A model generated the notes under the pieces. It saw only the letters and a program-made list of their open reading frames with translations. It was not told where the DNA came from and ran no database searches. The position numbers and the translations under genes are program-made. Below, one piece after another: positions 1-64,000 of a DNA stretch of 64,000 bases. This DNA comes from Oribacterium sp. WCC10. GTDB taxonomy: Bacteria; Bacillota; Clostridia; Lachnospirales; Lachnospiraceae. Where the stretch lies: the NCBI RefSeq assembly GCF_900113415.1, contig NZ_FOPH01000003.1, positions 186,001-250,000 of the forward strand, read 5' to 3'. How positions within the stretch are numbered: position 1 is the stretch's first letter; every line of letters begins with the position of its first letter.

Positions 1-77
1 TACACAAGAAATTATACCATTGATAGTGGAATATTACTATGCTGCAAAATGAGGAAATGAAGATTATTTTCACTAGT

Positions 78-2672
78 TCATAAATCCTGATCGACTTTTT
101 TGAGCTTTGCAAAACTTGCCAACATCTTCTTCTGTCCTGATTTTTCAAAATCCACTGTAACTTCAAAGTCTTTTTTACCATCAGTGATGGAAACAACCGT
201 TCCCTTTCCGAATTTGATATGGCTTACTGTATCGCCTTCTTTATAATCAAGACTGTCAAGTTTCTGAACACCTGTAGTCATAAGATTCTTAGGGATGCCT
301 GAGCCTGACTTTTTAGCTGAAGCTGCAGCTTTTCTGCTTCCGTATCCTGTTGATCCCATACCGGAAAGTCCATAACTGTTAGCGCCGAAACCACCGGATG
401 TACCGAATCCTGATGATGAACCACGGCCGGTGCTGCGACTGCTTCTTCCGCCTATAACTGTTCCGAAGTCATCATCATGATTTCTGTATTCATCACGTTC
501 ATTATACTTTTGGCTTTCCCGTTTGTTGGTTCTGTAATTGCCGTATCCGGAACCAGTTCCATAACTGCCTGTTCCGAATCCTCCCTGACGACTTCCGTAA
601 CCTGAACCGCCAAAAGAACGTCCGCCATAGTTTGAACCGGAACCACCGAATCCTCCGAAGGAGTCTGCAAAAGGTGTGTCATCATCATTGAAACGATTGA
701 GAAATGTTTTTCTGCACATTTCATCCGGTATTTCGTCAATGAACATGGAAGCTTTCATTCTTTCATAGTTACCGTTGACCATCCTGGAACGTGCTGATGT
801 CATCACAAGTTCCTCCTCTGCACGGGTAATGCCTACATAGCAGAGACGTCTTTCTTCTTCGAGATCCTCATGTTCGTTCATGGACATGTATCCGGGGAAC
901 AGGCCATCGCTCATACCCACAAGATAAACCTTTGGGAATTCAAGGCCTTTGGCTCCGTGAAGTGTCATAAGTGTGAGAAGATCCGTATCATCATCTTTTC
1001 TGTCAATATCAGCAACCAATGAAACCTCCTCAAGAAACTCACTGAGTTTAGGCTCTTCGGCTTTGGACTGATAGTCAGATGCCTTGTTTATGATTTCTTC
1101 GATATTCTGGAATCTGGTCTCGGCTTCTATGGTTCCCTCAGCTTTTATTTCATTACCATATCCGGTATCATCACGGATTGACTCAATAAGTTTCTGAATG
1201 GAAAAGCTTTCCTCATCTAATGCCTGCTCATCCATGTATCCGGCGATACGAAGCTTGTATTTCCAGTTTTCAATCATTTCAACAAACTCTTTAAGCTTTG
1301 TACCTGCTTTTCCGCCAATGCCTATAATATCTGTTTTGGCGGCTGCTTCATACATGGTGACTACGTGTTCGGAAGTAGTATTGGCAGAAGCAAATACTCT
1401 GAGCTTTTCAAGTGTTGCATCGCCGATACCTCGTTTCGGTACATTGATGATACGTTCGAAGGCGACATTATCAGCAGCATTGGCTATGACCTTCATATAC
1501 GCAAGAACGTCTTTTATTTCCTTTCGCTGATAGAAGTTTACACCACCGATTATCTGGTAAGGGACATTCATCTTTATGCACTGTTCTTCCATGAGACGTG
1601 ACTGGGCGTTGGTACGGTAAAGAATAGCCTGATCCTGATATGAACGTCCGGTGTTCTTTACTTCCCGTATAACTGCATATGCTTCATCATTGGCACTCTC
1701 AAACTCCTGAAAAGTTACATCTGCGCCACCCTTTTTATCTGTCCAAAGGCGTTTCTGCTTACGTCCGGTATTGTGAGCAATGACAGCATTGGCACAATCA
1801 AGAATTTTCTCTGTTGAACGGTAGTTCTGCTCAAGCTTGATAACTCTTGCACCAGGAAAACTTTTTTCAAATGAAAGAATATTTTCAAGATTGGCACCAC
1901 GGAATTTGTAGATACTTTGGTCATCATCACCTACAACGCAAATGTTTTTATATTTTGCTGCAAGCTTATGGACAAGATTGAACTGAATATCATTGGTATC
2001 CTGATACTCATCAACCAGAATATACTTGAAACGTTCCTGATAATAATCCAAAACCTCAGGCTCTGTATCCAATAGCTCGACTGTTTTCATCAGAAGATCA
2101 TCAAAATCAAGTGCATCATTCTGATGAAGTTTCTTTTCATAAAGAGTGTAGCAATCTGCTATCTTTTTTTCGTTGTAATCTCCGCCGGAAATCTGATCAC
2201 GGTATTCGGAAGGTGACATACCTTCATTTTTTGCCTTTGAAATCGCGGAAAGTACAGCACGTTCCTTGATGTTTTTGGAATCAATGTTCAGTTCCTTAAA
2301 GATCTGACGCATAACTGTTTTCTGGTCATCAGTGTCATATATCGAGAAATTTGACGTATAACCTATACGCTCTATATATCTGCGCAGCATACGTACACAC
2401 ATGGAATGAAATGTTGATACCCATACTTCACGTGCTCTATCACCGACGATTTTGTCTACACGTTCTCTCATTTCCCCTGCGGCTTTGTTGGTAAATGTTA
2501 TAGCAAGGATATTCCATGGAGCCACTCTGCAGTTCTCAATAAGATAAGCTATACGATGTGTCAGAACCCGTGTTTTTCCTGAACCGGCTCCTGCAAGAAC
2601 CAGTAACGGGCCTTCAGTGGCTTTGACAGCTTCACACTGTTCTTTATTTAATATACTTTCAAGATTTTCCAT
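78..2672 (-). CDS. pcrA: ATP-dependent DNA helicase PcrA/UvrD
   Basis: Superfamily 1A helicase that unwinds DNA 3'-5' in excision repair and in clearing replication-transcription conflicts. Visible motifs are Walker A AGAGSGKT (about residues 27-34), DEYQDTN (motif II), QSIYKFRGA (motif III), LHGAKGLEFP (motif V) and YVGITRAE (motif VI). The length of 864 residues is above the usual 720-740 of PcrA. The extra length is a low-complexity linker at about residues 670-780, rich in Gly, Ser, Tyr, Phe and Arg (FGG, YGS and SGYG units), followed by a C-terminal Tudor-like domain (from about 805, GDTVSHIKFGKGTV), known in PcrA to contact RNA polymerase. The start is an ATG with AAGGAGAG just upstream. 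The neighbour on the right (DUF1836) is divergent, so the gene probably has its own promoter. Confidence 0.97.
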   Translation of the reverse strand: MENLESILNKEQCEAVKATEGPLLVLAGAGSGKTRVLTHRIAYLIENCRVAPWNILAITFTNKAAGEMRERVDKIVGDRAREVWVSTFHSMCVRMLRRYIERIGYTSNFSIYDTDDQKTVMRQIFKELNIDSKNIKERAVLSAISKAKNEGMSPSEYRDQISGGDYNEKKIADCYTLYEKKLHQNDALDFDDLLMKTVELLDTEPEVLDYYQERFKYILVDEYQDTNDIQFNLVHKLAAKYKNICVVGDDDQSIYKFRGANLENILSFEKSFPGARVIKLEQNYRSTEKILDCANAVIAHNTGRKQKRLWTDKKGGADVTFQEFESANDEAYAVIREVKNTGRSYQDQAILYRTNAQSRLMEEQCIKMNVPYQIIGGVNFYQRKEIKDVLAYMKVIANAADNVAFERIINVPKRGIGDATLEKLRVFASANTTSEHVVTMYEAAAKTDIIGIGGKAGTKLKEFVEMIENWKYKLRIAGYMDEQALDEESFSIQKLIESIRDDTGYGNEIKAEGTIEAETRFQNIEEIINKASDYQSKAEEPKLSEFLEEVSLVADIDRKDDDTDLLTLMTLHGAKGLEFPKVYLVGMSDGLFPGYMSMNEHEDLEEERRLCYVGITRAEEELVMTSARSRMVNGNYERMKASMFIDEIPDEMCRKTFLNRFNDDDTPFADSFGGFGGSGSNYGGRSFGGSGYGSRQGGFGTGSYGTGSGYGNYRTNKRESQKYNERDEYRNHDDDFGTVIGGRSSRSTGRGSSSGFGTSGGFGANSYGLSGMGSTGYGSRKAAASAKKSGSGIPKNLMTTGVQKLDSLDYKEGDTVSHIKFGKGTVVSITDGKKDFEVTVDFEKSGQKKMLASFAKLKKVDQDL

Positions 2673-2739
2673 ATCTCTCCTTATCTATTATCGCTGTATC
2701 TTAGCCGAAATATCTGACATACAGATGCCAATCTGATCG

Positions 2740-2766
2740 GCTATTTAATCAGTGATTCCATAGTAT
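2740..2766. repeat. Possible degenerate end of the dispersed repeat family
   Basis: The segment TTAATCAGTGATTCCATAG in the pcrA/DUF1836 intergenic region resembles the outer hairpin of the 120-bp repeat at 49988-50107, whose minus strand reads TTTAATCAGTGTTCCATAG. The similarity includes the flanking CCATAG. No second arm or inner part is present, so this is at best a remnant, and chance similarity cannot be excluded. The rest of the 249-bp intergenic gap shows AT-rich, promoter-like sequence but no convincing -35/-10 pair. Confidence 0.3.
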
Positions 2767-2921
2767 TTGTGTCTCATATCGTCTAAAATCATATCCTGAT
2801 AGACAGTTGCTCGATTATAACATATGGGATAATGTTCTGCCACGTTTTATATGTTAAAGTATTATGTAGTATAAGAAACTAGCTGTTGTTACAAAAAATC
2901 AGTTGTGTTATACTTTACGGC

Positions 2922-3569
2922 ATGGACAAAAATTTTTTTGAAGAATTAATTGAATATTTTCATTCTCTGAGTCATATAACTACTGACGATATTCCCAATC
3001 TTGAACTGTATATGGATCAGGTCACGGGATTTATGGATCTACATCTTGACCCCATAAAGAGACATCATGAGGATAAAGCGTTGACCAAAACCATGATCAA
3101 CAATTATGCGAAAAACAAGCTTCTTCCTCCGCCCAATAAAAAGAGATATAACCGCGAGCATATGCTCATTTTGTTATTCATCTATTATTACAAGGGTATT
3201 CTTCAGCTCAATGATATCGAGGTTATATTAAAGCCACTTAATGAGAAGTATTTCTCCGGACATTCATCGGTTACACTCACTGACATATATGATGAGGTAT
3301 TTACTTTGGAACCGGATGAGAAAGAGCGTATATTTGCAGAGGTCGAGAATATGGCTGGCCTCTCTTTGAATTCTTTCAAAGCAGATGATCCTAAATTCAG
3401 TGATCTTTCAGATGAAGATCGTCAGGAACTCCAGCTTTTCTCATTTTTATGTGAGCTTGGTCTGGATGTATTTATGAAGAAACTTCTGATGGAAAAGATC
3501 GCCGATAAGCTTCATGAAGCTGAATTTGCCAGGATAGCTGAAGAACGTGCGATGAAGAAAAAGAAGTGA
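2922..3569 (+). CDS. DUF1836 domain protein
   Basis: A 215-residue protein of the DUF1836 family found in Firmicutes, whose function is not established. The conserved core covers about residues 35-150: after a short helical N-terminus come TMINNYAKNKLLPPP and the segment around KKRYNREHMLILLFIYYYKG, which resemble a MerR/HTH-like DNA-binding fold, followed by an acidic C-terminal half and a Lys-rich tail. The reading frame can be opened 12 codons earlier at a TTG, but that N-terminus has no Shine-Dalgarno site, and the ATG at 2922 gives the N-terminus usual for the family. No good ribosome site is visible for either start. The gene is alone on the plus strand, between divergent pcrA and convergent yerC-like, and ends before a strong bidirectional terminator. 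Confidence 0.85.
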   Translation: MDKNFFEELIEYFHSLSHITTDDIPNLELYMDQVTGFMDLHLDPIKRHHEDKALTKTMINNYAKNKLLPPPNKKRYNREHMLILLFIYYYKGILQLNDIEVILKPLNEKYFSGHSSVTLTDIYDEVFTLEPDEKERIFAEVENMAGLSLNSFKADDPKFSDLSDEDRQELQLFSFLCELGLDVFMKKLLMEKIADKLHEAEFARIAEERAMKKKK

Positions 3570-3622
3570 TAGTTTATTACATCATTGGACTTTGAGATCA
3601 GACTGGGTGTTTGCATCAAGAT

Positions 3623-3661
3623 AAAAAGAGTGTATCGTCATTCAGGCGATACACTCTTTTT
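3623..3661. terminator. Bidirectional rho-independent terminator
   Basis: A perfect 15-bp stem (AAAAAGAGTGTATCG pairing with CGATACACTCTTTTT) has a 9-nt loop and T-runs on both strands. It sits between the convergent DUF1836 and YerC-like genes, so it serves both. Confidence 0.92.
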
Positions 3662-3664
3662 TTA

Positions 3665-3973
3665 TTATTTTCTCTTGAGATTATCTTCATAGCCGAGTCT
3701 GCTGAAAACCATATCATAGCCGTCAGCACCGTAATTAAGTGAACGGTTGACTCTCGAAATAGTCGCTGTAGAAGCACCTGTAGCCTTGGCTATATTGAGA
3801 TAGGTATCACCTTCTCTGAGCATCTTTGCTACTTCATAACGCTGAGCCATGGAAAGAAGCTCATTGATAGTGCAGACATCCTCAAAAAACTTATAGCATT
3901 CATCCTTTGATTTTAATGTAAGAATAGCATCGAATAAATGGTCAACTTCATTTGTTTTTAACTTACTGTTCAT
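3665..3973 (-). CDS. YerC/YecD family TrpR-like transcriptional regulator
   Basis: A 102-residue helix-turn-helix protein of the TrpR/YerC superfamily. The N-terminal helices carry the family signature around LFDAILTLKSKDECYKFFED and the C-terminal half contains the HTH (GDTYLNIAKATGASTATISR), with the typical end of RSLNYGADGYDMVFSRL. The start is the ATG at 3973, which has GGAGAG at correct spacing; a longer upstream frame would add 22 residues without family similarity. Known YerC proteins are small repressors of poorly defined regulon. A well-formed promoter at 4195-4223, overlapping an inverted repeat at +1, lies upstream and leaves a leader of about 215 nt. Confidence 0.9.
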   Translation of the reverse strand: MNSKLKTNEVDHLFDAILTLKSKDECYKFFEDVCTINELLSMAQRYEVAKMLREGDTYLNIAKATGASTATISRVNRSLNYGADGYDMVFSRLGYEDNLKRK

Positions 3974-4161
3974 AATCTCTCCATTCCGTGCGCACCTGTC
4001 GCCAGAAATAATCAAATCGACTTCTTTGTCGCACTGCATACTATATTCTTTTGTGTGAACATGAAATCCACTTAATAATCAGGTATTAGTTTTATAAAGT
4101 GCTAATGCATAAATACTTCAATATTTTTATGGTTTAATCTTTTAAATCGGTCAAACGTTAA

Positions 4162-4200
4162 TATAACTACTTTCACGCTTTACAACTTGAAAGTAGTATA
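4162..4200. repeat. Inverted repeat at the transcription start of the yerC-like gene (operator candidate)
   Basis: The arms ACTACTTTCA (4166-4175) and TGAAAGTAGT (4188-4197) are perfect 10-bp complements with a 12-nt spacer. They are extended by TATA on both sides and overlap the -10 box of the minus-strand promoter. There is no T-run, so it is not a terminator. Its position fits an operator, possibly for autoregulation by the YerC-like protein; that link is inference. Confidence 0.55.
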
Positions 4201-4223
4201 ACACCCGTCTATATTCATTTCAA
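4195..4223 (-). promoter_or_regulatory. Sigma-A promoter of the yerC-like gene
   Basis: On the minus strand TTGAAA (complement of 4218-4223) is separated by 17 nt from TATACT (complement of 4195-4200). Both boxes are close to consensus and lie upstream of the TrpR-like gene starting at 3973. Confidence 0.7.
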
Positions 4224-4291
4224 GTGATGAAGCCGAAAAGAGTGTTTCGTTTTCATCATGGCTTATATGCACGGCACTTATTCACAAAAAT

Positions 4292-4322
4292 AAAAGAGTA
4301 TGTACATTATACACACTCTTTT
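4292..4322 (-). terminator. Terminator downstream of the polysaccharide deacetylase gene
   Basis: The stem is AAAAGAGT/ACTCTTTT with an inner TGTA/TACA. On the minus strand it is followed by a T-rich run. It lies 112 nt after the stop codon of the minus-strand deacetylase gene. Between it and 4434 the sequence is only AT-rich. Confidence 0.75.
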
Positions 4323-4433
4323 ATATTACATTTACGAATACATAAGATACCCTATAGTTATATAAGAATCAATATGTTTTCCTTTATTAGATTTTATATA
4401 TATTATTACAATTATTTACCGATACGGTATATC

Positions 4434-6203
4434 TTAATTCCAGGTGATAGGAGTTGGTCTTCTGGTATCAAATACAGTGCTTACATCCAAAAGATCCGAC
4501 AACTTGGTAGCCTGTCCTGAATAGTCCATCCATAGTCTGTATCCATCCAGATTTCTTCGACCCTGACGAACAAAGTTGCTTCCGAACTGAACCCAGACCT
4601 GAGATGAGTCAACATTACAGAAGTATCTGAATCCTGCATTCTCCAGCATATTAAACTTTTCATTTTCAGTAGTATAAGGATGCCAGTCCGCAATGTCTGC
4701 GCCGAACGGATAAAGAATGATATCACAGTTACCGGGCATCAGAGATTCTACGTTACGTTCCCATCTGTCAGTATCTCTAGTAAGATCCGCAAGCTCTCTC
4801 TTTGTGAAGTTAACATGTCCCCAGCTGTGAGATGCAAGCTCATATCCGTCATCTACAAGTGCCTGGAACAATGTTCTGACTGTTTCTCTGTCAGCTGCGA
4901 TATTGTCATTGGCCTTCATTTTGCTGTCATAATTCGGAGATGCTGCATCATAGGTTTCATCCGTACGATATCCAAGAACACCATTATATCCTGTGAATGC
5001 CATGATTGCCTTTGCACCTCTGTATGAGAAATCAGGATGCTGCTCTATAAAGTTATCAAGTATTGGTACAATGTCATAGTCTCCAACCGAAACATTACCC
5101 TGAGCATCTGTGTACTGAAGTTTCAGCTTTCCGTTTTCATCAAGAACCATCTTGTCGGCAAAGCCCTTGCCCTCCATGTACTCGTAGTAGCAGACATCAT
5201 CCTCGGACATAACAAAGGCCTTCTTGCCTTCAGGTAGCATGATTTTCTTCTGTACCATCTTCTCTGTACCATCTTCCTGAGTCTGGATCTCAGCCATATC
5301 ATGAAGTCCTACAAGAACATATCCTCTGTCATACATCTGCTGAAGGATAGCCTCGAATTCAGGTATTGTGGTCATAACCTGGTTGAAATCCTTTCCGGCT
5401 GCATCGTTTGTAAATGCCCTGTCGGTATCAACACATAGTATATGGAAGAAAATGTGTGTTATCTGTGAGTTATCAAAAGGAACACAAGCGGCTGCGGAAG
5501 CCTGATATTCCTGTATCTTTGACTGTACTGTAGCATCTGATGCATAACTTGAACCTGATAATGTTGCAATTGCTGCATCATAATCATACATTGCAGCCTG
5601 TCTGTCACTTGTTGCTATAAGTGTAGTCAGATCGTTTACCGCTGCCATGGCTGTTTCAGTTCCGTCGCCGGCTGTTTCACTGGCCTCTGAAGATTCGTTT
5701 ACTTCAGCAGATACTGTTGTGTTGGTTTCACTTTTTCCCTTAAACAGGCCGCCGAGATTGATCTTACCGGTAAAGATGCCAAAAGCTAAAAATATAATTA
5801 TCAGTAAGTCTATAGCTATGAGAATAACAGACAGCCTGTAAACCTGCCGTTTTTTTGCCCTTTGTCTGTATCGGTTACGAACTGCCTCTTTTCCCTCAGC
5901 AAGCTTTTCTTCAATGCTTTTTTCTTCATCATGAAAAAAAGATATATCTGATTCTGATGTTTCATCATCAAGGTAGAAATCTTCTGAATTCTCATCCGGC
6001 AATGGTTCCTGAACTCTCCGTCTGGAAGTTCCTTTTTTTCTTGAATCGCCGGGAGTGATATCTACAGAGAAACTTTTATGTTCTCCGTCTTTTGTATCTG
6101 ATGACCGGGAAGTAATATCGGAATTGCTTCGTCTATACTTCTTTAAGTACTCGTTTTCTTTTAAATAGTCAGGATTGTTTTTGGAAAAATTTTTTAAGCT
6201 CAT
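4434..6203 (-). CDS. Membrane-anchored polysaccharide deacetylase family protein
   Basis: A 589-residue protein with three parts. Residues 1-120 form a charged, disordered cytoplasmic region (Ser/Asp/Lys/Arg rich). One transmembrane helix follows at about 125-150 (SVILIAIDLLIIIFLAFGIF), and the extracellular part ends in a NodB-like carbohydrate esterase domain (about 250-589). The metal-binding motif SHSWGH is intact. The first NodB motif, normally TFDDG, reads MSEDDV, retaining the adjacent aspartates. Such proteins remove N-acetyl groups from peptidoglycan or secreted glycans outside the cell. The ATG at 6203 is preceded by an AAAGG-type ribosome site. It is monocistronic, and the divergent degV has its own promoter. 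The substrate cannot be read from the sequence. Confidence 0.85.
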   Translation of the reverse strand: MSLKNFSKNNPDYLKENEYLKKYRRSNSDITSRSSDTKDGEHKSFSVDITPGDSRKKGTSRRRVQEPLPDENSEDFYLDDETSESDISFFHDEEKSIEEKLAEGKEAVRNRYRQRAKKRQVYRLSVILIAIDLLIIIFLAFGIFTGKINLGGLFKGKSETNTTVSAEVNESSEASETAGDGTETAMAAVNDLTTLIATSDRQAAMYDYDAAIATLSGSSYASDATVQSKIQEYQASAAACVPFDNSQITHIFFHILCVDTDRAFTNDAAGKDFNQVMTTIPEFEAILQQMYDRGYVLVGLHDMAEIQTQEDGTEKMVQKKIMLPEGKKAFVMSEDDVCYYEYMEGKGFADKMVLDENGKLKLQYTDAQGNVSVGDYDIVPILDNFIEQHPDFSYRGAKAIMAFTGYNGVLGYRTDETYDAASPNYDSKMKANDNIAADRETVRTLFQALVDDGYELASHSWGHVNFTKRELADLTRDTDRWERNVESLMPGNCDIILYPFGADIADWHPYTTENEKFNMLENAGFRYFCNVDSSQVWVQFGSNFVRQGRRNLDGYRLWMDYSGQATKLSDLLDVSTVFDTRRPTPITWN

Positions 6204-6311
6204 ATATTCTTTGACCTTTTCTGCCGTTTAGATATTTTATGAATGCTATATGGCAAATAGATTTCACACTTCTTTTTATATTAACGCTTAACGGGCTTAA
6301 GGGCAAGGTTA

Positions 6312-6339
6312 TTGACATACTTTTATCGTTTGTTATAAT
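6312..6339 (+). promoter_or_regulatory. Sigma-A promoter of degV-family gene
   Basis: TTGACA (6312-6317) and TATAAT (6334-6339) are both perfect consensus with 16-nt spacing. They lie 40 nt upstream of the GGAGG-ATG start of the DegV-family gene. This also argues against the longer upstream reading frame, which would run through the promoter. Confidence 0.9.
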
Positions 6340-6379
6340 ATGTAGTAATCAAAACTACGTCAGAAAACCCGGAGGTTTT

Positions 6380-7234
6380 ATGGATTACAAAATTATAGGA
6401 GACAGCTGCTGTGATTTAACACCGGAATTAAAAGCTGATCCTCATTTTACTATAGTTCCGCTCACATTGGAGATCGGAACCTATTCTGTTGTTGATGATG
6501 AGAACTTTAATCAGGTGGACTTCCTGAAAAGGCTGAAGGAGTCTACAGAAGGTGCCAAGACAGCATGTCCTTCACCTGAAGCATTTATGCATGCAATAGA
6601 AGAAAGCGATTCTGATGAAAATTATGTCATAACTATATCAGAGCATCTTTCCGGCTCTTATCAGTCTGCTGTTATAGGTCTTCAGATGTTTGAAGAGGAT
6701 CACCCTGACAGTACAAAAAAGGTATATGTTTTCAGTACAGATACTGCCACTGCCGGTGAGTTGAATCTTTGTCTTACGATTCAGGAATTAAAGGCCGAGG
6801 GAAAGACCTTCGATGAGGTTGTCACAATTATAAACGACAAGATTCATGTTATGCAGATATTATTTGTTCTTGAGTCAATTGAGAATCTTCGTAGAAACGG
6901 ACGTCTTTCTGCAATGAAGTCATTCCTGGCCACAGCTCTCAATATCAAACCGGTTATGACTGCAATTCATGGCGTCATTCAGAAGCTTGATCAGCAGAGA
7001 GGTCTCAACAAAGCGATTAAGCGTATGGTTGAACTTGCTGTAGAGCGTGCAGGCGGTCCTGAAAAAACACAGCATATGCTTATAACCATTTGTCATGTAA
7101 ACAATCCTGAACGCGCAGAGTATGTTAAGGAAGAACTTTTGAAACTCGCATCATTCCGCAGGATAGTTATTTCCAACACCATGGGTGTTGCTACCGTCTA
7201 TGCTGAAGATGGTGGCATCGTTTTAGCTATTTGA
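6380..7234 (+). CDS. DegV family fatty-acid-binding protein
   Basis: A 284-residue cytoplasmic DegV (FakB-type) protein. DegV proteins bind a single fatty acid and, as FakB, present it to the kinase FakA for phosphorylation and entry into phospholipid synthesis. The family features are the N-terminal DSCCDLTPE, the TACPSPEAF segment, TISEHLSGSYQSA and the nucleotide-like SNTMG near the C-terminus. The start at 6380 follows GGAGG by 5 nt. A further in-frame upstream extension to 6239 overlaps the promoter and is rejected. No fakA is in the window, so the protein may work with a kinase encoded elsewhere. Confidence 0.92.
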   Translation: MDYKIIGDSCCDLTPELKADPHFTIVPLTLEIGTYSVVDDENFNQVDFLKRLKESTEGAKTACPSPEAFMHAIEESDSDENYVITISEHLSGSYQSAVIGLQMFEEDHPDSTKKVYVFSTDTATAGELNLCLTIQELKAEGKTFDEVVTIINDKIHVMQILFVLESIENLRRNGRLSAMKSFLATALNIKPVMTAIHGVIQKLDQQRGLNKAIKRMVELAVERAGGPEKTQHMLITICHVNNPERAEYVKEELLKLASFRRIVISNTMGVATVYAEDGGIVLAI

Positions 7235-7249
7235 TCACTGTATATTACA

Positions 7250-7277
7250 AATCCCGTACACCGAAGTGTGCGGGATT
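7250..7277. terminator. Terminator of degV-family gene (bidirectional)
   Basis: A 12-bp stem AATCCCGTACAC/GTGTGCGGGATT (one T-G pair) has a CGAA tetraloop and is followed by ATTTTTATT on the plus strand. The convergent minus-strand gene ends 4 nt beyond, so it may use it too. Confidence 0.9.
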
Positions 7278-7281
7278 ATTT

Positions 7282-8289
7282 TTATTCATAATTCATAACA
7301 AGGAACATAGGCTTAACTGTCACTACCTCATCATATTCTTTCTGAGAAACAGTAACATCACTGTTAAGTTTTTTGAGATCATCTTTCATTATCATAAAAG
7401 CCTCGCCTACACTTTCAGCTCTTCCTTCACGAATAACTCTAATCATTCGATCAAGCACTATAGGATGAGCATATTGAGGAGGTACCGGGAAGTTAACATT
7501 ATCCTTCATAGTCTCTGACATTTCTTTTAATGCATCAGACCATTCTTTTTCTGCATAGGCTTTGTTGTTATGTCCTGTAGGAAGTATTCTTGAAGAAATG
7601 ACAACAAATATAAATGAAAATCCAAAAAGAACAAAATATATCGCTATACCCATGCCCTTTAGCAAAGCAAATATTCCAAATACTGCAGCAAATATGGAAA
7701 GCATTAGGATCACTAAAGCAACTTTTTGATATGTAGGACTGATTCGTTCGATGATTCTTTTCTGTTTTGCACTTACCGAAAGCTTTGTGTACTGATCGGG
7801 ATAGGCATTTACAACTTCCTTGGCCTCCTTAAGTACATTAACTGAATTCTCCTGCTCCGGCGAAAGTACCTTAAGGTATCTGTTTCGTTCTTTCTCTTCT
7901 GCTTCACGAAGTTTAAACTCTGCTTCAACACTGTGAAGAGGCATCTCAGGTCTGATCTTTGAAAGTTCTTCAAGAAACATATCAACCTCTTCTTCAAATT
8001 TGAAATTACACTGTTTTTCCATTCCCGTTCCGTACTGAACAACAAGATATGGCATACTTCCAAATACACCTTTTCCGGTGAATCCGCCTTTGCTCATGGC
8101 GACTCTCTTGAAACATCTGTTTATGTCTCTGTAACAAATGTAGTAAACTCTGTCTATGAAAAAGCTGTTTAAATAAAGAGCTTTCTCTCCAAGACCACAA
8201 GGTCCGATTTTGAAACACCTTTTCTTATCCTCTTTGAGCTCTTCTTTTGTTAATCTTGTGGTTCCGAGACATTTTGGAATAAATAACAT
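7282..8289 (-). CDS. Unknown two-helix membrane protein
   Basis: A 335-residue protein I do not recognise. Residues 1-120 are soluble and could be a beta-rich PH-like domain (alternating strands around ALYLNSFFIDRVYYICYRD and MPYLVVQYGTG). Residues 120-190 are a charged helical stretch (LREAEEKERNRYL). Two adjacent transmembrane helices lie at about 195-240 (VALVILMLSIFAAVFGIF and IAIYFVLFGFSFIFVVI), and a soluble helical C-terminal domain of about 90 residues ends the protein. There is no signal peptide. The start ATG follows GGGAGG. It is a single gene flanked by terminators. A role at the membrane is all that can be inferred. Confidence 0.8.
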   Translation of the reverse strand: MLFIPKCLGTTRLTKEELKEDKKRCFKIGPCGLGEKALYLNSFFIDRVYYICYRDINRCFKRVAMSKGGFTGKGVFGSMPYLVVQYGTGMEKQCNFKFEEEVDMFLEELSKIRPEMPLHSVEAEFKLREAEEKERNRYLKVLSPEQENSVNVLKEAKEVVNAYPDQYTKLSVSAKQKRIIERISPTYQKVALVILMLSIFAAVFGIFALLKGMGIAIYFVLFGFSFIFVVISSRILPTGHNNKAYAEKEWSDALKEMSETMKDNVNFPVPPQYAHPIVLDRMIRVIREGRAESVGEAFMIMKDDLKKLNSDVTVSQKEYDEVVTVKPMFLVMNYE

Positions 8290-8378
8290 GACAACCTCCC
8301 TTTAAAATGTTCTCAAAATAAACACTGCTAAAACCTTTATATATTCTAAAAATATTTATTCCGGGAACACATATATAA

Positions 8379-8410
8379 AAAGCAGAGTGAATAAATCTCC
8401 ACTCTGCTTT
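8379..8410 (-). terminator. Terminator of cstA-like gene
   Basis: A perfect 11-bp stem AAAGCAGAGTG/CACTCTGCTTT has a 10-nt loop. On the minus strand it runs into TTTTTATATAT. It lies 108 nt beyond the stop codon of the CstA-like gene. Confidence 0.8.
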
Positions 8411-8517
8411 ATCATTTTCAAAGTTAAGAACTGCTCATATATGTAGTATCATCGGTCATTTGATATCTACCGTATATCTATTTACATAGGTAAGAATAGA
8501 AAGAACTCTATTTAGAC

Positions 8518-10029
8518 TTATGCGTGAGCTGCACCTGCATGGTTCATATTCATATGCTGATTCGGATTGTACTTCTTTGCTGCTTTAAGGAAAAGAGCAA
8601 GGAAGCAGATTGCAACGATGATACCGAATGGATATGCAAATGTCTTATTGTTTGTGAATACAGGGATAAGTCCCAGACATTCAGGAGCCATTGAGAAATA
8701 TGTAGCAGAAACTGCTGACATGAATGTTGCAGGAACTGCACAAACCCAATAATTCTTCTTCTCTCTTACGAGATACATAGCACCTGACCAAAGAACAAGC
8801 ATTGCAAGTGTCTGGTTTGTCCATGAGAAATATCTCCAGATAACAGCATAGCTGAAGATTCCCAGAGAGTTACCAAATCCAAGGAAAGCACCGCATCCAA
8901 GAAGTGGAACACAAAGCTTAAGTCTGTTTGTAAAAGACTCCTGCTCAATCTTTAACCAGTCTGAAAGTGTAAGTCTTGCTGAACGGAATGCTGTATCACC
9001 TGATGTGATAGGACAAGCAACTACACCAAGCATTGCAAGAACAACACCAACACTTCCCATAGTCTTTACACATACATCATAGATGGCAGCAGACTGTCCG
9101 GCTGCAAGAGCTTCCTGAAGACCTGTGTTCAGACCACCATCAGCGGCATAAAGTGAACATCCGGCGGCAGCCCATACAAGAGCGATACATCCTTCAGCTA
9201 CCATGGCTCCATAGAAAACGAAGTGTCCCTGTCTCTCTGACTTAAGACATCTTGCCATGATAGGTGACTGTGTTGAATGGAAACCTGAAATAGCACCACA
9301 TGCAACGGTTATGAACATGAATGACCATATAGGAGTTGTCTTAGGATGCATGTTATAGAAGTGGTCCCAAAGCTCAGGTGTATGGAAACCATTTAATGGA
9401 AGTCCAATAACTACACCGATTGCCATGATGATAAGACAGATACCGAATATCGGATAAATCTTACCGATGATTTTGTCGATTGAAATGAAAGTTGCGATGA
9501 AGTAGTAAGTAAGGATGATTGCAAGCCATACTGCTGTATTGGCAAATGCTCCCGTAACACCCTTGTTTGCAAGAAGCTGAACAATAAGACCTGCAGGTCC
9601 TACTGCAAATACTGTACCTACCATAACAAGAAGTACAACTGAGAATACTCTCATAATGTTCTTCATGGTCTTTCCGAGGTACTTACCTGTAACCTCTGCA
9701 ATGGACTCACCGTTATTTCTCTCACTAAGCATACCGGAGAAATAATCATGAACACCACCTGCAAAGATAGTACCAAAAGTGATCCAAAGAAATACGATAG
9801 GTCCCCAAAGAGCTCCCTGAAGTGCACCAAAGATAGGACCAAGTCCTGCGATGTTCAAAAGCTGAACCAGGAACAGCTTCCACTGTGGTAAAACTACGTA
9901 ATCGACACCATCGTTAATAGATACGGCCGGTGTTTCACGATCATCCGGCCCAAAGGTGCTGTCAACCAATTTACCATAAGTAAAGTAGCCTGCGATCAGT
10001 AAGCAGAGACAAATGAAAAAACTGATCAT
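8518..10029 (-). CDS. cstA: CstA-family carbon starvation peptide/pyruvate transporter
   Basis: A 503-residue polytopic membrane protein of the CstA/BtsT family, which imports peptides or pyruvate when preferred carbon is absent. It has the family's conserved LLNIAGLGPIFGALQGALWG and GGVHDYFSGMLSERN segments and about 13-14 hydrophobic helices. It is shorter than E. coli CstA (about 700) but matches the short Firmicute form with the C-terminal DUF4492-like tail absent. The start chosen is the ATG at 10029, which has a perfect AGGAGG at 6-nt spacing; a frame opening 12 codons earlier lacks one. The promoter at 10221-10249 overlaps a cre-like site, consistent with repression on good sugars. A long inverted repeat lies in the leader. 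Confidence 0.93.
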   Translation of the reverse strand: MISFFICLCLLIAGYFTYGKLVDSTFGPDDRETPAVSINDGVDYVVLPQWKLFLVQLLNIAGLGPIFGALQGALWGPIVFLWITFGTIFAGGVHDYFSGMLSERNNGESIAEVTGKYLGKTMKNIMRVFSVVLLVMVGTVFAVGPAGLIVQLLANKGVTGAFANTAVWLAIILTYYFIATFISIDKIIGKIYPIFGICLIIMAIGVVIGLPLNGFHTPELWDHFYNMHPKTTPIWSFMFITVACGAISGFHSTQSPIMARCLKSERQGHFVFYGAMVAEGCIALVWAAAGCSLYAADGGLNTGLQEALAAGQSAAIYDVCVKTMGSVGVVLAMLGVVACPITSGDTAFRSARLTLSDWLKIEQESFTNRLKLCVPLLGCGAFLGFGNSLGIFSYAVIWRYFSWTNQTLAMLVLWSGAMYLVREKKNYWVCAVPATFMSAVSATYFSMAPECLGLIPVFTNNKTFAYPFGIIVAICFLALFLKAAKKYNPNQHMNMNHAGAAHA

Positions 10030-10157
10030 ACATAACCTCCTGACTTTTTGGACGTCAGCCAGCATTTATCCCTAAACCTGACTGACGAAACATGCCAGAC
10101 TTAAAAGACTTCAAAGAATTGATCTTAAAAGAATGACACAACCTTATGGATATTGGG

Positions 10158-10196
10158 TTTAACATTATGTTATTGACCGTATAACATAATGTTAAA
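10158..10196. repeat. 16-bp perfect inverted repeat in the cstA leader
   Basis: TTTAACATTATGTTAT (10158-10173) and ATAACATAATGTTAAA (10181-10196) are perfect complements separated by TGACCGT. Each arm is itself nearly palindromic (AACAT-N-ATGTT). It lies downstream of the -10 box, in the transcribed leader. It has no T-run, so an operator or RNA stem is more likely than a terminator. Confidence 0.75.
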
Positions 10197-10220
10197 TCAC
10201 TTTATAAATTTTTCATTTTT

Positions 10221-10249
10221 ATTTTAGAATTTTAAGAAAACGTTTTCAA
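10221..10249 (-). promoter_or_regulatory. Sigma-A promoter of cstA-like gene
   Basis: On the minus strand TTGAAA (complement of 10244-10249) and TAAAAT (complement of 10221-10226) are 17 nt apart. The transcript would start near 10214 and carry a leader of about 185 nt containing the 10158-10196 inverted repeat. Confidence 0.65.
10234..10249. promoter_or_regulatory. cre-like (CcpA) catabolite-response site over the -35 box
   Basis: AAGAAAACGTTTTCAA matches the published 16-bp cre consensus WTGNNARCGNWWWCAW at every position except the second, with the palindromic core GAAAACGTTTTC. It overlaps the -35 box of the cstA-like promoter, a position where CcpA binding blocks transcription in Bacillus. 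Regulation by CcpA is inferred. Confidence 0.7.
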
Positions 10250-10350
10250 GAGGTTATTAATACATATTAAATATCTGTGAAAAGTGCATTAAAATAAATT
10301 TTTATTTTGTATAGTATTTCGGCAGATGCTTCCATTATGTGCCAATTCAA

Positions 10351-11334
10351 TTACTTTAAATTGACATTTTCATCAAATAATTCAAAGAAATTATCAGCTT
10401 TACTTTCACTATTTTGAGAAAGATCTATCTCATTCCAGAAAGGTTCTCTGAATCGTACTATATGCTGTTCCTTGTATTCACCGAAATCATCAAAAAATGC
10501 TTTTGACTTTAAAGCACTCTCCAGCTTTTTCTTTTTATCATGAGTTGCCTCTTCATCGTAAGCATTGATACATTTGATGATATAGTACTTTCCATCCTTT
10601 GAGATGATATCTGAAATCTGACCTTCTTCAAGAGAAAATGCTGCCGTATACAACTCATCAGTACTGTCAGACTTTGAAAGAGTTTTTTCTATATCTGTAT
10701 CTTCGCTGTTTTGTCTTGCGTAATAGGCAAAATTTGCTCCTTCAACATTAACAAGTTCAAGTAGTTTCTGTGCTTCTGCAAGGTCCGATTTTTCTATTAG
10801 CTGTATTTTGATTACTTTTACTTCAGCGTCAGATACCTCAAGATCTGCATCAGATATCAGATAGTTTGCAGTCTTGCATGCAACGAAATACTCTGTATAG
10901 ATATGGATGACATCATCCAGAGAGCAATCACCCATGAATTCCTTATCTTCCGGGGTAAGGCTATCATAGAATTGACCGGCTATGGTTCTTATGGTATCCA
11001 TCTCTGTGGATGTTGCTATGATTCCTGTTCTTTCCGCGAGGAGATTCAGAGTTTTTATATCCTGAAGAAACTCCTTTATCCTCGCTACAAAGTAAGGACC
11101 ATAGGTTGTTTCGAACTGATTCTCAACAGGAAGATTCCATATCTCTGCACCAAGTGCATTCTGATATCTGTTTCTTTCAGAACCGATAACTATTCTGCAC
11201 TCGGCTTCAGTATAGCCGGCTACGTCTTCTGTTTTTCCGGTGATTTCAACACCTTTACACGAAACTAAGCTGCATGCCATAAGCATGCAGCTTATAAGTA
11301 CTACTGTAATTTTTTTTATATTCTTTAAAATCAT
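10351..11334 (-). CDS. Parvulin-type (PpiC) peptidyl-prolyl isomerase lipoprotein
   Basis: A 327-residue secreted foldase resembling PrsA/SurA, which helps proteins fold after export. A signal peptide with lipobox LVSC puts the lipidated Cys at about residue 27, so it should be anchored on the outer face of the membrane. A SurA-N-like helical region follows (about 60-170), then one parvulin domain at about 175-270 (VKVIKIQLI, FAYYARQNSED, AAFSLEEGQISDII, GKYYIIKCI). The C-terminus is a charged helical tail. The gene ends before the 321-bp cstA upstream region and starts 16 nt downstream of the PAP2-like gene, so it is probably the last gene of the glgA-PAP2-ppiC transcript. Confidence 0.85.
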   Translation of the reverse strand: MILKNIKKITVVLISCMLMACSLVSCKGVEITGKTEDVAGYTEAECRIVIGSERNRYQNALGAEIWNLPVENQFETTYGPYFVARIKEFLQDIKTLNLLAERTGIIATSTEMDTIRTIAGQFYDSLTPEDKEFMGDCSLDDVIHIYTEYFVACKTANYLISDADLEVSDAEVKVIKIQLIEKSDLAEAQKLLELVNVEGANFAYYARQNSEDTDIEKTLSKSDSTDELYTAAFSLEEGQISDIISKDGKYYIIKCINAYDEEATHDKKKKLESALKSKAFFDDFGEYKEQHIVRFREPFWNEIDLSQNSESKADNFFELFDENVNLK

Positions 11335-11357
11335 ACGTTATTAGTATCCTGATGAGC

Positions 11358-11825
11358 CTATAAATATGGGTACTTTATCTTGACTAAAAAAGCTACAACT
11401 ATACCGAGTATAGCTCCCATAAGTACCTGTAAGGGTGTATGTCCCACATACTCCTTAAGCTTCATTTCGAATTCTTCAGGTTTCCAGTTAAATGGATTGT
11501 CTTCGAGAATCTTGTTAAGAAGAACAGCCTGTTTTCCTGTTTCTCTGCGTACACCTGTAGCATCATACATTACAACACTGGCAAGAGCAAAACTCATGGC
11601 AAAATATGATGATGATATTCCATATTGAAGTGCGGCAGCAGTCGCTATAGATACCACGAATGAAGAATGGCTGGAAGGCATGCCACCTGATCCAGTCATT
11701 CTTTCCCAATTGATTCCTCTGTTGAAATATGCATCAATAGCCGTCTTTATCACCTGTGCTGAAAACCAGGAGACTACAGCTGTCACAAGCATATAATTGC
11801 TAAGTAGTTCATCAAAAAAATTCAT
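11358..11825 (-). CDS. Divergent PAP2 (DUF212) family membrane protein
   Basis: A 155-residue integral membrane protein of the DUF212/divergent PAP2 family (Bacillus YuiD-like), with four or five hydrophobic helices. The acid-phosphatase-like signatures are GGMPSSHSS (about residues 46-54) and the downstream DATGVRRE with a conserved Arg. The ends QVLMGAILGIVVAF match the family. PAP2 relatives remove phosphate from lipid-linked substrates, but activity is unproven for this subfamily. The gene begins 6 nt after glgA, so the two are translated from one transcript; no functional link to glycogen is known to me. Confidence 0.88.
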   Translation of the reverse strand: MNFFDELLSNYMLVTAVVSWFSAQVIKTAIDAYFNRGINWERMTGSGGMPSSHSSFVVSIATAAALQYGISSSYFAMSFALASVVMYDATGVRRETGKQAVLLNKILEDNPFNWKPEEFEMKLKEYVGHTPLQVLMGAILGIVVAFLVKIKYPYL

Positions 11826-11831
11826 CTAAAA

Positions 11832-13277
11832 TCAATATCCTATCAACCAATCATAAAGCTCCTGATATTTCATAGCAGATGTTCTCCATGAATAATCCGT
11901 AGCCATGGCACGATCTACCATCTTGTTCCAGTCACGTTTACGATCGTAATATATTTTTTCTGCATAACGGATGGTTGAAAGCATCTCATGTGCATTGTAA
12001 TTCATGAATGAGAAACCTGTACCCTTGTCCTCATATTCATTGAAAGGCTCAACTGTATCTCTGAGTCCACCGGTTTCTCTGACTATAGGTATGGTTCCGT
12101 ATCTCAGTGCTATGAGCTGTGAAAGACCGCACGGCTCAAAAAGTGACGGCATAAGGTATGCATCACAAGCAGCGTACATCTTATGGCTTATTGCATTGGA
12201 ATAATAAATCTGTGCAGAAACCTTATTGTGATACTTCCAGTCATAGTGGCGGAACATATTCTCATACTTCTCGTCACCTGTTCCTAGTACAACAAACTGA
12301 ATATCATCCTGACAAAGTTCATCCATGATGCACTCTACAAGATCAAGTCCCTTCTGATCTGTAAGTCTTGATACGATACCTATCATCATCTTACCGGGAT
12401 CTACATCCATACCCCACTCTTCCTGAAGAGCCTTCTTGTTTCTGGCTTTTTCTTTTCTGAAGTTCTTTGCATTGTAATTCTTTACAAGGAACTTATCAGT
12501 TTCAGGATTCCACTCATCATAGTCGATACCGTTAACAATACCTCTGAGGTCATGTTCTCTTGCTCTCAGAAGTCCATCAAGACCTTCACCATAGAACGGC
12601 ATCTTGATCTCCTCTGCATAAGTATCGGAAACAGTTGTTATAGCATCAGCATAAACAATACCGCCCTTTAAGAGATTACCGTCCTTCTTGCACTCGAGTT
12701 TATCGGCAGTAAAATAATAATCACTTAACTGTGTGAAGCGCTGTATGGTCTTAACATCCCAAACTCCCTGGAATTTAAGATTATGAATTGTAATAACAGA
12801 CTTTATGGAACGATAAAACTCTCCACCGGCAAACTTGTCATGTAGCAGTACCGGAACAAGGCCTGTCTGCCAGTCATGACAATGAATAAGATCAGGATGC
12901 CAGTCAAGAAGAGGCAATGCTGAAAGTGCGGCATAGCAGAAGAAACAGAACTTCTCAAGATCCCAATACCAGTCTCCGTATGGACGATCGCCGGAGAAAT
13001 ATGATTCATTATCAATGAAGTAGTATGTCACGCCGTCCTGCTCATACTTAAGAACGCCTACATATCGAGACTGTCCTAGATAATCCATGTAAAAATGTGT
13101 TACATACTCCATTTTCTGACGCCATTCCCAAGGTATGCACATATACTTTGGAATCATAACACGGCAATCATAATAACGTTTATCGATGGTTTTCGGAAGA
13201 GAACCAACTACATCGGCCAATCCACCGGTTTTTATAAAAGGTACAGCTTCCGATGCAAGCATCAATACATTTTTCAT
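11832..13277 (-). CDS. glgA: Glycogen synthase (ADP-glucose, GT5)
   Basis: A 481-residue GT-B fold glycosyltransferase that extends glycogen using ADP-glucose. The N-terminal KTGGLADVVGSLPK motif (about residues 17-30, ADP-glucose binding) is intact. The catalytic C-terminal signature around LMPSLFEPCGLSQLIALRYG and the ETGGLRDTV loop are also intact. Length is typical (about 480). The ATG follows AGGAGG by 8 nt. No glgB, glgC or glgP is adjacent, so the rest of glycogen metabolism lies elsewhere. It heads a three-gene minus-strand run with the PAP2-like and PpiC genes. The 113-bp gap to recN holds no recognised element. Confidence 0.96.
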   Translation of the reverse strand: MKNVLMLASEAVPFIKTGGLADVVGSLPKTIDKRYYDCRVMIPKYMCIPWEWRQKMEYVTHFYMDYLGQSRYVGVLKYEQDGVTYYFIDNESYFSGDRPYGDWYWDLEKFCFFCYAALSALPLLDWHPDLIHCHDWQTGLVPVLLHDKFAGGEFYRSIKSVITIHNLKFQGVWDVKTIQRFTQLSDYYFTADKLECKKDGNLLKGGIVYADAITTVSDTYAEEIKMPFYGEGLDGLLRAREHDLRGIVNGIDYDEWNPETDKFLVKNYNAKNFRKEKARNKKALQEEWGMDVDPGKMMIGIVSRLTDQKGLDLVECIMDELCQDDIQFVVLGTGDEKYENMFRHYDWKYHNKVSAQIYYSNAISHKMYAACDAYLMPSLFEPCGLSQLIALRYGTIPIVRETGGLRDTVEPFNEYEDKGTGFSFMNYNAHEMLSTIRYAEKIYYDRKRDWNKMVDRAMATDYSWRTSAMKYQELYDWLIGY

Positions 13278-13390
13278 TTTATACAGCCTCCTACTTGCTA
13301 TTTAGTTGAATGCTTCTGGTATATACATGATGTGATGACAAAATATGCAAGACACCTTTAATCTTAAATTTTTACATATTGTCTCTATTA

Positions 13391-15055
13391 TTATACTTCT
13401 TTAGAAGCACCCTTCGCAAGACTTTTAAGTTCTCTGGCATTGGCAAGTACCGCATCAGTCACTCTGCCTCCGGCAAGAAGTCTCGCAAGTTCCATGACAG
13501 ATTCATCTTCATCAAGTCTTCTGATATTTGTATGTGTATGTCCGCTTTCCGCAAGCTTTTCAATGCAGAAATGTTCATCTGCCTTTGCAGCTATCTGAGG
13601 AAGATGAGTTATAAGTATAACCTGATGTGACATGGAGATCTTTTTCAGCTTCTCTGATACTTTTTCAGCCGTTCTGCCTGATATTCCTGTATCTATCTCG
13701 TCAAAAATAAGTGTAGATATTTCATCGGTATCCGCAAGGACAGTTTTGATAGAGAGCATGATACGGCTGAGTTCACCACCGGATGCCACGTCACTGAGTG
13801 GTCTCAGTGGCTCACCGGGATTCAGACTAACTACAAAATGCACCTCATCTATGCCGTTTGATCCCGGTTCACTCAACTCGGTAAACGCAAGTTCAAACTT
13901 TACGTCGAGAAATCCCATTTCGGTCATCTCGGTACGAATCCTTTCTGCAAGAACTTTTGCACCCTTCTTACGGGCATTTGTAAGTTCTGAACAAAGCTTC
14001 AGAAGTTCTGATTTTGTCTTGTCCAATGTTTTTTCGCATTTGGACCTTTCTTCGTCATAGTCTTCGAGAAGTTTTAATCTCTCCTGCTTTTCAACAAGGG
14101 CTTTTTCTGTCTTATCTACAGTACCGCCATACTTGGCCATGACTCCACGGATATAGTCAAGCCTTTCGGTAACCTCCTGAAAATCCTCTTCATCAAAATC
14201 ATTTTTATCGAGATAATGATCCAGTTCCCTGACAGTATCCTCTGAAATAGTCTGGAGATCATACAAACTGTCGCTTATATTCTGAAGTGAATCATCATAA
14301 CCAAGCGCATCCTGTATGGACTTTATAGCTGATGACAAATCAACTTGATCGAGTACAGCTCTTGCTTTTTGAACTGAACCATAAATCTTTTGTATGTTCT
14401 GATACTTTTTGTATCTCTGGGCAAGCTCTTCCTCTTCCCCCTCTTTAAGCTCAGCGTTCTCTATATCCTCAATTTCAAATTTAAGAAAATCAAGTTCTCT
14501 TTGTCTTTGACTTTCATCCATGTTAAAACTGTCGAGTTTTTCCTTAAGCTGAACATATTCACGATATTTTCCGGAAACAGACAAACGAAGGGATCCCGTC
14601 TCTTTCTGCTGAAAATCATCAAGTACCTTAAGATGATATCCATCTCTTAATAAAGACTGATGTTCATGCTGTCCATGTATATCGATAAGCTGTTCTGCCA
14701 CTTTACGAAGCTTTGCAAGTGTAACAGTTTCATCATTGATTTTGATTTCGGATCTTGTGGTTGAGATTTTACGCCTGATTATGATCTGCCCGTCTTCGGG
14801 TTCTATATCAAGGGATCTCATGAACGCTTCCTGTTCCTCTGTGAGACCTCCGAATACTATTTCCACGAAACCATATTCCTTGCCGTTTCGTATCATATCC
14901 TTATTCGCTTTAGAACCAAGGCATAGATTTATTGAACCTATCAGAATGGATTTTCCGGCACCTGTTTCTCCGGTAAGTATATTAAGTCCTTCTCCGAACT
15001 CAACCTCAGATGATTCTATGAGTGCAAGATCTTTTACATATAGATGATATAGCAT
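13391..15055 (-). CDS. recN: DNA repair protein RecN
   Basis: A 554-residue SMC-like ATPase acting at double-strand breaks. Walker A GETGAGKS is at about residues 29-36. A central coiled coil (about 160-370) is rich in Glu, Lys and Leu. The C-terminal ABC signature is SDVASGGELSR, and Walker B (LIFDEIDTGISG) and the H-loop (QVILITHLPQIAAKAD) follow. All ATPase motifs are intact. The start ATG has AGAGGAG. It closes the conserved clostridial xseAB-ispA-dxs-tlyA-nadK-argR-recN string on the minus strand, 77 nt after argR. Confidence 0.96.
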   Translation of the reverse strand: MLYHLYVKDLALIESSEVEFGEGLNILTGETGAGKSILIGSINLCLGSKANKDMIRNGKEYGFVEIVFGGLTEEQEAFMRSLDIEPEDGQIIIRRKISTTRSEIKINDETVTLAKLRKVAEQLIDIHGQHEHQSLLRDGYHLKVLDDFQQKETGSLRLSVSGKYREYVQLKEKLDSFNMDESQRQRELDFLKFEIEDIENAELKEGEEEELAQRYKKYQNIQKIYGSVQKARAVLDQVDLSSAIKSIQDALGYDDSLQNISDSLYDLQTISEDTVRELDHYLDKNDFDEEDFQEVTERLDYIRGVMAKYGGTVDKTEKALVEKQERLKLLEDYDEERSKCEKTLDKTKSELLKLCSELTNARKKGAKVLAERIRTEMTEMGFLDVKFELAFTELSEPGSNGIDEVHFVVSLNPGEPLRPLSDVASGGELSRIMLSIKTVLADTDEISTLIFDEIDTGISGRTAEKVSEKLKKISMSHQVILITHLPQIAAKADEHFCIEKLAESGHTHTNIRRLDEDESVMELARLLAGGRVTDAVLANARELKSLAKGASKEV

Positions 15056-15132
15056 TTTGTCTCCTCTTTTTAAGTTATCTTTATCATCCGGTAAATGTTA
15101 TAAAATGTTGCGGCATTTAGTTCATGAATATG

Positions 15133-15582
15133 TCATTCCATGATTTCCTGTATGCGGCTCTTTACTTCTTCGGCGTCCTGTGCATTTTTCATGGCACACA
15201 TGATAGTATCGTCTCCGGCAAGGGTTCCGACGATCTTCTCAAGTCTGAACTGGTCCAATGCTGCAGCAACTGCATTGGCCATGCCTGCCATGGTACGGAT
15301 AACAAGAAGATTACCTGCTGTATCCATACTCATCAGAGCCTCTCTGAGAACACGGATATACTTCTCCGAGTATACATGTTCTTCTTTCTCTATGATCTGA
15401 TAGTACTGAATGCCATCGTTTCCGGCAACTTTACTGAGCTTGAGTTCTTTTATGTCTCTTGATACAGTTGCCTGTGTGACTTTATATCCTTCTCTGTTAA
15501 GAATATCCGCAAGCTCTTCCTGTGTGCCTATACGCATTCTTCCAACCAGTTCAATGATTTTCTGATGCCTTGATTTCTTCAT
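15133..15582 (-). CDS. argR: Arginine repressor ArgR
   Basis: A 149-residue ArgR/AhrC family regulator that binds DNA as a hexamer with L-arginine as corepressor, controlling arginine synthesis and catabolism. The N-terminal winged HTH contains the SQEELADILN-like segment (TQEELADILNREG) and ATVSRDIKELKL. The C-terminal arginine-binding domain contains GTLAGDDTIMCAMKN with the conserved GDD. Length matches the family. A GGGAG ribosome site precedes the ATG. It lies in the usual place between nadK and recN. No ARG-box search could be run; arg genes other than the argD-like aminotransferase at 57 kb are absent here. Confidence 0.96.
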   Translation of the reverse strand: MKKSRHQKIIELVGRMRIGTQEELADILNREGYKVTQATVSRDIKELKLSKVAGNDGIQYYQIIEKEEHVYSEKYIRVLREALMSMDTAGNLLVIRTMAGMANAVAAALDQFRLEKIVGTLAGDDTIMCAMKNAQDAEEVKSRIQEIME

Positions 15583-15725
15583 CTCAGCTCTCCCTTATAC
15601 GTAAATTAAGTGTAAATGTTTTATTATAGCCAGGAAAAAGATACATATCATACTGTCGGGGAAAAACAGCTTCCGTCAAGCCTCAATACTCGCGAACATG
15701 TTCATGCATCGAAAATAACTGTGCA

Positions 15726-16544
15726 TCAATGTTCATTATCCATCTTTTTTCGGAGTGTTTCCAAAAAACTTCCCTCACGTAATTTGATAAGTGTAGTCAT
15801 CTCATTTGCTTTTCTGACAGTGACAATATCACCCTGTTTAAGATCAATTATATGCTCACCGTCAAAAGCCACGATTTCATTTTCTGATTCAACTCTGATC
15901 TGAATACGGCTTGAATCAGAAAGTACAACCGGTCTGCTTTTTGTACTGTGGGCACATATCGGAGTCATGACTATAACCGGTGAACCCGGTGAAACTATAG
16001 GACCTCCTGCTGAAAGATTGTAGGCAGTGGAACCTGTCGGTGTAGAAAAAATGATGCCATCCGAAGTGTAATTACTGAGTTCCTGTCCGTCACACGAAAC
16101 AGCAAAATGCATCACGCTGATTCCGTTTCTGCGGCTGACAAGTATTTCGTTTAATGCAGTTCCTCTGGAGATGACTTCACCGTTACGTCGTACACTTCCA
16201 TGAAGCATAGTTCTTACATCACGAATGTAATCATGTCTGATCAGACGATCCATAGCTTCAGGAATCTGTTCAATCCTTGAAACTTCAGTGAGATAGCCCA
16301 GATGTCCTGCATTTACACCAAGTATCGGGGTATCCTGTCCTCTCAGTACTCCGGCTATCCTGAGCATGGTTCCATCACCACCGATACTTACGATGGCGTC
16401 TGTATCAAAAAAATCATCTCTGTTATAGTTTTCTTCCAGGATAGAAGTGACTTTAACCCCCTTTGATGAAAGATGATCCTCTATAGCATGTTTATAGTCT
16501 ATAGCTTCTGTTTTTCTTGTATTAACAACTAATGTTACTTTCAT
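15726..16544 (-). CDS. nadK: NAD kinase
   Basis: A 272-residue enzyme phosphorylating NAD to NADP. The GGDGTMLR motif (about residues 55-62), NAGHLGYL, and the TSDGIIFSTPTGSTAYNLSA block carrying the catalytic and NAD-binding residues are all present. The start ATG lacks a clear Shine-Dalgarno site, but the N-terminus MKVTLVVNT fits the family. The 143-bp gap to argR and the 117-bp gap to tlyA hold no evident element. It sits in the conserved tlyA-nadK-argR-recN order. Confidence 0.95.
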   Translation of the reverse strand: MKVTLVVNTRKTEAIDYKHAIEDHLSSKGVKVTSILEENYNRDDFFDTDAIVSIGGDGTMLRIAGVLRGQDTPILGVNAGHLGYLTEVSRIEQIPEAMDRLIRHDYIRDVRTMLHGSVRRNGEVISRGTALNEILVSRRNGISVMHFAVSCDGQELSNYTSDGIIFSTPTGSTAYNLSAGGPIVSPGSPVIVMTPICAHSTKSRPVVLSDSSRIQIRVESENEIVAFDGEHIIDLKQGDIVTVRKANEMTTLIKLREGSFLETLRKKMDNEH

Positions 16545-16661
16545 GTCAAATCAAAATAAACCAATCTATGTGTAACCCGGAATACTCTTTATACCAATGA
16601 ATCCTAAATAACACAGGTGTCAAAGCATTCTCAATAACTCTATGCAACAATCCCATAAGAA

Positions 16662-17492
16662 TCACTTGATATCCAGCATATCATGTGATGCATCTACAGT
16701 CTTTACTGCTGTTTCATGAATCCACATAAGATTTTCTTCATTGTCAGCATTGTCATCACCGCCAAGCATCAGTTCGCACAAGTATTCGATATTACCTTCA
16801 GGTCCCTTTATAGGACTGAAGGTAAGTCCTTTGAGCTCAAAGCCTATGGAATAAGCGAATGCCAGAGTCTTTTCGATAACTTCAACATGAACCTTCTTGT
16901 CTCTGACTACGCCCTTCTTACCAACCTGATCTCTTCCTGCCTCAAACTGAGGCTTAATGAGACATACAACCTGGCAGTCTTCCTCAATAAGAGTTTTAAC
17001 TACAGGAAGCACAAGCTGAAGACTGATAAAGCTGACATCGATAGAGACAAGTCTTGCCTTTTCGCCAAGATCCTCAGGCTTCACGTAACGAATATTTGTT
17101 TTTTCCATGCAGACAACACGTTCGTCATTTCTCAGTTTCCAGTCAAGCTGTCCATGTCCTACATCAATTGCAAATACTTTCACTGCTCCGTTCTGAAGCA
17201 TGCAGTCTGTGAAACCGCCTGTACTTGCTCCGATATCAATGCAGACCTTGCCTTCACAGGAAACTCCAAACTCCCTGATTGCTTTTTCAAGCTTTAAACC
17301 ACCTCTTGAAACATAAGGTAAGACATTGCCCCTTACCTCTATAGACACTTCAGGATCAAATGTAGTACCGGCTTTATCTTCTTTTTCACCGTTAACATAA
17401 ACTATTCCTGCCATGATTGTGCGCTTTGCTTTTTCTCTGGATTCAGCCAGACCTTTATTTACCAGCAAAACATCAAGTCTCTCTTTTTTCAA
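16662..17492 (-). CDS. tlyA: TlyA family rRNA (cytidine-2'-O)-methyltransferase
   Basis: A 276-residue protein with an N-terminal S4 RNA-binding domain (residues 3-62, ERLDVLLVNKGLAESREKAK) and an FtsJ-type SAM methyltransferase domain (CIDIGASTGGFTDCML as the SAM site). The catalytic Lys-Asp-Lys region runs through DVSFISL and LIKPQFEAGRDQVGKKGVV. Mycobacterial TlyA methylates 16S and 23S rRNA and sensitises ribosomes to capreomycin; the activity here is inferred by family. The start is a TTG with AAGGG 7 nt upstream; no ATG is near. It follows dxs by 31 nt. Confidence 0.94.
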   Translation of the reverse strand: MKKERLDVLLVNKGLAESREKAKRTIMAGIVYVNGEKEDKAGTTFDPEVSIEVRGNVLPYVSRGGLKLEKAIREFGVSCEGKVCIDIGASTGGFTDCMLQNGAVKVFAIDVGHGQLDWKLRNDERVVCMEKTNIRYVKPEDLGEKARLVSIDVSFISLQLVLPVVKTLIEEDCQVVCLIKPQFEAGRDQVGKKGVVRDKKVHVEVIEKTLAFAYSIGFELKGLTFSPIKGPEGNIEYLCELMLGGDDNADNEENLMWIHETAVKTVDASHDMLDIK

Positions 17493-17523
17493 AACAAATC
17501 CCTTTCAAAACTATAGAGTGTTT

Positions 17524-19392
17524 TCAGTCAAAATCGATGATACCTTTTTCACTCAAAAGCCTCATGATTGATTCACTGTCTATGCCTAATCCTTCACGGA
17601 GTTTAGTGACATCACCATGCTCAACATAATTATCAGGCAATGTCACAGTTACTATCTTCACTTCCGGATGATTTTCATGAATATAAGCTTCAACCTGTAT
17701 GCCAAATCCTCCCTGCTTGACATTTTCTTCAAGTGTAACTATGACCTCATGATCTGATGCAAGAAGGTCAAGCATTGAAGTATCGACAGGTTTGATGAAA
17801 CGTGCATTAACCAGTGTGAGATCAAATCCCTTGTTCAATGCCTTTTCTCTGATATGAAGCGCTGTCGAAACCATAGAGCCTGCAGCAAGAAGAGCTATCT
17901 TCTCTCCTTTATGGATCATCTCTGATCTTCCGTACTCAATAGGAGCAGCGTATTCACTTAAACCCTGATATGCAACACCCCTCGGATACCTGATACTGAT
18001 GGGAAGATTGTAATTCATAGCAAATTCCATCATCATTCCAAGCTCTATAGCATTCTTTGGTGCCATAACAGACATATGAGGAATAGATGTAAGGAAGCTA
18101 TAATCAAAAATTCCCTGATGTGTCTCTCCGTCTGACCCGACAAGCCCTGCTCTGTCGATGCAAAATACAACAGGAAGTTTCTGAAGGCAAACATCATGAA
18201 CAATCTGGTCATAGGCTCTTTGTAAAAAGCTTGAATATACGGCAATAACAGGCTTGAGTCCGTTGGATGCCATACCGGCGGCACAGGTCACAGCATGTTG
18301 TTCAGCTATACCTACATCAAAAAATCTATTTGGGAACTCATGTGAAAACTTCGTAAGTCCTGTTCCGTCAGGCATTGCAGCTGTAATTCCAACGATCTTC
18401 TTATTGCTTTTGGCAAGCTCACATATCTTATCAGAAAAGAATTCCGTATATGTTTTCCCCTTGTGTGAAAGAGGTTTTCCCGAATGTACATCAAACGGAG
18501 ATACTCCATGATATCTTGATGGATATTTCTCCGCCGGCTTATAACCCTTACCTTTTTGTGTCAGTACATGAACTATAACTGCATGATCTATCTGCTTGGC
18601 TTCATTGATTGTACGTTCTACTTCTTTAATATTGTGTCCATCGATAGGTCCGAGATATGTTATTCCCATATCTTCGAAAAACATACCGGGAATAACAAGC
18701 TGTTTCAGAGATTTCTTGGCCTGCTGAATCTGCCTTACTACAGTCTCACCGACAAAAGGAACTTTCAGAAGAACACCGCCAACATCGACTTTCAGACGAT
18801 TATACCCCTTTGCCGAACGTAATCCGTTGAGATATTTGGATATACCTCCGACATTCTGGGAAATTGACATATTGTTATCATTGAGAACAATGATAAAATT
18901 CTTATGCATCCGGGATGCATTGTTCAGACCTTCGTAAGCAAGGCCTCCCGTCAATGCTCCGTCTCCGATCACGGAAACCACAGTATAGTTTTCACCCTTA
19001 ATGTCTCTTGCAGCAGCAATACCGAGCCCTGCAGAGATAGAAGTCGAACTATGACCTGTTCCGAAACAATCATATGGACTTTCAGAACGTTTAGGGAAAC
19101 CGCTCATGCCATGATACTGTCTTAAACCGTCAAAATTATCTTTACGACCGGAAAGAATCTTATGAGTATAAGCCTGATGTCCCACATCCCATACTATCTT
19201 ATCATTTGGCAGATCAAGTGCACGATACAGCCCGATGGTGAGATCAACAACTCCCAGATTGGATGCAAGATGCCCGCCGTATTCTGATGTTTTTTCGATT
19301 ATAAATTGTCTGATTTCGGACGCAAGCTGATCAAGTTGCCTGTCATTAAGCCTCTTTAGATCATGAGGTCCATGTATATCATCAAGTAACAT
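17524..19392 (-). CDS. dxs: 1-deoxy-D-xylulose-5-phosphate synthase
   Basis: A 622-residue thiamine-diphosphate enzyme joining pyruvate and glyceraldehyde 3-phosphate, the first step of the MEP isoprenoid pathway. The features are GGHLASNLGVVDLT (about residues 38-51), the ThDP/Mg site GDGALTGG with a downstream NDNNMSIS, the transketolase pyrimidine domain with AEQHAV, and the C-terminal transketolase domain. Length is typical. No strong Shine-Dalgarno site is seen at the ATG. Its cofactor links it to the nearby riboswitch-controlled thiamine-salvage locus. It lies between ispA and tlyA, as in most clostridia. Confidence 0.97.
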   Translation of the reverse strand: MLLDDIHGPHDLKRLNDRQLDQLASEIRQFIIEKTSEYGGHLASNLGVVDLTIGLYRALDLPNDKIVWDVGHQAYTHKILSGRKDNFDGLRQYHGMSGFPKRSESPYDCFGTGHSSTSISAGLGIAAARDIKGENYTVVSVIGDGALTGGLAYEGLNNASRMHKNFIIVLNDNNMSISQNVGGISKYLNGLRSAKGYNRLKVDVGGVLLKVPFVGETVVRQIQQAKKSLKQLVIPGMFFEDMGITYLGPIDGHNIKEVERTINEAKQIDHAVIVHVLTQKGKGYKPAEKYPSRYHGVSPFDVHSGKPLSHKGKTYTEFFSDKICELAKSNKKIVGITAAMPDGTGLTKFSHEFPNRFFDVGIAEQHAVTCAAGMASNGLKPVIAVYSSFLQRAYDQIVHDVCLQKLPVVFCIDRAGLVGSDGETHQGIFDYSFLTSIPHMSVMAPKNAIELGMMMEFAMNYNLPISIRYPRGVAYQGLSEYAAPIEYGRSEMIHKGEKIALLAAGSMVSTALHIREKALNKGFDLTLVNARFIKPVDTSMLDLLASDHEVIVTLEENVKQGGFGIQVEAYIHENHPEVKIVTVTLPDNYVEHGDVTKLREGLGIDSESIMRLLSEKGIIDFD

Positions 19393-19501
19393 TTCAAACT
19401 TTAAACTTTCTAAATATTTATGAGTATCCGGGAGATAGATGGCTAATGTCTCATGCAGATAACAGGTTATCTCTCATACACTATTCCCTTACTGACCCAC
19501 A

Positions 19502-20485
19502 TCATTTCTTTCGATTTATAAGCATATCCGTCAGACTGATAAGGAAGTTTTTGCAATCCTCATTAACTGATTTAAGTTCCTTAAGCTCTTCGATTGCCTG
19601 TACCGAAAGCTTCTCAACTTCTTTATGAGCCTCTGAAAGGCCATATATGGAAACATATGTGGTCTTATTATTGAGATCATCTGAATGAATAGGCTTACCA
19701 AGCACTTCTTCCGTACTTGTTTCGTCAAGTATATCATCCTGAATCTGAAAAGCCACGCCAATTTTTTCACCGATTCCGGAAAGACGCGCTATATCTTCAT
19801 CATCCGCACCACCGAGAATTGCCCCCGTCATAAGTGAAGCCTGAAGTAATGCACCGGTTTTAAGTCTGTATATAAACATTAGCTGCTCGTTTGAAAGCTT
19901 ATGTCCGGTCATCTCCACATCTACAACCTGTCCTCCAAGCATCCCGTTAACTCCGGACAGAGAAGAAAGATAATTGATGGCCTTAACTACGGAAAGTGAA
20001 AAGGAATTGATATCTGTTGCCGAAATATCCGATTCTCCTGACAACGCAGAAGTAAGCTGCTTTCTATATGCTTCCGAAACCGCTTCAAATGCATAAAGCG
20101 ATAAAGCATCCCCGGCAAGTGTACCCATGGCTTCACCGAATTTGTACCAGGTGGATTCTCTGCCTCTCCTGTACTTATCGCCGTCCATGCATGGAAGATC
20201 ATCATGGCACAGGCTGAATGTATGTATCATCTCCATGGCACCCATGCATGCATGAAGTATCGGTCTCATGAACCTGTCTCTGCTTTCACCCGCAATATCG
20301 ATATACAGTTCATAGCTTTTAAGCATAAGCATGGGCCTGATACGTTTCCCGCCTGCTTCCACTGAATACTTCATCGCTTCGAGAACTGTAGACTGAAGTC
20401 CATCTACCGGTGGAAGTTGATTTTTAATGATTTCATTTACAGTAGTCACTGTTTCATTAAGTTCATGAGAGAATTCCATCATCAT
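19502..20485 (-). CDS. ispA: Polyprenyl synthetase (farnesyl/geranyl diphosphate synthase)
   Basis: A 327-residue prenyl chain elongase using IPP and allylic diphosphates. The first Asp-rich motif reads DDLPCMDGDKYRRG (DDxxxxD type II loop) and the second QIQDDILDETSTEE, both intact, along with GGKRIRPML near residue 50. The segment before the first motif (HTFSLCHDD) fits short-chain (C10-C15) synthases. The start region MMM offers three ATGs; the first overlaps the end of xseB by 23 nt, implying translational coupling, and AAAGGT precedes it. The product feeds undecaprenyl and quinone-type lipids. Confidence 0.95.
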   Translation of the reverse strand: MMMEFSHELNETVTTVNEIIKNQLPPVDGLQSTVLEAMKYSVEAGGKRIRPMLMLKSYELYIDIAGESRDRFMRPILHACMGAMEMIHTFSLCHDDLPCMDGDKYRRGRESTWYKFGEAMGTLAGDALSLYAFEAVSEAYRKQLTSALSGESDISATDINSFSLSVVKAINYLSSLSGVNGMLGGQVVDVEMTGHKLSNEQLMFIYRLKTGALLQASLMTGAILGGADDEDIARLSGIGEKIGVAFQIQDDILDETSTEEVLGKPIHSDDLNNKTTYVSIYGLSEAHKEVEKLSVQAIEELKELKSVNEDCKNFLISLTDMLINRKK

Positions 20486-20699
20486 CCAATACCTTTACCT
20501 GTTTTTCAATCCTGTCGATACTGTCATTTGCAGTTTTCAATAACTCAATGCCTTTTTTATACATATCAAATGTTTTTTCCAGGCTGTCTTCATCTTCCAT
20601 TTTCACTATAAGATCATCAAGTTCTTTGAATACCTCATTCAGAGGAAGCTTGTTTTCCTCAGCTGTTTCTTCGGTTGTTTTTTTAGCTCTTGCCGGCAT
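20463..20699 (-). CDS. xseB: Exodeoxyribonuclease VII small subunit
   Basis: A 78-residue XseB, the accessory subunit of the ssDNA exonuclease. The helical core NEVFKELDDLIVKMEDEDSLEKTFDMY and GIELLKTANDSIDRIEKQVKVLD is characteristic. It overlaps xseA by 17 nt and ispA by 23 nt, showing tight operon coupling. The N-terminus MPARAKKTTEETAEEN is a charged, unstructured tail. Confidence 0.95.
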   Translation of the reverse strand: MPARAKKTTEETAEENKLPLNEVFKELDDLIVKMEDEDSLEKTFDMYKKGIELLKTANDSIDRIEKQVKVLDDDGILS

Positions 20700-22026
20700 A
20701 TATGACCTCCTCTACACGGCTTCTGAAACGCCCGTCTTTTAGTGTGGTTGTAATGATTGAACCTTCTTTGACCTTTTTTATACTGTCTAATCTGTGACCA
20801 TCTTCGCCCTGTACATAGCCATAACCACCGGACAGCTTGCGAAGCGGACTGACAGCATCAAGTCTTTCTGTCCTGAGCATAAGCTTATGATGTGCTTTGT
20901 CAAGGCTCTTCTCCATAAGTGCTGAAAAACCATCAAAATCTCGAAAACGATGTTTAAAAGTCTGCAGGCGATCATTCATTATGGTACTGATTACCAGATA
21001 GTTTTTCAGTTTATCTTTTGAAAGAACCAGCTTATCCTGCATATGCCTGTCAAGTTCACTTTTTAGAAGGATACTTTTTTTCTGGTATCCGCTGAGTATG
21101 AACTTAGGATTATGTTGATTGACATTCAGCTTACACAAAGACGTTTTCTGACGTGCATCATGTATATGTTCATTTATGACTGAATTCAAGGTCATCTTAT
21201 AACCCGCAAGATCTTCGATGAACTTTTGGAAGTCAAATACAGCCAGTTCTGCTCCTGCACTTGGCGTAGGTGCTCTGAGATCCGCCACAAAATCCGCTAT
21301 GGTGGTATCTGTCTCATGTCCTACAGCACTGATGATAGGTGTGTCTGCATCAAAAATAGCCTGAGCAACGTCACGCTCATTAAAAGCCCAAAGATCCTCA
21401 ATGGAACCACCGCCTCTTCCGACAATGATCACATCAAGATTCATGAGATCGAGAGTTTTGATTCCTCTGACTATGGATTCGACAGCACCGTCGCCCTGAA
21501 CAAGAGCAGGATATAAAGTTATATCAACATAAGGATTTCGTCTTTTGGATATCTGGATAATATCTCTGACAGCAGCACCGGTCTTGGCAGTCACTATACC
21601 TATCCTGGAGGCATAATCAGGTATCGGCTTTTTATACATAGGATCAAACAGTCCCATATCTGAAAGTTCTTCTTTCAGCTGTTCAAATCTTACGTAAAGA
21701 TCACCTATGCCATCCGCCACAAAGCTCCTGGCATATATCTGATAGTTACCGCCTCTTTCATATACTCCCACATTACCGGTACAGAGGACACTCATACCAT
21801 CCTCTAACTTAAACTGAAGCCCCGCACGATCTCTGGCGAACATAACGCCGGAAATCTGCGAAGCTGAATCCTTTAATGTGAAGTAAATATGACCTGAAGT
21901 ATGATACTTCAGGTTCGATATTTCGCCTTTGATAGTGATACCGGACAACGCAAAATCCTGGGCAAACATATTGGATATGTATCCGTTGACCTGCGAAACC
22001 GTATATGCATTTCTAAGCTGCTTCAT
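20683..22026 (-). CDS. xseA: Exodeoxyribonuclease VII large subunit
   Basis: A 447-residue catalytic subunit. An N-terminal OB-fold covers about residues 5-100 (VSQVNGYISNMFA, IKGEISNLKYHTSGHIYFTL). The catalytic domain contains GIVTAKTGAAVRDI, DVIIVGRGGGSIEDLWAFN and SAVGHETDTTIADFVADLRAPTPS, split here only for brevity. A long coiled coil follows, and a C-terminal segment with RLDAVSPLRKLSGGYGYV. It starts 2 nt after nusB. The enzyme degrades ssDNA to oligonucleotides in mismatch and damage repair. Confidence 0.96.
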   Translation of the reverse strand: MKQLRNAYTVSQVNGYISNMFAQDFALSGITIKGEISNLKYHTSGHIYFTLKDSASQISGVMFARDRAGLQFKLEDGMSVLCTGNVGVYERGGNYQIYARSFVADGIGDLYVRFEQLKEELSDMGLFDPMYKKPIPDYASRIGIVTAKTGAAVRDIIQISKRRNPYVDITLYPALVQGDGAVESIVRGIKTLDLMNLDVIIVGRGGGSIEDLWAFNERDVAQAIFDADTPIISAVGHETDTTIADFVADLRAPTPSAGAELAVFDFQKFIEDLAGYKMTLNSVINEHIHDARQKTSLCKLNVNQHNPKFILSGYQKKSILLKSELDRHMQDKLVLSKDKLKNYLVISTIMNDRLQTFKHRFRDFDGFSALMEKSLDKAHHKLMLRTERLDAVSPLRKLSGGYGYVQGEDGHRLDSIKKVKEGSIITTTLKDGRFRSRVEEVIYAGKS

Positions 22027-22028
22027 AT

Positions 22029-22577
22029 TTATTTTTTATTTTTATTGATTAGGATATGAACACTCTTACCCTCAGCAGACTTTTTCTCTGTAACTTCACC
22101 CTGCTGCTTGCGAGGAGCCTTTTCAATCTTCTTAGGCTCACGAGTACTGTCAACAAGCCTCGCAAGGACTCCGTTAACAAAAGAACCTGATTCATTGCCG
22201 CCATACTTCTTGGCCAGTTCAATAGCCTCGTTTATGGCTACCTTCTCAGGTACAGTCTCATCATAATTGATCTCATACAGAGCAAGACGAATCGCTGTAA
22301 GGTCTGTCTTGGTCATACGATCAGTCTTCCATCCTTCAGCAGACGAATTGATTCTTTCATCAAGCTCAGGAATCTTATCAACTATCTTCTGAACAGCACT
22401 TTCAAGTTCCTGCTGATCTTCCTCAGAAAGCTTCTCAATGCGGATCAGATTGTCACCGTCTTCGTAATCAGGTGAATCAAAGTAACGCTCCATCTGTGTA
22501 GGGATCTCCTCTCCGGGGTAAAACTGTGTGGAGAAAAGAAGTTTAAATTTATGATCTCTTTCTTCTCGCTTATTCAT
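22029..22577 (-). CDS. nusB: Transcription antitermination factor NusB
   Basis: A 182-residue helical protein that binds boxA RNA with NusE (S10) to prevent premature termination in rRNA operons. The family signature is [15 protein letters not shown] and [26 protein letters not shown], with the N-terminal [18 protein letters not shown]. It is about 40 residues longer than E. coli NusB because of a basic, disordered C-terminal tail ([18 protein letters not shown]). It lies between the Asp23 gene (69 nt upstream, separated from its start at 22577) and xseA. Confidence 0.95.
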
Positions 22578-22646
22578 ATTTTCCTATCTCATTTCAATGT
22601 ACTGACTAAAAGTTTCCTGGATATAAACTCCATATAGTAAGAATAC

Positions 22647-23030
22647 TTACTCTTCAGGTGTAACAACTCCGGAGATCTTGATGTTGACATCAAGTACGTT
22701 AAGACCGGTCATAGACTCAATAGCCTGAGCAACCTTATCCTGAACATTCTTGGATACTTCAGGAATAGAGTAACCATACTTGACATTAAGACTCAGATCA
22801 ACGGAGACATGCTCTTCTTCGATGCTGATGGACACACCCTTTGAAAGATCCTTGATACCCATCATCGTAATGATCTCTCCGGACCATCCACCGTCCATGG
22901 AATCAACTCCTTCAATCTCTGTTGCTGCGATACCGGCAATGACTGCTACAACTTCATCAGCTATAACAACCTGTCCGTTCTCATCCTTCTCATATACAAC
23001 ATGTGTTGCTCTCTCTTGATTCTGTTCCAT
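22647..23030 (-). CDS. Asp23/Gls24 family envelope stress response protein (YqhY-like)
   Basis: A 127-residue Asp23 family protein. The conserved block VIADEVVAVIAGIAATEIEGV and the segment VSVDLSLNVKYGYSIPEVSKNVQ define it. In Bacillus the homologue next to nusB (YqhY) affects fatty-acid synthesis through acetyl-CoA carboxylase; transfer of that role here is inference from gene order. The start is the ATG at 23030 with GGAGG 6 nt upstream, rather than an earlier frame without one. It heads the nusB-xseAB-ispA-dxs run. Confidence 0.92.
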   Translation of the reverse strand: MEQNQERATHVVYEKDENGQVVIADEVVAVIAGIAATEIEGVDSMDGGWSGEIITMMGIKDLSKGVSISIEEEHVSVDLSLNVKYGYSIPEVSKNVQDKVAQAIESMTGLNVLDVNIKISGVVTPEE

Positions 23031-23189
23031 AAAGAACCTCCAATAAAAGTTGTGCAAATGCACATTTTACAGACATCTGCCGAATTTGTACAGATTATTT
23101 TTAAATTTAGGCATAGTCCGACAATTTTTTAGTTAAACCTTGGCAATATGATAACACAATAATATGTTTTATGCATCAAATAATGCATA

Positions 23190-23756
23190 TTATCTCACAG
23201 TAATATAATTTTTAAGCTTTTCAAAAGTTTTGTCGCCTATTCTTTTTACATTTTTGATTTCTTCAATATCTGCAAATCCGCCATACCTGTTTCTGTAATC
23301 TATAATATTTTGTGCCGTTGAAGGACCGACTCCAGGCAATGAATCAAGCTCCTGTAATGATGCTTTATTCAGATTTACAAGTGACGAGTTCTCTTCTGTG
23401 TTTACCTCGGCTTCCTCCGGTAAGGCTATTTCTGTTTCCTCAAGAACATCTTCAGATTCATTTTCTTCTGTCTCACGTGATGCTTCTTCATATACGTTAT
23501 CACCTGTATTATTCTTTTTCTGTACATCATCCGGAAAGTCAGTTTGATCGTTTATATCAGTCACGGCTTTACCCTCTGAAACACCGGTCTCTTCATATAT
23601 TATTGCATTTGCCTGCTGTTCACTTACAAAGCTGATACCTGTTTCCTTTCTCTCAGAAGTCACATACCAAATACCGCACATTATCATTAAAATCATGGCC
23701 GTGATTTGTTTGAACCTTTTTAGTTTTTCATGCATTTCGTATTTCTTTTTATCCAT
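23190..23756 (-). CDS. Short ComEA-like helix-hairpin-helix protein
   Basis: A 188-residue protein with an N-terminal transmembrane anchor (about residues 17-35, ITAMILMIMCGIWYV), a 90-residue acidic linker rich in Glu, Asp and Asn, and a C-terminal HhH DNA-binding domain (LNKASLQELDSLPGVGPSTA and IKNVKRIGDKTFEKLKNYI). ComEA binds incoming DNA at the membrane for transformation. The SLBB domain normally present between anchor and HhH is missing and replaced by the acidic linker. The ATG at 23756 is chosen over a TTG 14 codons earlier. No comEC is adjacent. Confidence 0.82.
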   Translation of the reverse strand: MDKKKYEMHEKLKRFKQITAMILMIMCGIWYVTSERKETGISFVSEQQANAIIYEETGVSEGKAVTDINDQTDFPDDVQKKNNTGDNVYEEASRETEENESEDVLEETEIALPEEAEVNTEENSSLVNLNKASLQELDSLPGVGPSTAQNIIDYRNRYGGFADIEEIKNVKRIGDKTFEKLKNYITVR

Positions 23757-23780
23757 GATATATAAGTTTCCTTCCTTCAC

Positions 23781-23808
23781 TTGACACGAATCTGTCAAGA
23801 GTTATAAT
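23781..23808 (+). promoter_or_regulatory. Sigma-A promoter of the thiT riboswitch transcript
   Basis: TTGACA (23781-23786) and TATAAT (23803-23808) are perfect consensus boxes 16 nt apart. Transcription would begin just before the TPP aptamer, as expected. Confidence 0.9.
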
Positions 23809-23819
23809 TCTTGAGAACA

Positions 23820-23901
23820 AACGCTAGGGGCGCATTTGCTGAGATGATCCTTTGGATCAACCCTTTTTACCTGATCAGGTTAGTACCTGCGTAGGGAAGC
23901 A
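23820..23901 (+). ncRNA. TPP (THI-box) riboswitch of thiT
   Basis: The aptamer shows the conserved TPP elements in order: AGGGGCGC, GCTGAGAT, a variable hairpin (GATCCTTTGGATC), ACCCTTTTTACCTGATC, GGTTAGTACC and TGCGTAGGGAAGC. It binds thiamine diphosphate and lowers expression of the downstream transporter. The expression platform lies at 23902-23981 and ends in a hairpin that contains the thiT ribosome site and is followed by seven T. Confidence 0.97.
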
Positions 23902-23957
23902 ATTATCTGTTGATATCACTTGTACTTTTAGTGAGTTACATGATATTTATGCATGCC

Positions 23958-23981
23958 CCTCCATTCAAAGGAGGTTTTTTT
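23958..23981 (+). promoter_or_regulatory. Hairpin enclosing the thiT Shine-Dalgarno site
   Basis: CCTCC (23958-23962) pairs with GGAGG (23970-23974), with loop ATTCAAA, and is followed by T23975-T23981 immediately before the ATG at 23982. The ribosome site is thus the 3' arm of the stem. It could act as a sequestering hairpin or as a short terminator under control of the TPP aptamer. Confidence 0.7.
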
Positions 23982-24521
23982 ATGTCAAAAAATGTCAAAA
24001 CTATCGTCTTCTGTGCTGCATGTATCGCACTGGCCACCATCACTTCAATGATTAAGATCTTTCACTTTCCCACAGGTGGTTCCATCACTCTTTGTTCTTC
24101 GCTTTTTGCCATTCTTCCCGGATTTTTCTTCGGTCCGGTTACAGGTATCATTACCGGAGTAGCATATGGCCTTCTTCAGCTCATAGTTGATCCATATATT
24201 CTTACCCCTGTACAGGCATTTATTGATTACATTCTTGCCTTCGGAGCACTCGGCGTGTCCGGATTCTTTTCGAACAAAAAGAACGGTCTCTGCTATGGAT
24301 ACATTGCTGCATGCATACTGAGATGGTTCTTTGCATTTTTATCAGGTGTATTATTCTTTGGCGAATATGCATGGGCAGGCTGGAATCCTGTTCCATACTC
24401 TGCCGTATACAACCTTATATGCATCGGTTCAGAAGCCATTTTAACTCTTGTTGTTCTTCAGGTTCCGGCATTCATCAATGCTTTCACCACAATGAAATCC
24501 AGCATAAATACAGCACACTGA
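23982..24521 (+). CDS. thiT: ECF thiamine transporter S component ThiT
   Basis: A 179-residue six-helix substrate-binding subunit of an energy-coupling-factor transporter, which takes up thiamine with a shared EcfAA'T module encoded elsewhere. The ThiT signatures are the segment around PYILTPVQAFIDYILAFGAL, an aromatic thiamine-binding region VLFFGEYAWAGWNPVPYS and the N-terminal GGSITL motif. The start ATG directly follows the riboswitch expression platform and GGAGG; longer upstream readings run into the riboswitch. A strong terminator follows at 24562. Confidence 0.95.
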   Translation: MSKNVKTIVFCAACIALATITSMIKIFHFPTGGSITLCSSLFAILPGFFFGPVTGIITGVAYGLLQLIVDPYILTPVQAFIDYILAFGALGVSGFFSNKKNGLCYGYIAACILRWFFAFLSGVLFFGEYAWAGWNPVPYSAVYNLICIGSEAILTLVVLQVPAFINAFTTMKSSINTAH

Positions 24522-24561
24522 ATCATTCCTCATAACATAAGCACATATGCGAAGAAATATG

Positions 24562-24594
24562 GTGGGTGGCATGCCTATGCCGCTCACTTTTTTT
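24562..24594 (+). terminator. Terminator of thiT
   Basis: GTGGGTGGCAT pairs with ATGCCGCTCAC (11 bp, two G-T pairs) around loop GCCT and is followed by seven T. Confidence 0.9.
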
Positions 24595-24621
24595 GATTTT
24601 TGTATTTGATTTAATGGAAAT

Positions 24622-24641
24622 CCGGTCACGAAAGTGACCGG
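24622..24641 (-). terminator. Hairpin after thiM, probable terminator
   Basis: CCGGTCAC/GTGACCGG is a perfect 8-bp stem with a GAAA loop, 46 nt past the thiM stop on the minus strand. The following T content (ATTTCCATT) is weak, so it may be a 3'-end stabiliser. Confidence 0.5.
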
Positions 24642-24686
24642 TAATGAGATTTATATATTAGCCTAATTTTAGAAATATAGCAAGAA

Positions 24687-25550
24687 TTAAAATGCAGAAA
24701 ACATATCCATAATCATCATTCTAAACGTACCTGAGCCATAGTTTCCGTTTGGTAATGGTTTATTCAGTCTCAGGAATCTGACATTTTCCTCTGCCTTTTC
24801 CGAAACATGATTTATATACCTGATACCGGAAAGAACCGCACTGAAATAAGTGAACGACTGTCCCGAATCGCCAACACTCTTATTGTAAATATCAGCTCCT
24901 GCTAAAAATGCTGACAATACGACTGATGACATACATCCTGTTCCCGTCACACCCGTCATCATTGCCGAACCGCCTATTACCTTTTCGGTTTCATACGGTG
25001 AAGAAATAAGATCTGTACTGCCTGAACAGATAAGAACAGGTGAATAAACTATTCCCTTTTCTTCATAGCATTTCTTTTTATCGATGCAAAACCTCTGCAT
25101 CATCAGAAGAAGTTCATCGTCATCTGTTCCATCCTTAAATCTGAATGAATCAACTCCTGTTTCTGTTTTTTCATCCTTCAGGACAGCCATGATTTCAGCA
25201 CGGTTTCCTCTTATGACAGAAGGATGATAATCATCGATAAGTTCTTTCATAAAGCCTCTTCTGAACGAAGAGCCTGAAACGCCTACCGGATCTACCAGAA
25301 TCGGAATACCTTTAGCATTAGCCGCAGCAGCACTTTCTCTCATGGATTCAAAGTACTCGGTAGCTCCAAGATTCAATTCAAGTCCGTCACTTCCCGAAGT
25401 TATCTCACCTGCCTCTTCCGGTGCATGCGACATGACCGGACGTGCTCCTATGGCAAGGAGTACGTTCGCACAGTCGTTGACAGTCACATAGTTGGTTATA
25501 GAATGTATAAGTGGTCTGTTTTTTCTGATTATTTCTATGATTCTTTCCAT
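24687..25550 (-). CDS. thiM: Hydroxyethylthiazole kinase
   Basis: A 287-residue ribokinase-like enzyme that phosphorylates the thiazole alcohol HET for reuse in thiamine synthesis. The family features are NYVTVNDCANVLLAIGARPVM (shown in part), the PILVDPVGVSGSSF segment, and the catalytic GTGCMSSVVLSAF near residue 205 (Cys as in ThiM). Length is slightly above the usual 265-270 because of insertions around residues 130-160. It is the last gene of the thiE-thiD-thiW-thiM operon, 11 nt after thiW. The ribosome site is weak, suggesting coupling to thiW. Confidence 0.94.
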   Translation of the reverse strand: MERIIEIIRKNRPLIHSITNYVTVNDCANVLLAIGARPVMSHAPEEAGEITSGSDGLELNLGATEYFESMRESAAAANAKGIPILVDPVGVSGSSFRRGFMKELIDDYHPSVIRGNRAEIMAVLKDEKTETGVDSFRFKDGTDDDELLLMMQRFCIDKKKCYEEKGIVYSPVLICSGSTDLISSPYETEKVIGGSAMMTGVTGTGCMSSVVLSAFLAGADIYNKSVGDSGQSFTYFSAVLSGIRYINHVSEKAEENVRFLRLNKPLPNGNYGSGTFRMMIMDMFSAF

Positions 25551-25561
25551 CTTAATATAGT

Positions 25562-26116
25562 CTACTTTGACTCCAAAATATCTTTAGCTCTTTCAATCAT
25601 TCTGATCTGCTTTAGTGCCATTGTTATGATGATTGCAAGAAATGTTCCGCCTATGGTGCTGATAAGGAACGGTATAACAAACGTAAATACACCGGCAGCG
25701 CTGTTTCCCATCACAAATGCTGATACAGGATAAGACAGCATCCCGCCTATGATTCCGGTACCGAAAACCTCACCTATATAGGCTGCAGGAAGCTTTTTGA
25801 AATACTTATACATAATACCTGATAAAAATGCACCGCACATAGACCCCGGAAAAGCAAGCAATGATCCGAGTCCCATAAGATTTCTCAGTACACTTGCTGT
25901 AAAAGCAGCTATTATTCCATAACCGGGGCCCAAAAAGATTGCACACAAAACATTTACAAGATGCTGTACAGGTGAACATTTTGAGCCGAATACGGGTATG
26001 GAAAATGTTGATCCTACTACAGCTACAGCTGCAAAAAATGCTGCAAGTGCAAGCTTTTTGGTGTTGATACCCGAAGTTACATTCATTTCCAGAGTTTCCT
26101 TTTTTAGATTATCCAT
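25562..26116 (-). CDS. thiW: ECF transporter S component ThiW (thiazole uptake)
   Basis: A 184-residue membrane protein with about five or six helices and the ThiW signature KLALAAFFAAVAVVGSTFSI and CSPVQHLVNVLCAIFLGPGY. ThiW is the predicted hydroxyethylthiazole transporter, always found with thiM and TPP riboswitches. The ATG has AGGAGA 7 nt upstream. It is 28 nt after thiD and 11 nt before thiM. The short hydrophilic N-terminus (MDNLKKETLEMNVTSG) is typical for S components. Confidence 0.94.
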   Translation of the reverse strand: MDNLKKETLEMNVTSGINTKKLALAAFFAAVAVVGSTFSIPVFGSKCSPVQHLVNVLCAIFLGPGYGIIAAFTASVLRNLMGLGSLLAFPGSMCGAFLSGIMYKYFKKLPAAYIGEVFGTGIIGGMLSYPVSAFVMGNSAAGVFTFVIPFLISTIGGTFLAIIITMALKQIRMIERAKDILESK

Positions 26117-26144
26117 TACAATCTCCTGTTCCGGAGCAGCAAAT

Positions 26145-26963
26145 TTACATTACGATACCGGTATCACAGAAAGTATAATCACCCTTTATCGCAAAGCCAT
26201 GATCCATAGGTCCTGAGCCCTTTCCAAGATCAAGCATTGCTCCCAAAGCACCGGAGATATAGTTCTTTGCATAACGTACAGCATCCTGAAGTCCATATCC
26301 CCTGGCAAGATTCGAGGCAATGGCAGAAGATAATGTACATCCGGTACCGTGAGTATTCGGGTTGTTTATACGTTTTCCGTTGAACCAGACATAGCCTTTA
26401 TCTGAATATAAGAGATCATTTGCATCATTAAGACTATGTCCGCCTTTACATAATACCGCACATCCGAAAGTCTCAAATATCTTTTTAGAAGCATTTATCA
26501 TATCCTGAGTACTTTCAATCTTCATTCCCGACAAAACTTCTGCTTCAGGAATATTGGGAGTGATAACTGTGGCTATGGGCAGCAAATGCTCTTTCAATGT
26601 CTCGATAGCTTCTTCAGTTATAAGTCTTGAACCGCTTGTGGCCACCATTACAGGATCCACAACTATGTTTTTCGCTTTATAAAATATGAGTCTTTCGGCT
26701 ATGACCTTTATTAGTCCGGAAGATGATACCATTCCTGTTTTTACCGCATCCGGGTAAATATCAGTGAATATACAGTCCAGCTGCTCCTTTAAAAATTCAG
26801 GACTGCTTTCCATAATGTCAGAAACACCGGTAGTATTCTGGGCAGTTAATGCTGTAATTGCGCTCATGGCGTATACATGATGTGCAAGCATTGTCTTGAT
26901 ATCTGCCTGGATGCCGGCGCCTCCGCTGGAATCACTTCCTGCGATTGTTAATGCTGTCTTCAT
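26145..26963 (-). CDS. thiD: Hydroxymethylpyrimidine/phosphomethylpyrimidine kinase
   Basis: A 272-residue ribokinase-family enzyme giving HMP two phosphates. It contains TIAGSDSSGGAGIQADIKTM at the N-terminus, VVDPVMVATSG for phosphate/Mg binding, ITPNIPEAEVLSG and the anion hole NTHGTGCTLSSAIA. All are intact. A good AAGGAG site precedes the ATG. Together with ThiE and ThiM it completes salvage of thiamine from its pyrimidine and thiazole halves. Confidence 0.96.
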   Translation of the reverse strand: MKTALTIAGSDSSGGAGIQADIKTMLAHHVYAMSAITALTAQNTTGVSDIMESSPEFLKEQLDCIFTDIYPDAVKTGMVSSSGLIKVIAERLIFYKAKNIVVDPVMVATSGSRLITEEAIETLKEHLLPIATVITPNIPEAEVLSGMKIESTQDMINASKKIFETFGCAVLCKGGHSLNDANDLLYSDKGYVWFNGKRINNPNTHGTGCTLSSAIASNLARGYGLQDAVRYAKNYISGALGAMLDLGKGSGPMDHGFAIKGDYTFCDTGIVM

Positions 26964-27044
26964 ATTATCTCCTTCCTGATGCGGGGTAGACTTGATGCAA
27001 TGCCACTTGCTTCATTCCGCATCCTTCAACATTAATTTTATATA

Positions 27045-27075
27045 GCGACATGAGGTGGTGCCCCCGACATGCCGC
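27045..27075. repeat. GC-rich hairpin between thiE and thiD
   Basis: GCGACATG (27045-27052) pairs with CATGCCGC (27068-27075) with one G-T pair, with an inner GGTGG/CCCCC-rich loop, in the 139-bp thiE-thiD spacer. There is no T-run on the minus strand. It may tune relative expression within the operon. Confidence 0.4.
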
Positions 27076-27102
27076 TTTTATGTCAAGTGACAGTGGACAT
27101 GA

Positions 27103-27744
27103 TTAATCTATACCCGCTATCAACTCAGCAACCTTCCTTAGTTCCGCTGTTGCATTTTTTATATCATCGACTCCGAAAATACTGCTGACAACTGCTATTC
27201 CGGATGCTCCGGAATGTATAAGATTATGTGCATTGGAAAAGTTTATCCCGCCAATTCCAACAACAGGAACCTTAACAGATTGTGTTATGGATGAAAATGT
27301 TTCCATAGTCATATATATGGCATCTTTCTTTGTGGATGAGCCAAAAAGTGCCCCGGATCCTAGATAATCAGCTCCTTCCTTCTCTGCAAGAAGTGCCTGT
27401 TTCACTGTTTTGGCAGTGACTCCTACTATTTTTCTTTCACCGAGCATCTTTCTTGCTTCATAAGCCGGCATATCATCCTGACCAACATGCACACCGTCAG
27501 CATCGATAAGTCCGGCAAGCTCAACATCATCGTTTATGATGAAAGGAATATTGTGTTTCCTGCACACAAGTTGTATTTCCTTTGAAAGATTCAAAAGATC
27601 TTCCCCCTTAAGTTCCTTTTCTCTCAACTGAAGCATGGTGATACCACCTTCTATTGCTTCTGAAACAGCTTCCGCCAGTGTTTTTCCATTTTTTAGACAG
27701 GCTCTGTCAGTGATACCGTAAAGCAATAATTCTTCTCTTTTCAT
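27103..27744 (-). CDS. thiE: Thiamine-phosphate synthase
   Basis: A 213-residue TIM-barrel enzyme joining HMP-PP and HET-P into thiamine monophosphate. Motifs present are GITMLQLREKEL, IPFIINDDVELAG, ADGVHVGQDDMPA, YLGSGALFGSSTKKDA and VVGIGGINFSN, all typical. The ATG has TAGGAG 5 nt upstream. It is the first gene after the minus-strand TPP riboswitch and its terminator. Confidence 0.96.
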   Translation of the reverse strand: MKREELLLYGITDRACLKNGKTLAEAVSEAIEGGITMLQLREKELKGEDLLNLSKEIQLVCRKHNIPFIINDDVELAGLIDADGVHVGQDDMPAYEARKMLGERKIVGVTAKTVKQALLAEKEGADYLGSGALFGSSTKKDAIYMTMETFSSITQSVKVPVVGIGGINFSNAHNLIHSGASGIAVVSSIFGVDDIKNATAELRKVAELIAGID

Positions 27745-27864
27745 ACAGCTCCTAACATTTATTCTTTATGCATGATACACAAGCTAAAGTTATGTGGTCA
27801 TACAGGTACAGCATAAATCAGATATTAATAACAATCCTTTTTCTGATAGGTAAAGCCACGACAA

Positions 27865-27896
27865 TAAAAAAGGACTATCCTGATATGGATAGTCCT
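27865..27896 (-). terminator. TPP-riboswitch terminator ahead of thiE
   Basis: AGGACTATCC/GGATAGTCCT is a perfect 10-bp stem with a 6-nt loop, followed on the minus strand by six T. It lies about 24 nt after the aptamer, the normal place for transcriptional control by TPP. Confidence 0.95.
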
Positions 27897-27919
27897 CGGG
27901 TTAACGTATACAAAAGCTC

Positions 27920-28009
27920 TACTCCCTACGTTGGCATGATCCAAATCAGGTTTCAGGGTCCGGGAAGCACATTCCCAATCTCAGCCGGTTCTGACCGACA
28001 CCCCCGTTT
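27920..28009 (-). ncRNA. TPP (THI-box) riboswitch of the thiE-thiD-thiW-thiM operon
   Basis: Read on the minus strand the aptamer shows GGGGGTGTC, GGCTGAGATTGGG, a GC hairpin, ACCCTGAAACCTGATTTGG and GCCAACGTAGGGAG, all hallmark TPP elements. Ligand binding should favour the terminator at 27865-27896. The region between aptamer and folD contains an AT-rich promoter zone with TATAAT at 28050-28055 (complement) but no clear -35. Confidence 0.97.
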
Positions 28010-28105
28010 ACTTCTATATGTACAACTGAATGTACATAATTATTGTTAAATTATATCACGTTAGAAACATATGTGATATTGATTTTTGAATTTTAAAAAA
28101 AATAT

Positions 28106-28987
28106 TTATTCTATATATTCATCTTTGGAGTCATCAACTTCCGGAAGATTCAGCTGAAGTCTTGCCGCATCTACAAGGTGTTTTGCAAGAACGGCAGTTG
28201 TAACTGTACCAACACCACCGGGTACAGGTGTTGCTGCACCTGCTTTGAGAACGATCTGATCCCAGTCGCAGTCACCTGAGAGATTGCCCTGCTCATCTAC
28301 ATTGATTCCCACATCGATCACAGTGGCATCTTCCTTTACATAGCCTCCGCTTATCTGCTTTGCTTTGCCAATTGCAGCTACAACTATATCCGCTTCTGAT
28401 GCAACCGACTTGATATTTACGGTTTTTGAATGACATACAGTTACAGTTGCATTCTCTTTAAGAAGAAGCATCGAAAGCGGCTTTCCTACAACCATGGAAC
28501 GTCCTATGATACAGGCTCTCTTTCCGGCCATCTCAATGTTGTAACCTTTGAGTATCTCAACTACAGCCTGTGCTGTACAAGGTGCAAATGCATCCTTGTC
28601 ACCACGCATGATTCCTGCAACATTGGCATCTGTGATACCATCGAGATCCTTTAAAGGATTCATCTTCTTAAGCATGGCTTCTTCATCGATATGCTCAGGA
28701 AGCGGGCGCATAACAAGTATTCCGTGTATATCGGGATCGTTGTTGATAAAATCAAAAACCTCCTGAAATTCTTCATTGGTACAGTTTGCGGGAAGCTCAT
28801 AATCTTTTGCTTCCAGGCCAAAATCAACGAAACGTTTCTTTATATTTCTTTCGTAGGCTATATCAGCTTCTTTGTCACCTACTCTCAGTATGGCGAGTGC
28901 AGGCAGGATACCATTGTACTTTCCAACAAAATCAAGACATTCTCCCTTTATACGGTCTGCAATTAATTTACCTTTTAATTCCTGCAT
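28106..28987 (-). CDS. folD: Bifunctional methylene-THF dehydrogenase/methenyl-THF cyclohydrolase
   Basis: A 293-residue FolD. It interconverts methylene-, methenyl- and formyl-tetrahydrofolate. Catalytic region YERNIKKRFVDFGL (YxxxK present), the HGILVMRPLPEHID substrate loop, Rossmann ACIIGRSMVVGKPLSMLLL and the end AATPVPGGVGTVTTAVL are all conserved. Start with CTTTTCTCC complement (AGGAGAA) just upstream. It lies next to a cyclodeaminase-like gene, 71 nt apart, and the two form a one-carbon unit. Confidence 0.96.
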   Translation of the reverse strand: MQELKGKLIADRIKGECLDFVGKYNGILPALAILRVGDKEADIAYERNIKKRFVDFGLEAKDYELPANCTNEEFQEVFDFINNDPDIHGILVMRPLPEHIDEEAMLKKMNPLKDLDGITDANVAGIMRGDKDAFAPCTAQAVVEILKGYNIEMAGKRACIIGRSMVVGKPLSMLLLKENATVTVCHSKTVNIKSVASEADIVVAAIGKAKQISGGYVKEDATVIDVGINVDEQGNLSGDCDWDQIVLKAGAATPVPGGVGTVTTAVLAKHLVDAARLQLNLPEVDDSKDEYIE

Positions 28988-29058
28988 AAGTTCTCCTTTT
29001 CTATAAATAATATGATGTAAGGGGCAAATATACTTTTGACACTCACGTCATAATATAA

Positions 29059-29742
29059 TCACTCGAAGTCAACTTTATTTCTTTTTATTCTGTCTTTTTC
29101 AGCGTCATAGTCAGGTCTTATTGTATCTTCAACCTGCTCATATATAAGACGGGCTTTACTCTTTCCGTCATTAAGAAGCTTATATGCATATTCATTAAGC
29201 TCAATCATACGGTTTTTATTCTTCATCATCTTTGTATTGATGTAAACATTCATGACGGCGCCTTCAATTGCAGTATTTAAAAATGATACCCCAACGCCGA
29301 CATCACTAAGCATAAGCTTTGATCCGTTATCCGCAAGCTCCTGCATGCATATCAGTGCCTCACAGGCACATTCCATAACTTTTACAGGAGTCATGGAAGC
29401 AGCGGAAAGACAGCTTTCAAGAGTTGTTTCCTTGTAGTCCTTCTCTTCAACAGTGTTTTCCGGAAGACTATAAGCCTTGCTCAAAGGATAAAATACTTTT
29501 TCATCTTCGTCTGACAACTCCAAAAATCTGCTTCTGAGCTTTTTAAGCTTTTCCTGTATTGTCTTTAGTCTCGGCTCAAAATCCGCATACTTTTTCTTTC
29601 CGCTTGTAAAGCTGCATACCATAAGTCCAAGACTTACACCGTAAGCACCTGCTAATGCACTGGCACCGCCGCCTCCCGGTACGGATTCTTTGGCTCCGAG
29701 CTTTTCAAGATATTCTTCGATTTTCATTTCCTTAGATGTCAT
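29059..29742 (-). CDS. Cyclodeaminase/cyclohydrolase (FTCD-type) family protein
   Basis: A 227-residue all-helical protein of the formiminotransferase-cyclodeaminase domain family. The signature is SVPGGGGASALAGAYGVSLG near residue 22 and the DVGVGVSFLNTAIEGAVMNVY region near 160. Relatives are methenyl-THF cyclohydrolase (FchA) in acetogens and formimidoyl-THF cyclodeaminase in histidine breakdown. Position next to folD favours a cyclohydrolase/one-carbon role, but no hut genes or fhs are adjacent to decide. The start at the first ATG follows GGAGAA by 5 nt. Confidence 0.88.
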   Translation of the reverse strand: MTSKEMKIEEYLEKLGAKESVPGGGGASALAGAYGVSLGLMVCSFTSGKKKYADFEPRLKTIQEKLKKLRSRFLELSDEDEKVFYPLSKAYSLPENTVEEKDYKETTLESCLSAASMTPVKVMECACEALICMQELADNGSKLMLSDVGVGVSFLNTAIEGAVMNVYINTKMMKNKNRMIELNEYAYKLLNDGKSKARLIYEQVEDTIRPDYDAEKDRIKRNKVDFE

Positions 29743-29782
29743 AATATTCTCCGTTCATATCAGAAACACATTTAACACTTAA

Positions 29783-29830
29783 GAGTGCAGTTTGTCAGGA
29801 ATCCTTACGGATTCCTGACAAACTGCACTC
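29783..29830. repeat. Perfect 22-bp inverted repeat hairpin
   Basis: The arms 29783-29804 and 29809-29830 are exact complements around the loop TTAC. The arm begins GAGTGCAGTTTGTCAGG. There are no T-runs on either side. It separates the cyclodeaminase-like gene from the CDF transporter gene, both on the minus strand. Confidence 0.9.
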
Positions 29831-29899
29831 AAAGCCTGACTCTTTCAATAATAATCACAGGCTGTTGTGCTGCTGAACATGATTCATCATTTTCAGATT

Positions 29900-30772
29900 T
29901 CAGTCAAGGTATGGATTCACATGGATCATAACATGCTTTATGTCCGAAAACTCATGTTCAAGACCATGGTGAACATCCTCTGCGATGGCGTGGGCATTTA
30001 TCAGGGACATATCTCCCTTCACCGCTATCTCAAGATCTACATATACTCTATTGCTGAACTGTCTTGTCCTGAGTACATCTATACGAATCACACCTGGTTT
30101 AGAAAGAACATATTCTCTTATGCTCTGTTCAAATTCATCATCGCAGGAAGTATCAAGCATCTTGTTAAGTGAATCTTTTATTATGTCAAAAGCAACCTTT
30201 AGTATCAAAATGCAAATCAAAAGACTCGCTACAGGATCCATGAATGGAAAACCAAGTTTTGCCAGACCTATTCCTATGAAAGAACCGACAGAAGAGATCG
30301 CATCAGAGCGGTGATGCCATGCATCTGCCTTGAAGGCGTCTGAATTAAGTTTCCTGGCATAGTACATGGTATACCAGAACATCCCTTCCTTGACAATGAT
30401 GGAAACTATCGCTGCAATCAGCGGAAGAAATGTAGGTATCTTTATTTCTTCCTGATGAAAAAACAGTTCATTGATACCGGTATATCCTATTCCAAGACCT
30501 GTTCCTGCAAGAATAAGTCCAAGCATCAGTGAAGAAATACACTCAAATCTTTCATGTCCGTAGGGATGATTTTTATCTTCTGCCTTTTGAGAGATTCTCA
30601 CGCCTACAGTAGCAATAAGAGTTGCGAATACATCAGAAAGTGAATGTACTGAATCTGAAATCATAGCACCGGAGTTTCCAAGGATACCTGCAATAAGTTT
30701 GAATCCGGCCAGAACTATATTTCCGAAAATCCCTACATTCGAAAGCCTTTTTACAATACTATCATTGCTCAT
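29900..30772 (-). CDS. Cation diffusion facilitator transporter
   Basis: A 290-residue CDF metal exporter (zinc, iron or manganese type). It has six membrane helices with metal-site residues in SDSVHSLSDVFAT (helix II) and DAWHHRSDAISSVGS (helix V, HxxxD type), the HPYGHERFE signature, and a C-terminal cytoplasmic dimer domain from about residue 205 ending IMIHVNPYLD. Two ATGs are possible: the one at 30778 lies 1 nt from GGAGGA, while that at 30772 has 7-nt spacing and is preferred. No metal regulator is adjacent, so the specificity is undetermined. Confidence 0.92.
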   Translation of the reverse strand: MSNDSIVKRLSNVGIFGNIVLAGFKLIAGILGNSGAMISDSVHSLSDVFATLIATVGVRISQKAEDKNHPYGHERFECISSLMLGLILAGTGLGIGYTGINELFFHQEEIKIPTFLPLIAAIVSIIVKEGMFWYTMYYARKLNSDAFKADAWHHRSDAISSVGSFIGIGLAKLGFPFMDPVASLLICILILKVAFDIIKDSLNKMLDTSCDDEFEQSIREYVLSKPGVIRIDVLRTRQFSNRVYVDLEIAVKGDMSLINAHAIAEDVHHGLEHEFSDIKHVMIHVNPYLD

Positions 30773-30882
30773 AATCATTCCTCCATGAGAACGATAAAAT
30801 AAATTATAAACAATTTATTTTCCAAAGAAAATGCATATTGAGTTATTTTTTAAAGAACAGCATTATATTTTTACACAAAAGT

Positions 30883-30910
30883 TAAGCTTCGTGCCGAAAC
30901 ACGAAGCTTA
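30883..30910 (-). terminator. Terminator of the GGDEF-EAL-GGDEF gene
   Basis: TAAGCTTCGTG/CACGAAGCTTA is a perfect 11-bp stem with a 6-nt loop. On the minus strand it is followed by ACTTTTGTG, 64 nt after the stop codon. Confidence 0.7.
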
Positions 30911-30973
30911 CGAACTCTATAACTTAAGATTCAGAATATCCCATATAATCTGTAAAAGTCAATCCTACGCCAT

Positions 30974-33900
30974 TTAGGAGTCTGAATCCGTTTCCTCTAC
31001 ATTCATAGTAACATTAAACTTCTTCAGATTGCTTTTGTTCTTGTACATTCTCCTGTCCGCACGAGTGAAAACATCTGCCACACAAATGTCATTATCATTT
31101 TTATACTTTGACATACCGCATGCTATAACTACACCATCATTGAATAATGCATCCTCATTGTGTGCGGCAATAGTATTGATCAGACTGTCTATCTGTTCGT
31201 AGTCTGTCCCCTGAGAAACAGCAACAAACTCATCACCTCCGACTCGAAAGACCTCACTATGCTTGAATGTCCTGCAAATGATATTGCATGCTTCACAGAT
31301 GCATTCATCTCCTGCACGATGACCTTTTGTATCATTGATCTTTTTGAGATCATTCATATCAAGAATCGTGATCGCAAAACAGGGCTGACGCTTATCTGCT
31401 ATCCTGTGATTAATTATAGACTCCATTTCCTGATATGCATTCTTGTTTTTTATTCCTGTCAGAGTATCAATCTGAGCTTTATTCTGAGCCTGAGCAATGC
31501 GTTCCAGGTACTCACGTTTGATACGCATGGCATCAGTAACATCCTGACACATACCTAAAAGGCATTGTCTTCCGGTATTATCAACAAACTTCAGCTTTGT
31601 AGTCTGGAATTTTTGCGGATTTCCTGCAGCATCCGGTACATCTTCAAAGAAAATGTAGGGTTTATCCATTGATAATGCCTTTTTATCATCTTCTACAAAA
31701 TGCCTCGCTGTATTCTCATCGAAGATCTCATAATCTGTTAAACCAACAACTTCCTCCGGAGTAGGTTTATGGGCATAATCTGCAAATGCCTGATTACATG
31801 CAAGATATACTCCGGTTGTCACATCCTTTGAAAATGTCATTGCCGGCATATTTTTCAAAAGAGAATCTACTGATTCTTTCAGTTCGGAAATCTTTTTGAT
31901 TGTATTAACATCCTGCTTTACGCGTTTGTTATCCTGCTGCAGATTTGCCCGTTTACCTGATATTCTGTACATTTCTTTGTCAGAATGACCGGCAATTGTG
32001 TTAATGTCCACATCTGATGCCGAGAGTATGACTATCATAACTGCCGAAACACCATTCACAGGATTTACAGCAACTCTGCATACAAACAATTGAATCATTT
32101 TTCCGTCAATTGTTATGTCATCAACTATCACTCTTTTACCATCTCTGGCGACCTTCATAACAGCCTTCATTGAATAAGCTCCGGGCTTATCCATAAGTCT
32201 GGAAGTATCAAATCTCAATTTCCCATAAGTATCCGGAAAATTCTCTTTGAAAAACTTTTTATAAACATCATTGGCTCTTATAACTGAGGCAAATTGATCT
32301 TTACATTCCACCATAATCATAGGCCATGTATCAAAATAGTTTTTCAGCTTATCGTCATCAGAGCTGGAAAACGAAAGGTTATAGAAATTAACTTTTCCAA
32401 TCCTTGAATAGTAATCGGTTTCAAGAGGATTTTCAAATCCGATCTGAACGCCTTTTTCATATCTGTCAATGATATCCTCAAGTGAAACAGGCTTACAGAA
32501 ATAGTAGCCCTGTAGCATGGTGCATCCTATATCCTTAAGAAATTCAGCCTGTTCTGTTGTTTCAACCCCTTCTGCGACTGTATCCATGCCAAGTGACATA
32601 GCCATCCTTACTATCTCGGTCAGAATGATCTTCGCCTTATCACCATCATCAAGCTGACGGACAAACATCATATCTATCTTAATGAGATCAAACGGTATCT
32701 TATGCAGTATCAAAGGAGATGAATAACCGCTTCCGTAATCATCCATCCATACATCAAACCCAAGATCTTTAAACCGCTTTATCTCATTGAACATATAATC
32801 GATGTCATTGGCCACAATGCTTTCCGTTATCTCTATGACAAGTCTGTCACGCGCAATGCCCGATGCATCCACTCGTTTTCTGATTTCTTCAACGATATCG
32901 CAGGTATAAAAGTCCGAACGGGATAAATTGACAGATATGGGAACTACATAGAGACCTCTCTCTGCCTGCACTTTCATTTTCTTAAGAACGGTATCTACAA
33001 CATAAAGATCCAGCTTATAGATAGTATTTGACTCTTCAAGTGCCGGTATGAAGGCAGCAGGACTGAAAAATCCTTTCTTCGGATCTATCCATCTTGCAAG
33101 AGCTTCCTCATGGCAAACTCTTCCGTTAGCTGTTCTTATGATGGGCTGATAAAAGATCCTGATCCATTCATCACTTATAGCTCTGTCAATATTTTCAACC
33201 ACATACTGTCTTTCTTCAATTTCAGTCATCATCTTAGGGTTGAATGTATATATGTTGGAAATATAGTTTTTTCTGCCGGAATCACAGGCAATCTTTGCTC
33301 TGTCACATGCTCCGCTTATGCTGATGCTTTCATCTTCATAATAGTATATGCCGATTCGAAGAGTCATTCCTTTATTACTATCCATTCCGAATTTTGATTT
33401 TATCAGCTTTTCAGCAGCATTTTCAGCATTCTCATCATCAGTATATACACAGAAATGATCAGCATTAAATCTACTGCAATTCTCATGACTGAACAGCTCA
33501 ATCACTTTATCGGCAAAGGATTTTAAATATTTGTCACCTTCTTCGATACCATACTTTTGGTTATAGACTTTTAAACCGTTGAAATCCATGAAAAGAATAA
33601 CAGGAATTCTTCCGTTCTTCCGTATCTCCCTGCATCCGGCTTCAGCTAGCTCAAAGAAATATGACATGGAAGGAAGACCGGTCAGATAGTCATGACCGAT
33701 CTTTATGTTAATACTTCTTTCAGTCAGCTGATTCTTTAATGCATTCAGCAATCCGTCTTTTTCATTTTTACCGTCACCAACAAAAGCCCCCTGATCTGTA
33801 TACCAGACGAAGGCCAGTCTGACACCATTCTCCTTTTCGATATGTCTTCCGTAAGAATGAATGATCCTGTACTGACCTTCCCGTTTGCTACGGTAGATAA

Positions 33901-34168
33901 CATCATATACTCCGCCCTCAGTAGCAAAACGATAGGCGGCATCTCCTAAAGACGCAAGATCGTCAGGATGGGTATCTTTATACATGTTATTATCCATCAG
34001 TTCATATACTTCACTTTTTTTCATATCCCGGTAACCAAAAAGCTCAATGAATCCTTTGGATAATACTATGGTAACTACTCTTTTATTAATAAACTGATAA
34101 ACAGCGAACGGCACAGCGCTGCTTTCCAGAAATGCCAGCTCTTCATCACTATATCTGTATTTTTTCAA
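30974..34168 (-). CDS. Multidomain c-di-GMP protein: PAS-GGDEF(degenerate)-EAL-PAS-PAS-GGDEF
   Basis: A 1064-residue soluble signalling protein. Domains: PAS-like (1-120); GGDEF-like (155-310) whose active motif is replaced by FNADHF, so catalytically dead; EAL (330-570) with EALARW, NLSRSDF, ITES, DDYGSGYS, IKIDM and AEGVET all intact, so a probable c-di-GMP phosphodiesterase; a PAS-like region (580-720); a PAS (765-890, with LLGMCQDVTDA); and a C-terminal GGDEF (900-1050) with intact RVGGDEF, so a probable diguanylate cyclase. The start chosen is TTG at 34168, which has GGAGG 7 nt upstream; the ATG 11 codons earlier would place the ribosome site inside the frame. Both making and breaking c-di-GMP in one chain implies sensor-controlled switching. 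No membrane segment is seen. Confidence 0.9.
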   Translation of the reverse strand: MKKYRYSDEELAFLESSAVPFAVYQFINKRVVTIVLSKGFIELFGYRDMKKSEVYELMDNNMYKDTHPDDLASLGDAAYRFATEGGVYDVIYRSKREGQYRIIHSYGRHIEKENGVRLAFVWYTDQGAFVGDGKNEKDGLLNALKNQLTERSINIKIGHDYLTGLPSMSYFFELAEAGCREIRKNGRIPVILFMDFNGLKVYNQKYGIEEGDKYLKSFADKVIELFSHENCSRFNADHFCVYTDDENAENAAEKLIKSKFGMDSNKGMTLRIGIYYYEDESISISGACDRAKIACDSGRKNYISNIYTFNPKMMTEIEERQYVVENIDRAISDEWIRIFYQPIIRTANGRVCHEEALARWIDPKKGFFSPAAFIPALEESNTIYKLDLYVVDTVLKKMKVQAERGLYVVPISVNLSRSDFYTCDIVEEIRKRVDASGIARDRLVIEITESIVANDIDYMFNEIKRFKDLGFDVWMDDYGSGYSSPLILHKIPFDLIKIDMMFVRQLDDGDKAKIILTEIVRMAMSLGMDTVAEGVETTEQAEFLKDIGCTMLQGYYFCKPVSLEDIIDRYEKGVQIGFENPLETDYYSRIGKVNFYNLSFSSSDDDKLKNYFDTWPMIMVECKDQFASVIRANDVYKKFFKENFPDTYGKLRFDTSRLMDKPGAYSMKAVMKVARDGKRVIVDDITIDGKMIQLFVCRVAVNPVNGVSAVMIVILSASDVDINTIAGHSDKEMYRISGKRANLQQDNKRVKQDVNTIKKISELKESVDSLLKNMPAMTFSKDVTTGVYLACNQAFADYAHKPTPEEVVGLTDYEIFDENTARHFVEDDKKALSMDKPYIFFEDVPDAAGNPQKFQTTKLKFVDNTGRQCLLGMCQDVTDAMRIKREYLERIAQAQNKAQIDTLTGIKNKNAYQEMESIINHRIADKRQPCFAITILDMNDLKKINDTKGHRAGDECICEACNIICRTFKHSEVFRVGGDEFVAVSQGTDYEQIDSLINTIAAHNEDALFNDGVVIACGMSKYKNDNDICVADVFTRADRRMYKNKSNLKKFNVTMNVEETDSDS

Positions 34169-34270
34169 GAGAATACCTCCTGTAAGAATATATGCATGCA
34201 TATATTTCTTCGTATGTTTTTTAATAATTCATAAGACTCAGGAATCAGAAATATCAGAAAAAATATCCGA

Positions 34271-34294
34271 GGAAATGCTTTAATCAGCATTTCC
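34271..34294. repeat. Solo hairpin of the dispersed repeat family
   Basis: GGAAATGCT-TTAATC-AGCATTTCC is palindromic and nearly identical to the right end of the full repeat copy at 49988-50107 (GCTTTAATCAGCATTTCCC), with similarity continuing into the flank (TATTC..ATGAA). Confidence 0.7.
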
Positions 34295-34335
34295 CTTTGT
34301 ATTCATATGAAGGCCCAATCTTTATATTACAAAAA

Positions 34336-34363
34336 GACACACAGCATAGAAATACTGTGTGCC
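34336..34363 (-). terminator. Terminator after the 34.4-kb gene scar/nitroreductase
   Basis: GACACACAG (34336-34344) pairs with CTGTGTGCC (34355-34363), one G-T pair on the minus strand, followed there by TTTTTG. It lies downstream of the minus-strand remnant at 34393-34500. Confidence 0.7.
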
Positions 34364-34392
34364 TTTATGAAATGAATAATCTTGTTATTTAT

Positions 34393-34500
34393 TTATGCTG
34401 CCTCTTTTCCTGTCATAGGTCCGAGTTCCTTAAGACCCTGTTCTGCAAGAGGCTTAACCTCATCAAGTGTCTTAATAGACTGAAAAATTTTTGCAGGACA
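34393..34500 (-). pseudogene. C-terminal gene remnant (35 codons, unidentified)
   Basis: An open frame of 35 codons (beginning CPAKIFQSIKTLDEVKPL, ending LGPMTGKEAA) ends at TAA just before a terminator. It has no start codon: an in-frame TAG (34501-34503) precedes it directly, and the nitroreductase stop is only a few bases further. Codon use and residue composition look coding, and the CPAKIF start could be the tail of an iron-sulfur cluster motif. It appears to be the 3' end of a gene lost by deletion. I cannot name the parent family. Confidence 0.5.
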
Positions 34501-34507
34501 CTAAATA

Positions 34508-35035
34508 TCAGTCAACGTAATAAACATAGTTCTCTTTTCTTGGAGCCGGATCCTTCGCGGGAGCAGCTGCATATCCGAGAGCACAGTGTCCGATACCTTC
34601 GAAATCACCTTCAATTCCAAGCTTCTTGAGAATTTCTTTTCCAAACTCAGACTCAAACTCTTCCTTTGCCCGGTGAATCCAGATACTTCCTACACCGAGA
34701 CTCTCTGCTGCATTCATAAGATTACCCATAACGAGTGATCCGTCGTAAATATGTGTACGAACTGCCTTATCAGCAAGTACTATGAGAATAACCGGAGCTC
34801 CATAGAACGGATCAAAGCCCTCAGGCCATCCACCGATCTTTCTGTTCTCTTCAGAAATCGCGTCACGCAGTTCCTTGTTTGTGACAGCAATGATCACAGG
34901 ACTCTGCTTTCCCATACCTGTAGCTGAGTATGTGCCTGCCCTGAGTATAGCATCAAGTTCTTCCTTTTTTATCATATCAGGCTTAAAGCTTCTGCAGCTT
35001 CGTCTTGTTTCAAGTACCTTTAATGTCTCGTTCAT
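34508..35035 (-). CDS. Nitroreductase family protein
   Basis: A 175-residue FMN-dependent NAD(P)H oxidoreductase fold. Family signatures are ETRRSCRSFKPD at the N-terminus (flavin phosphate Arg/Ser), AGTYSATGMGKQSPVIIAV, the DGSLVMGNLMNAAESLGVGS helix and the C-terminal GHCALGYAAAPAKDPAPRKENY motif. Length fits the small (about 170-residue) clostridial subfamily. The ATG follows GGAGGG. The natural substrate is unknown. Downstream is a truncated gene end and a terminator. Confidence 0.93.
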   Translation of the reverse strand: MNETLKVLETRRSCRSFKPDMIKKEELDAILRAGTYSATGMGKQSPVIIAVTNKELRDAISEENRKIGGWPEGFDPFYGAPVILIVLADKAVRTHIYDGSLVMGNLMNAAESLGVGSIWIHRAKEEFESEFGKEILKKLGIEGDFEGIGHCALGYAAAPAKDPAPRKENYVYYVD

Positions 35036-35208
35036 GAAGTTCCCTCCTTACGAATATGTTATGTAAAAAATGATGTAATTCATATCAAATCGCTATAGAT
35101 TGCAAACAATATAATAGTACCATATCGTTCTGAATTTTCAAGTCTATTTGATTTTTACTTTTTTAAAAACAATCATCGGGAATCCAGCTCATCTGAAACC
35201 CGCATTTT

Positions 35209-36594
35209 TCATACATGTCTGATTACTTCAAATCTTTGAAGTCTGATGTCTTCTTCTGAATCTATACCTGCCTTCTGCATAGCTATGGCCACCTGCTGCT
35301 CTACAGTATCAACACCTTCAAGATCAGGCAGCAACAGTCCACGGCGATTTCCTTTGCTCACGATAACACCATAACGCTTAACATCAAGCTGATCCATAGA
35401 TTCTATATCCTCCGGTTCCGAGAGCACATCAACATTAATCTCCAGAAAAGGCAGTTCATCAGGTCTTATTGGACTGAAACGAGGATCCCTTGTGGACGCA
35501 CTGATAGCATTGTAAATGATTTCTTCCGCAATACTTCTTTTGGTTGGAAGAATTGTGCCTATACATCCCCTGAGTCTCCCTTCTTTATGGATAGATACAA
35601 ATGTTCCTGCCCTCTTTGAGAGCATTTCATCCGGTAAATCTTCCGGTTCTTTAAGCACCTTTCCGGAAATGATATAAGACTGAAGTGAATCTGCTGCAAG
35701 ACGTACATAGGCATCAGAATGTTCTGATTTTTTCTCTAATTCTTCTTTCATCTTTTCCATTCTGTTCTTTCGAAAATGTCTTGTTGCATCAGTTTTTACC
35801 GGGTAAAAAGATGCAATACCATAACCTACACCTGTCACATCCTGATGTGAATATACTTTTGATTTCACGGCTTTACCATCAAAAGCACCTGCCATGATAA
35901 CAAAAGATCTGTGTCCACATTCAGCGGCTTTTCGACAGAAGGATTCATCGAAGTCAAACATCTCATCAAAAGCAGATCTCCTTGCGACATCCATTATTCG
36001 TTCATCATAAACAGGACCTTCAGGATCAAAACCGTATGGACCTTTTTCCTGTAATTTGTGTGAAAGATCACCGCTGGCTACAAACACTGCATTTATATCA
36101 CAATCATCTGAGGCCTTTGCAATAATCTCTCCAAGCTCATAATGTTCAAATAATCCAAGACCAGAAAGTCCTATACGTATTATCTTACCATCACTATATT
36201 TTTGTCTTATGAACCAGAGAGGTACCATAGTACCATGATCGAGTTCAGAAGACTTCTCGCCCAGAACTCCTGCAGGAAAATCTCGCTGTTCTGCAATTTC
36301 ACAGATTCTGTTTCTGAGTTCTGTATCATACATTTCATCGAAGGATACTTCCCCGGCATTAAACCTGGAAAATGATCCTTTGGCCCTTTCCCCTGGTGAG
36401 ATATGAAAGTAGTCAGAATACATGATACTGTGAGGACTTGTGATGATAATGGTATCAGGACGCAACTCTGCAATTTCAGATGCAACCTGTTCATAAGACT
36501 TTATCGTTTCACTGACTATTTTTTCACCGCCTTTACCTACATTTGGGATAATAAGAGGGGGATGTGGCACCATAAATGCAGCGACTATAGACAT
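35209..36594 (-). CDS. MEMO-AMMECR1 fusion (AmmeMemoRadiSam proteins B and A)
   Basis: A 461-residue two-domain protein. Residues 1-265 are a class III extradiol dioxygenase/MEMO-like fold (MVPHPPLIIPNVG, ITSPHSIMYSDYFHI, SSELDHGTMVPLWF, FVASGDLSHKL, with metal-type His residues). Residues 290-461 are an AMMECR1 domain (GTFVSIHKEGRLRGCIGTI, LEINVDVLSEPEDI, NRRGLLLPDLEGVDT). The ATG at 36594 has AAGGAAG upstream; an earlier TTG frame is rejected. In many anaerobes these two domains co-occur with a radical SAM protein as the AmmeMemoRadiSam system of unknown function. No radical SAM gene lies next to it here. Confidence 0.93.
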   Translation of the reverse strand: MSIVAAFMVPHPPLIIPNVGKGGEKIVSETIKSYEQVASEIAELRPDTIIITSPHSIMYSDYFHISPGERAKGSFSRFNAGEVSFDEMYDTELRNRICEIAEQRDFPAGVLGEKSSELDHGTMVPLWFIRQKYSDGKIIRIGLSGLGLFEHYELGEIIAKASDDCDINAVFVASGDLSHKLQEKGPYGFDPEGPVYDERIMDVARRSAFDEMFDFDESFCRKAAECGHRSFVIMAGAFDGKAVKSKVYSHQDVTGVGYGIASFYPVKTDATRHFRKNRMEKMKEELEKKSEHSDAYVRLAADSLQSYIISGKVLKEPEDLPDEMLSKRAGTFVSIHKEGRLRGCIGTILPTKRSIAEEIIYNAISASTRDPRFSPIRPDELPFLEINVDVLSEPEDIESMDQLDVKRYGVIVSKGNRRGLLLPDLEGVDTVEQQVAIAMQKAGIDSEEDIRLQRFEVIRHV

Positions 36595-36656
36595 TCGATC
36601 ACTTCCTTTCAAACAAATATTCTCACATCATTATATCCCAAATTTTATATACCAAA

Positions 36657-36696
36657 AAAGACTTTTCTCTGATTTCAAATTCAAAGAAAAGTCTTT
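36657..36696 (-). terminator. Terminator of the 36741-37661 gene
   Basis: AAAGACTTTTCT/AGAAAAGTCTTT is a perfect 12-bp stem. On the minus strand it runs into TTTTTTGG, 45 nt after the stop codon. Confidence 0.85.
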
Positions 36697-36740
36697 CACT
36701 GTAACATTTCAGGCTAAATAATCCGATTCATAAAAAAATG

Positions 36741-37661
36741 TCATCGAAGAATCAGCTTCACGAGTCTCAGATGATGAATGAGAACTATTCCCACATCCAT
36801 GAAAACATGTGCTATCAGAGTCGATACAAGCACACCGTTTGACTTCCACAAGAACTGACTATTGAAACCGTACCAGATGGTAAATCCTGAATACGCAATC
36901 ATCAGAAACAATATAGGAAGATTTTTCCAGATGTTGATGATATCTCCTTTAAAATTCTCCCAGGTAACATCAAAATAAAAAAGTCTTCCAATGACCATCA
37001 TAACGAAATATATGATGATGCTTCCGTAGTTTGGACTCTGGTAAATGAAGCAAATATAGACAAGAATCAGTATGACATATATCGAACTGACTAAACGAAT
37101 ACTTGATCGCTGCTTTGCATCTATATAACGAAGCCTCACAAGAAGTCGGTCAAAGATACGGTTCAGAATCATTGATACTATCAGAAATGCGACCAGAATC
37201 CAGTCTTTATAGGTATCCCAAAGTATATGTACTTCCCGAAGATTGATACGGTCATTGATAATGTAGTAAAGACTGAGAAGGAGCAACACGGCGGTGCTTG
37301 CAAAGGCCATTTCATAGAATGATTCAATGAATGCAAATGGACGAATATCGATTTTACGATGCAATAAGCGCTGACGGCTTCTGGAACGCCTTCTAATGCT
37401 ATGATTCGGTCGCTCATCAATTAGTGACTCATCATTCTGAGTGGAAATACCATTATCCCGGAAATCCTCCCGGTCATAAGTATCCATTTCCGACTCATCT
37501 ATATACTCACCTTCCGAACCGGTCTTATCCAGTTCTTTTCTTAACCTTGCGATAATAAGGATTATTCCCATAACAACAAGAAGTGCTGCAAAGCATATCA
37601 GAAAGTATGGGACTGCCTTTTCCATATCAAAATAATGTTCTGCGTATTCCTGAAATTCCAT
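36741..37661 (-). CDS. Unknown polytopic membrane protein
   Basis: A 306-residue protein I do not recognise. It has one N-terminal helix (about residues 15-37, FLICFAALLVVMGIILIIA), an acidic and then Arg-rich cytoplasmic loop of about 80 residues (ending SIRRRSRSRQRLLHRK), and six further helices from about 115 to the C-terminus. The end carries His residues in IAHVFMDVGIVLIHH. The ATG at 37661 has AAGAAGG upstream and is preferred to an ATG 14 codons earlier. It is a single gene ended by a terminator. Confidence 0.78.
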   Translation of the reverse strand: MEFQEYAEHYFDMEKAVPYFLICFAALLVVMGIILIIARLRKELDKTGSEGEYIDESEMDTYDREDFRDNGISTQNDESLIDERPNHSIRRRSRSRQRLLHRKIDIRPFAFIESFYEMAFASTAVLLLLSLYYIINDRINLREVHILWDTYKDWILVAFLIVSMILNRIFDRLLVRLRYIDAKQRSSIRLVSSIYVILILVYICFIYQSPNYGSIIIYFVMMVIGRLFYFDVTWENFKGDIINIWKNLPILFLMIAYSGFTIWYGFNSQFLWKSNGVLVSTLIAHVFMDVGIVLIHHLRLVKLILR

Positions 37662-37936
37662 AATACCTTCTTTTCTAATGATGATATTGAAGTGTTTTAT
37701 CATTCTCTGCCACTAAGGTCAACTGTCGTATTTCTTAGGAAAATATGGACAAAAGTCCACTAATTCTTATAAAATTCCTAATTTTTTGTTATGACACCTC
37801 AAATTAGCATATATAACCATAATGTATCGCAAAATGTTCTTTTATAAATACATTTTTCACTTTAAAGTGTTATGATTAAATTATTCAAAAATCCACGAAT
37901 TTTAAGAGTGGAAATACAATTGAAAAGGGGAATGTT

Positions 37937-39109
37937 ATGATTACGAATGGCTTTACTTATGTTGCAGTGCTGCTGTTTATGGCGGCTGTCCTCGTTACTT
38001 TGCAGAAGAATGCAAAGGGAGGGCTGAAGAAATTCTTCAGCTATGTACCACCCGTAGTGCTCTGCTATCTCTTTGCTATGCTTTTTTGCACTATTAAGCT
38101 CTGGGATATGGCGGAAACCAAGCCTGCATACAGTGCATTAAAGAACAATCTGACCTATGCCATGATCTTTGCTATGCTGCTAAGATGTGACATTCGTAAA
38201 GTTCTTAAACTCGGACCAAAGATGCTTATCGGATTCTTCTCGGCAACTGTTACTATCATGGTAGGTTTCATATCTGCATTCCTTATCATGAAAGGTGTTA
38301 TAGGAAGTGATTCCTGGATGGGTCTCAGCGCACTCTGTGGATCATGGATCGGCGGCTCAGGTAACATGGTAGCCGTACAGGCAGCTTTAAATATCAGTGA
38401 AGCCGACATGGGTTATGCACTTGTGATTGACTCCATCGACTATTCTCTTTGGGTAATGTTTCTGCTTTGGGCTATTCAGCTTGCTCCAAAGTTCAATAAA
38501 TGGACAAAGGCAAATACAAAAACTCTGGATGAAGTATCCAGTAATCTCGAAGCTGAAGCGAAATCCAACACCGCTTCAATCTCTTTCCAGAGTCTTTTAC
38601 TGCTTATAGGTTCAGCATTTCTTGCAAGTGCAATTGCTTCCAATGTAGGCGCTGCTCTTTACAGTGCAACCAACTTCTCTGATAAGGCAACCTGGACAGT
38701 TCTTTTCATTACTGCCGTTTCACTCATCGCAGCTGTAACTCCGCTTGGTAAGGTGGCAGGTTCTTCAGAAGTATCCAATCTCCTCTTATATGCGGTCATC
38801 GGTCTTCTGGCCAGCCGTGCAAGTCTCCTTGAACTTGCAGATGCACCGGCCTGGATCCTGACAGGTTTTATCATTCTGGCTATTCATGCTGTTCTTATGC
38901 TTATCATATGTAAGGTACTCAAACTGGATCTCTTCACTGCCGGTGTAGCATCTCTCGCAAATATCGGTGGTACTGCTTCCGCTCCTGTTCTTGCCGGAGC
39001 ATACAGCGGTTCTCTTGTACCTGTAGGTATTCTTATGGCACTTATGGGCTATGTAGTAGGTACTCCTTTTGCGGTTATAGTTGCCAACATCATGAAATCT
39101 CTGGCGTGA
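37937..39109 (+). CDS. DUF819 family membrane protein (YjcL-like)
   Basis: A 390-residue polytopic membrane protein of DUF819, related to sodium:solute carriers of the bile-acid/arsenite superfamily. It has 10-11 helices and the duplicated motif typical of the family: GSWIGGSGNMVAVQAAL (about residues 135-150) and LANIGGTASAPVLAGAY near residue 345. The ATG follows AAAAGGGG. The substrate is unknown; by analogy with the second motif a two-repeat transporter mechanism is likely. The 233-bp upstream region is AT-rich without a clear promoter. Confidence 0.9.
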   Translation: MITNGFTYVAVLLFMAAVLVTLQKNAKGGLKKFFSYVPPVVLCYLFAMLFCTIKLWDMAETKPAYSALKNNLTYAMIFAMLLRCDIRKVLKLGPKMLIGFFSATVTIMVGFISAFLIMKGVIGSDSWMGLSALCGSWIGGSGNMVAVQAALNISEADMGYALVIDSIDYSLWVMFLLWAIQLAPKFNKWTKANTKTLDEVSSNLEAEAKSNTASISFQSLLLLIGSAFLASAIASNVGAALYSATNFSDKATWTVLFITAVSLIAAVTPLGKVAGSSEVSNLLLYAVIGLLASRASLLELADAPAWILTGFIILAIHAVLMLIICKVLKLDLFTAGVASLANIGGTASAPVLAGAYSGSLVPVGILMALMGYVVGTPFAVIVANIMKSLA

Positions 39110-39149
39110 TTAGTATAGATTTACCGGCAGTACTAAGGAACTATCTTTG

Positions 39150-39174
39150 GAAACACTGATTAAATCAGTGTTTC
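39150..39174. repeat. Solo hairpin of the dispersed repeat family
   Basis: GAAACACTGATT-A-AATCAGTGTTTC is a 12-bp perfect palindrome matching the left end of the full copy at 49988-50107 (ACACTGATTAAATCAGTATT). It lies 40 nt after the DUF819 gene and could double as a transcription stop. Confidence 0.7.
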
Positions 39175-39250
39175 ACTTAAATCCTTTTCACTACCGGTTT
39201 TGTAATACCGATTATTGTTTAACTACACTAACCTTCGGAGGTTATCTTTA

Positions 39251-40429
39251 ATGAAAGATAATATACACAGTAAGGCAGTTAATCTGATTTTCACTGGAGA
39301 CATAGGATTTGATAAATATATGCAGGATCGTTGGAAAGACCCTGAGCTCTTATCTCCTGCTGTACAAAAGTTTTTTGATTCCGGTGATCATGTCATCGCC
39401 AATGTTGAAGGTCCTCTGATTGAAGCAAATGACAACGGAAGTCATGGTGTGTTCTTTCACAGTATGAATCCGGAGGCGGTCAATCTACTCGACAAAATCC
39501 ATTCTGATATATGGAATATTTCCAACAATCACATCATGGATGCGGGCCTTGACGGCCTTGTTAACACCAGATGTCTTGCCGGAGAACATAAGGCAATGAC
39601 CATAGGCGCAGGAGTTAATGATATTGAAGCATCCTCACCTGTGATACTTCCCGAGTCAGGCGGTATCGGAATGTTTGGTGTTGCATATATGTCTGAATGC
39701 ATTCCTGCCACTTCCACAGAGCCCGGAGTATTTCGCTGGGATGCCATGAATAAAATAAAAGAACGTATACTTGAGATAAAGTCAAAGTGTCGCTGGTGTA
39801 TAGTTGTTGCCCACGGTGGCGAAGAATTTGCCGCCATGCCAAACCCCTACACAAGAAACCGGTACATAGAGTATCTGAACATGGGGGCCGACCTGGTAGT
39901 GGCGCATCATCCTCATGTCGTGGAAAACTACGAAACATTTCCTAATGGAAAAGCAATTTTCTATTCCTTAGGTAATTTTATATTTGATACAGACTATCAG
40001 CGGGTCCATCCATACACTGACAGAGGTGTGCTTCTGAAACTTTCCTTTACTGAAAGCGAAATGTCATTTGAAGCCTTGGGAACAAGAATAGTTCGAGGAA
40101 GAGAAGTGATTACAGATGATGAACTGCCTCCGGTTTTTTCGGATATTCCATCAGAAGATTATGAACTCCTCGCCCCTCTTTCTGCCAACGCTTTCATCGA
40201 GGAAGAACGAAAAAAGATGATCTATCTTGAACCTGAACGTTTCAGAAATGCATCAGAGGATGTATGGAATTCCTACTTTTTCAGTGAAGAACCGGATGGA
40301 TATTTCAAGGACGCTCATATGGACTTATCACTGATAGTTCCGCTTTCCAGGAAGGCAGCTCTCCGGGAATGGGAAAAGTCAAAACTTGAAAAAATCAAAG
40401 AATATATACTAACCATGGCATCGATCTGA
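39251..40429 (+). CDS. CapA/PgsA-like metallophosphoesterase family protein
   Basis: A 392-residue protein of the CapA (poly-gamma-glutamate synthesis) phosphoesterase family. The metal-site motifs are LIFTGDIGFD (first Asp), ANVEGPL, WNISNNHIMDAG (NNH), VVAHGGEEF and ADLVVAHHPHVVEN, and YSLGNFIFD. The start is the ATG at 39251 with GGAGG 9 nt upstream. Unlike capsule CapA there is no signal peptide or membrane anchor, so it should act in the cytoplasm, and no capsule genes are adjacent. Its last 21 bp overlap the convergent hydrolase gene. Confidence 0.88.
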   Translation: MKDNIHSKAVNLIFTGDIGFDKYMQDRWKDPELLSPAVQKFFDSGDHVIANVEGPLIEANDNGSHGVFFHSMNPEAVNLLDKIHSDIWNISNNHIMDAGLDGLVNTRCLAGEHKAMTIGAGVNDIEASSPVILPESGGIGMFGVAYMSECIPATSTEPGVFRWDAMNKIKERILEIKSKCRWCIVVAHGGEEFAAMPNPYTRNRYIEYLNMGADLVVAHHPHVVENYETFPNGKAIFYSLGNFIFDTDYQRVHPYTDRGVLLKLSFTESEMSFEALGTRIVRGREVITDDELPPVFSDIPSEDYELLAPLSANAFIEEERKKMIYLEPERFRNASEDVWNSYFFSEEPDGYFKDAHMDLSLIVPLSRKAALREWEKSKLEKIKEYILTMASI

Positions 40430-41242
40430 AAGTATTTTTGCCAGTTCCGCGGCTACTTCTTCAGGATGATCATTGACCAGCATATGGGTAGCATTACTGA
40501 ATTTCACAGAATGATACTCTGTAGGAACATTTTCCTCGTACCATACGGCCAGTTCAGGTGAAAAGATAGAACCCGGATCAGCATAAAAATAATACATAGG
40601 GACAGAGAGTTTCTGAACAAAATCTCTGTTGTCAACTGTCTTCATGGATGCAGACAGACTTCTCACTACACCTTCATCACATTGCAAAAGAAATTTTTTT
40701 ATTCCGGGATTCAATATAAATCCCGGAACTTTCTTTAATTTAGGAGATGCTGCCAACGCAAAATCCTTATAAAGATCAAAAAATGGTCTAACGGAATCAG
40801 CTTCCATATTTTCAGCATTATATCTGCCCTGATAGAGTCCCAGTGACCACTCATTATCATTAAGCTGCCTTGGTGTCATGTCGCATAAGACAATCTGTTT
40901 TAAACGGTCACATCCAAACTCTTTTATATACGACATAATAACGCCGGAACCCATAGACCATCCCAAAAGAGTCACATCATTAAGTAAAAGTCCGCTAAGC
41001 AACTCATCAAGGTCGGATGCGAGAGTAGAAAGACTCACTTTTTCACCGTTTGCATCCTTACTTTTACCGTGTCCTCTATGATCATAAGTGATACAACGGA
41101 CTTTTCCTTTCAGAGCATCGACTACCTTGTCATAAGTAGTATGTGATCCGGTCCATCCGTGCAGCATCACAACTGTTTGACTGCCTTCACCTTTATCTTC
41201 GTAATATAATTTCTCTCCGTTTTTCAGTACAAACTCACTCAT
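40409..41242 (-). CDS. Alpha/beta hydrolase
   Basis: A 277-residue alpha/beta-hydrolase fold protein. The oxyanion segment VVMLHGWTGSHTTY, nucleophile elbow GWSMGSG (Ser near residue 96), and the catalytic His in FSNATHMLVNDHPEE are intact. An acid is likely in the YFYADPGSIFS strand. A helical lid (residues 130-200) is typical of esterases and haloperoxidase-like enzymes. The substrate is unknown. It overlaps capA tail-to-tail by 21 bp. An AGAGGA site is 9 nt upstream of the ATG, and a small ORF and a structured element precede it. Confidence 0.9.
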   Translation of the reverse strand: MSEFVLKNGEKLYYEDKGEGSQTVVMLHGWTGSHTTYDKVVDALKGKVRCITYDHRGHGKSKDANGEKVSLSTLASDLDELLSGLLLNDVTLLGWSMGSGVIMSYIKEFGCDRLKQIVLCDMTPRQLNDNEWSLGLYQGRYNAENMEADSVRPFFDLYKDFALAASPKLKKVPGFILNPGIKKFLLQCDEGVVRSLSASMKTVDNRDFVQKLSVPMYYFYADPGSIFSPELAVWYEENVPTEYHSVKFSNATHMLVNDHPEEVAAELAKILSDRCHG

Positions 41243-41278
41243 ATATCAAATAATCCTCTTTATACTATGACCCTGACA

Positions 41279-41320
41279 TCATACTATTATAATACCTACG
41301 TAAACTGTGGTATTATTCAT
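41279..41320 (-). CDS. Possible 13-codon leader peptide ORF
   Basis: The ATG at 41320 is preceded at 6 nt by GGGAGGT, an excellent ribosome site, and encodes MNNTTVYVGIIIV before TGA, 36 nt upstream of the hydrolase start. The ribosome site is the 3' arm of the hairpin at 41325-41415, so its translation could depend on that structure. Expression is unproven. Confidence 0.3.
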   Translation of the reverse strand: MNNTTVYVGIIIV

Positions 41321-41324
41321 GTTG

Positions 41325-41415
41325 TGACCTCCCTTTGTATGCGGTAATCCCTGTTACCATTGTCTTAGCAACTTTAGTATACAGGTAAATCCACGTTGCT
41401 ACAAAGAGGAGGTCA
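41325..41415. other. Structured three-stem element, possible ncRNA or mobile remnant
   Basis: The outer arms TGACCTCCCTTTGTA (41325-41339) and TACAAAGAGGAGGTCA (41400-41415) pair over 15 bp with one bulged A. Inside are two smaller stems: GGTAA/TTACC (41343-41358) and TAGCAAC/GTTGCTA (41366-41401, sharing two bases with the outer stem). The arrangement gives a three-way junction. It lies between two minus-strand genes in non-coding sequence. Confidence 0.55.
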
Positions 41416-41463
41416 TTACATATACCTAAAGTCGGATTTTACCTGTCACACCTATGATAAAAT

Positions 41464-42066
41464 TCACTTTGCATTAACTCTGTCGCGTATGCATTTCCAG
41501 TCTACACAACGGGTATAATTCTCACCCGGTAGCTTATAGTCCGTATTCCATGGACGGTCAAAAACCATAACCTTCAACTCAGGCATATGATCAAAGAATT
41601 TGAAGGCCAAAGGTGAATCCTCTATTGCATAGTCAAATTCCATCCTATAATAATCTTCAAGTTCAAGATTGAACCTGTTGTTCTTGGGCGAAGTATCCCT
41701 GCCATACTTATCAAGTGTGTACAGGGTAACTCTTTCAAGCCCGTGCTCATCAAGCCATCTTCTTGAGACATCATATGTACATGCCGGTCGCCCGGTTATG
41801 ATGGAAACTTCATGACCGCTATCGATCAACTCATTTAATACAAATGAAGCTCCGGGAGTCTCTTCATACGAAAGGAGAACTTCCTCCCGATGTCCTTCGA
41901 TCATCATCTTCTTATATTCTTCATCCGTAAGATCAAATGTTTTCTTCAGATCAAAGAATCTGACATTCTCATACTGCACCTTCTTACCGAAAAGTCGTTC
42001 AGCTATTACTGTAAATGATTTAGCCGTTTCGCACAGACAATCATCAAAATCTACATAAAACTTCAT
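41464..42066 (-). CDS. HAD superfamily 5'-nucleotidase-like protein
   Basis: A 200-residue HAD hydrolase resembling the 5'(3')-deoxyribonucleotidase (NT5C) group. Motif I is DFDDCL at residues 6-11, with the two Asp intact. Motif II is SIITGRPACTY (Thr), and motif IV is YAIEDSPLAF. The C-terminal VFDRPWNTDY matches the deoxyribonucleotidase family. It probably dephosphorylates a nucleotide or similar small molecule. The ATG follows GAGGT by 8 nt. It is alone, between the structured element and the COG0523 terminator. Confidence 0.85.
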   Translation of the reverse strand: MKFYVDFDDCLCETAKSFTVIAERLFGKKVQYENVRFFDLKKTFDLTDEEYKKMMIEGHREEVLLSYEETPGASFVLNELIDSGHEVSIITGRPACTYDVSRRWLDEHGLERVTLYTLDKYGRDTSPKNNRFNLELEDYYRMEFDYAIEDSPLAFKFFDHMPELKVMVFDRPWNTDYKLPGENYTRCVDWKCIRDRVNAK

Positions 42067-42171
42067 TTAGCAACCTCATTTAGGAATATTTTTAATGTCA
42101 CAATAAAAACAATGATTAGTATAATTACAAATGACTATTCTATCAATCATGAGATGAGGTATGCTAAAAAA

Positions 42172-42212
42172 AGAAGTTCATATAAGATCCTGCGTATCTC
42201 ACATGAACTTCT
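42172..42212 (-). terminator. Terminator of the COG0523 GTPase gene
   Basis: AGAAGTTCAT/ATGAACTTCT is a perfect 10-bp stem with an inner GAT/ATC pair. On the minus strand it is followed by seven T, 42 nt after the stop codon. Confidence 0.92.
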
Positions 42213-42253
42213 CATCTTTATTTAAAAAATATCTGAATCAGCAGGACTTTTGT

Positions 42254-43276
42254 TCACCAAATATCATTAACCGCTGTCTTAAATCTCTTTTCCGGTATCT
42301 GTTGTATCTTTTGAATAACTTTTCTTCCACCGCAAAAACGCTTTCTTATCTTCCTTTCATCAAGGAATTGTCCGATAAATACGCACTGGCACTTTGTATC
42401 CGGAGAAGATGTTATGGCATACATACGATCTGCGAGATCAAATCTGAGCATTTCACCTTCTATTAGAACGGTTCCCTTTGCTCTCGCCATATGACCAAAC
42501 TCACCATGAAGGCAGTCTTCAAGAAACATAACTAATTCTGCCGGATTATCAAGTTCAGTTTTAGTAATGCTTACCTGTGAAAATGAATCAGCACCATTCC
42601 GCTTCCAGGACAACATTGATGCATCTGCCGAATTTAAACCGTTAATATACTGACTGTCACCCCCCGTATCGACTGACTCATTTATATCCATAAGTGAATT
42701 CCACCATTCAGCATTCATATAGGAATAATGTGATCCTGTTATATCAGCATTTGGATTGATATCATGAATCATTTCAGATACTCTTTGAAGAATATCGGCT
42801 GAAGTATGTTCACATTTTGAAAAAACAACGGTAGAAGCATTTTCAATCTGATCCCTGTAAAGTTCAGGCCATTCCTTCATGTTATTTGTAAAATTTTCAG
42901 GAGAAAGAACAACAACCGGCTTCAACAGACTGATATTACTATGCAGTAAAGGACTTAGGTTACGGATGATATTACTCAGTTTTCCCACTCCTGTAGGTTC
43001 AACCACAAGATACTCGGGATCAAGGGATGAATAGATGGTAAATACCGAATTTGCAAAGCTGTCCTTCATGGAACAGCAAACACATCCTTCCATGAATTCC
43101 ATAACCTTAATATCATCTTTTTGGGCGGTCTCAGCTTTCAATTCCAGTGAATCAAGATTATTATCGCCATACTCATTTTCCATGATTACAGGATGAGTCT
43201 CGGTTTTTTTTATTAGTTCTTTTATAAATGTTGTTTTTCCTGCACCGAGAAAACCGGATACCAATAGTATTTTCAT
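42254..43276 (-). CDS. COG0523 (CobW/G3E) family GTPase
   Basis: A 340-residue G3E GTPase of the metal-handling COG0523 group. Walker A GFLGAGKTT (residues 8-16), the hallmark metal-binding GCVCCS (about residue 65) and VEPTGVG are intact. The G4 guanine-specificity motif NKxD reads SKCE, so base recognition may be altered. A C-terminal CobW_C-like domain follows from about 230. COG0523 proteins deliver zinc, cobalt or iron to target enzymes. The neighbour upstream is a zinc alcohol dehydrogenase, but terminators separate the two units. AGGAG precedes the ATG. Confidence 0.9.
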   Translation of the reverse strand: MKILLVSGFLGAGKTTFIKELIKKTETHPVIMENEYGDNNLDSLELKAETAQKDDIKVMEFMEGCVCCSMKDSFANSVFTIYSSLDPEYLVVEPTGVGKLSNIIRNLSPLLHSNISLLKPVVVLSPENFTNNMKEWPELYRDQIENASTVVFSKCEHTSADILQRVSEMIHDINPNADITGSHYSYMNAEWWNSLMDINESVDTGGDSQYINGLNSADASMLSWKRNGADSFSQVSITKTELDNPAELVMFLEDCLHGEFGHMARAKGTVLIEGEMLRFDLADRMYAITSSPDTKCQCVFIGQFLDERKIRKRFCGGRKVIQKIQQIPEKRFKTAVNDIW

Positions 43277-43367
43277 CGTATGACTCCTGATATTCTAAAA
43301 ATATTTCATTTGAACTTATTGTCCGCTGTCTACCTGTTGACTGACAACTGAAACTATATAAAAGAAC

Positions 43368-43387
43368 GGACGGTCAGAAGACCGCCC
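43368..43387 (-). terminator. Terminator of the alcohol dehydrogenase gene
   Basis: On the minus strand GGGCGGTC pairs with GACCGTCC (one G-T pair) around TTCT and is followed by GTTCTTTTATA. Confidence 0.82.
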
Positions 43388-43457
43388 GAAATATCCATAT
43401 TACACGCCACATATCGAAATCTCATTTGCGACGGTGCTAATCAATAGATATAAATGA

Positions 43458-44525
43458 TCACGGCTGATTATCAAGGATAACAACCGGCTTAATGAGATCA
43501 GCAGGCTTATCTTTCATGAGCTGAAGAGCTTCAGGAATATGCTCCCAGCCATGGAATACATGTGTAGAAAGTTTGCTTACATCAAGTTTTCCTGAAGAAA
43601 TAAGTGAACCAAGCTTCTCCATACGAAGTCTTCCACCAGGCATAAGACCACCTGCGATCTGCTTGTGTCCCATTCCTACGCCCCACTCTACACGAGGAAT
43701 AGTTACAAAATCACCGCTTCCAAGGTAGTTGACATTACCGATCTTTCCGCCGGCCTTAAGTGACTTGACAGCGGATTCAAATGTATTAACTCCACCACCT
43801 GCTACGATAACCTTATCTACACCCTTACCATCAGTCATAGCGAGAACCTGATCTTCTATAGTACCATTCTTGTAACTGATGAAATCATCTGCTCCATAGA
43901 ATCTTGCAGCATCAACACACTTAGGACGTGTACCTACTGCAATAATACGTGATGCACCACGAAGACGTGCACCGGCAACACTCATCAATCCTACAGGACC
44001 GATACCTATAACAAGAACTGTATCACCAAACTGAACATCTGCAAGTTCTACGCCATGGAATCCTGTTGGTACCATATCTGAAAGCATGCAGGCATCTTCA
44101 AGAGTCATACCCTCAGGCATATGTGCTAGATTACCGTCAGCATCATTAACATGGAAAAACTCAGAATCAAGACCATCCTTAAAGTTTGAGAACTTCCAGC
44201 CTGCAAGCATTCCGCCTGAATGCATCGAATAACCGGCCTGAGCTTCAAGTGAATTCCAATCAGGTGTGATTGCAGGAACAAGAACCTTGTCACCCGGTTT
44301 GAAATCCTTAACCATGCTTCCTACTTCAACAACCTCAGCGCAGCCCTCGTGACCAAGGATCATATTATGACGATCACCTACAGCACCTTCCCAGACTGTG
44401 TGTACATCGGAAGTACAAATAGCGATAGCGAGCGGACGACATATAGCATCCATAGGACCACAAGCCGGACGCTCCTTCTCAATCCAACCTACCTCGCCAA
44501 TTTTAAGCATTGCAAAACCCTTCAT
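43458..44525 (-). CDS. Zinc-dependent NADP(H) secondary alcohol dehydrogenase
   Basis: A 355-residue medium-chain dehydrogenase close in layout to the clostridial isopropanol dehydrogenase. The catalytic zinc ligands are visible: Cys in AICTSDVHT, His-Glu in GHEGCAEVVEVG and Asp in MLSDMVPTGFHG. The Rossmann motif GIGPVGLMSVAGARLRGAS is followed by VGTRP, whose Arg is where NADP-preferring homologues bind the 2'-phosphate. The structural-zinc cysteines of ordinary ADHs are absent, as expected for this tetrameric group. The ATG at 44525 has AGGAGG at 6 nt. A promoter with an inverted repeat precedes it. It probably reduces ketones or aldehydes in fermentation. Confidence 0.93.
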   Translation of the reverse strand: MKGFAMLKIGEVGWIEKERPACGPMDAICRPLAIAICTSDVHTVWEGAVGDRHNMILGHEGCAEVVEVGSMVKDFKPGDKVLVPAITPDWNSLEAQAGYSMHSGGMLAGWKFSNFKDGLDSEFFHVNDADGNLAHMPEGMTLEDACMLSDMVPTGFHGVELADVQFGDTVLVIGIGPVGLMSVAGARLRGASRIIAVGTRPKCVDAARFYGADDFISYKNGTIEDQVLAMTDGKGVDKVIVAGGGVNTFESAVKSLKAGGKIGNVNYLGSGDFVTIPRVEWGVGMGHKQIAGGLMPGGRLRMEKLGSLISSGKLDVSKLSTHVFHGWEHIPEALQLMKDKPADLIKPVVILDNQP

Positions 44526-44575
44526 GTAATACCTCCTCATATTGTTATTTTTTTACCGATCTACATGATATGTAC

Positions 44576-44604
44576 ATTATATACTAGTGATACTAATATG
44601 TCAC
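44576..44604 (-). promoter_or_regulatory. Promoter with inverted repeat ahead of the alcohol dehydrogenase gene
   Basis: On the minus strand GTGACA (complement of 44599-44604) and TATAAT (complement of 44576-44581) are 17 nt apart. The inverted repeat TAGTGA-N10-TCACTA (44585-44606) overlaps the -35 box and spacer, as an operator would. Its spacing does not match the Rex consensus. Confidence 0.65.
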
Positions 44605-44826
44605 TAATATATGAGAACAATTTAACAATAAAAGGATATTTCTTTTTTTATCCCACAATAAAATATGCACAATATCTGACATTTCACGGCCGGATATTGT
44701 GCATTATTGAACATAAAGTGAATCGATTAGAAAGATAGCATAAGACCTCTCATCAATTTCCTCTGAAATATTCAGTCTCATACCTGTACTCTGAGAAAAT
44801 TCTGATGAAATCTGCTATATTCGGAT

Positions 44827-46233
44827 TTATGCTGCCTTCTTTGCATCGGAATTCTTTTTCGAAGCAGTGTCCGCTACAGTTTCTGTTACTGTGCCACTTA
44901 CATCAGGCTCTTTGTATTGAACATCTGCTCTCGTTATTTTTTTAGGATAAATATTTACAAAATCATTCTTCATTGAGATCGGTATGTACCCTTGCTTTTC
45001 ATATTCAGCTGATTTTTCCTCCCAGTTCTGCTTACCCCATTCTCTGACATCATCATCGGCTACGACCATATAAGCCTGTGCAGGATAAGGATTTCTCTTA
45101 TCGATGGCATAGTTCATCATACTTGTATCACTTCCGCTGTTTCCGAAAGCAAGAACAGGACGCTGACCGATCTCTCTTTCTATCCAGATGGTCTTATTTG
45201 CATTAAGATTCTTCTGGATAAATCCGCCTGTGAATATTAGTTCATCCCCATCATTGTATTTGAAATCCGTGTTGGAAGGAACTTCTTCATACCCTTTAAC
45301 TTTTACTTCAAATTCGGTTCCGATTATGTGATTAGGTGAAACATAATTGCTGATCGGTGAGTTTGCCACTATTGCTCTTGTGGTAGTACGCTCAGTTCCA
45401 CTCACTACATAAACGGTATAATCATTGTCATAAAGATACTTCACTACTTCAACCATAGGAAGATAGAATCCATCGATATATCTCATATTGTTGAAACTGG
45501 GCGTCTCTTTCTGTCCGAACTCACACGCATAATCATAGAGTTCCTGTACGGTCATACCGGCATACGCTTTTGCAAATTTTCTTGCAAGAGCCTCTCCTGC
45601 GGTATAACCCGGCTTTAACTCAAGTGCCGACTCCTTAAGATCATCACTGACCTTTTCCGGATGATCCTCAAGACAATAGCTTATAAACATACATGTATCA
45701 TAGTACGTGAAGAATGTCTCACATGTAAGTGTTCCATCCATATCAAATACTGCGATTCTATCCTTTACAGGAATATAACCTTCAGACTTTTCATCTACAG
45801 ATTCTGTTACAAATTCTACAAGAGACTGCATAGCAGGTGATGAAGGATCCCATTCAGGGATAACTGTAGCGGTTTTTTCAGTTTTTTTCTCATTTAAATC
45901 AATGATCTTTGAGTCAGACGCAGCTTCTTTAGTTTCCGCTTCAGATAATCTCTCTTCCTTGGAAGCTTCAACTGTGGTTTCAGTTTCTGTCTCAGATTCT
46001 TTGGTCGCATCCTTTGATTCAACTACCTTTGTTTCTTTTACAGTTTCTTTTGTGGTTTCTTTAGTAGTTTCTTTGGTTTCCTCTTCAGTTACAGTCTCTT
46101 CTGTTTTGGTCTCTTCTGCAGTGGTTTCTGTTGCAACAGCAGCTGTTGTTGCAGACGGAACGGATGTTGCTTCACATGCAGTCATACTTAAAGGTAAAGC
46201 CAAAGCCATCATCAGTGAAATCAGTTTTTTCAT
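44827..46233 (-). CDS. HAD-family phosphatase lipoprotein
   Basis: A 468-residue lipoprotein. The signal peptide has lipobox SMTAC (lipidated Cys at residue 20). Residues 22-115 form a Thr/Glu/Lys-rich low-complexity spacer built of units such as TKET and KETVKET. The HAD phosphatase domain covers about 155-400 with motif I FDMDGTLT, motif II VVSGTERTT and motif IV FGNSGSDTSMM, all intact. The C-terminus is a short Ser/Lys/Ala tail. It should be displayed on the outer surface and hydrolyse phosphate esters or phosphocholine-like substrates there. Its promoter is not evident. It is a single-gene unit. Confidence 0.88.
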   Translation of the reverse strand: MKKLISLMMALALPLSMTACEATSVPSATTAAVATETTAEETKTEETVTEEETKETTKETTKETVKETKVVESKDATKESETETETTVEASKEERLSEAETKEAASDSKIIDLNEKKTEKTATVIPEWDPSSPAMQSLVEFVTESVDEKSEGYIPVKDRIAVFDMDGTLTCETFFTYYDTCMFISYCLEDHPEKVSDDLKESALELKPGYTAGEALARKFAKAYAGMTVQELYDYACEFGQKETPSFNNMRYIDGFYLPMVEVVKYLYDNDYTVYVVSGTERTTTRAIVANSPISNYVSPNHIIGTEFEVKVKGYEEVPSNTDFKYNDGDELIFTGGFIQKNLNANKTIWIEREIGQRPVLAFGNSGSDTSMMNYAIDKRNPYPAQAYMVVADDDVREWGKQNWEEKSAEYEKQGYIPISMKNDFVNIYPKKITRADVQYKEPDVSGTVTETVADTASKKNSDAKKAA

Positions 46234-46468
46234 GTTTTATTATACCCTCCATTCATAAATACAGTAAAAACCCGCCACATGGTTCGGGCATCACCACGCT
46301 AAAGATTTCGACAGCATTTACAGCCGATATAAGATAAATTTCCGTTATAGTGTATAACAATTCCCATAAACAGACATTTTATGATAGGATGAGACGTTCG
46401 GTACAATTTGTATCGTTATTTTAATAGTCACATGTAAAAGAAAGCTACGGAAGGAAATCAGTTAAAGT

Positions 46469-46592
46469 ATGGTATTGGATTTATTGGATATGATTGACAG
46501 CATTATGTATTACCCGGTTCTCATCATTGTCATGACACTTACGGGTTTGTACTTTACAGTGCTTACGAAAGGTGTTCAGATCAGATTGTCAG
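46469..46592 (+). pseudogene. N-terminal remnant of a sodium:alanine symporter (AgcS)
   Basis: The frame from the ATG at 46469 reads like the start of the AgcS family: DMIDSIMYYPVLIIVMTLTG followed by LYFTVLTKGVQIRL, where family members carry a first helix and the GLYLTIR..QIR motif. After about 40 codons the similarity stops, and the frame runs on (to 46645) into the antisense of the GHL10 gene's end. AGGAAAT precedes the ATG at a long distance. The intact protein would be about 450 residues, so this is a truncated gene left by deletion. The rest of the 365-bp gap (46234-46468) shows no gene. Confidence 0.65.
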
Positions 46593-46598
46593 ACCGCC

Positions 46599-47852
46599 TC
46601 AGATTCCAAGGAAAATATTCTTCAGATTTTCAACTTCTGTTTTAGCTTTACTGTCAACAAGATTCTGATATGCATAAACACCAAATCCCGAAACTTTTCC
46701 GGTGCCTAAAGCTGTGAGAACCTCTCTTGCCAGTATGTCATTATATCTCAGCCACTCAGGAACAGCATTGCCGTCCCAGGTATCTGTATTGCATTTATAT
46801 AATGCGAGACCTACATAAAGCTTTACTTTGCTTTTATTCTTATCCATAAGCTTAATCCAATCATTAAGACATACTTCAAAAGCTGCTTCAGACACAGCTC
46901 CGCTTCCGGTCTTCTGTTCAAAACCAAAGTATATCTGAGGCAATATATAATCTATATATTTATCCGATGAAAGCCACTTGTCTATATCGACAAAATAACT
47001 TCTGTTGCTCTTTAAATACTTAAGTTCCGCCACAGGACTGACACCGAAAACTGCACTGCTTTTCATCTCATGAACTTTCGCATAAACAGCTTCGATAAGG
47101 GCTGAAACATTCTCTCTTCTCCAGTCAGCTATAGACAGACTGCTTCCGGATGAAGCATACTCGGGATAGTCAAAATTTGTATCAGCTCCTTCCCCTAGTC
47201 CGGGATAGAAATAATCATCGAACTGAACACCGTCCACATCATACTTTGTCATCACTTCTTGAACTGCAGACACAATGAGATCCCGTGCTTCTTTTTTCGA
47301 AGGATTCAGATAGTAGCTTCCATCAAACAAAAGAACATTTCTGTTTGTTTCTGCATTATCATACATTCTCCTTGAAATCGAATCAGCACTTTCTTCTTCC
47401 CACTTTTTCATTGAACCAGTAACTCTGTATGGATTCAGCCATGCGTGAAACTGCAGGCCATGTCTATGGGCAGAATCAATCATATATTGAAGTGCATCAA
47501 ACTTATCAGAATCTGTAGGCAGGAATTTTGAAACCGGAAAAATATCTGATTTATAGTAAGCATCTGTATGACTGTGCACATGGCAAAAAATCGCATTCAT
47601 ACCATTTGCCGCAATGTTTTCCATCACTTTATCAGCTTCTTTTTTGAATTGAACTTCATCCGATGGCATGTCCGCCCAATTGATATATGAGAACCATACT
47701 CCCTTTAATCCATCTTTCGCACCAGGTGCCGAATTGATGCCCGCAGCTCTTGAACTAATGACACCACACATAAGCAAACACATGATAACAGCTAGCATGC
47801 ACTTATGAAAATATTTCCGGAAACACTGTACTGACCATACTTCATATCTCAT
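46599..47852 (-). CDS. GHL10 (DUF187) family glycosyl hydrolase-like protein
   Basis: A 417-residue secreted protein. The N-terminus has a signal-anchor stretch (CMLAVIMCLLMCGVISSRAAG) with cleavage likely after AAG. The GHL10 TIM-barrel domain spans about 45-390 with GVWFSYINWADM, ANGMNAIFCHVHSHTDAYY, GLQFHAWLNPYRV, VDGVQFDDYFYPG and the YILPQIYFGFE segment, which carry the Asp/Asp pair and Tyr/Glu typical of the family. Family members are predicted to act on peptidoglycan-type sugars. It lies upstream of the luxS terminator and its end meets the AgcS remnant. Confidence 0.9.
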   Translation of the reverse strand: MRYEVWSVQCFRKYFHKCMLAVIMCLLMCGVISSRAAGINSAPGAKDGLKGVWFSYINWADMPSDEVQFKKEADKVMENIAANGMNAIFCHVHSHTDAYYKSDIFPVSKFLPTDSDKFDALQYMIDSAHRHGLQFHAWLNPYRVTGSMKKWEEESADSISRRMYDNAETNRNVLLFDGSYYLNPSKKEARDLIVSAVQEVMTKYDVDGVQFDDYFYPGLGEGADTNFDYPEYASSGSSLSIADWRRENVSALIEAVYAKVHEMKSSAVFGVSPVAELKYLKSNRSYFVDIDKWLSSDKYIDYILPQIYFGFEQKTGSGAVSEAAFEVCLNDWIKLMDKNKSKVKLYVGLALYKCNTDTWDGNAVPEWLRYNDILAREVLTALGTGKVSGFGVYAYQNLVDSKAKTEVENLKNIFLGI

Positions 47853-47900
47853 TGATTCATCCCCTACTTCATAACATTTATTCTTTACAGTTTATAAAAA

Positions 47901-47926
47901 ACATGACCCTGAAATCAGGGTCATGT
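47901..47926 (-). terminator. Terminator of luxS
   Basis: ACATGACCCTGA/TCAGGGTCATGT is a perfect 12-bp stem around AA. On the minus strand it is followed by TTTTTTATAAA, 22 nt past the luxS stop codon. Confidence 0.95.
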
Positions 47927-47947
47927 GACTTTTTCAGCTATTCGCAA

Positions 47948-48472
47948 TCAGGAATCGAAGAAATGCTGTCCGTCATCAGTTACAAGTCGTTCTGTCTTTG
48001 GATACTCATATATATCATCATTTTCCGCATTGGCTTCAAGATAAGAAACAAACTCGTTTGCATACCATTTTGCCATATCAAGATTGTGCATACGGTAATA
48101 TCCGCAATTCTCAGGAGTTGTTCCCGGCACAACCTGTGTATCATTGACAGACTTAAATGATCTGAGAATCAGATCGAAAACTTCCTTTGAAGTGCGGTCA
48201 CCCTTAAGGATGAGATAAAATCCTGTGAGACATCCCATAGGTCCCCAGTAAATAACCTCGTCTTTCCAGTCAGGATCATTACGAAGACAGGTTGCAATGA
48301 TGTGTTCAAGGGAATGCATGGCAGCAACATCTATCACCGGTTCCCTGTTTGGTCTCTTAAGTCTGACATCATATGTAGTGACTGAATAATCACCCAAATG
48401 ATCAACCCTGCTTGTAAAAATACCCGGTACAATACGAGTATGGTCTACTGAAAAACTTTGTATCAATTCCAT
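47948..48472 (-). CDS. luxS: S-ribosylhomocysteine lyase
   Basis: A 174-residue LuxS. It splits S-ribosylhomocysteine to homocysteine and the precursor of autoinducer-2, closing the activated methyl cycle. The metal site HSLEH (His-x-x-x-His, near residue 54) with catalytic Cys in GPMGCLTGFYL and a third His/Cys ligand region is intact; the length is slightly above the usual 150-160. AGGAGGA precedes the ATG. No pfs or metK lies adjacent. It has its own terminator. Confidence 0.97.
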   Translation of the reverse strand: MELIQSFSVDHTRIVPGIFTSRVDHLGDYSVTTYDVRLKRPNREPVIDVAAMHSLEHIIATCLRNDPDWKDEVIYWGPMGCLTGFYLILKGDRTSKEVFDLILRSFKSVNDTQVVPGTTPENCGYYRMHNLDMAKWYANEFVSYLEANAENDDIYEYPKTERLVTDDGQHFFDS

Positions 48473-48547
48473 TTACAATTATCCTCCTGTTTAAACCGCA
48501 TGTCTTTTAAATGGCCTGATGCTATAATACCATCCTTATGACTTTAA

Positions 48548-49207
48548 TTACATAAGAATCTTACTTCTGTCATCAACTTTCAAAGTATTGCGGAGAAGAG
48601 TTGTATTTTTCCAGACGTCATCTTCAGTCATTGAATCAATCTTTACGGCAGCGACTGCTTTTGCTTCTTCTTTATTCTTTGCCTTAACAGTGATTCTTCC
48701 ATACAATTCACAAGTAAACGGTACCTGATATTCTGAATATAAAGTCTGCTTTTCAGCCTTGTAAGCCATTTCTCCAAATGTCTTTGCATCAGTATTAAAT
48801 GCAGCCTGTGAAGTGATTGATGGCCAGAAAAGAATAACATTTGTAAGACATCCGCCACTTTCATCAGCGGGTCCAAGATCATAGGCGATAATGATCGATA
48901 CAGTTTTTGAGAGCTTCTCATCAAGAGTTTTGGCTACTCTTTTTGCCATATCAAGATTATTTGTCTGTGAAGATCTGCTGTAGTCGGCAATAAGTGCTAT
49001 ACCGTATTCCCCCTTATACTGAGCAAGGCAGCAGCTCAAACCTTCCTTGTTTTCTTCCCAGAGTTCTGTATGTACACTTCGAAGCTCTTCAGGAAGTTCA
49101 TCATAAGTCAGTTCTTTCCCATCCTTTATGAACTCACCACGGTTATTAGACCAAAAGATAAAGTCATTCAGAAAATCCTCTTCCATTTCTTTGATGTAAT
49201 AGATCAT
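48548..49207 (-). CDS. Hypothetical protein with DpnD/PcfM-like C-terminal segment
   Basis: A 219-residue soluble protein I cannot place firmly. The N-terminal 140 residues are mixed alpha/beta and carry DYSRSSQTNNLDMAKRVAK and IIIAYDLGPADESGGCLTN. The C-terminal segment (about 160-200, VPFTCELYGRITVKAKNKEE) resembles the small DpnD/PcfM-like domain with its EEAKAVAAVKI helix. No signal peptide or membrane helix. AAGGAGAAG precedes the ATG. It stands between luxS and an azoreductase-like gene, on the same strand as both. Confidence 0.7.
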   Translation of the reverse strand: MIYYIKEMEEDFLNDFIFWSNNRGEFIKDGKELTYDELPEELRSVHTELWEENKEGLSCCLAQYKGEYGIALIADYSRSSQTNNLDMAKRVAKTLDEKLSKTVSIIIAYDLGPADESGGCLTNVILFWPSITSQAAFNTDAKTFGEMAYKAEKQTLYSEYQVPFTCELYGRITVKAKNKEEAKAVAAVKIDSMTEDDVWKNTTLLRNTLKVDDRSKILM

Positions 49208-49358
49208 AGTTCTTCTCCTTTTGAGATTTTCACCCGCTCACTTAGCCACACTACGATGGCAGGAGCAGTTTGTTCACGTACATTTCTATATATACTATGT
49301 TATACCACAAGCTGAAAAAGTAAGCATTATTAATAGCATAAGTCCCTGTAAGTATCTT

Positions 49359-49916
49359 TCAACCTGATGAAATATCAGCCAACGCTTTATTCATTATCGA
49401 TTCCACATCTGCTCCGACTATGTCAAGTCCCGTAGCCTTGATAAGTTCTACATCCCCGATGCCGTAAAAATTCTGAGCCAATGCTTTTATATACATAAAA
49501 CCAAACTCATCCGGAACGTAACTTCCTCCTGCAGTCATTATGTAATACAGTTTTTCAGCCTTACATAATCCATGGGGCATACCTTCAGCTGTGTACTCAA
49601 AAGTAATCCCAAGAACATTGATATGTTCGATGTACTGCTTAAGAGATGCCGGAAAAGAAAGATCCCAATATGGGGCTGCAATGACGATAGTATCAGCTGA
49701 TGCAAACTGTCTTGCCAGCGAAAACGAGTCATCATCAAAACAACCGGAAGCTATCAGACTGTCTCTTTTTTTGAGAAAGTTTTCATCTGTTTTTGGAAAA
49801 CTCACTTCTTCCAGCCTGATTTCTGTATAATCATCTCCGATTTTTTCAAGAAGAGCCCACGCCAGTTTTCCTGTTCTTGATTCATCACGAACACATGAAT
49901 TTACAAATAAAACCAT
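49359..49916 (-). CDS. FMN-dependent NADH-azoreductase-like flavoprotein
   Basis: A 185-residue flavodoxin-like NAD(P)H dehydrogenase (AcpD/AzoR type). The FMN phosphate loop is LFVNSCVRDESRTGKLAWALL near residue 3 (shown in part), followed by ADTIVIAAPYWDLSFPASLKQYIEHINVLG, abridged here to APYWDLSFPA, and the MTAGGSY flavin loop. It reduces quinones or azo compounds using NADH. AAAGGG precedes the ATG. It is upstream of the full-length repeat copy. Confidence 0.9.
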   Translation of the reverse strand: MVLFVNSCVRDESRTGKLAWALLEKIGDDYTEIRLEEVSFPKTDENFLKKRDSLIASGCFDDDSFSLARQFASADTIVIAAPYWDLSFPASLKQYIEHINVLGITFEYTAEGMPHGLCKAEKLYYIMTAGGSYVPDEFGFMYIKALAQNFYGIGDVELIKATGLDIVGADVESIMNKALADISSG

Positions 49917-49987
49917 TTGGTAATTACCCTTTCATAATTCTTCTTAAGATTTCTCTGATACTCTTTTTATTTAAAACTTAAAGCTAT

Positions 49988-50107
49988 GGAACACTGATTA
50001 AATCAGTATTTCCCTAGAGCCTCCTGCGTCGCGGTACGGATTTTCAAAGGAAGTTGATGCTTCGCATCGAAAATCCGGCCAGAGGAACGCTTTAATCAGC
50101 ATTTCCC
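49988..50107. repeat. Full-length dispersed structured repeat, copy A
   Basis: A 120-bp non-coding repeat. The left end is the hairpin ACACTGATTAAATCAGTATT. The centre is a large hairpin bounded by GGATTTTC and GAAAATCC around GATGCTTCGCATC. The right end is the hairpin AACGCTTTAATCAGCATT. Copy B at 54689-54808 is its reverse complement with roughly 75-80 percent identity over the full length by my manual alignment. It lies between the azoreductase and MCP genes. No ORF, target duplication or transposase was recognised. Confidence 0.85.
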
Positions 50108-50150
50108 TATATTCTCAAATGAATACTTTTTCATGTTACATCAGGCATGC

Positions 50151-50177
50151 AAAATCCGTGGCTGAGCCACGGATTTT
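50151..50177 (-). terminator. Terminator of the MCP gene
   Basis: AAAATCCGTGGC/GCCACGGATTTT is a perfect 12-bp stem with a 3-nt loop, 31 nt past the MCP stop codon; the T-run forms its 3' arm on the minus strand. Confidence 0.8.
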
Positions 50178-50207
50178 CCCTCTTCATAATTTTTCCCGGA
50201 TGGAACA

Positions 50208-52382
50208 TTATCCTCTTAACCGGAATTTTGTAACAAGACCATCGAGTTTTTCTGCCTGAGTTGAAAGTTCCTGGCTGGCTGCCGCACTCTCCTCTGCTGT
50301 TGCCGAGTTGGTCTGTACTACTGAAGAAATCTGATCGATTCCTTCTGTTACCTGCTGTATACCGGCACTCTGCTGTTCAGAAGCTTCAGAAATCTTGCTT
50401 ATCAGTTCATCGATTCTTGTGAAGCTTTCGGATACCTTGCCAAGGGCGATTGCAGTCTCATCTGTGATTCCTGCACCCTTATGTACAGCCTCAATCGTAT
50501 CTTCGATAAGCTTAGCAGTATCACCTGCAGCATCCTGCGACTTCTTTGCCAGATTACCTACCTCATCAGCTACAACAGCAAATCCCTTTCCGGCAGTTCC
50601 TGCTCTTGCCGCCTCAATCGCTGCATTAAGTGCAAGAATGTTAGTCTGGAATGCAATGTCATCAATAGTCTTGATGATCTTGCCTATTTCATTTGCCTTC
50701 TCTGTTATTTCTGTCATGGAGTTAGACATTTCCCGCATCTTATCATTGGATGTTCTGACTGCATCATTGGAACCCTGACTGATCATTGCAGCTTCCTTGG
50801 TCAGGTCTGTTGTGCTAAGTACCTTCCTGGAAATATTTCCCATAGCCTTTGAAAGATCCTCAACCGATGAAGCCTGCTCTGTAGATCCCTGTGCCAGCGC
50901 CTGGGAACCGGAAGCAACCTGCTCTGCTTCACCGGATACCTGATTTGCCGAACTCTTGATCTCTCTCATGGTTGCAGATAATTCTGTACTGATGCTGTTC
51001 ACAGCTTCTTTCAACGGTGCATATGCTCCTACATACAGTTCCCTGTGTCGGTTCGAATCAGTATTGAAGTTACCTGCTGCAAGCTGTGTCAGATTCTCTG
51101 AAAGATCCTCGATAATCTTGCGAAGTCTCTCAATAAACTGGTGAATCGAGTCTGCAAGAACTCCGATTTCATCATTTCCTTTGTATGATACATCTACATC
51201 AAAGTTACCAACTGCAACTTTCTGTGCAGCATCTCCGATTCGATTGAGAGGTGCGAGAGTTTTCGTCAGAAGACTGACTACGACAAGACTTAGAACAGCA
51301 AGTGCAATAATTGCAAATATCACGATAAAAATGACTATATCATAATTCGGAGCATAATAATCATTCTGCTGAAGTGCGCATTGTGTCCACCAGTATCCGC
51401 CGCCAACTTCAATCGGTGAGAAGTAACGGATTACCTTTCCGTTCTTTTGAGAGGTACTTGTGAACTTGAATCTCTCATGTGTCTGCTCGCCATTTGTAAA
51501 ATCAGCAAAGCTCTTTTCTCCGATGACATCCTTGAAACTGGTTCCAATGATAGCCAGATTGCTGCTGAGCAGGAAATCACCGCTTCCGCTGAATACATTG
51601 TAGATCATATTGTTGAACGGAGGATGTTTATCCACGATAATACCGAATGACGCCGTATCTATGGTGATGATAACAGTACCTTTAAATGCACCATCAGAAA
51701 CTATAGGATAGTAAAGCGTTACAACCTTCATCTCATCCATCTCGTATGCCGACGATGTTCCATTCTCAAGAGATGATTTTGCCGGAGCATAATACTCAGC
51801 ATTTGCATAGGAATCGTATTCAAGATTTCTAACAATTCCATTTTCGTTATCAGTTCTTGTTATGTAAGGTGCGAACTGTTTCATATCCTTTGAAAATGCA
51901 CCCGGTTCCATAAGGATTCCGACACCAGCTATATAATCATATGTTGATACTGCATGAATCAATGAATTCAATACAACGGTTTCAGCTGCATATCTGCTTC
52001 CACTGATTTCTTCACCTGTCACACGGCTGAAAAAAGTGCCGGTCGTCGGTTGTGGCTGTTCCTTGATATCGCCCTCAACCGTCCATGACGCAACAATACC
52101 TGATTCCCTGCTGTCATCCGACGCATACATACGCTTCATTACTGTCTGGATATTCTCATCAATATCATTTGCAACATTCAAAATTGACTGGATCTTTGAG
52201 GCACCTTTGTCTGCCATTGCGTACATGGTCTTGTCAGTAGCTTTCAGCATGGATCCGCCGACAAAAACAATGATTGCTATCGTCATTGCCGCAAAAACCC
52301 CCAGAAGTACAATTGCAACAATTGCGGCCAGCTTTCTACTTATACTGGACTTTTTACGTAATGTCGCTTTCCCGTATTTCAT
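50208..52382 (-). CDS. Methyl-accepting chemotaxis protein with dCache-type sensor
   Basis: A 724-residue receptor. TM1 is at about 18-43 and an extracellular dCache-like domain at about 44-335 ([30 protein letters not shown]). TM2 lies at about 350-372, followed by HAMP (about 373-430) and a second HAMP-like linker. The signalling domain reaches its hairpin tip at about 610-650 ([35 protein letters not shown]) and ends in [17 protein letters not shown]. It should be a polar membrane receptor feeding CheA. No che genes adjoin. AAGGAG lies upstream of the ATG. The ligand is unknown. Confidence 0.94.
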
Positions 52383-52476
52383 TTTTGTTCTCCTTCAATC
52401 AATATTCGTTAAAGCTTCTGTACAATTTCACGTTCATATCATCAAGGGTTATATCGGCAGTATTATCAATAAAAAT

Positions 52477-52503
52477 AACAGGCATCACAAAATGATACCT
52501 GTT
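52477..52503 (-). terminator. Terminator of nudC
   Basis: AACAGGCATCA/TGATACCTGTT (one G-T pair) around CAAAA is followed on the minus strand by ATTTTTATTG. It starts 5 nt past the nudC stop codon. Confidence 0.85.
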
Positions 52504-52507
52504 TTTA

Positions 52508-53329
52508 TCAATTGAGAAGATTTTCTTTGAAAACCTTCATCATCTCATTTGTAAGACTCAGATTATTTGGCTGAAGCTCAATACACTCTCTTTTCACCCA
52601 ATCTGCATATTTTAACTCATTCTCATCCATGCGGATCTTTCCATCACCATCTGCCTCACAGAAAAAACCTACCAGAATATCCTGCGCCATTCCCCATGGT
52701 TGTGATTTATAGTAACGGATGTTTTTCACCGAAACTCCGGTTTCCTCCATCACTTCTCTCGCAACAGTTTCCTCAAGTGTTTCTCCTATCTCCGTGAATC
52801 CTGCCACCAGTGCGTTATGTCCATATCCTCTACGATATTTCGTGATCAAAATGCAATCATCCTTTATGACACCTACGATAACCGCCGGATTGATTCTTGG
52901 ATAAATGATATTGTTACATTCAGGACATCTCAAAGCTCTTTCTTTCTCATCAAACACTAAACGATGTCCGCATTTGCCACAATACTTATTGTCATCATAC
53001 CATTTCCAGAGATGGTACCCTGTAAAAAGCGCAAACACTTCTTTCCCGGAAAACCTGTCACGAATCTCCCGGATTGAATAATAGTCAAATCCTTCCCTGA
53101 TGAAAACATGCACTCCTGTTTTCAAAAAGAATCTGGTTTCATCCACTGAAAAGAGATATATCACATCATCTGAACCTGTATCTTTTTCGGTGAGAAAAAC
53201 AACTTCGCCATCCTTTTCCCCGACAAGTATTTTTCCGTCTTTGTCAAAAACAAGAATACTGTCATCATCTCTGATGTCAAAATTCGTAAACGCATTATTT
53301 AATCTGCTTGGGTAAATATCCTGTATCAT
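52508..53329 (-). CDS. nudC: NADH pyrophosphatase NudC
   Basis: A 273-residue Nudix hydrolase that cleaves NADH to NMNH and AMP and can remove NAD caps from RNA. The zinc ribbon has CGKCGHRL and CPECN (about residues 119-142). The Nudix box reads GFTEIGETLEETVAREVMEETGV in which the catalytic Glu residues are all present (shown here only in outline: G-x5-E-x7-REVMEETG). The downstream NADH-specificity motif is SQPWGMAQD instead of the usual SQPWPFPxS. GGACAG lies just upstream of the ATG. Confidence 0.95.
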   Translation of the reverse strand: MIQDIYPSRLNNAFTNFDIRDDDSILVFDKDGKILVGEKDGEVVFLTEKDTGSDDVIYLFSVDETRFFLKTGVHVFIREGFDYYSIREIRDRFSGKEVFALFTGYHLWKWYDDNKYCGKCGHRLVFDEKERALRCPECNNIIYPRINPAVIVGVIKDDCILITKYRRGYGHNALVAGFTEIGETLEETVAREVMEETGVSVKNIRYYKSQPWGMAQDILVGFFCEADGDGKIRMDENELKYADWVKRECIELQPNNLSLTNEMMKVFKENLLN

Positions 53330-53401
53330 TTTCTGTCCTTATTCCGTCCTTTCGATATTCCGTGAATTGATTAGTGTCATAGAATGAGTTAATTCAGCCA
53401 G

Positions 53402-53424
53402 GGAAACGCTTTAATCAGTATTTC
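53402..53424. repeat. Solo hairpin of the dispersed repeat family
   Basis: GGAAACGCT-TTAATC-AGTATTTC resembles the right end of copy A (GGAACGCTTTAATCAGCATTTCC) in the gap between nudC and the zinc-ribbon gene. The inner hairpins are not present. Confidence 0.65.
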
Positions 53425-53497
53425 TCTGAAATAAAAAAACTACGGAGATGAAAGCGCATGGTATAAAATCAAGCTTTTTATCACCCGGGATTTATGT

Positions 53498-53824
53498 TTA
53501 GTTAACGTTTAATGCTCCACCGCAATTCGAACAGAAATTACCACCGCTATTGGGAGTTCCGCAGTACGGACAGAATCCGGGCGTACGTTTACCCAAAACC
53601 TGTTGAGCCGATTCAAGGAGAGCTTTGCGTTTCTGTTCATCCTCCCTGATGATTCTCTGTGCTTCTTCCTCCGCACGCAGACGTTCTTCCGGTGTCATTC
53701 TGGCCATAGTCTCCAGAGCCAGCCTTTGTGCTTCTTCAAGCTTTTTGGCCAATTCTTCCGGAGAAAGGGAGGCAGCAGCTTTTAATTTTGCCATCTCTTC
53801 TTCATAATTATAGTTTGTATCCAT
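53498..53824 (-). CDS. Small zinc-ribbon protein with charged helix
   Basis: A 108-residue protein. The N-terminal 75 residues are a charged amphipathic helix rich in Glu, Ala and Arg (SPEELAKKLEEAQRLALE, TPEERLRAEEEAQRII) and the C-terminus is a zinc ribbon with CPYCGTPNSGGNFCSNCGG. The start is the ATG at 53824 with GGAGG 5 nt upstream, not the longer frame. Such double-CxxC ribbons are common in small regulatory or scaffold proteins; the function is unknown. Confidence 0.8.
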   Translation of the reverse strand: MDTNYNYEEEMAKLKAAASLSPEELAKKLEEAQRLALETMARMTPEERLRAEEEAQRIIREDEQKRKALLESAQQVLGKRTPGFCPYCGTPNSGGNFCSNCGGALNVN

Positions 53825-54017
53825 TTCCAACCTCCTCGTCTTTTTATAAATCAGTTGAAATATAAACAATTCTTCCGTACCCGGCACGGTGTTTTATTCC
53901 CATATCAAAAGAATACTTCTACAGGCATCAACAGCAAATATATCATTGATCACATTTCACACAGACACAAGTGGGAGAATCATGATATTTATAACATTAT
54001 ATCACCTGTTGCACATA

Positions 54018-54656
54018 TTAAGCGGTGCAAATAATATCAATCGCATATCTTGACAAATCAACTCTGCCATCAATAACTTCTATTCCATCCGCTTCCAGAA
54101 GTTCTTTCTGAGCCCACGCTCCACCAAATGCATACTCCCCGGCCAACTCACCCTTTGAATTCACCACCCGATAACAAGGTATATTGTCAAAATCAGGATT
54201 TTTGTGTAAAGCATTACCAACTGCCCGACACATCTTCGGATTTCCTGCCATGGCAGCTACCTGCGCGTAGGTTGCCACTTTTCCTTTTGGAATTCTTTTT
54301 ACCGCTTCATATATACGTTTGGTAGGACTGTCTGTCACAAGATAATAGCTTTCTGCTATCATTCTTTTTATTTCTTCATCAGGAATAGAACCATCTAATA
54401 TCACTGTATTCCAATGCTCTTTATTCTGATGATACCCCGGTAAAACTGACTTATATGCTTTTCTCCAAAAATCGCGCCATTCAGGATCACATTTCAAATT
54501 CAGACAAATCTGCCCATCCTTTTCATATGTCCACAAAAATGCTTTTTTACCGGGCTTGACTCTTATCAGCTGCCAGTTTGCATCATGAAATGGAGCCTCC
54601 TGATATGTATCAGCAAATGTCAAACCATATGCCAATGCCTCTTCTCTGGTTTTCAT
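54018..54656 (-). CDS. YjbR-MGMT fusion: putative alkyltransferase-like DNA repair protein
   Basis: A 212-residue two-domain protein. Residues 1-105 are a YjbR/MmcQ-type DNA-binding-like domain (FADTYQEAPFHDANWQLIRV, WNTVILDGSIPDEEI). Residues 112-185 are an O6-alkylguanine-DNA alkyltransferase domain with KRIPKGKVATYAQVAAMAG, MCRAVGNALHKNP and the active site IPCYRVV. The acceptor Cys is present, but the usual PCHR His is Tyr. Such fusions occur in clostridia. The ATG has AGAGGA upstream. Repair activity is uncertain because the Cys-His-Glu relay appears altered. Confidence 0.9.
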   Translation of the reverse strand: MKTREEALAYGLTFADTYQEAPFHDANWQLIRVKPGKKAFLWTYEKDGQICLNLKCDPEWRDFWRKAYKSVLPGYHQNKEHWNTVILDGSIPDEEIKRMIAESYYLVTDSPTKRIYEAVKRIPKGKVATYAQVAAMAGNPKMCRAVGNALHKNPDFDNIPCYRVVNSKGELAGEYAFGGAWAQKELLEADGIEVIDGRVDLSRYAIDIICTA

Positions 54657-54688
54657 ACATTATCCTCTAATTCTTTAAAGTTACTTTA

Positions 54689-54808
54689 AGAAAACGCTGA
54701 TTAAAGCGTTTTCCTGCCGGATTTTCAATGCGAAGCATCAAATCCCTTTGAAAATCCGCGCCCCGACGCCGGAGATTCTGATGAACCACTGATGATATAA
54801 GTGGTTCC
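54689..54808. repeat. Full-length dispersed structured repeat, copy B
   Basis: A 120-bp non-coding repeat in reverse orientation to copy A. Its left hairpin is AACGCTGATTAAAGCGTT, the central hairpin is bounded by GGATTTTC and GAAAATCC around AATGCGAAGCATCA, and the right end holds CACTGATGATATAAGTG. The central block is almost identical to the reverse complement of copy A. It fills the 380-bp gap before the DUF362 gene. The remainder to 55036 is AT-rich with a TATAAT at about 54900 but no convincing -35. Confidence 0.85.
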
Positions 54809-55036
54809 TTAGATTATACTACAAAACATTTCAGTATTCGGATTTATAAACTTTTGATCGTACATTACCGTAAGTAAACAATTTTTTATTAAAACTATTT
54901 TATAATGATACAAATGCAGTATTCTAAAAAAATATAAACTGTTAAAATAAATTTAATTTACAGCTTTAACTGTCAGGGAAAAGTTGTTTATGTTTAGAAC
55001 TAATGCCAGGTTTTGTTTATCAAAAAGGAGATTTTT

Positions 55037-56185
55037 ATGGATAAGTCAAAAGTCTATTTTACAGATTTTCGGACTACTTTAGGTGTCAGTCTTCCCAGCA
55101 AATTGCAGAAACTAATACGAACTGCCGGTATTGGAAACATAGATTTTGAAGGTAAGTTTACTGCTATAAAGATGCATTTTGGTGAGCTGGGTAATCTTGC
55201 ATATCTTCGACCAAACTATGCTAAAGCTGTGGCAGACATAGTCAAGGAGCTTGGAGGTCTTCCTTATCTCACCGACTGTAATACACTGTATCCCGGCAGT
55301 AGAAAAAATGCTCTTGAACATCTTGACTGTGCCAACATCAATGGGTTTAATATCATAACTACGGGATGTCAGATAATCATCGGAGACGGACTACGTGGTA
55401 CAGATGATATTGAAGTACCTGTTCATAACGGCGAATACTGTAAAGAGGCCTATATCGGGCGTGCAGTGATGGATGCAGATATCTTTATCTCATTAACACA
55501 TTTCAAGGGTCATGAACAGGCAGGCTTCGGTGGTGCTATAAAGAATATCGGTATGGGCTGTGGAAGCAGAGCCGGAAAGATGCAGCAGCATAAAAGCGGT
55601 CATCCTCATGTTGATGAAAACCTTTGTCGCGGATGTCTTCATTGTGCCAAAGAATGTGGTTCAGATGCCATATCCTATCCTGAAAGGATTGTGAACGGAA
55701 AAACAGTGAAACGCGCTTATATCGATCCTGAACTTTGTAAAGGTTGCGGCAGATGTATCGGTGCCTGCGGCTTTGACGCTATTTCCAACGATAATGATGA
55801 TGCGCCGCAGATGCTTGGCAGACGTATGGCTGAATACACTCAGGCTGTGTGCTATGGGCGCCCGTGTTTTCATATAAGTCTCATCTGCGATGTATCTCCA
55901 AACTGTGACTGTCACGGCGAAAATGATGCACCTATACTGCCTGATATAGGTATGCTGGCTTCTTTTGATCCTGTTGCTCTTGATCAGGCATGCGTTGATC
56001 TTTGTCAGAAAGCATCACCTATACGTAACAGTCAGCTTGGTGATAATATGGCTTCACCTCATTTTCATGATCATGGAGACGTATGGCTCAATTCCAATCC
56101 GAATGTTGCATGGAAGGAAACCCTCGAACATGCTGAAAAAATCGGTCTCGGTACCAGAGAATATGAACTGATCATTATGAAATGA
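55037..56185 (+). CDS. DUF362 domain protein with two 4Fe-4S clusters
   Basis: A 382-residue iron-sulfur protein. An N-terminal DUF362 (about 1-190) has the motifs IKMHFGELGNLAYLRPNY and THFKGHEQAGFGGAIKNIGM. A ferredoxin-like pair follows (about 200-255): CRGCLHCAKECGSDAI and CKGCGRCIGACGFDAI, each with four Cys for a 4Fe-4S cluster. The C-terminal continuation of DUF362 carries SPNCDCHGENDAP, with extra Cys/His. The ATG at 55037 has AAAGGAG. It is cytoplasmic and probably an electron-transfer partner of an unknown oxidoreductase. It is a single gene, ended by the hairpin at 56254. Confidence 0.92.
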   Translation: MDKSKVYFTDFRTTLGVSLPSKLQKLIRTAGIGNIDFEGKFTAIKMHFGELGNLAYLRPNYAKAVADIVKELGGLPYLTDCNTLYPGSRKNALEHLDCANINGFNIITTGCQIIIGDGLRGTDDIEVPVHNGEYCKEAYIGRAVMDADIFISLTHFKGHEQAGFGGAIKNIGMGCGSRAGKMQQHKSGHPHVDENLCRGCLHCAKECGSDAISYPERIVNGKTVKRAYIDPELCKGCGRCIGACGFDAISNDNDDAPQMLGRRMAEYTQAVCYGRPCFHISLICDVSPNCDCHGENDAPILPDIGMLASFDPVALDQACVDLCQKASPIRNSQLGDNMASPHFHDHGDVWLNSNPNVAWKETLEHAEKIGLGTREYELIIMK

Positions 56186-56253
56186 TTTGATGCCAGAGTC
56201 ATGATTGTTATGCCTGTTCTTTCTCTTTCCAATCATCTAGGTAAATAAGAATT

Positions 56254-56288
56254 CCCCGGAAATGTATCTTTACGACACATCTCCGGGG
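56254..56288 (+). terminator. Terminator of the DUF362 gene
   Basis: CCCCGGA-ATGT pairs with ACAT-TCCGGGG across a small internal mismatch, followed by ATATTATTTCTA. It lies 69 nt past the stop codon. Confidence 0.65.
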
Positions 56289-56334
56289 ATATTATTTCTA
56301 TATCCGGGCTCTAAAGACGGAACGGCACTGTAAA

Positions 56335-56403
56335 TCACTCATCAAATCCCACAAACCATGTGATGACAAATCCGAGGATTGTTGCCATAACTGCTGCCAC
56401 GCA
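56335..56403 (-). pseudogene. C-terminal remnant of a PTS EIIC-like membrane protein
   Basis: In the minus-strand frame ending at TGA (56335-56337) the codons read VAAVMATILGFVITWFVGFDE, a single hydrophobic helix followed by GFDE, like the end of beta-glucoside-type PTS EIIC proteins (FVLTFILGFED-like). No start is present; upstream it joins the truncated alcohol dehydrogenase remnant. The family call rests on a short segment. Confidence 0.4.
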
Positions 56404-56404
56404 T

Positions 56405-56614
56405 CTATCCCGCCTCAGTGAAAGCTTCTGACTCTATTCCTGCCTCACGAAGATCTCCGGTACACTTTTCTACCATCCCGATCTTATGAAGATGGGGCCC
56501 AGAAATAATATACGCCTTCTTTCCACCTGCCTTTACGGCGAGTTCAGGGAGCCTTAACAGGCTCCCTGCTCCGAAAACAACATTCTGCGGTATAGAAAAT
56601 GAAAATGTCTCCAT
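56405..56614 (-). pseudogene. Truncated iron-containing alcohol dehydrogenase (N-terminal 69 residues)
   Basis: The frame begins METFSFSIPQNVVFGAGSL and continues through GGKKAYIISGPHLHKIGMVE, the first beta-strands and NAD-binding start of Fe-ADH/glycerol dehydrogenase-type proteins, normally about 370-400 residues. It stops after AFTEAG, where the sequence changes to an unrelated PTS-like tail. It starts 2 nt after the aminotransferase stop with GAGGAGG inside that gene's end, so it was probably its operon partner. The metal-binding His/Asp region is lost, so it is non-functional. Confidence 0.75.
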
Positions 56615-56616
56615 AT

Positions 56617-57843
56617 TTATGCCGCCTCCTCAACGATACTCATTACCGCCTCGCTGATGATTCGTGCAGCCATATCACAGTCCTTCTCATCGATGATAAG
56701 TGGAGGTACCATTCTGATAATGCTGCTGCCGATAGCCGTAACCAGAAGATGTCTGTGGAGACAACCGTGCTTTACATCTACCGCATTTACGTTTTCATCA
56801 AATTCAACACCTACAAGTAATCCCTGATGACGAACTGCCTTTACATGTGGTATCTTCTCAAGTTTCTCAGCAAAGTAATCTCCCATCTTTGCGGCATTAC
56901 CTGCAAGATCTCTTTCAAGAAGCTCGTTTACTTCGGCAAGGGCAGCGGCACAGCATACCGGATGTCCGCCAAAAGTAGTACCATGAGAGCCTTCTGTAAA
57001 TGCCTTAGCAACCTCCTTTGTGGCACAGATTGCGCCTATAGGCATTCCGCCTCCCAAAGCTTTGGCCATGGAAACGATATCAGGCTTGATACCATAATGC
57101 ATATAGCTCATCACTTCACCAGTTCTGCACCAGCCTGTCTGAACCTCATCAAGAAGCAGCAGCATTCCCTTCTCATCACAGAACTTTCTGAGCCCTACAA
57201 GGAATTCCCTTGTTGCAGGATGTACTCCGCCTTCGCCCTGAACAGGTTCTACCATGATTGCAATTGTGTTTTCCGTGCATGCATCCTTGAAAGCCTGAAG
57301 GTCATTATACGGGGCATAAGAAAAGCCATAGGTCATGGGACCGAATCCTATCTGACAGCCGTTTCCAGGCTGGCCTGTTGCAGACATGGCACCGAAGGTT
57401 CTTCCATGGAATCCCATTTTTGCAGTTACGATATGATATCTGTTGGGGCCATACTTCTCTATACCGTACTTTCTTGCCATCTTGATCATGGCCTCATTTG
57501 CTTCGGTTCCGGAATTCTGATAAAAAATCTTATCCATTCCGATGGTCTCACAAACCTTCTTAGCAAGAAGAGCCTGTGGAATAGTATACGGATAGTTAAA
57601 GGTCTGCATCAGTGTCTTTGCCTGCTGCACAACCGCATCAACAACTCTCTCATTACAGTTTCCGGCTGAATTTACCGCTATGCCTGCATAAAAGTCCAGA
57701 TATCTCTCACCATTCTCATCATACAGATACTGTTCCTTACCTGTTTCTGCAAGAAAATCATATCTCTCAAATGTAGATATCATGTACTTATCTGCCATTT
57801 CCTTAATTTCTTTTGATGTATATCCTGTATCTGCCAGTTTCAT
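56617..57843 (-). CDS. Class III (acetylornithine/ornithine-type) PLP aminotransferase
   Basis: A 408-residue class III aminotransferase of the ArgD/GABA-transaminase group. Substrate and cofactor motifs are NSGTEANEAMIKMARK, GFHGRTFGAM, LLLLDEVQTGWCRTG and the PLP Lys in SMAKALGGGMPIGA. Length matches ArgD. The arginine-synthesis genes that normally flank argD are absent, and it adjoins a PucR-ABC transporter region and the broken Fe-ADH, so a catabolic role on ornithine, GABA or a similar amine is also possible. AAGGAGAAGG precedes the ATG. Confidence 0.9.
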   Translation of the reverse strand: MKLADTGYTSKEIKEMADKYMISTFERYDFLAETGKEQYLYDENGERYLDFYAGIAVNSAGNCNERVVDAVVQQAKTLMQTFNYPYTIPQALLAKKVCETIGMDKIFYQNSGTEANEAMIKMARKYGIEKYGPNRYHIVTAKMGFHGRTFGAMSATGQPGNGCQIGFGPMTYGFSYAPYNDLQAFKDACTENTIAIMVEPVQGEGGVHPATREFLVGLRKFCDEKGMLLLLDEVQTGWCRTGEVMSYMHYGIKPDIVSMAKALGGGMPIGAICATKEVAKAFTEGSHGTTFGGHPVCCAAALAEVNELLERDLAGNAAKMGDYFAEKLEKIPHVKAVRHQGLLVGVEFDENVNAVDVKHGCLHRHLLVTAIGSSIIRMVPPLIIDEKDCDMAARIISEAVMSIVEEAA

Positions 57844-57975
57844 AGCCTTCTTCTCCTTTTTTAATATAGTAATGTCCGGTCATTATCAGACCTCTTAGGA
57901 CTATGCGTTACCGGGAACATCAGTCCGTTTGAATTCTCTTAACGAAGGGCTGCACCACGTTCCTTATAAATATTT

Positions 57976-58662
57976 TTATTGAACAAGCTTAAGTTTTACA
58001 TCTTTATGTTTTGTTTTTCGTATCCGATCTTCTGTGATGATTCCTTTTATAATGAGATACTGCTCTATAAGTGATACACAGTTATCAACCCCTATTCGCT
58101 CACTGTTCAGCGTCATATCGTAATTTACGGGATTCGTCCAGTAATTACCGTGCGTATAATACTTATAGTAATCTGCTCTGTACTTATCTGTTTTTTCTAT
58201 GGTGGCATGTGCAACCTCTTCAGTGACGCCCATGTTTTCCATAGTCCTATCTACACAGTATGAACGTGGAGCCTCTATATAGACGCTTACTACATTGTCC
58301 CTGCCCCTCAGAACATAGTCGGCACATTTACCGACGATCACACAGGATTCGGTATCCGCCAGATTCCTTATGATTTTGCTCTGGTACTCAAAAAGTCTGT
58401 CATCGGATACAAAATTTTCATTTCTGGCTATATAGCTCTTTGATCTCGGAAGTCCTTTAAGGAAACTTGAAAAGCCATTGGATTTACTGAGCTTTTCATT
58501 CACCTCCTGAAACAATTTTTCATCAAGTCCGCTCATCTGACTTGCCAGAGTGAGAATTCTGTTCTCGTAGCAGTTGATACCCAGCTCTTTTGCAAGTGTC
58601 GATGCTATAACTTTTCCTCCGCTTCCAAATCCTCTTGCGAAGGTCACTACAAATTTATCCAT
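57976..58662 (-). CDS. Cytidylate kinase-like family protein
   Basis: A 228-residue P-loop nucleotide kinase of the cytidylate kinase-like (CMPK-like 2) group. The N-terminus VVTFARGFGSGGKVIASTLA carries a P-loop variant, and the CMP-binding region CVIVGKCADYVLRG and the LID region around DKYRADYYKYYT follow. These short proteins are common in Lachnospiraceae and have no established substrate. Of two ATGs, 58662 has GGAG 6 nt upstream and is preferred to 58674. It is 117 nt downstream of the ABC ATPase, which could place it in the same transcript. Confidence 0.85.
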   Translation of the reverse strand: MDKFVVTFARGFGSGGKVIASTLAKELGINCYENRILTLASQMSGLDEKLFQEVNEKLSKSNGFSSFLKGLPRSKSYIARNENFVSDDRLFEYQSKIIRNLADTESCVIVGKCADYVLRGRDNVVSVYIEAPRSYCVDRTMENMGVTEEVAHATIEKTDKYRADYYKYYTHGNYWTNPVNYDMTLNSERIGVDNCVSLIEQYLIIKGIITEDRIRKTKHKDVKLKLVQ

Positions 58663-58779
58663 ATCTATCTCCATTCCACCTTGCTTCAGTTGAAGGCATA
58701 AACATTGAAAATGTACTTTCTATTTTCTATAAGTGAATCAGAGGCATCTGATTCACAGTACCGGTGTACATTTTTTGTT

Positions 58780-59520
58780 TTACCCTGCAAGATATCGTGA
58801 CAGGAATTCTCTGGTCCTTTCATTTTTCGGATTCTTGAAAAGTATTTCCGGAGTCGCATCCTCTGCAACGTATCCGTTATCCATGAAAATGGTTCTTGTA
58901 GAAACATCTCTTGCAAAAGCCATCTCGTGGGTTACGATAATCATGGTAAGACCTGTGGTTGCCAGTTCCTTCATGACAGTCAGAACTTCACCCACCATTT
59001 CAGGATCAAGAGCTGATGTTGGTTCGTCAAAAAGAAGAATCTCCGGATTCATGCAAAGTGCTCTGGCTATTGCAACTCTCTGTTTCTGACCTCCTGAAAG
59101 CATGGAGGGCTTTGCATTTATATAAGGAGCCATTCCAACTTCCTTCAGATGTGTGATTGCTCTGTCAAATGCCTCTTTTTTTGAGAGATGAAGAACCTTT
59201 CTTGTGCACAACATGCAGTTACCGAGAACCGTCATGTTATTAAAGAGGTTAAAGGACTGAAATACCATTCCCACCTTTGAGCGGTAATCATTGATATGAC
59301 TCTGCACATCTGTGATCTCCTTGTCATGATAGAGAATTTTTCCTCTGGTCTGCTTTTCAAGTTTGTTAATACATCTTAGAAGGGTCGATTTTCCGGAACC
59401 GGAAGAACCTACTATACAGATCACTTCGCCCTTTTTTATGTCAATGTCTATCTTCCTTAAAACTTCGTGCTTACCAAAGCTTTTTCCGAGATCCTGTATA
59501 GAAAGAATTGTTTCACTCAT
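58780..59520 (-). CDS. Polar amino-acid ABC transporter ATPase (GlnQ-type)
   Basis: A 246-residue ABC ATPase of the polar amino-acid family. Walker [10 protein letters not shown] (about residues 35-43), Q-loop VFQSFNLF, signature LSGGQKQRV, Walker [15 protein letters not shown] and the switch His in [11 protein letters not shown] are all intact. AAGGAG precedes the ATG. It follows the permease by 12 nt in the order binding protein, permease, ATPase. The substrate is likely a polar or dibasic amino acid; the sequence does not fix which. Confidence 0.96.
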
Positions 59521-59532
59521 AGTCTTGTCTCC

Positions 59533-60303
59533 TTACTGATTATCCATGTACTCAACTGCCAATGCATAGTCCTCACTGCCCTGCATGCTCTTTTCTATAA
59601 AGATAAAAAGCTTGTTGAAAACGAAGCACAATACAAAGTAGATAAGAGCTATAACAAGATAGGATTCGAAATACTTGTAGTAGTTCCCTCCGGCAGTCTT
59701 GGCTGCCATAAACAACTCCTGCACGGCTATAACATTAAGCACTGAGGTCATCTTCAGGTTTGTAAGGAATGTATTTGCCATCTCCGGAATGATATTTTTA
59801 AACGCCTGAGGAAGCACTACATAAATCATTGTTTTCATAGGAGACATCCCCATGGCAAAGGCGCCTTCTCGCTGACCTATGTCTATGGAACCGATTCCCG
59901 CTCTTACGGTCTCAGCCATGTAGGCTCCCGTATTAAGTACTGTGACAAAAATACCTGCGAAAACCGGTGTCATCTCAACATTTGCCTGCCTGAGACCATA
60001 ATAGATGATCATCGCCTGTACTATCATCGGAGTATCTCTGAATATTTCCACGTATGCACCGCACACTGTCTTTAGAATTCCTGTTATGAACTTCTTTAAT
60101 GCATTATCACCGGAATTCACTTTCATATCCTGAATTACACCTATCAGATATCCGAGCAAAAATCCTGCCAGAGTTCCGATGACAGCTGTATACAGTGTAA
60201 GGTAGGTTCCCCGTAGAAACATTTCCGAATACTTATTTGCAAGGAACCATGTCCACTCAAGGGAATTGGTTGGATCCGTCTGAGAAAACAAATTCATAAT
60301 CAT
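59533..60303 (-). CDS. Amino-acid ABC transporter permease
   Basis: A 256-residue His/Glu/Gln/Arg/opine-type permease with about five helices. An EAA loop is visible around QREGAFAMGMSPMKTMIYVV, with the typical LPQAFKNIIPEMANTFL. AMIIYYGLRQ lies in the cytoplasmic third. GAGGTAG is 6 nt before the ATG. It is 24 nt after the binding-protein gene. Single-permease systems use a homodimer of it. Confidence 0.95.
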   Translation of the reverse strand: MIMNLFSQTDPTNSLEWTWFLANKYSEMFLRGTYLTLYTAVIGTLAGFLLGYLIGVIQDMKVNSGDNALKKFITGILKTVCGAYVEIFRDTPMIVQAMIIYYGLRQANVEMTPVFAGIFVTVLNTGAYMAETVRAGIGSIDIGQREGAFAMGMSPMKTMIYVVLPQAFKNIIPEMANTFLTNLKMTSVLNVIAVQELFMAAKTAGGNYYKYFESYLVIALIYFVLCFVFNKLFIFIEKSMQGSEDYALAVEYMDNQ

Positions 60304-60327
60304 AGCGCTACCTCTTCATACATTTCT

Positions 60328-61263
60328 TTAGTTTGCAGCAGGCTGCTGTGTGAGAACCTTTTCCATAAGCTTATCCATCTTTTCCTTATCGTTCCAGCCG
60401 ATGGCATCCATTGCGCCCTGAAGCTTCCCGCAGAGTTCAGTGTCATCCTTTCTTGTGGCGATACAGACATTGACCATTTCTTCATCCCCGGTAAATGTAT
60501 CATTCTCATCAAATCTGATCATCTTGAGGTCATCATTGGTAAGAATAGCCGATTCTGCAGTAGGCACATCTACGATAAATACATCAGCCACTCCGTTTGA
60601 AACTGCCATAAAGCACTCGGAGGTGGTTTCGAAATTGGTACCTGTCACAGCACCCTCTACCTGATCAAGAAGAGGAATCCATCCGCATCCAAGCTGAGTT
60701 GTCAAAACACATCCTGTACCGTTGAGTTCGGAAAGTCCTTTGACATCGGAATAAGGTCCGTCCTTCTTTACCACGATACAGTTATCTCTGTAATAGTATG
60801 GTTCAGTGAAGTTGTATGCCTTCTGTCTTTCAGCCGTTCTTCCCATTCCGGCTATGATACAGTCGTAATCACCCGCATCCATTGAGATACCTATAGATGA
60901 CCATTCAACCTTGTGTATCTCAAGATCCATATCAAGCTCATCTGCCAGCATCTGTGCAATGGCTACATCATATCCGTATGCATAATAGCTTGAATCATAA
61001 ATCGGAACCGCCTTACTTCCATCCGGAGTCGAATCGGCATCCTGTGTCCAGTTAAACGGTGCGTATGCACATTCCATACCAACTCTCAGAACAGGTTTTT
61101 CTGATGCATTTTCCGATGCGGTATCTGATGTTTCCGCTTCAGTAGATGTCTCAGCTGAAGTTGTATTCTGAGCTGAACCTTCCGGTACACTTGATCCACA
61201 GCCTGTAAGGGATGCCGCAAACATCAGTCCTGCCAAAACAGTCATTGCCAATCGTCTCTTCAT
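60328..61263 (-). CDS. Amino-acid ABC transporter substrate-binding lipoprotein
   Basis: A 311-residue solute-binding protein of family 3. The signal peptide has lipobox SLTGC (lipid Cys near residue 22), then a Ser/Glu/Thr-rich spacer, then the family signature LRVGMECAYAPFNW. Further motifs are YGYDVAIAQMLADELDMDLE, MDAGDYDCIIAGMGRTAERQ and FTEPYYY. It delivers an amino acid to the permease at 59533. AAGGAGGAG is 8 nt before the ATG. A promoter and palindromes lie at 61341-61384 and a long hairpin is in the leader. Confidence 0.95.
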   Translation of the reverse strand: MKRRLAMTVLAGLMFAASLTGCGSSVPEGSAQNTTSAETSTEAETSDTASENASEKPVLRVGMECAYAPFNWTQDADSTPDGSKAVPIYDSSYYAYGYDVAIAQMLADELDMDLEIHKVEWSSIGISMDAGDYDCIIAGMGRTAERQKAYNFTEPYYYRDNCIVVKKDGPYSDVKGLSELNGTGCVLTTQLGCGWIPLLDQVEGAVTGTNFETTSECFMAVSNGVADVFIVDVPTAESAILTNDDLKMIRFDENDTFTGDEEMVNVCIATRKDDTELCGKLQGAMDAIGWNDKEKMDKLMEKVLTQQPAAN

Positions 61264-61290
61264 AATTTATCTCCTCCTTAAAATTAAACA

Positions 61291-61324
61291 GGCGCCGTTG
61301 GAAGTTCTTCACTTCTACGGCGCC
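61291..61324 (-). terminator. GC-rich leader hairpin: PucR-gene terminator or attenuator of the ABC operon
   Basis: GGCGCCGT/ACGGCGCC plus GAAGT/ACTTC give a 13-bp stem. On the minus strand it runs into TGTTTAATTTT, 27 nt before the binding-protein ATG. The promoter at 61341-61369 is upstream of it, so it lies inside the operon leader, where it could attenuate transcription. Confidence 0.6.
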
Positions 61325-61340
61325 CTTGCTGTTAGTAAAT

Positions 61341-61369
61341 ATGATATTCAAATCGGACTATAGTCTCAA
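61341..61369 (-). promoter_or_regulatory. Promoter of the amino-acid ABC operon
   Basis: On the minus strand TTGAGA (complement of 61364-61369) and TATCAT (complement of 61341-61346) are 17 nt apart. The palindrome GACTATAGTC (61356-61365) overlaps the -35 and TGTGCA-CAA-TGCACA (61370-61384) abuts it upstream. Confidence 0.65.
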
Positions 61370-61384
61370 TGTGCACAATGCACA
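61370..61384. promoter_or_regulatory. Palindrome next to the ABC operon promoter (operator candidate)
   Basis: TGTGCA-CAA-TGCACA is a perfect 6-bp inverted repeat with a 3-nt spacer, just upstream of the -35 box. A related half-site, TTGCACAAT, recurs at 61401. The PucR-like regulator encoded next door is the likely protein partner, by position only. Confidence 0.45.
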
Positions 61385-61417
61385 GTCATATTTTTGTTAT
61401 TTGCACAATCAGCTTTA

Positions 61418-62617
61418 TCACAGAAACATCAGTCTCTTGACCAGAATACAGTTCACAAGATCCAGATATCTGACATAATCATCCAGCTCCAGTTCCAAAA
61501 GCTCCTGAATCTTGTTAAGTCTGTACTGCAATGAATTTCTGTGAACAAAAAGCTCTTTTGCGGTATTTGCAGAGTTGAATCCATTCATGTAATATGCCAG
61601 CAATGTATCTACCAGAAATGTGCCATTAGCGTGATCATATTCTTCAAGTTTCTCAAGATTCTTATTGCAGTAATCAAGTATTTCATTTTGATTTCCTGCA
61701 TTGAACATAAACTTGTATATTCCCATGTCACTGGCACTTAAGACTTTTTTATGTTTTGGATTCGGAAGCATATCTATCTTGGGAATCAGACTTTTAGCCT
61801 GCTGATAACTGAGACCATAATCTTTGGGATAGAGATATGGGGCTCCAAGAATGCAGGTTCCTGAAATTTTGTCCCGGAAGCTTTCATTTGAGTCAATACG
61901 TCTCAATAATTTCTCCAGCTCATGTTCTGTTTTTTTATCGCTTCTTGCCTCAAACAGAAGAACAAACTTATTCAAAAAACGCATGAACATAGGTCTTCCT
62001 TCCATTCTTGTCACTTCCCGGCTAAGCACATTTCCATAGTACTCATAAGTGTGCTCATCCTGTTCATGATTGATTCCGTACTTCCTGTCAACAATGATTA
62101 TTCCAACACGGTATGGTTTTGAAAAATCAAGTCCGAACTGACCTGTGATCTTTTCGATATATTTATCGCTTATGTCATATCCGAAAAGAAGATTGTACAG
62201 GAAATCACTCTCCCTTTTGTTCTGCACCCCGGTTTCAGTGATCAGTTTTCCGACACTCTGATCTATATCAACAAAGCTGGCACCTTCCCATCTTACATAA
62301 AAAAGCGGAAGTGACAGTTCTTCCGCCATGTTTTTTACTTTATCAGACAGTTCTTCCCTGTCATCCATAATAGAAATACCGAAACCCGAAATGCCAAGAG
62401 TGTTCAGTTCCGCCATAACCTCAGGAATATCCTCAGGAAAATACCTTATATAGTCAATTACAAGCAAAGCGAAATTACCTCTGTTCATATGCTCATCAAA
62501 GGGCTTTGTCTGAACAAGATAGGTCCATGAAACAATACGGTCAAGCCCACCGGATCCTGACACAAGTTCCACTCCGTCAAGTTTCAGATTCAATATATCT
62601 CTGCAAGTTACCATCAT
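61418..62617 (-). CDS. PucR family transcriptional regulator
   Basis: A 399-residue regulator with the PucR-like N-terminal domain (DILNLKLDGVELVSG and the WTYLVQTKPF segment, about residues 1-130) and a C-terminal HTH_30 domain (about 330-395) carrying TAKELFVHRNSLQYRLNKIQ. PucR-type proteins sense nitrogen compounds such as purines, amino acids or GABA and usually activate nearby uptake and breakdown genes. It directly precedes the ABC transporter operon on the same strand, so control of that operon is likely. The ATG is preceded by GGGGAGAA at short spacing; the second ATG one codon on may be the true start. Confidence 0.93.
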   Translation of the reverse strand: MMVTCRDILNLKLDGVELVSGSGGLDRIVSWTYLVQTKPFDEHMNRGNFALLVIDYIRYFPEDIPEVMAELNTLGISGFGISIMDDREELSDKVKNMAEELSLPLFYVRWEGASFVDIDQSVGKLITETGVQNKRESDFLYNLLFGYDISDKYIEKITGQFGLDFSKPYRVGIIIVDRKYGINHEQDEHTYEYYGNVLSREVTRMEGRPMFMRFLNKFVLLFEARSDKKTEHELEKLLRRIDSNESFRDKISGTCILGAPYLYPKDYGLSYQQAKSLIPKIDMLPNPKHKKVLSASDMGIYKFMFNAGNQNEILDYCNKNLEKLEEYDHANGTFLVDTLLAYYMNGFNSANTAKELFVHRNSLQYRLNKIQELLELELDDYVRYLDLVNCILVKRLMFL

Positions 62618-62679
62618 TTCTCCCCATACATCATATTACCGGATTTATCTGAACTTCATTTGAATCCCACAACAGAAAT

Positions 62680-62729
62680 AAAAAAAGAGTAGCAGAAAAA
62701 AGCCTGTTAAACGCCTTTGTCTGCTGCTC
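62680..62729 (-). terminator. Terminator-like hairpin in the pucR-like leader
   Basis: On the minus strand GAGCAGCAG pairs with CTGCTACTC (one mismatch), then seven T, 63 nt before the PucR-type start. No minus-strand gene lies to the right, so it may be an attenuator in the leader. The 453-bp gap 62618-63070 otherwise holds a stem TGAGTTTTT/AAAAACTCA (62746-62790) and AT-rich sequence. Confidence 0.4.
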
Positions 62730-63070
62730 CTCATGCACTTGTCAAAAAACTCAAATCATCCGAATCAATGTTCAAACGACCTGAGTTTTTCATTAACATG
62801 TATTTTTGCACAGTCTCAATTGATTGTAAACAATAGTTCCTGCTTTAATTCATATCAGTTTTACATATCAGAGATAAACTCTTTGATGTACATAAACATC
62901 TACATGATTCAATTAAAAACGTGGTTTAATTCTATTTTACGTTCAGCTTTTTATGTATTTTGTGATTATTTCCATCATGGATTGATACCCTGATTAAATC
63001 ATGATATATTCAATTATAAAACAGAGTCATTAAACCAGTTACAGTAATATGAACAGAAACGAGGAATGCC

Positions 63071-63772
63071 ATGAACATCGGACAGGTCATTGCACAACAC
63101 AGAAAAAAGAAAGGGTTATCTCAGATAGATTTATCTAAAGAACTCCTGAAATATGATATCCATGTAGGCAATGCCGCCGTAAGTTCATGGGAAAAAGGTA
63201 CGAACACTCCGACTGCAATCCAGCTCCTGGCTCTGTGCCGGATTCTTGAGATCCATGATATCTACACAGAATTCATCGGAGAAAATCCCATCGATCCATT
63301 CAGGCACCTTAATGATGATGGAGTCTTAAAAGCATATGAATATATCGAACTCCTGGAAGGTTCAGAAAAATATGGAAAGAAATCGGCAGAGATACTTCCA
63401 ATCGAAGGTCGTAAGATGAAGATTGCCCTTACATCAGCCTCCGCCGGTACAGGTAATTTCCTTGATGATGAGAACTTTGAAGAGCTGGAGTTTTATGACC
63501 CGGTTCCAAAGAAAGCCTCCTTCGGCGTATACCTCGATGGTGACAGCATGGAACCGGAATTCAAAAATGAACAGCTTATATGGATAGAGCAGACAGACTC
63601 TCTCGAGTCCGGTGATTTAGGACTGTTCTTCATGGACGGACTTACCTATTTTAAAAAATTTGTCAAAAAGAAATCCGGCATATTCCTTGTATCCTTAAAC
63701 GCAAAGTATAAGCCAATCCCTGTCAGTGAATACAGCACATTCAAGATATTCGGAAAACTCGCGGTTAAATAA
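63071..63772 (+). CDS. XRE-S24 (LexA/cI-like) transcriptional regulator
   Basis: A 233-residue regulator with an N-terminal XRE helix-turn-helix (residues 5-65: IAQHRKKKGLSQIDLSKELL and NAAVSSWEKGTNTPT). A C-terminal S24 self-cleaving domain spans about 115-233. The cleavage site is SAGTG (Ala-Gly-like), the nucleophile Ser lies in DGDSMEP, and the catalytic Lys probably lies in the YFKKFVKK segment. RecA-triggered autocleavage would derepress its targets in DNA damage. GAGGAA precedes the ATG. It stands 196 bp upstream of an SRAP gene on the same strand. Confidence 0.92.
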   Translation: MNIGQVIAQHRKKKGLSQIDLSKELLKYDIHVGNAAVSSWEKGTNTPTAIQLLALCRILEIHDIYTEFIGENPIDPFRHLNDDGVLKAYEYIELLEGSEKYGKKSAEILPIEGRKMKIALTSASAGTGNFLDDENFEELEFYDPVPKKASFGVYLDGDSMEPEFKNEQLIWIEQTDSLESGDLGLFFMDGLTYFKKFVKKKSGIFLVSLNAKYKPIPVSEYSTFKIFGKLAVK

Positions 63773-63786
63773 TCCATTATAGCGAT

Positions 63787-63882
63787 ATGAGTGTCATAAT
63801 CGACATCGGATCGTTCCCGGAGGAGTACGAGTTGGAACACCTGACAGTTGAAAATCGCTTCGCGGACTCCGGTGCTATATGA
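63787..63882 (+). CDS. Possible 31-residue small ORF
   Basis: The ATG at 63787 opens 31 codons (start MSVIIDIGSFPEEYELEHL) ending at TGA, between the S24 regulator and SRAP genes. There is no ribosome site before the ATG. The amino-acid composition is protein-like, so it may be a small gene or a remnant; confidence is low. Confidence 0.25.
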   Translation: MSVIIDIGSFPEEYELEHLTVENRFADSGAI

Positions 63883-63904
63883 CAGGTTTCTTTGGAACCT
63901 GTCA
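63880..63904. repeat. Hairpin between S24 and SRAP genes
   Basis: TGACAGGTT (63880-63888) and AACCTGTCA (63896-63904) are perfect complements, with two further inner pairs. There is no T-run, so it may be an operator for the S24 regulator or an RNA stem. Confidence 0.6.
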
Positions 63905-63968
63905 CACGAAACTTACGACTATCCCACATTAATCTATCCCACTTTCACAAGAAATCCGAGGAACCACC

Positions 63969-64000
63969 ATGTGTACAAGATATGCCATAGAAAAGGATCT
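63969..64000 (+). CDS. SRAP (YedK/HMCES) family protein, 5' end only
   Basis: The last 32 bases open with MCTRYAIEKD, matching the start of SOS-associated SRAP proteins, where Cys2 (exposed after Met removal) crosslinks to abasic sites in single-stranded DNA. GAGGAACC is upstream of the ATG. Only ten codons are in the window, so the call rests on the MC-x-RY start and the S24 neighbour. Confidence 0.6.
   Translation, partial: MCTRYAIEKD

Follow-up and report, generated by a model that had tools for sequence, protein, structure and literature searches.

A dispersed repeat with terminal hairpins and a conserved bulged core in Oribacterium sp. WCC10 and related genomes, a probable MITE-type element

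Bacteria commonly carry short structured repeats, and the enzyme that moves these is in most cases not known. RUP displays ends like those of IS630-Spn1 and a TA target. Non-autonomous elements derived from IS200/IS605 carry hairpins near both ends and have their target matched by internal sequence; they insert without target duplication.

RUP, ERIC, Correia/NEMIS and YPAL are described in PMC2229807 as MITE-like bacterial repeats of about 100–200 bp, non-coding or nearly so, with predicted transcripts that can fold; most have inverted-repeat ends and several have target duplications. The bcr1/BCR repeats of the Bacillus cereus group are about 150 bp long, have a conserved secondary structure, occur in tens of copies per genome in association with a TTTAT motif and are described as confined to that group (PMC6542083, PMC2267715). 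In the REP/BIME/REPIN systems with RAYT, as these sources present them, two inverted terminal palindromes and a foldable spacer move as one unit, and solo hairpins occur (PMC3116915, PMC3733652).

The 64,000 nucleotide stretch of the gut bacterium Oribacterium sp. WCC10 analyzed here (the window) contains two full-length copies of a 119 bp element, copy A at positions 49988–50106 of the + strand and copy B at positions 54690–54808 of the − strand. The preliminary description had read them as copies in opposite orientation. This is confirmed, as their 88-nt ungapped arms are 80% complementary and alignment with further copies extends the homology over the entire unit. The unit of about 119 bp has the order HP1–HP2–HP3–HP4. 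The hairpins first named are present, however the total is four stem-loops, with a small HP2 added, and HP1 of copy B is degenerate. HP3 is a long central stem that carries a 10-nt bulge (AAAGGAAATT). The terminal inverted repeats of the family (GGAAACRCTGATTA) are imperfect; 14 of 16 bp are identical between the alignment consensus ends GGAAACACTGATTATA and GGAAACGCTGATTAAA. Neither copy has coding capacity, as had been stated, and the longest stop-free stretches are 36 codons (A) and 41 codons (B).

Short direct repeats, absent from the earlier account, are found immediately outside both copies. Copy A has CTAT on the left (49984–49987, + strand), a probable target repeat on the basis of left-right agreement across the copies of this genome, and CTAT on the right (50107–50110, + strand, by sequence reading). 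Copy B has on the − strand CTAA on the left (54809–54812) and TTAA on the right (54686–54689), both of which were included in the agreement test given below. The window also displays a right-end remnant on the + strand consisting of a solo HP4 plus the preceding GCCAG (53397–53429, L051) and a solo right-end hairpin of HP4 type (34269–34298, + strand). A further solo hairpin is located between CTTT and CTTA (39145–39179, + strand) and was detected by the terminal-pattern search.

The genome has at least 41 long copies, A included and B missed (best E-value 8e-44 apart from self); scoring covered 40 of 126 first-look candidates and the number is therefore a lower bound. By eye there are about 50 near-full copies, plus truncated and solo-hairpin ones. 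The terminal patterns occur at 71 and 97 sites, and at none with the reversed controls. The proviso that there might be only two copies is thus refuted, and identity extends beyond the palindromic cores in the alignment of further copies. A composite element made of A and B was also considered and was dropped because copies are spread genome-wide. Copies are dispersed in both orientations and are almost always intergenic; three of 30 copies (L004, L007, L015) lie within an open reading frame of at least 80 aa that extends across the element. One candidate, L065, is apparently a chance match in coding sequence. Two copies on contig C28 (242068 and 242387) have a common private variant and probably represent one local duplication.

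A 3′-truncated copy (L375) and solo hairpins both exist, and several partial copies (L047, L354, L273) show microhomology or arm-repeat junctions. For these reasons a retroposon-like origin, which 5′-truncated copies had suggested, was dropped.

The element is short and non-coding, has at least 41 dispersed copies and has terminal inverted repeats. We consider that it is probably a bacterial repeat of MITE type, a non-autonomous DNA transposable element about 119 bp long, whose flanking 4-mers would be a target duplication and whose HP1-target match would arise mainly by template switching. Within the scope of the Rfam scans, the at least 41 copies and the 4-mer agreement, support is given to the initial reading of a MITE-like dispersed element that fits no named family; RUP, ERIC and bcr are set apart by description only. 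A separate element, itself unseen, would provide the transposase in trans, and this enzyme would produce the 4-mer duplication. The bulged HP3 would be required for mobility as a module for binding or folding, and the solo hairpins would be leftovers of deletion between repeated arms. Neither an autonomous element nor a transposase with such ends was found in the stretches read, which in the WCC10 genome were the solo sites close to the hairpin, and no parent element with TATA-type ends was recognized in the carrier genomes G116 or G067 (by eye among 11 G116 stretches, with open reading frames listed for L342 only).

In 30 copies of the WCC10 genome, read strictly by alignment column, the 4-mer on the left matches that on the right at 87 of 120 positions, versus 74.3 expected (p=0.0001). 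The 4-mer type is CTNN. The agreement is carried by position 4 (25/30, p=0.0001), and positions 1–3 singly show none beyond chance. In G006 the whole 4-mer agrees at 45 of 80 positions versus 42.5 (20 rows, p=0.27), where only the first base agrees beyond chance (13/20, p=0.0075). These column-strict tests include all 30 WCC10 rows and 20 of 21 G006 rows. The 4-mers are a probable target repeat. Empty sites were sought with anchors beside 29 copies in seven genomes of the same genus, and the joined flanks of 30 copies were compared. Alignments cross the junction for six copies and for none of the remaining ones. The 4-mer is present once in three of the six (L011/L139, L020/L159, L030/L207) and is not shown in the other three (L003, L019, L022). 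The best empty site, CTAAGGAAAT in G015, also resembles the left end of the element itself, CTNAGGAAAC, and is thus ambiguous, as it may instead be a remnant of a lost copy. A search for empty sites in relatives of RGIG4306 gave no result beyond weak matches in six of 25 other genomes, at 72–81% identity. The empty-site evidence for a target duplication is thin.

The stem of HP1 runs on into the target 4-mer, and the pairing follows this 4-mer from one copy to the next. Its internal arm complements the left 4-mer at 89 of 120 positions versus 76.5 (30 copies, p=0.0004), and complementarity is also seen by subfamily (CTNA/TNAG, TATA/TATA). Two-sided changes in the WCC10 genome exceed shuffles in HP1 only and not in HP2, HP3 or HP4, where the shuffles ignore relatedness of copies. 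They number 8 versus 2.4 shuffled in the outer four pairs (p<0.001) and 5 versus 1.75 in the inner pairs (p=0.03), and four of the five inner ones are one common subfamily change (L010, L018, L020 and B). L113 and L090 show copy-private double changes within the inverted repeat and distant from the 4-mer, in L117 an insertion of one base, private to this copy, makes HP4 perfect, and in L029 10 contiguous paired bases run into the flank. Pairing beyond the 4-mer across all copies is 48 versus 43.6 (p=0.12).

This pairing could also be that of an element transposed as single-stranded DNA, in the manner of IS200/IS605 or REP/RAYT, where a Y1 HUH enzyme acting in trans recognizes the hairpins, an internal guide pairs with the target 4-mer and the right 4-mer moves with the element. 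Hairpins at the ends and in the center, with a bulged A, are in keeping with this, as is the arm-to-target complementarity per copy and per subfamily. The internal arm also agrees somewhat with the right 4-mer (81/120 versus 73.5, p=0.01), however the left-right agreement is stronger. Y1 matches are found in all five other carrier genomes tested, that in G006 being an intact 255-aa frame, but the element matches the DNA around this gene at chance level only. The WCC10 genome, which is 97.4% complete, has no match to the Y1/RAYT transposase (PF01797, Y1_Tnp), whereas controls match in 5 of 14. An unpaired GTAG or CGTC tag was not seen by eye on the consensus; CTNN adjoins HP1 and HP4, and the letters CGTC occur in HP2 only. 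Single-strand transposition is therefore unlikely, and the REP/BIME likeness proposed at first sight is not upheld. Under the non-autonomous transposon reading the HP1-target pairing most likely arises from template switching during replication, which perfects near-palindromes and would be the main source of the match in each copy; the excess of two-sided changes in HP1, the private changes of L113, L090 and L117 and the long pairing of L029 support this. Copy-by-copy covariation in a palindrome beside a target site may thus be mutational and not a result of RNA selection.

Relatives are found in 10 of 116 genomes and in 5 of 391 genomes, the WCC10 genome counted in; in the former set at most 29 candidates per genome were scored, and copy numbers are lower bounds. 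Alignment A2 excludes L023 (3′ end lost) and L067 (truncated), and alignment A4 excludes L024, L074, L087 and L075 of A3 (misaligned or redundant). Viral contigs searched with two exact element patterns, and phages (one G116 copy) and plasmids (one WCC10 copy) searched by distant blastn, gave no result. The terminal hairpins and the target 4-mer vary by subfamily and one structured core is shared, also by subfamilies with other ends and the 4-mer TATA; exchangeable ends are seen in G116, G067, G006 and G464. The core is kept across three families of the class while the ends are changed. Ordinary MITE families show the opposite of a retained core with replaced ends, and this counts against the MITE-type reading. 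HP3 shows two-sided changes across lineages in 11 of 18 pairs (36 cells versus 13.1 shuffled, 12 sequences) and its unpaired bulges are conserved, and by this comparison it is kept by compensatory change.

A structured RNA (small RNA or mRNA-stability element), with the copies as functional units that selection maintains where they lie, would account for the HP3 covariation and conserved bulges, and two good copies have fold z-scores of −8.9 and −9.7. Copy A reaches only −2.6 (folded from 49987 on), compensatory changes are not in excess in HP3 or HP4 within the WCC10 genome, where copies decay, and Rfam covariance models give no match at the element (gathering scan of the window and lax scan of 10 loci). 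Orientation relative to genes is also neutral, both neighbors being on the strand of the element in 11 and on the opposite strand in 11 of the 28 copies with two neighbors (mechanical gene calls). This explanation leaves the dispersal unaccounted for and is very unlikely.

The preliminary description had suggested an active or recently active element. This is not supported for the WCC10 genome, where the copies listed are 80–92% identical to A, and it fits a relative, the RGIG4306 metagenome-assembled genome, in which the TATA-type copies are almost identical to one another. Judged by divergence the WCC10 copies are old and RGIG4306 carries young ones. The RGIG4306 loci L101 and L103 have 1606 identical bases in common and L108 and L112 are identical; both pairs may therefore be assembly duplicates. 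The divergence in WCC10, where many other copies are truncated, would also suit a passive relic, spread in the distant past by a transposase since lost, with covariation wholly due to template switching and a core without remaining function. This is highly improbable in view of the near-identical RGIG4306 copies and of a core maintained in three families despite changed ends.

A mobile element with a retained core might also work in another way, the bulged core being a scaffold bound by the mobility enzyme and the terminal hairpins exchangeable guides, with the internal arm of HP1 pairing with the 4-mer and selecting the insertion site. We regard this as quite unlikely; if true, one core could move with many target specificities. 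A core that is constant across several families while ends and 4-mer change together offers a direct handle on the recognition needs of the mobilizing enzyme.

The element resembles RUP, ERIC, Correia/NEMIS and YPAL, as these are described in PMC2229807, in size, non-coding nature, inverted-repeat ends and folding. Unlike them, by description, its ends are each a complete hairpin, its structured core is common to subfamilies that differ in ends and 4-mers, and HP1, at its left end, forms pairs with the target 4-mer. With bcr1/BCR, again by description, it has in common that it is a Firmicute repeat of conserved structure, with tens of copies and association with a short motif, although the motif differs. 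Like REP/BIME/REPIN as portrayed in the sources cited above, it pairs inverted terminal palindromes with a foldable spacer and has solo hairpins; it differs in its length of about 119 bp, its conserved bulged core, its probable 4-bp target repeat, the lack of a GTAG/CGTC tag by eye and the lack of a Y1/RAYT match in the WCC10 genome. Hairpins near both ends and an internal sequence that matches the target are shared with the IS200/IS605-derived elements. Here however no Y1 match is found in the WCC10 genome, left and right 4-mers are in agreement, and the target-matching arm of HP1 sits 3′ of the hairpin loop.

Two inverted full-length copies of one unit are present in the window, in agreement with the preliminary description; copy A is at positions 49988–50106 (+) and copy B at positions 54690–54808 (−). 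Neither has protein-coding capacity, which also agrees with that description. Copy A is located between a flavodoxin-like protein gene and a chemotaxis receptor gene and has CTAT at its left and right flanks alike. The neighbors of copy B are a DUF362/4Fe-4S gene and, on the other side, one encoding YjbR and methyltransferase DNA-binding domains; the flanks of this copy, read on its own strand, are CTAA and TTAA. Three lone hairpins of the family are found near 34.3, 39.1 and 53.4 kb. The window also displays two TPP riboswitches (Rfam RF00059), at 23816–23914 (+) and 27906–28015 (−).

The element consensus, built from 35 aligned copies, displays four stem-loops. HP1, at the left end, is a nearly perfect palindrome, CTNAGGAAACACTGATTATATCAGTGTTTCCTNAG, and HP2 is a small hairpin. 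HP3, the core, has a long stem, capped by 5 bp, in which an A and a 10-nt segment (AAAGGAANTT) bulge out. The right end is formed by HP4, GGGAAACGCTTTAATCAGCGTTTCCC. At the DNA level the element ends are inverted repeats, GGAAACACTGATTATA vs GGAAACGCTGATTAAA, with 14 of 16 positions matching. Fold z-scores are −8.9 and −9.7 for two good copies, −5.6 for copy B and −2.6 for copy A, whose fold began at 49987 without its outermost bases.

A BLASTN search of the Oribacterium sp. WCC10 genome (3.64 Mb, 53 contigs) with copy A gives at least 45 matches, and at least 41 of these, copy A among them, extend over 94 bases or more; this long-match count is a lower bound, as scoring covered 40 of the 126 candidates and copy B is absent from the list. 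Identity to copy A is 80–92% among the other 40 long matches listed. With copy B and further copies that were read added, near-full copies number about 50 by eye count. Terminal patterns are found at 71 sites (right hairpin) and 97 sites (left hairpin) vs 0 in reversed controls, and many of these sites are truncated copies or solo hairpins. Neighboring copies on contig C28 (242068–242187 and 242387–242509) have a private HP1 variant in common and are probably one local duplication of ~320 bp. On contig C33 (L022/L057, ~24.6–24.9 kb) a 184-base self-match (97%, 87-base offset) marks a tandem repeat close to a copy of the element.

Neighboring genes were called mechanically for 30 copies of this genome. 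Among the 28 copies with two neighbors, both genes run in the element's direction in 11 cases, both run against it in 11, and the strands are mixed in six. An open reading frame of at least 80 aa (mechanical call) spans the element in three of the 30, and the remaining copies are between open reading frames. Four copies begin where the upstream open reading frame stops, its stop codon being inside the left 4-mer, i.e. the four bases just outside the element.

Left and right 4-mers of the 30 copies agree at 87 of 120 positions vs 74.3 when permuted (p = 0.0001, strict columns). Position 4 drives the agreement (25/30), and positions 1–3, taken singly, show no significant agreement in these copies. 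In a second carrier genome, G006, the first base alone agrees above chance (13/20, p = 0.0075) and the entire 4-mer does not (p = 0.27). Evidence from empty sites is thinner than these statistics: joined-flank alignments across the junction were obtained for six Oribacterium copies. At L011 the DNA reads gaaCTGA, the element and then CTAAGGGAATT, and genome G015 has gaaCTAAGGAAAT at the same place; since its CTAAGGAAAT is similar to the element's own left end too, this empty site may be a remnant of the element. The comparisons L020/L159 and L030/L207 also fit, less exactly than L011, and the 4-mer is absent at the junction in three of the six alignments (L003, L019, L022). A 4-bp target repeat at insertions is likely, and our main reading, held with reasonable confidence, is that the element is a non-autonomous DNA transposable element.

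HP3 is kept between lineages by compensatory change. Among 12 sequences, compensatory changes are found at 11 of 18 pairs, both sides are changed in 36 cells vs 13.1 in shuffles, and 92.6% of cells are paired vs 31–45% when slid. Within the Oribacterium genome, HP2, HP3 and HP4 show no excess of two-sided changes over shuffles. The outer four pairs of HP1, which are the left 4-mer joined to the internal arm, show eight two-sided Watson-Crick changes vs 2.4 (p < 0.001). The inner HP1 pairs show a weak excess (5 vs 1.75, p = 0.03), four of the five double changes being one change common to L010, L018, L020 and copy B; the covariation shuffles ignore relatedness. Agreement between the left 4-mer and the internal arm extends to 89 of 120 positions vs 76.5 in this genome (p = 0.0004) and to 49 of 80 vs 42.0 in G006 (p = 0.0015). 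At least eight contiguous pairs outward from the inverted-repeat edge are present in three copies (L013, L017, L029) vs 0.36 expected (p = 0.004), with ten in L029 that reach into the flank; for all copies pooled, pairing past the 4-mer is not significant (p = 0.12).

Double changes private to single copies are found inside the inverted repeat in L113 of RGIG4306, a Lachnospiraceae MAG, and in L090 of G006, and a private one-base insertion in L117 makes HP4 perfect. Template switching perfects such stems and makes compensatory changes in one step, according to PMC8794818, and is also a topic of PMC7202029 and PMC3820800. It is the preferred explanation of the HP1 covariation. Target choice by HP1 pairing is possible, because the internal 4-mer follows each subfamily's target.

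The exact core pattern matched eight stretches in genome_contigs (84,980 species): five from RGIG4306, one from [Clostridium] aminophilum KH1P1, one from Oribacterium sp. UBA4274, and one that is apparently a chance match in coding DNA and was rejected as a family member. The UBA4274 record matches locus L071 of G010, a genome of the same genus as the one studied here, without a difference over 3126 bases. The element model matches in 10 of 116 relatives and the core-only model, applied to 391 genomes of the class, in five, own genome counted in both; the other four core-only genomes belong to the same taxonomic family (one), a second family (two) and a third (one). The repeat family is spread thinly over the class.

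Terminal hairpins vary among carriers and the core is kept. The terminal hairpin is TATAGTGAACGTC... in RGIG4306 and TATAGTAAACGAC... in G067, both with the 4-mer TATA, GGAAATGCTG... in G006 and ATATCATCAGTGG... in G464. RGIG4306 has CTAA-type copies at eight places (L099–L106) and TATA-type copies at 18, some of which may be the two halves of a single copy split between contigs; the TATA-type copies are near-identical among themselves by eye. Element copies are old in the Oribacterium genome and young in RGIG4306, and that the element is a passive relic appears quite improbable. A second RGIG4306 repeat (L347, L352, L114, L125), TATAGTAAACGAATTAAGTAATTG(C/G)ACTTTG(C/T)CGAGCC, has a start similar to the TATA-type right end, and the L114 element is seemingly inserted in one copy of it. 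Short elements in G069 (L076, L083, L088) display a CTAAGGAAG(C/T)ACTGAT-type hairpin and a different, smaller core, and are perhaps another subfamily.

Solo hairpins (L273, L272, L377 and others) consist of the left-end arm joined to the right-end arm. In a duplicated locus of RGIG4306 contig C42 (L342; 215–360, 2553–2597), the element is complete in one paralogue and represented by a solo HP4 in the other. Judged from the junctions, the solo hairpins fit deletion between directly repeated arms, and the partial copies L047, L354 and L360 fit microhomology deletions.

Single-strand transposition by a Y1-type enzyme is a doubtful alternative for the mode of movement. Y1 transposase (PF01797) matches are found in five of five other carriers tested, broken or partial in G067 and RGIG4306, and the Oribacterium genome gave no match. 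In G006 (C9, 7040–7375; L132, L319) the domain is in an intact frame of 255 aa, a RAYT-like size; matches to the element around this gene are at chance level, with no link seen. Inspection of candidate stretches, in most cases close to the hairpin only, revealed no parent element. Non-autonomous transposable elements remain the most likely identity of the hairpin-ended repeats.

The family of hairpin-ended repeats is real and, as far as searched, unnamed. No such Lachnospiraceae repeat family is among the matches listed in a literature search whose coverage excludes most subscription journals, so that absence of reports is weak evidence of novelty. The element is set apart from REP/REPIN by the features tested, and for an IS200/IS605 derivation the enzyme is missing in the Oribacterium genome. 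Two clostridial stem-loop families, Clop-1 and Clot-1, are named in PMC2267715. Compared by description, the element works like bacterial MITE-like repeats (PMC2229807) and is similar to bcr1 in size, folding and copy number (PMC6542083).
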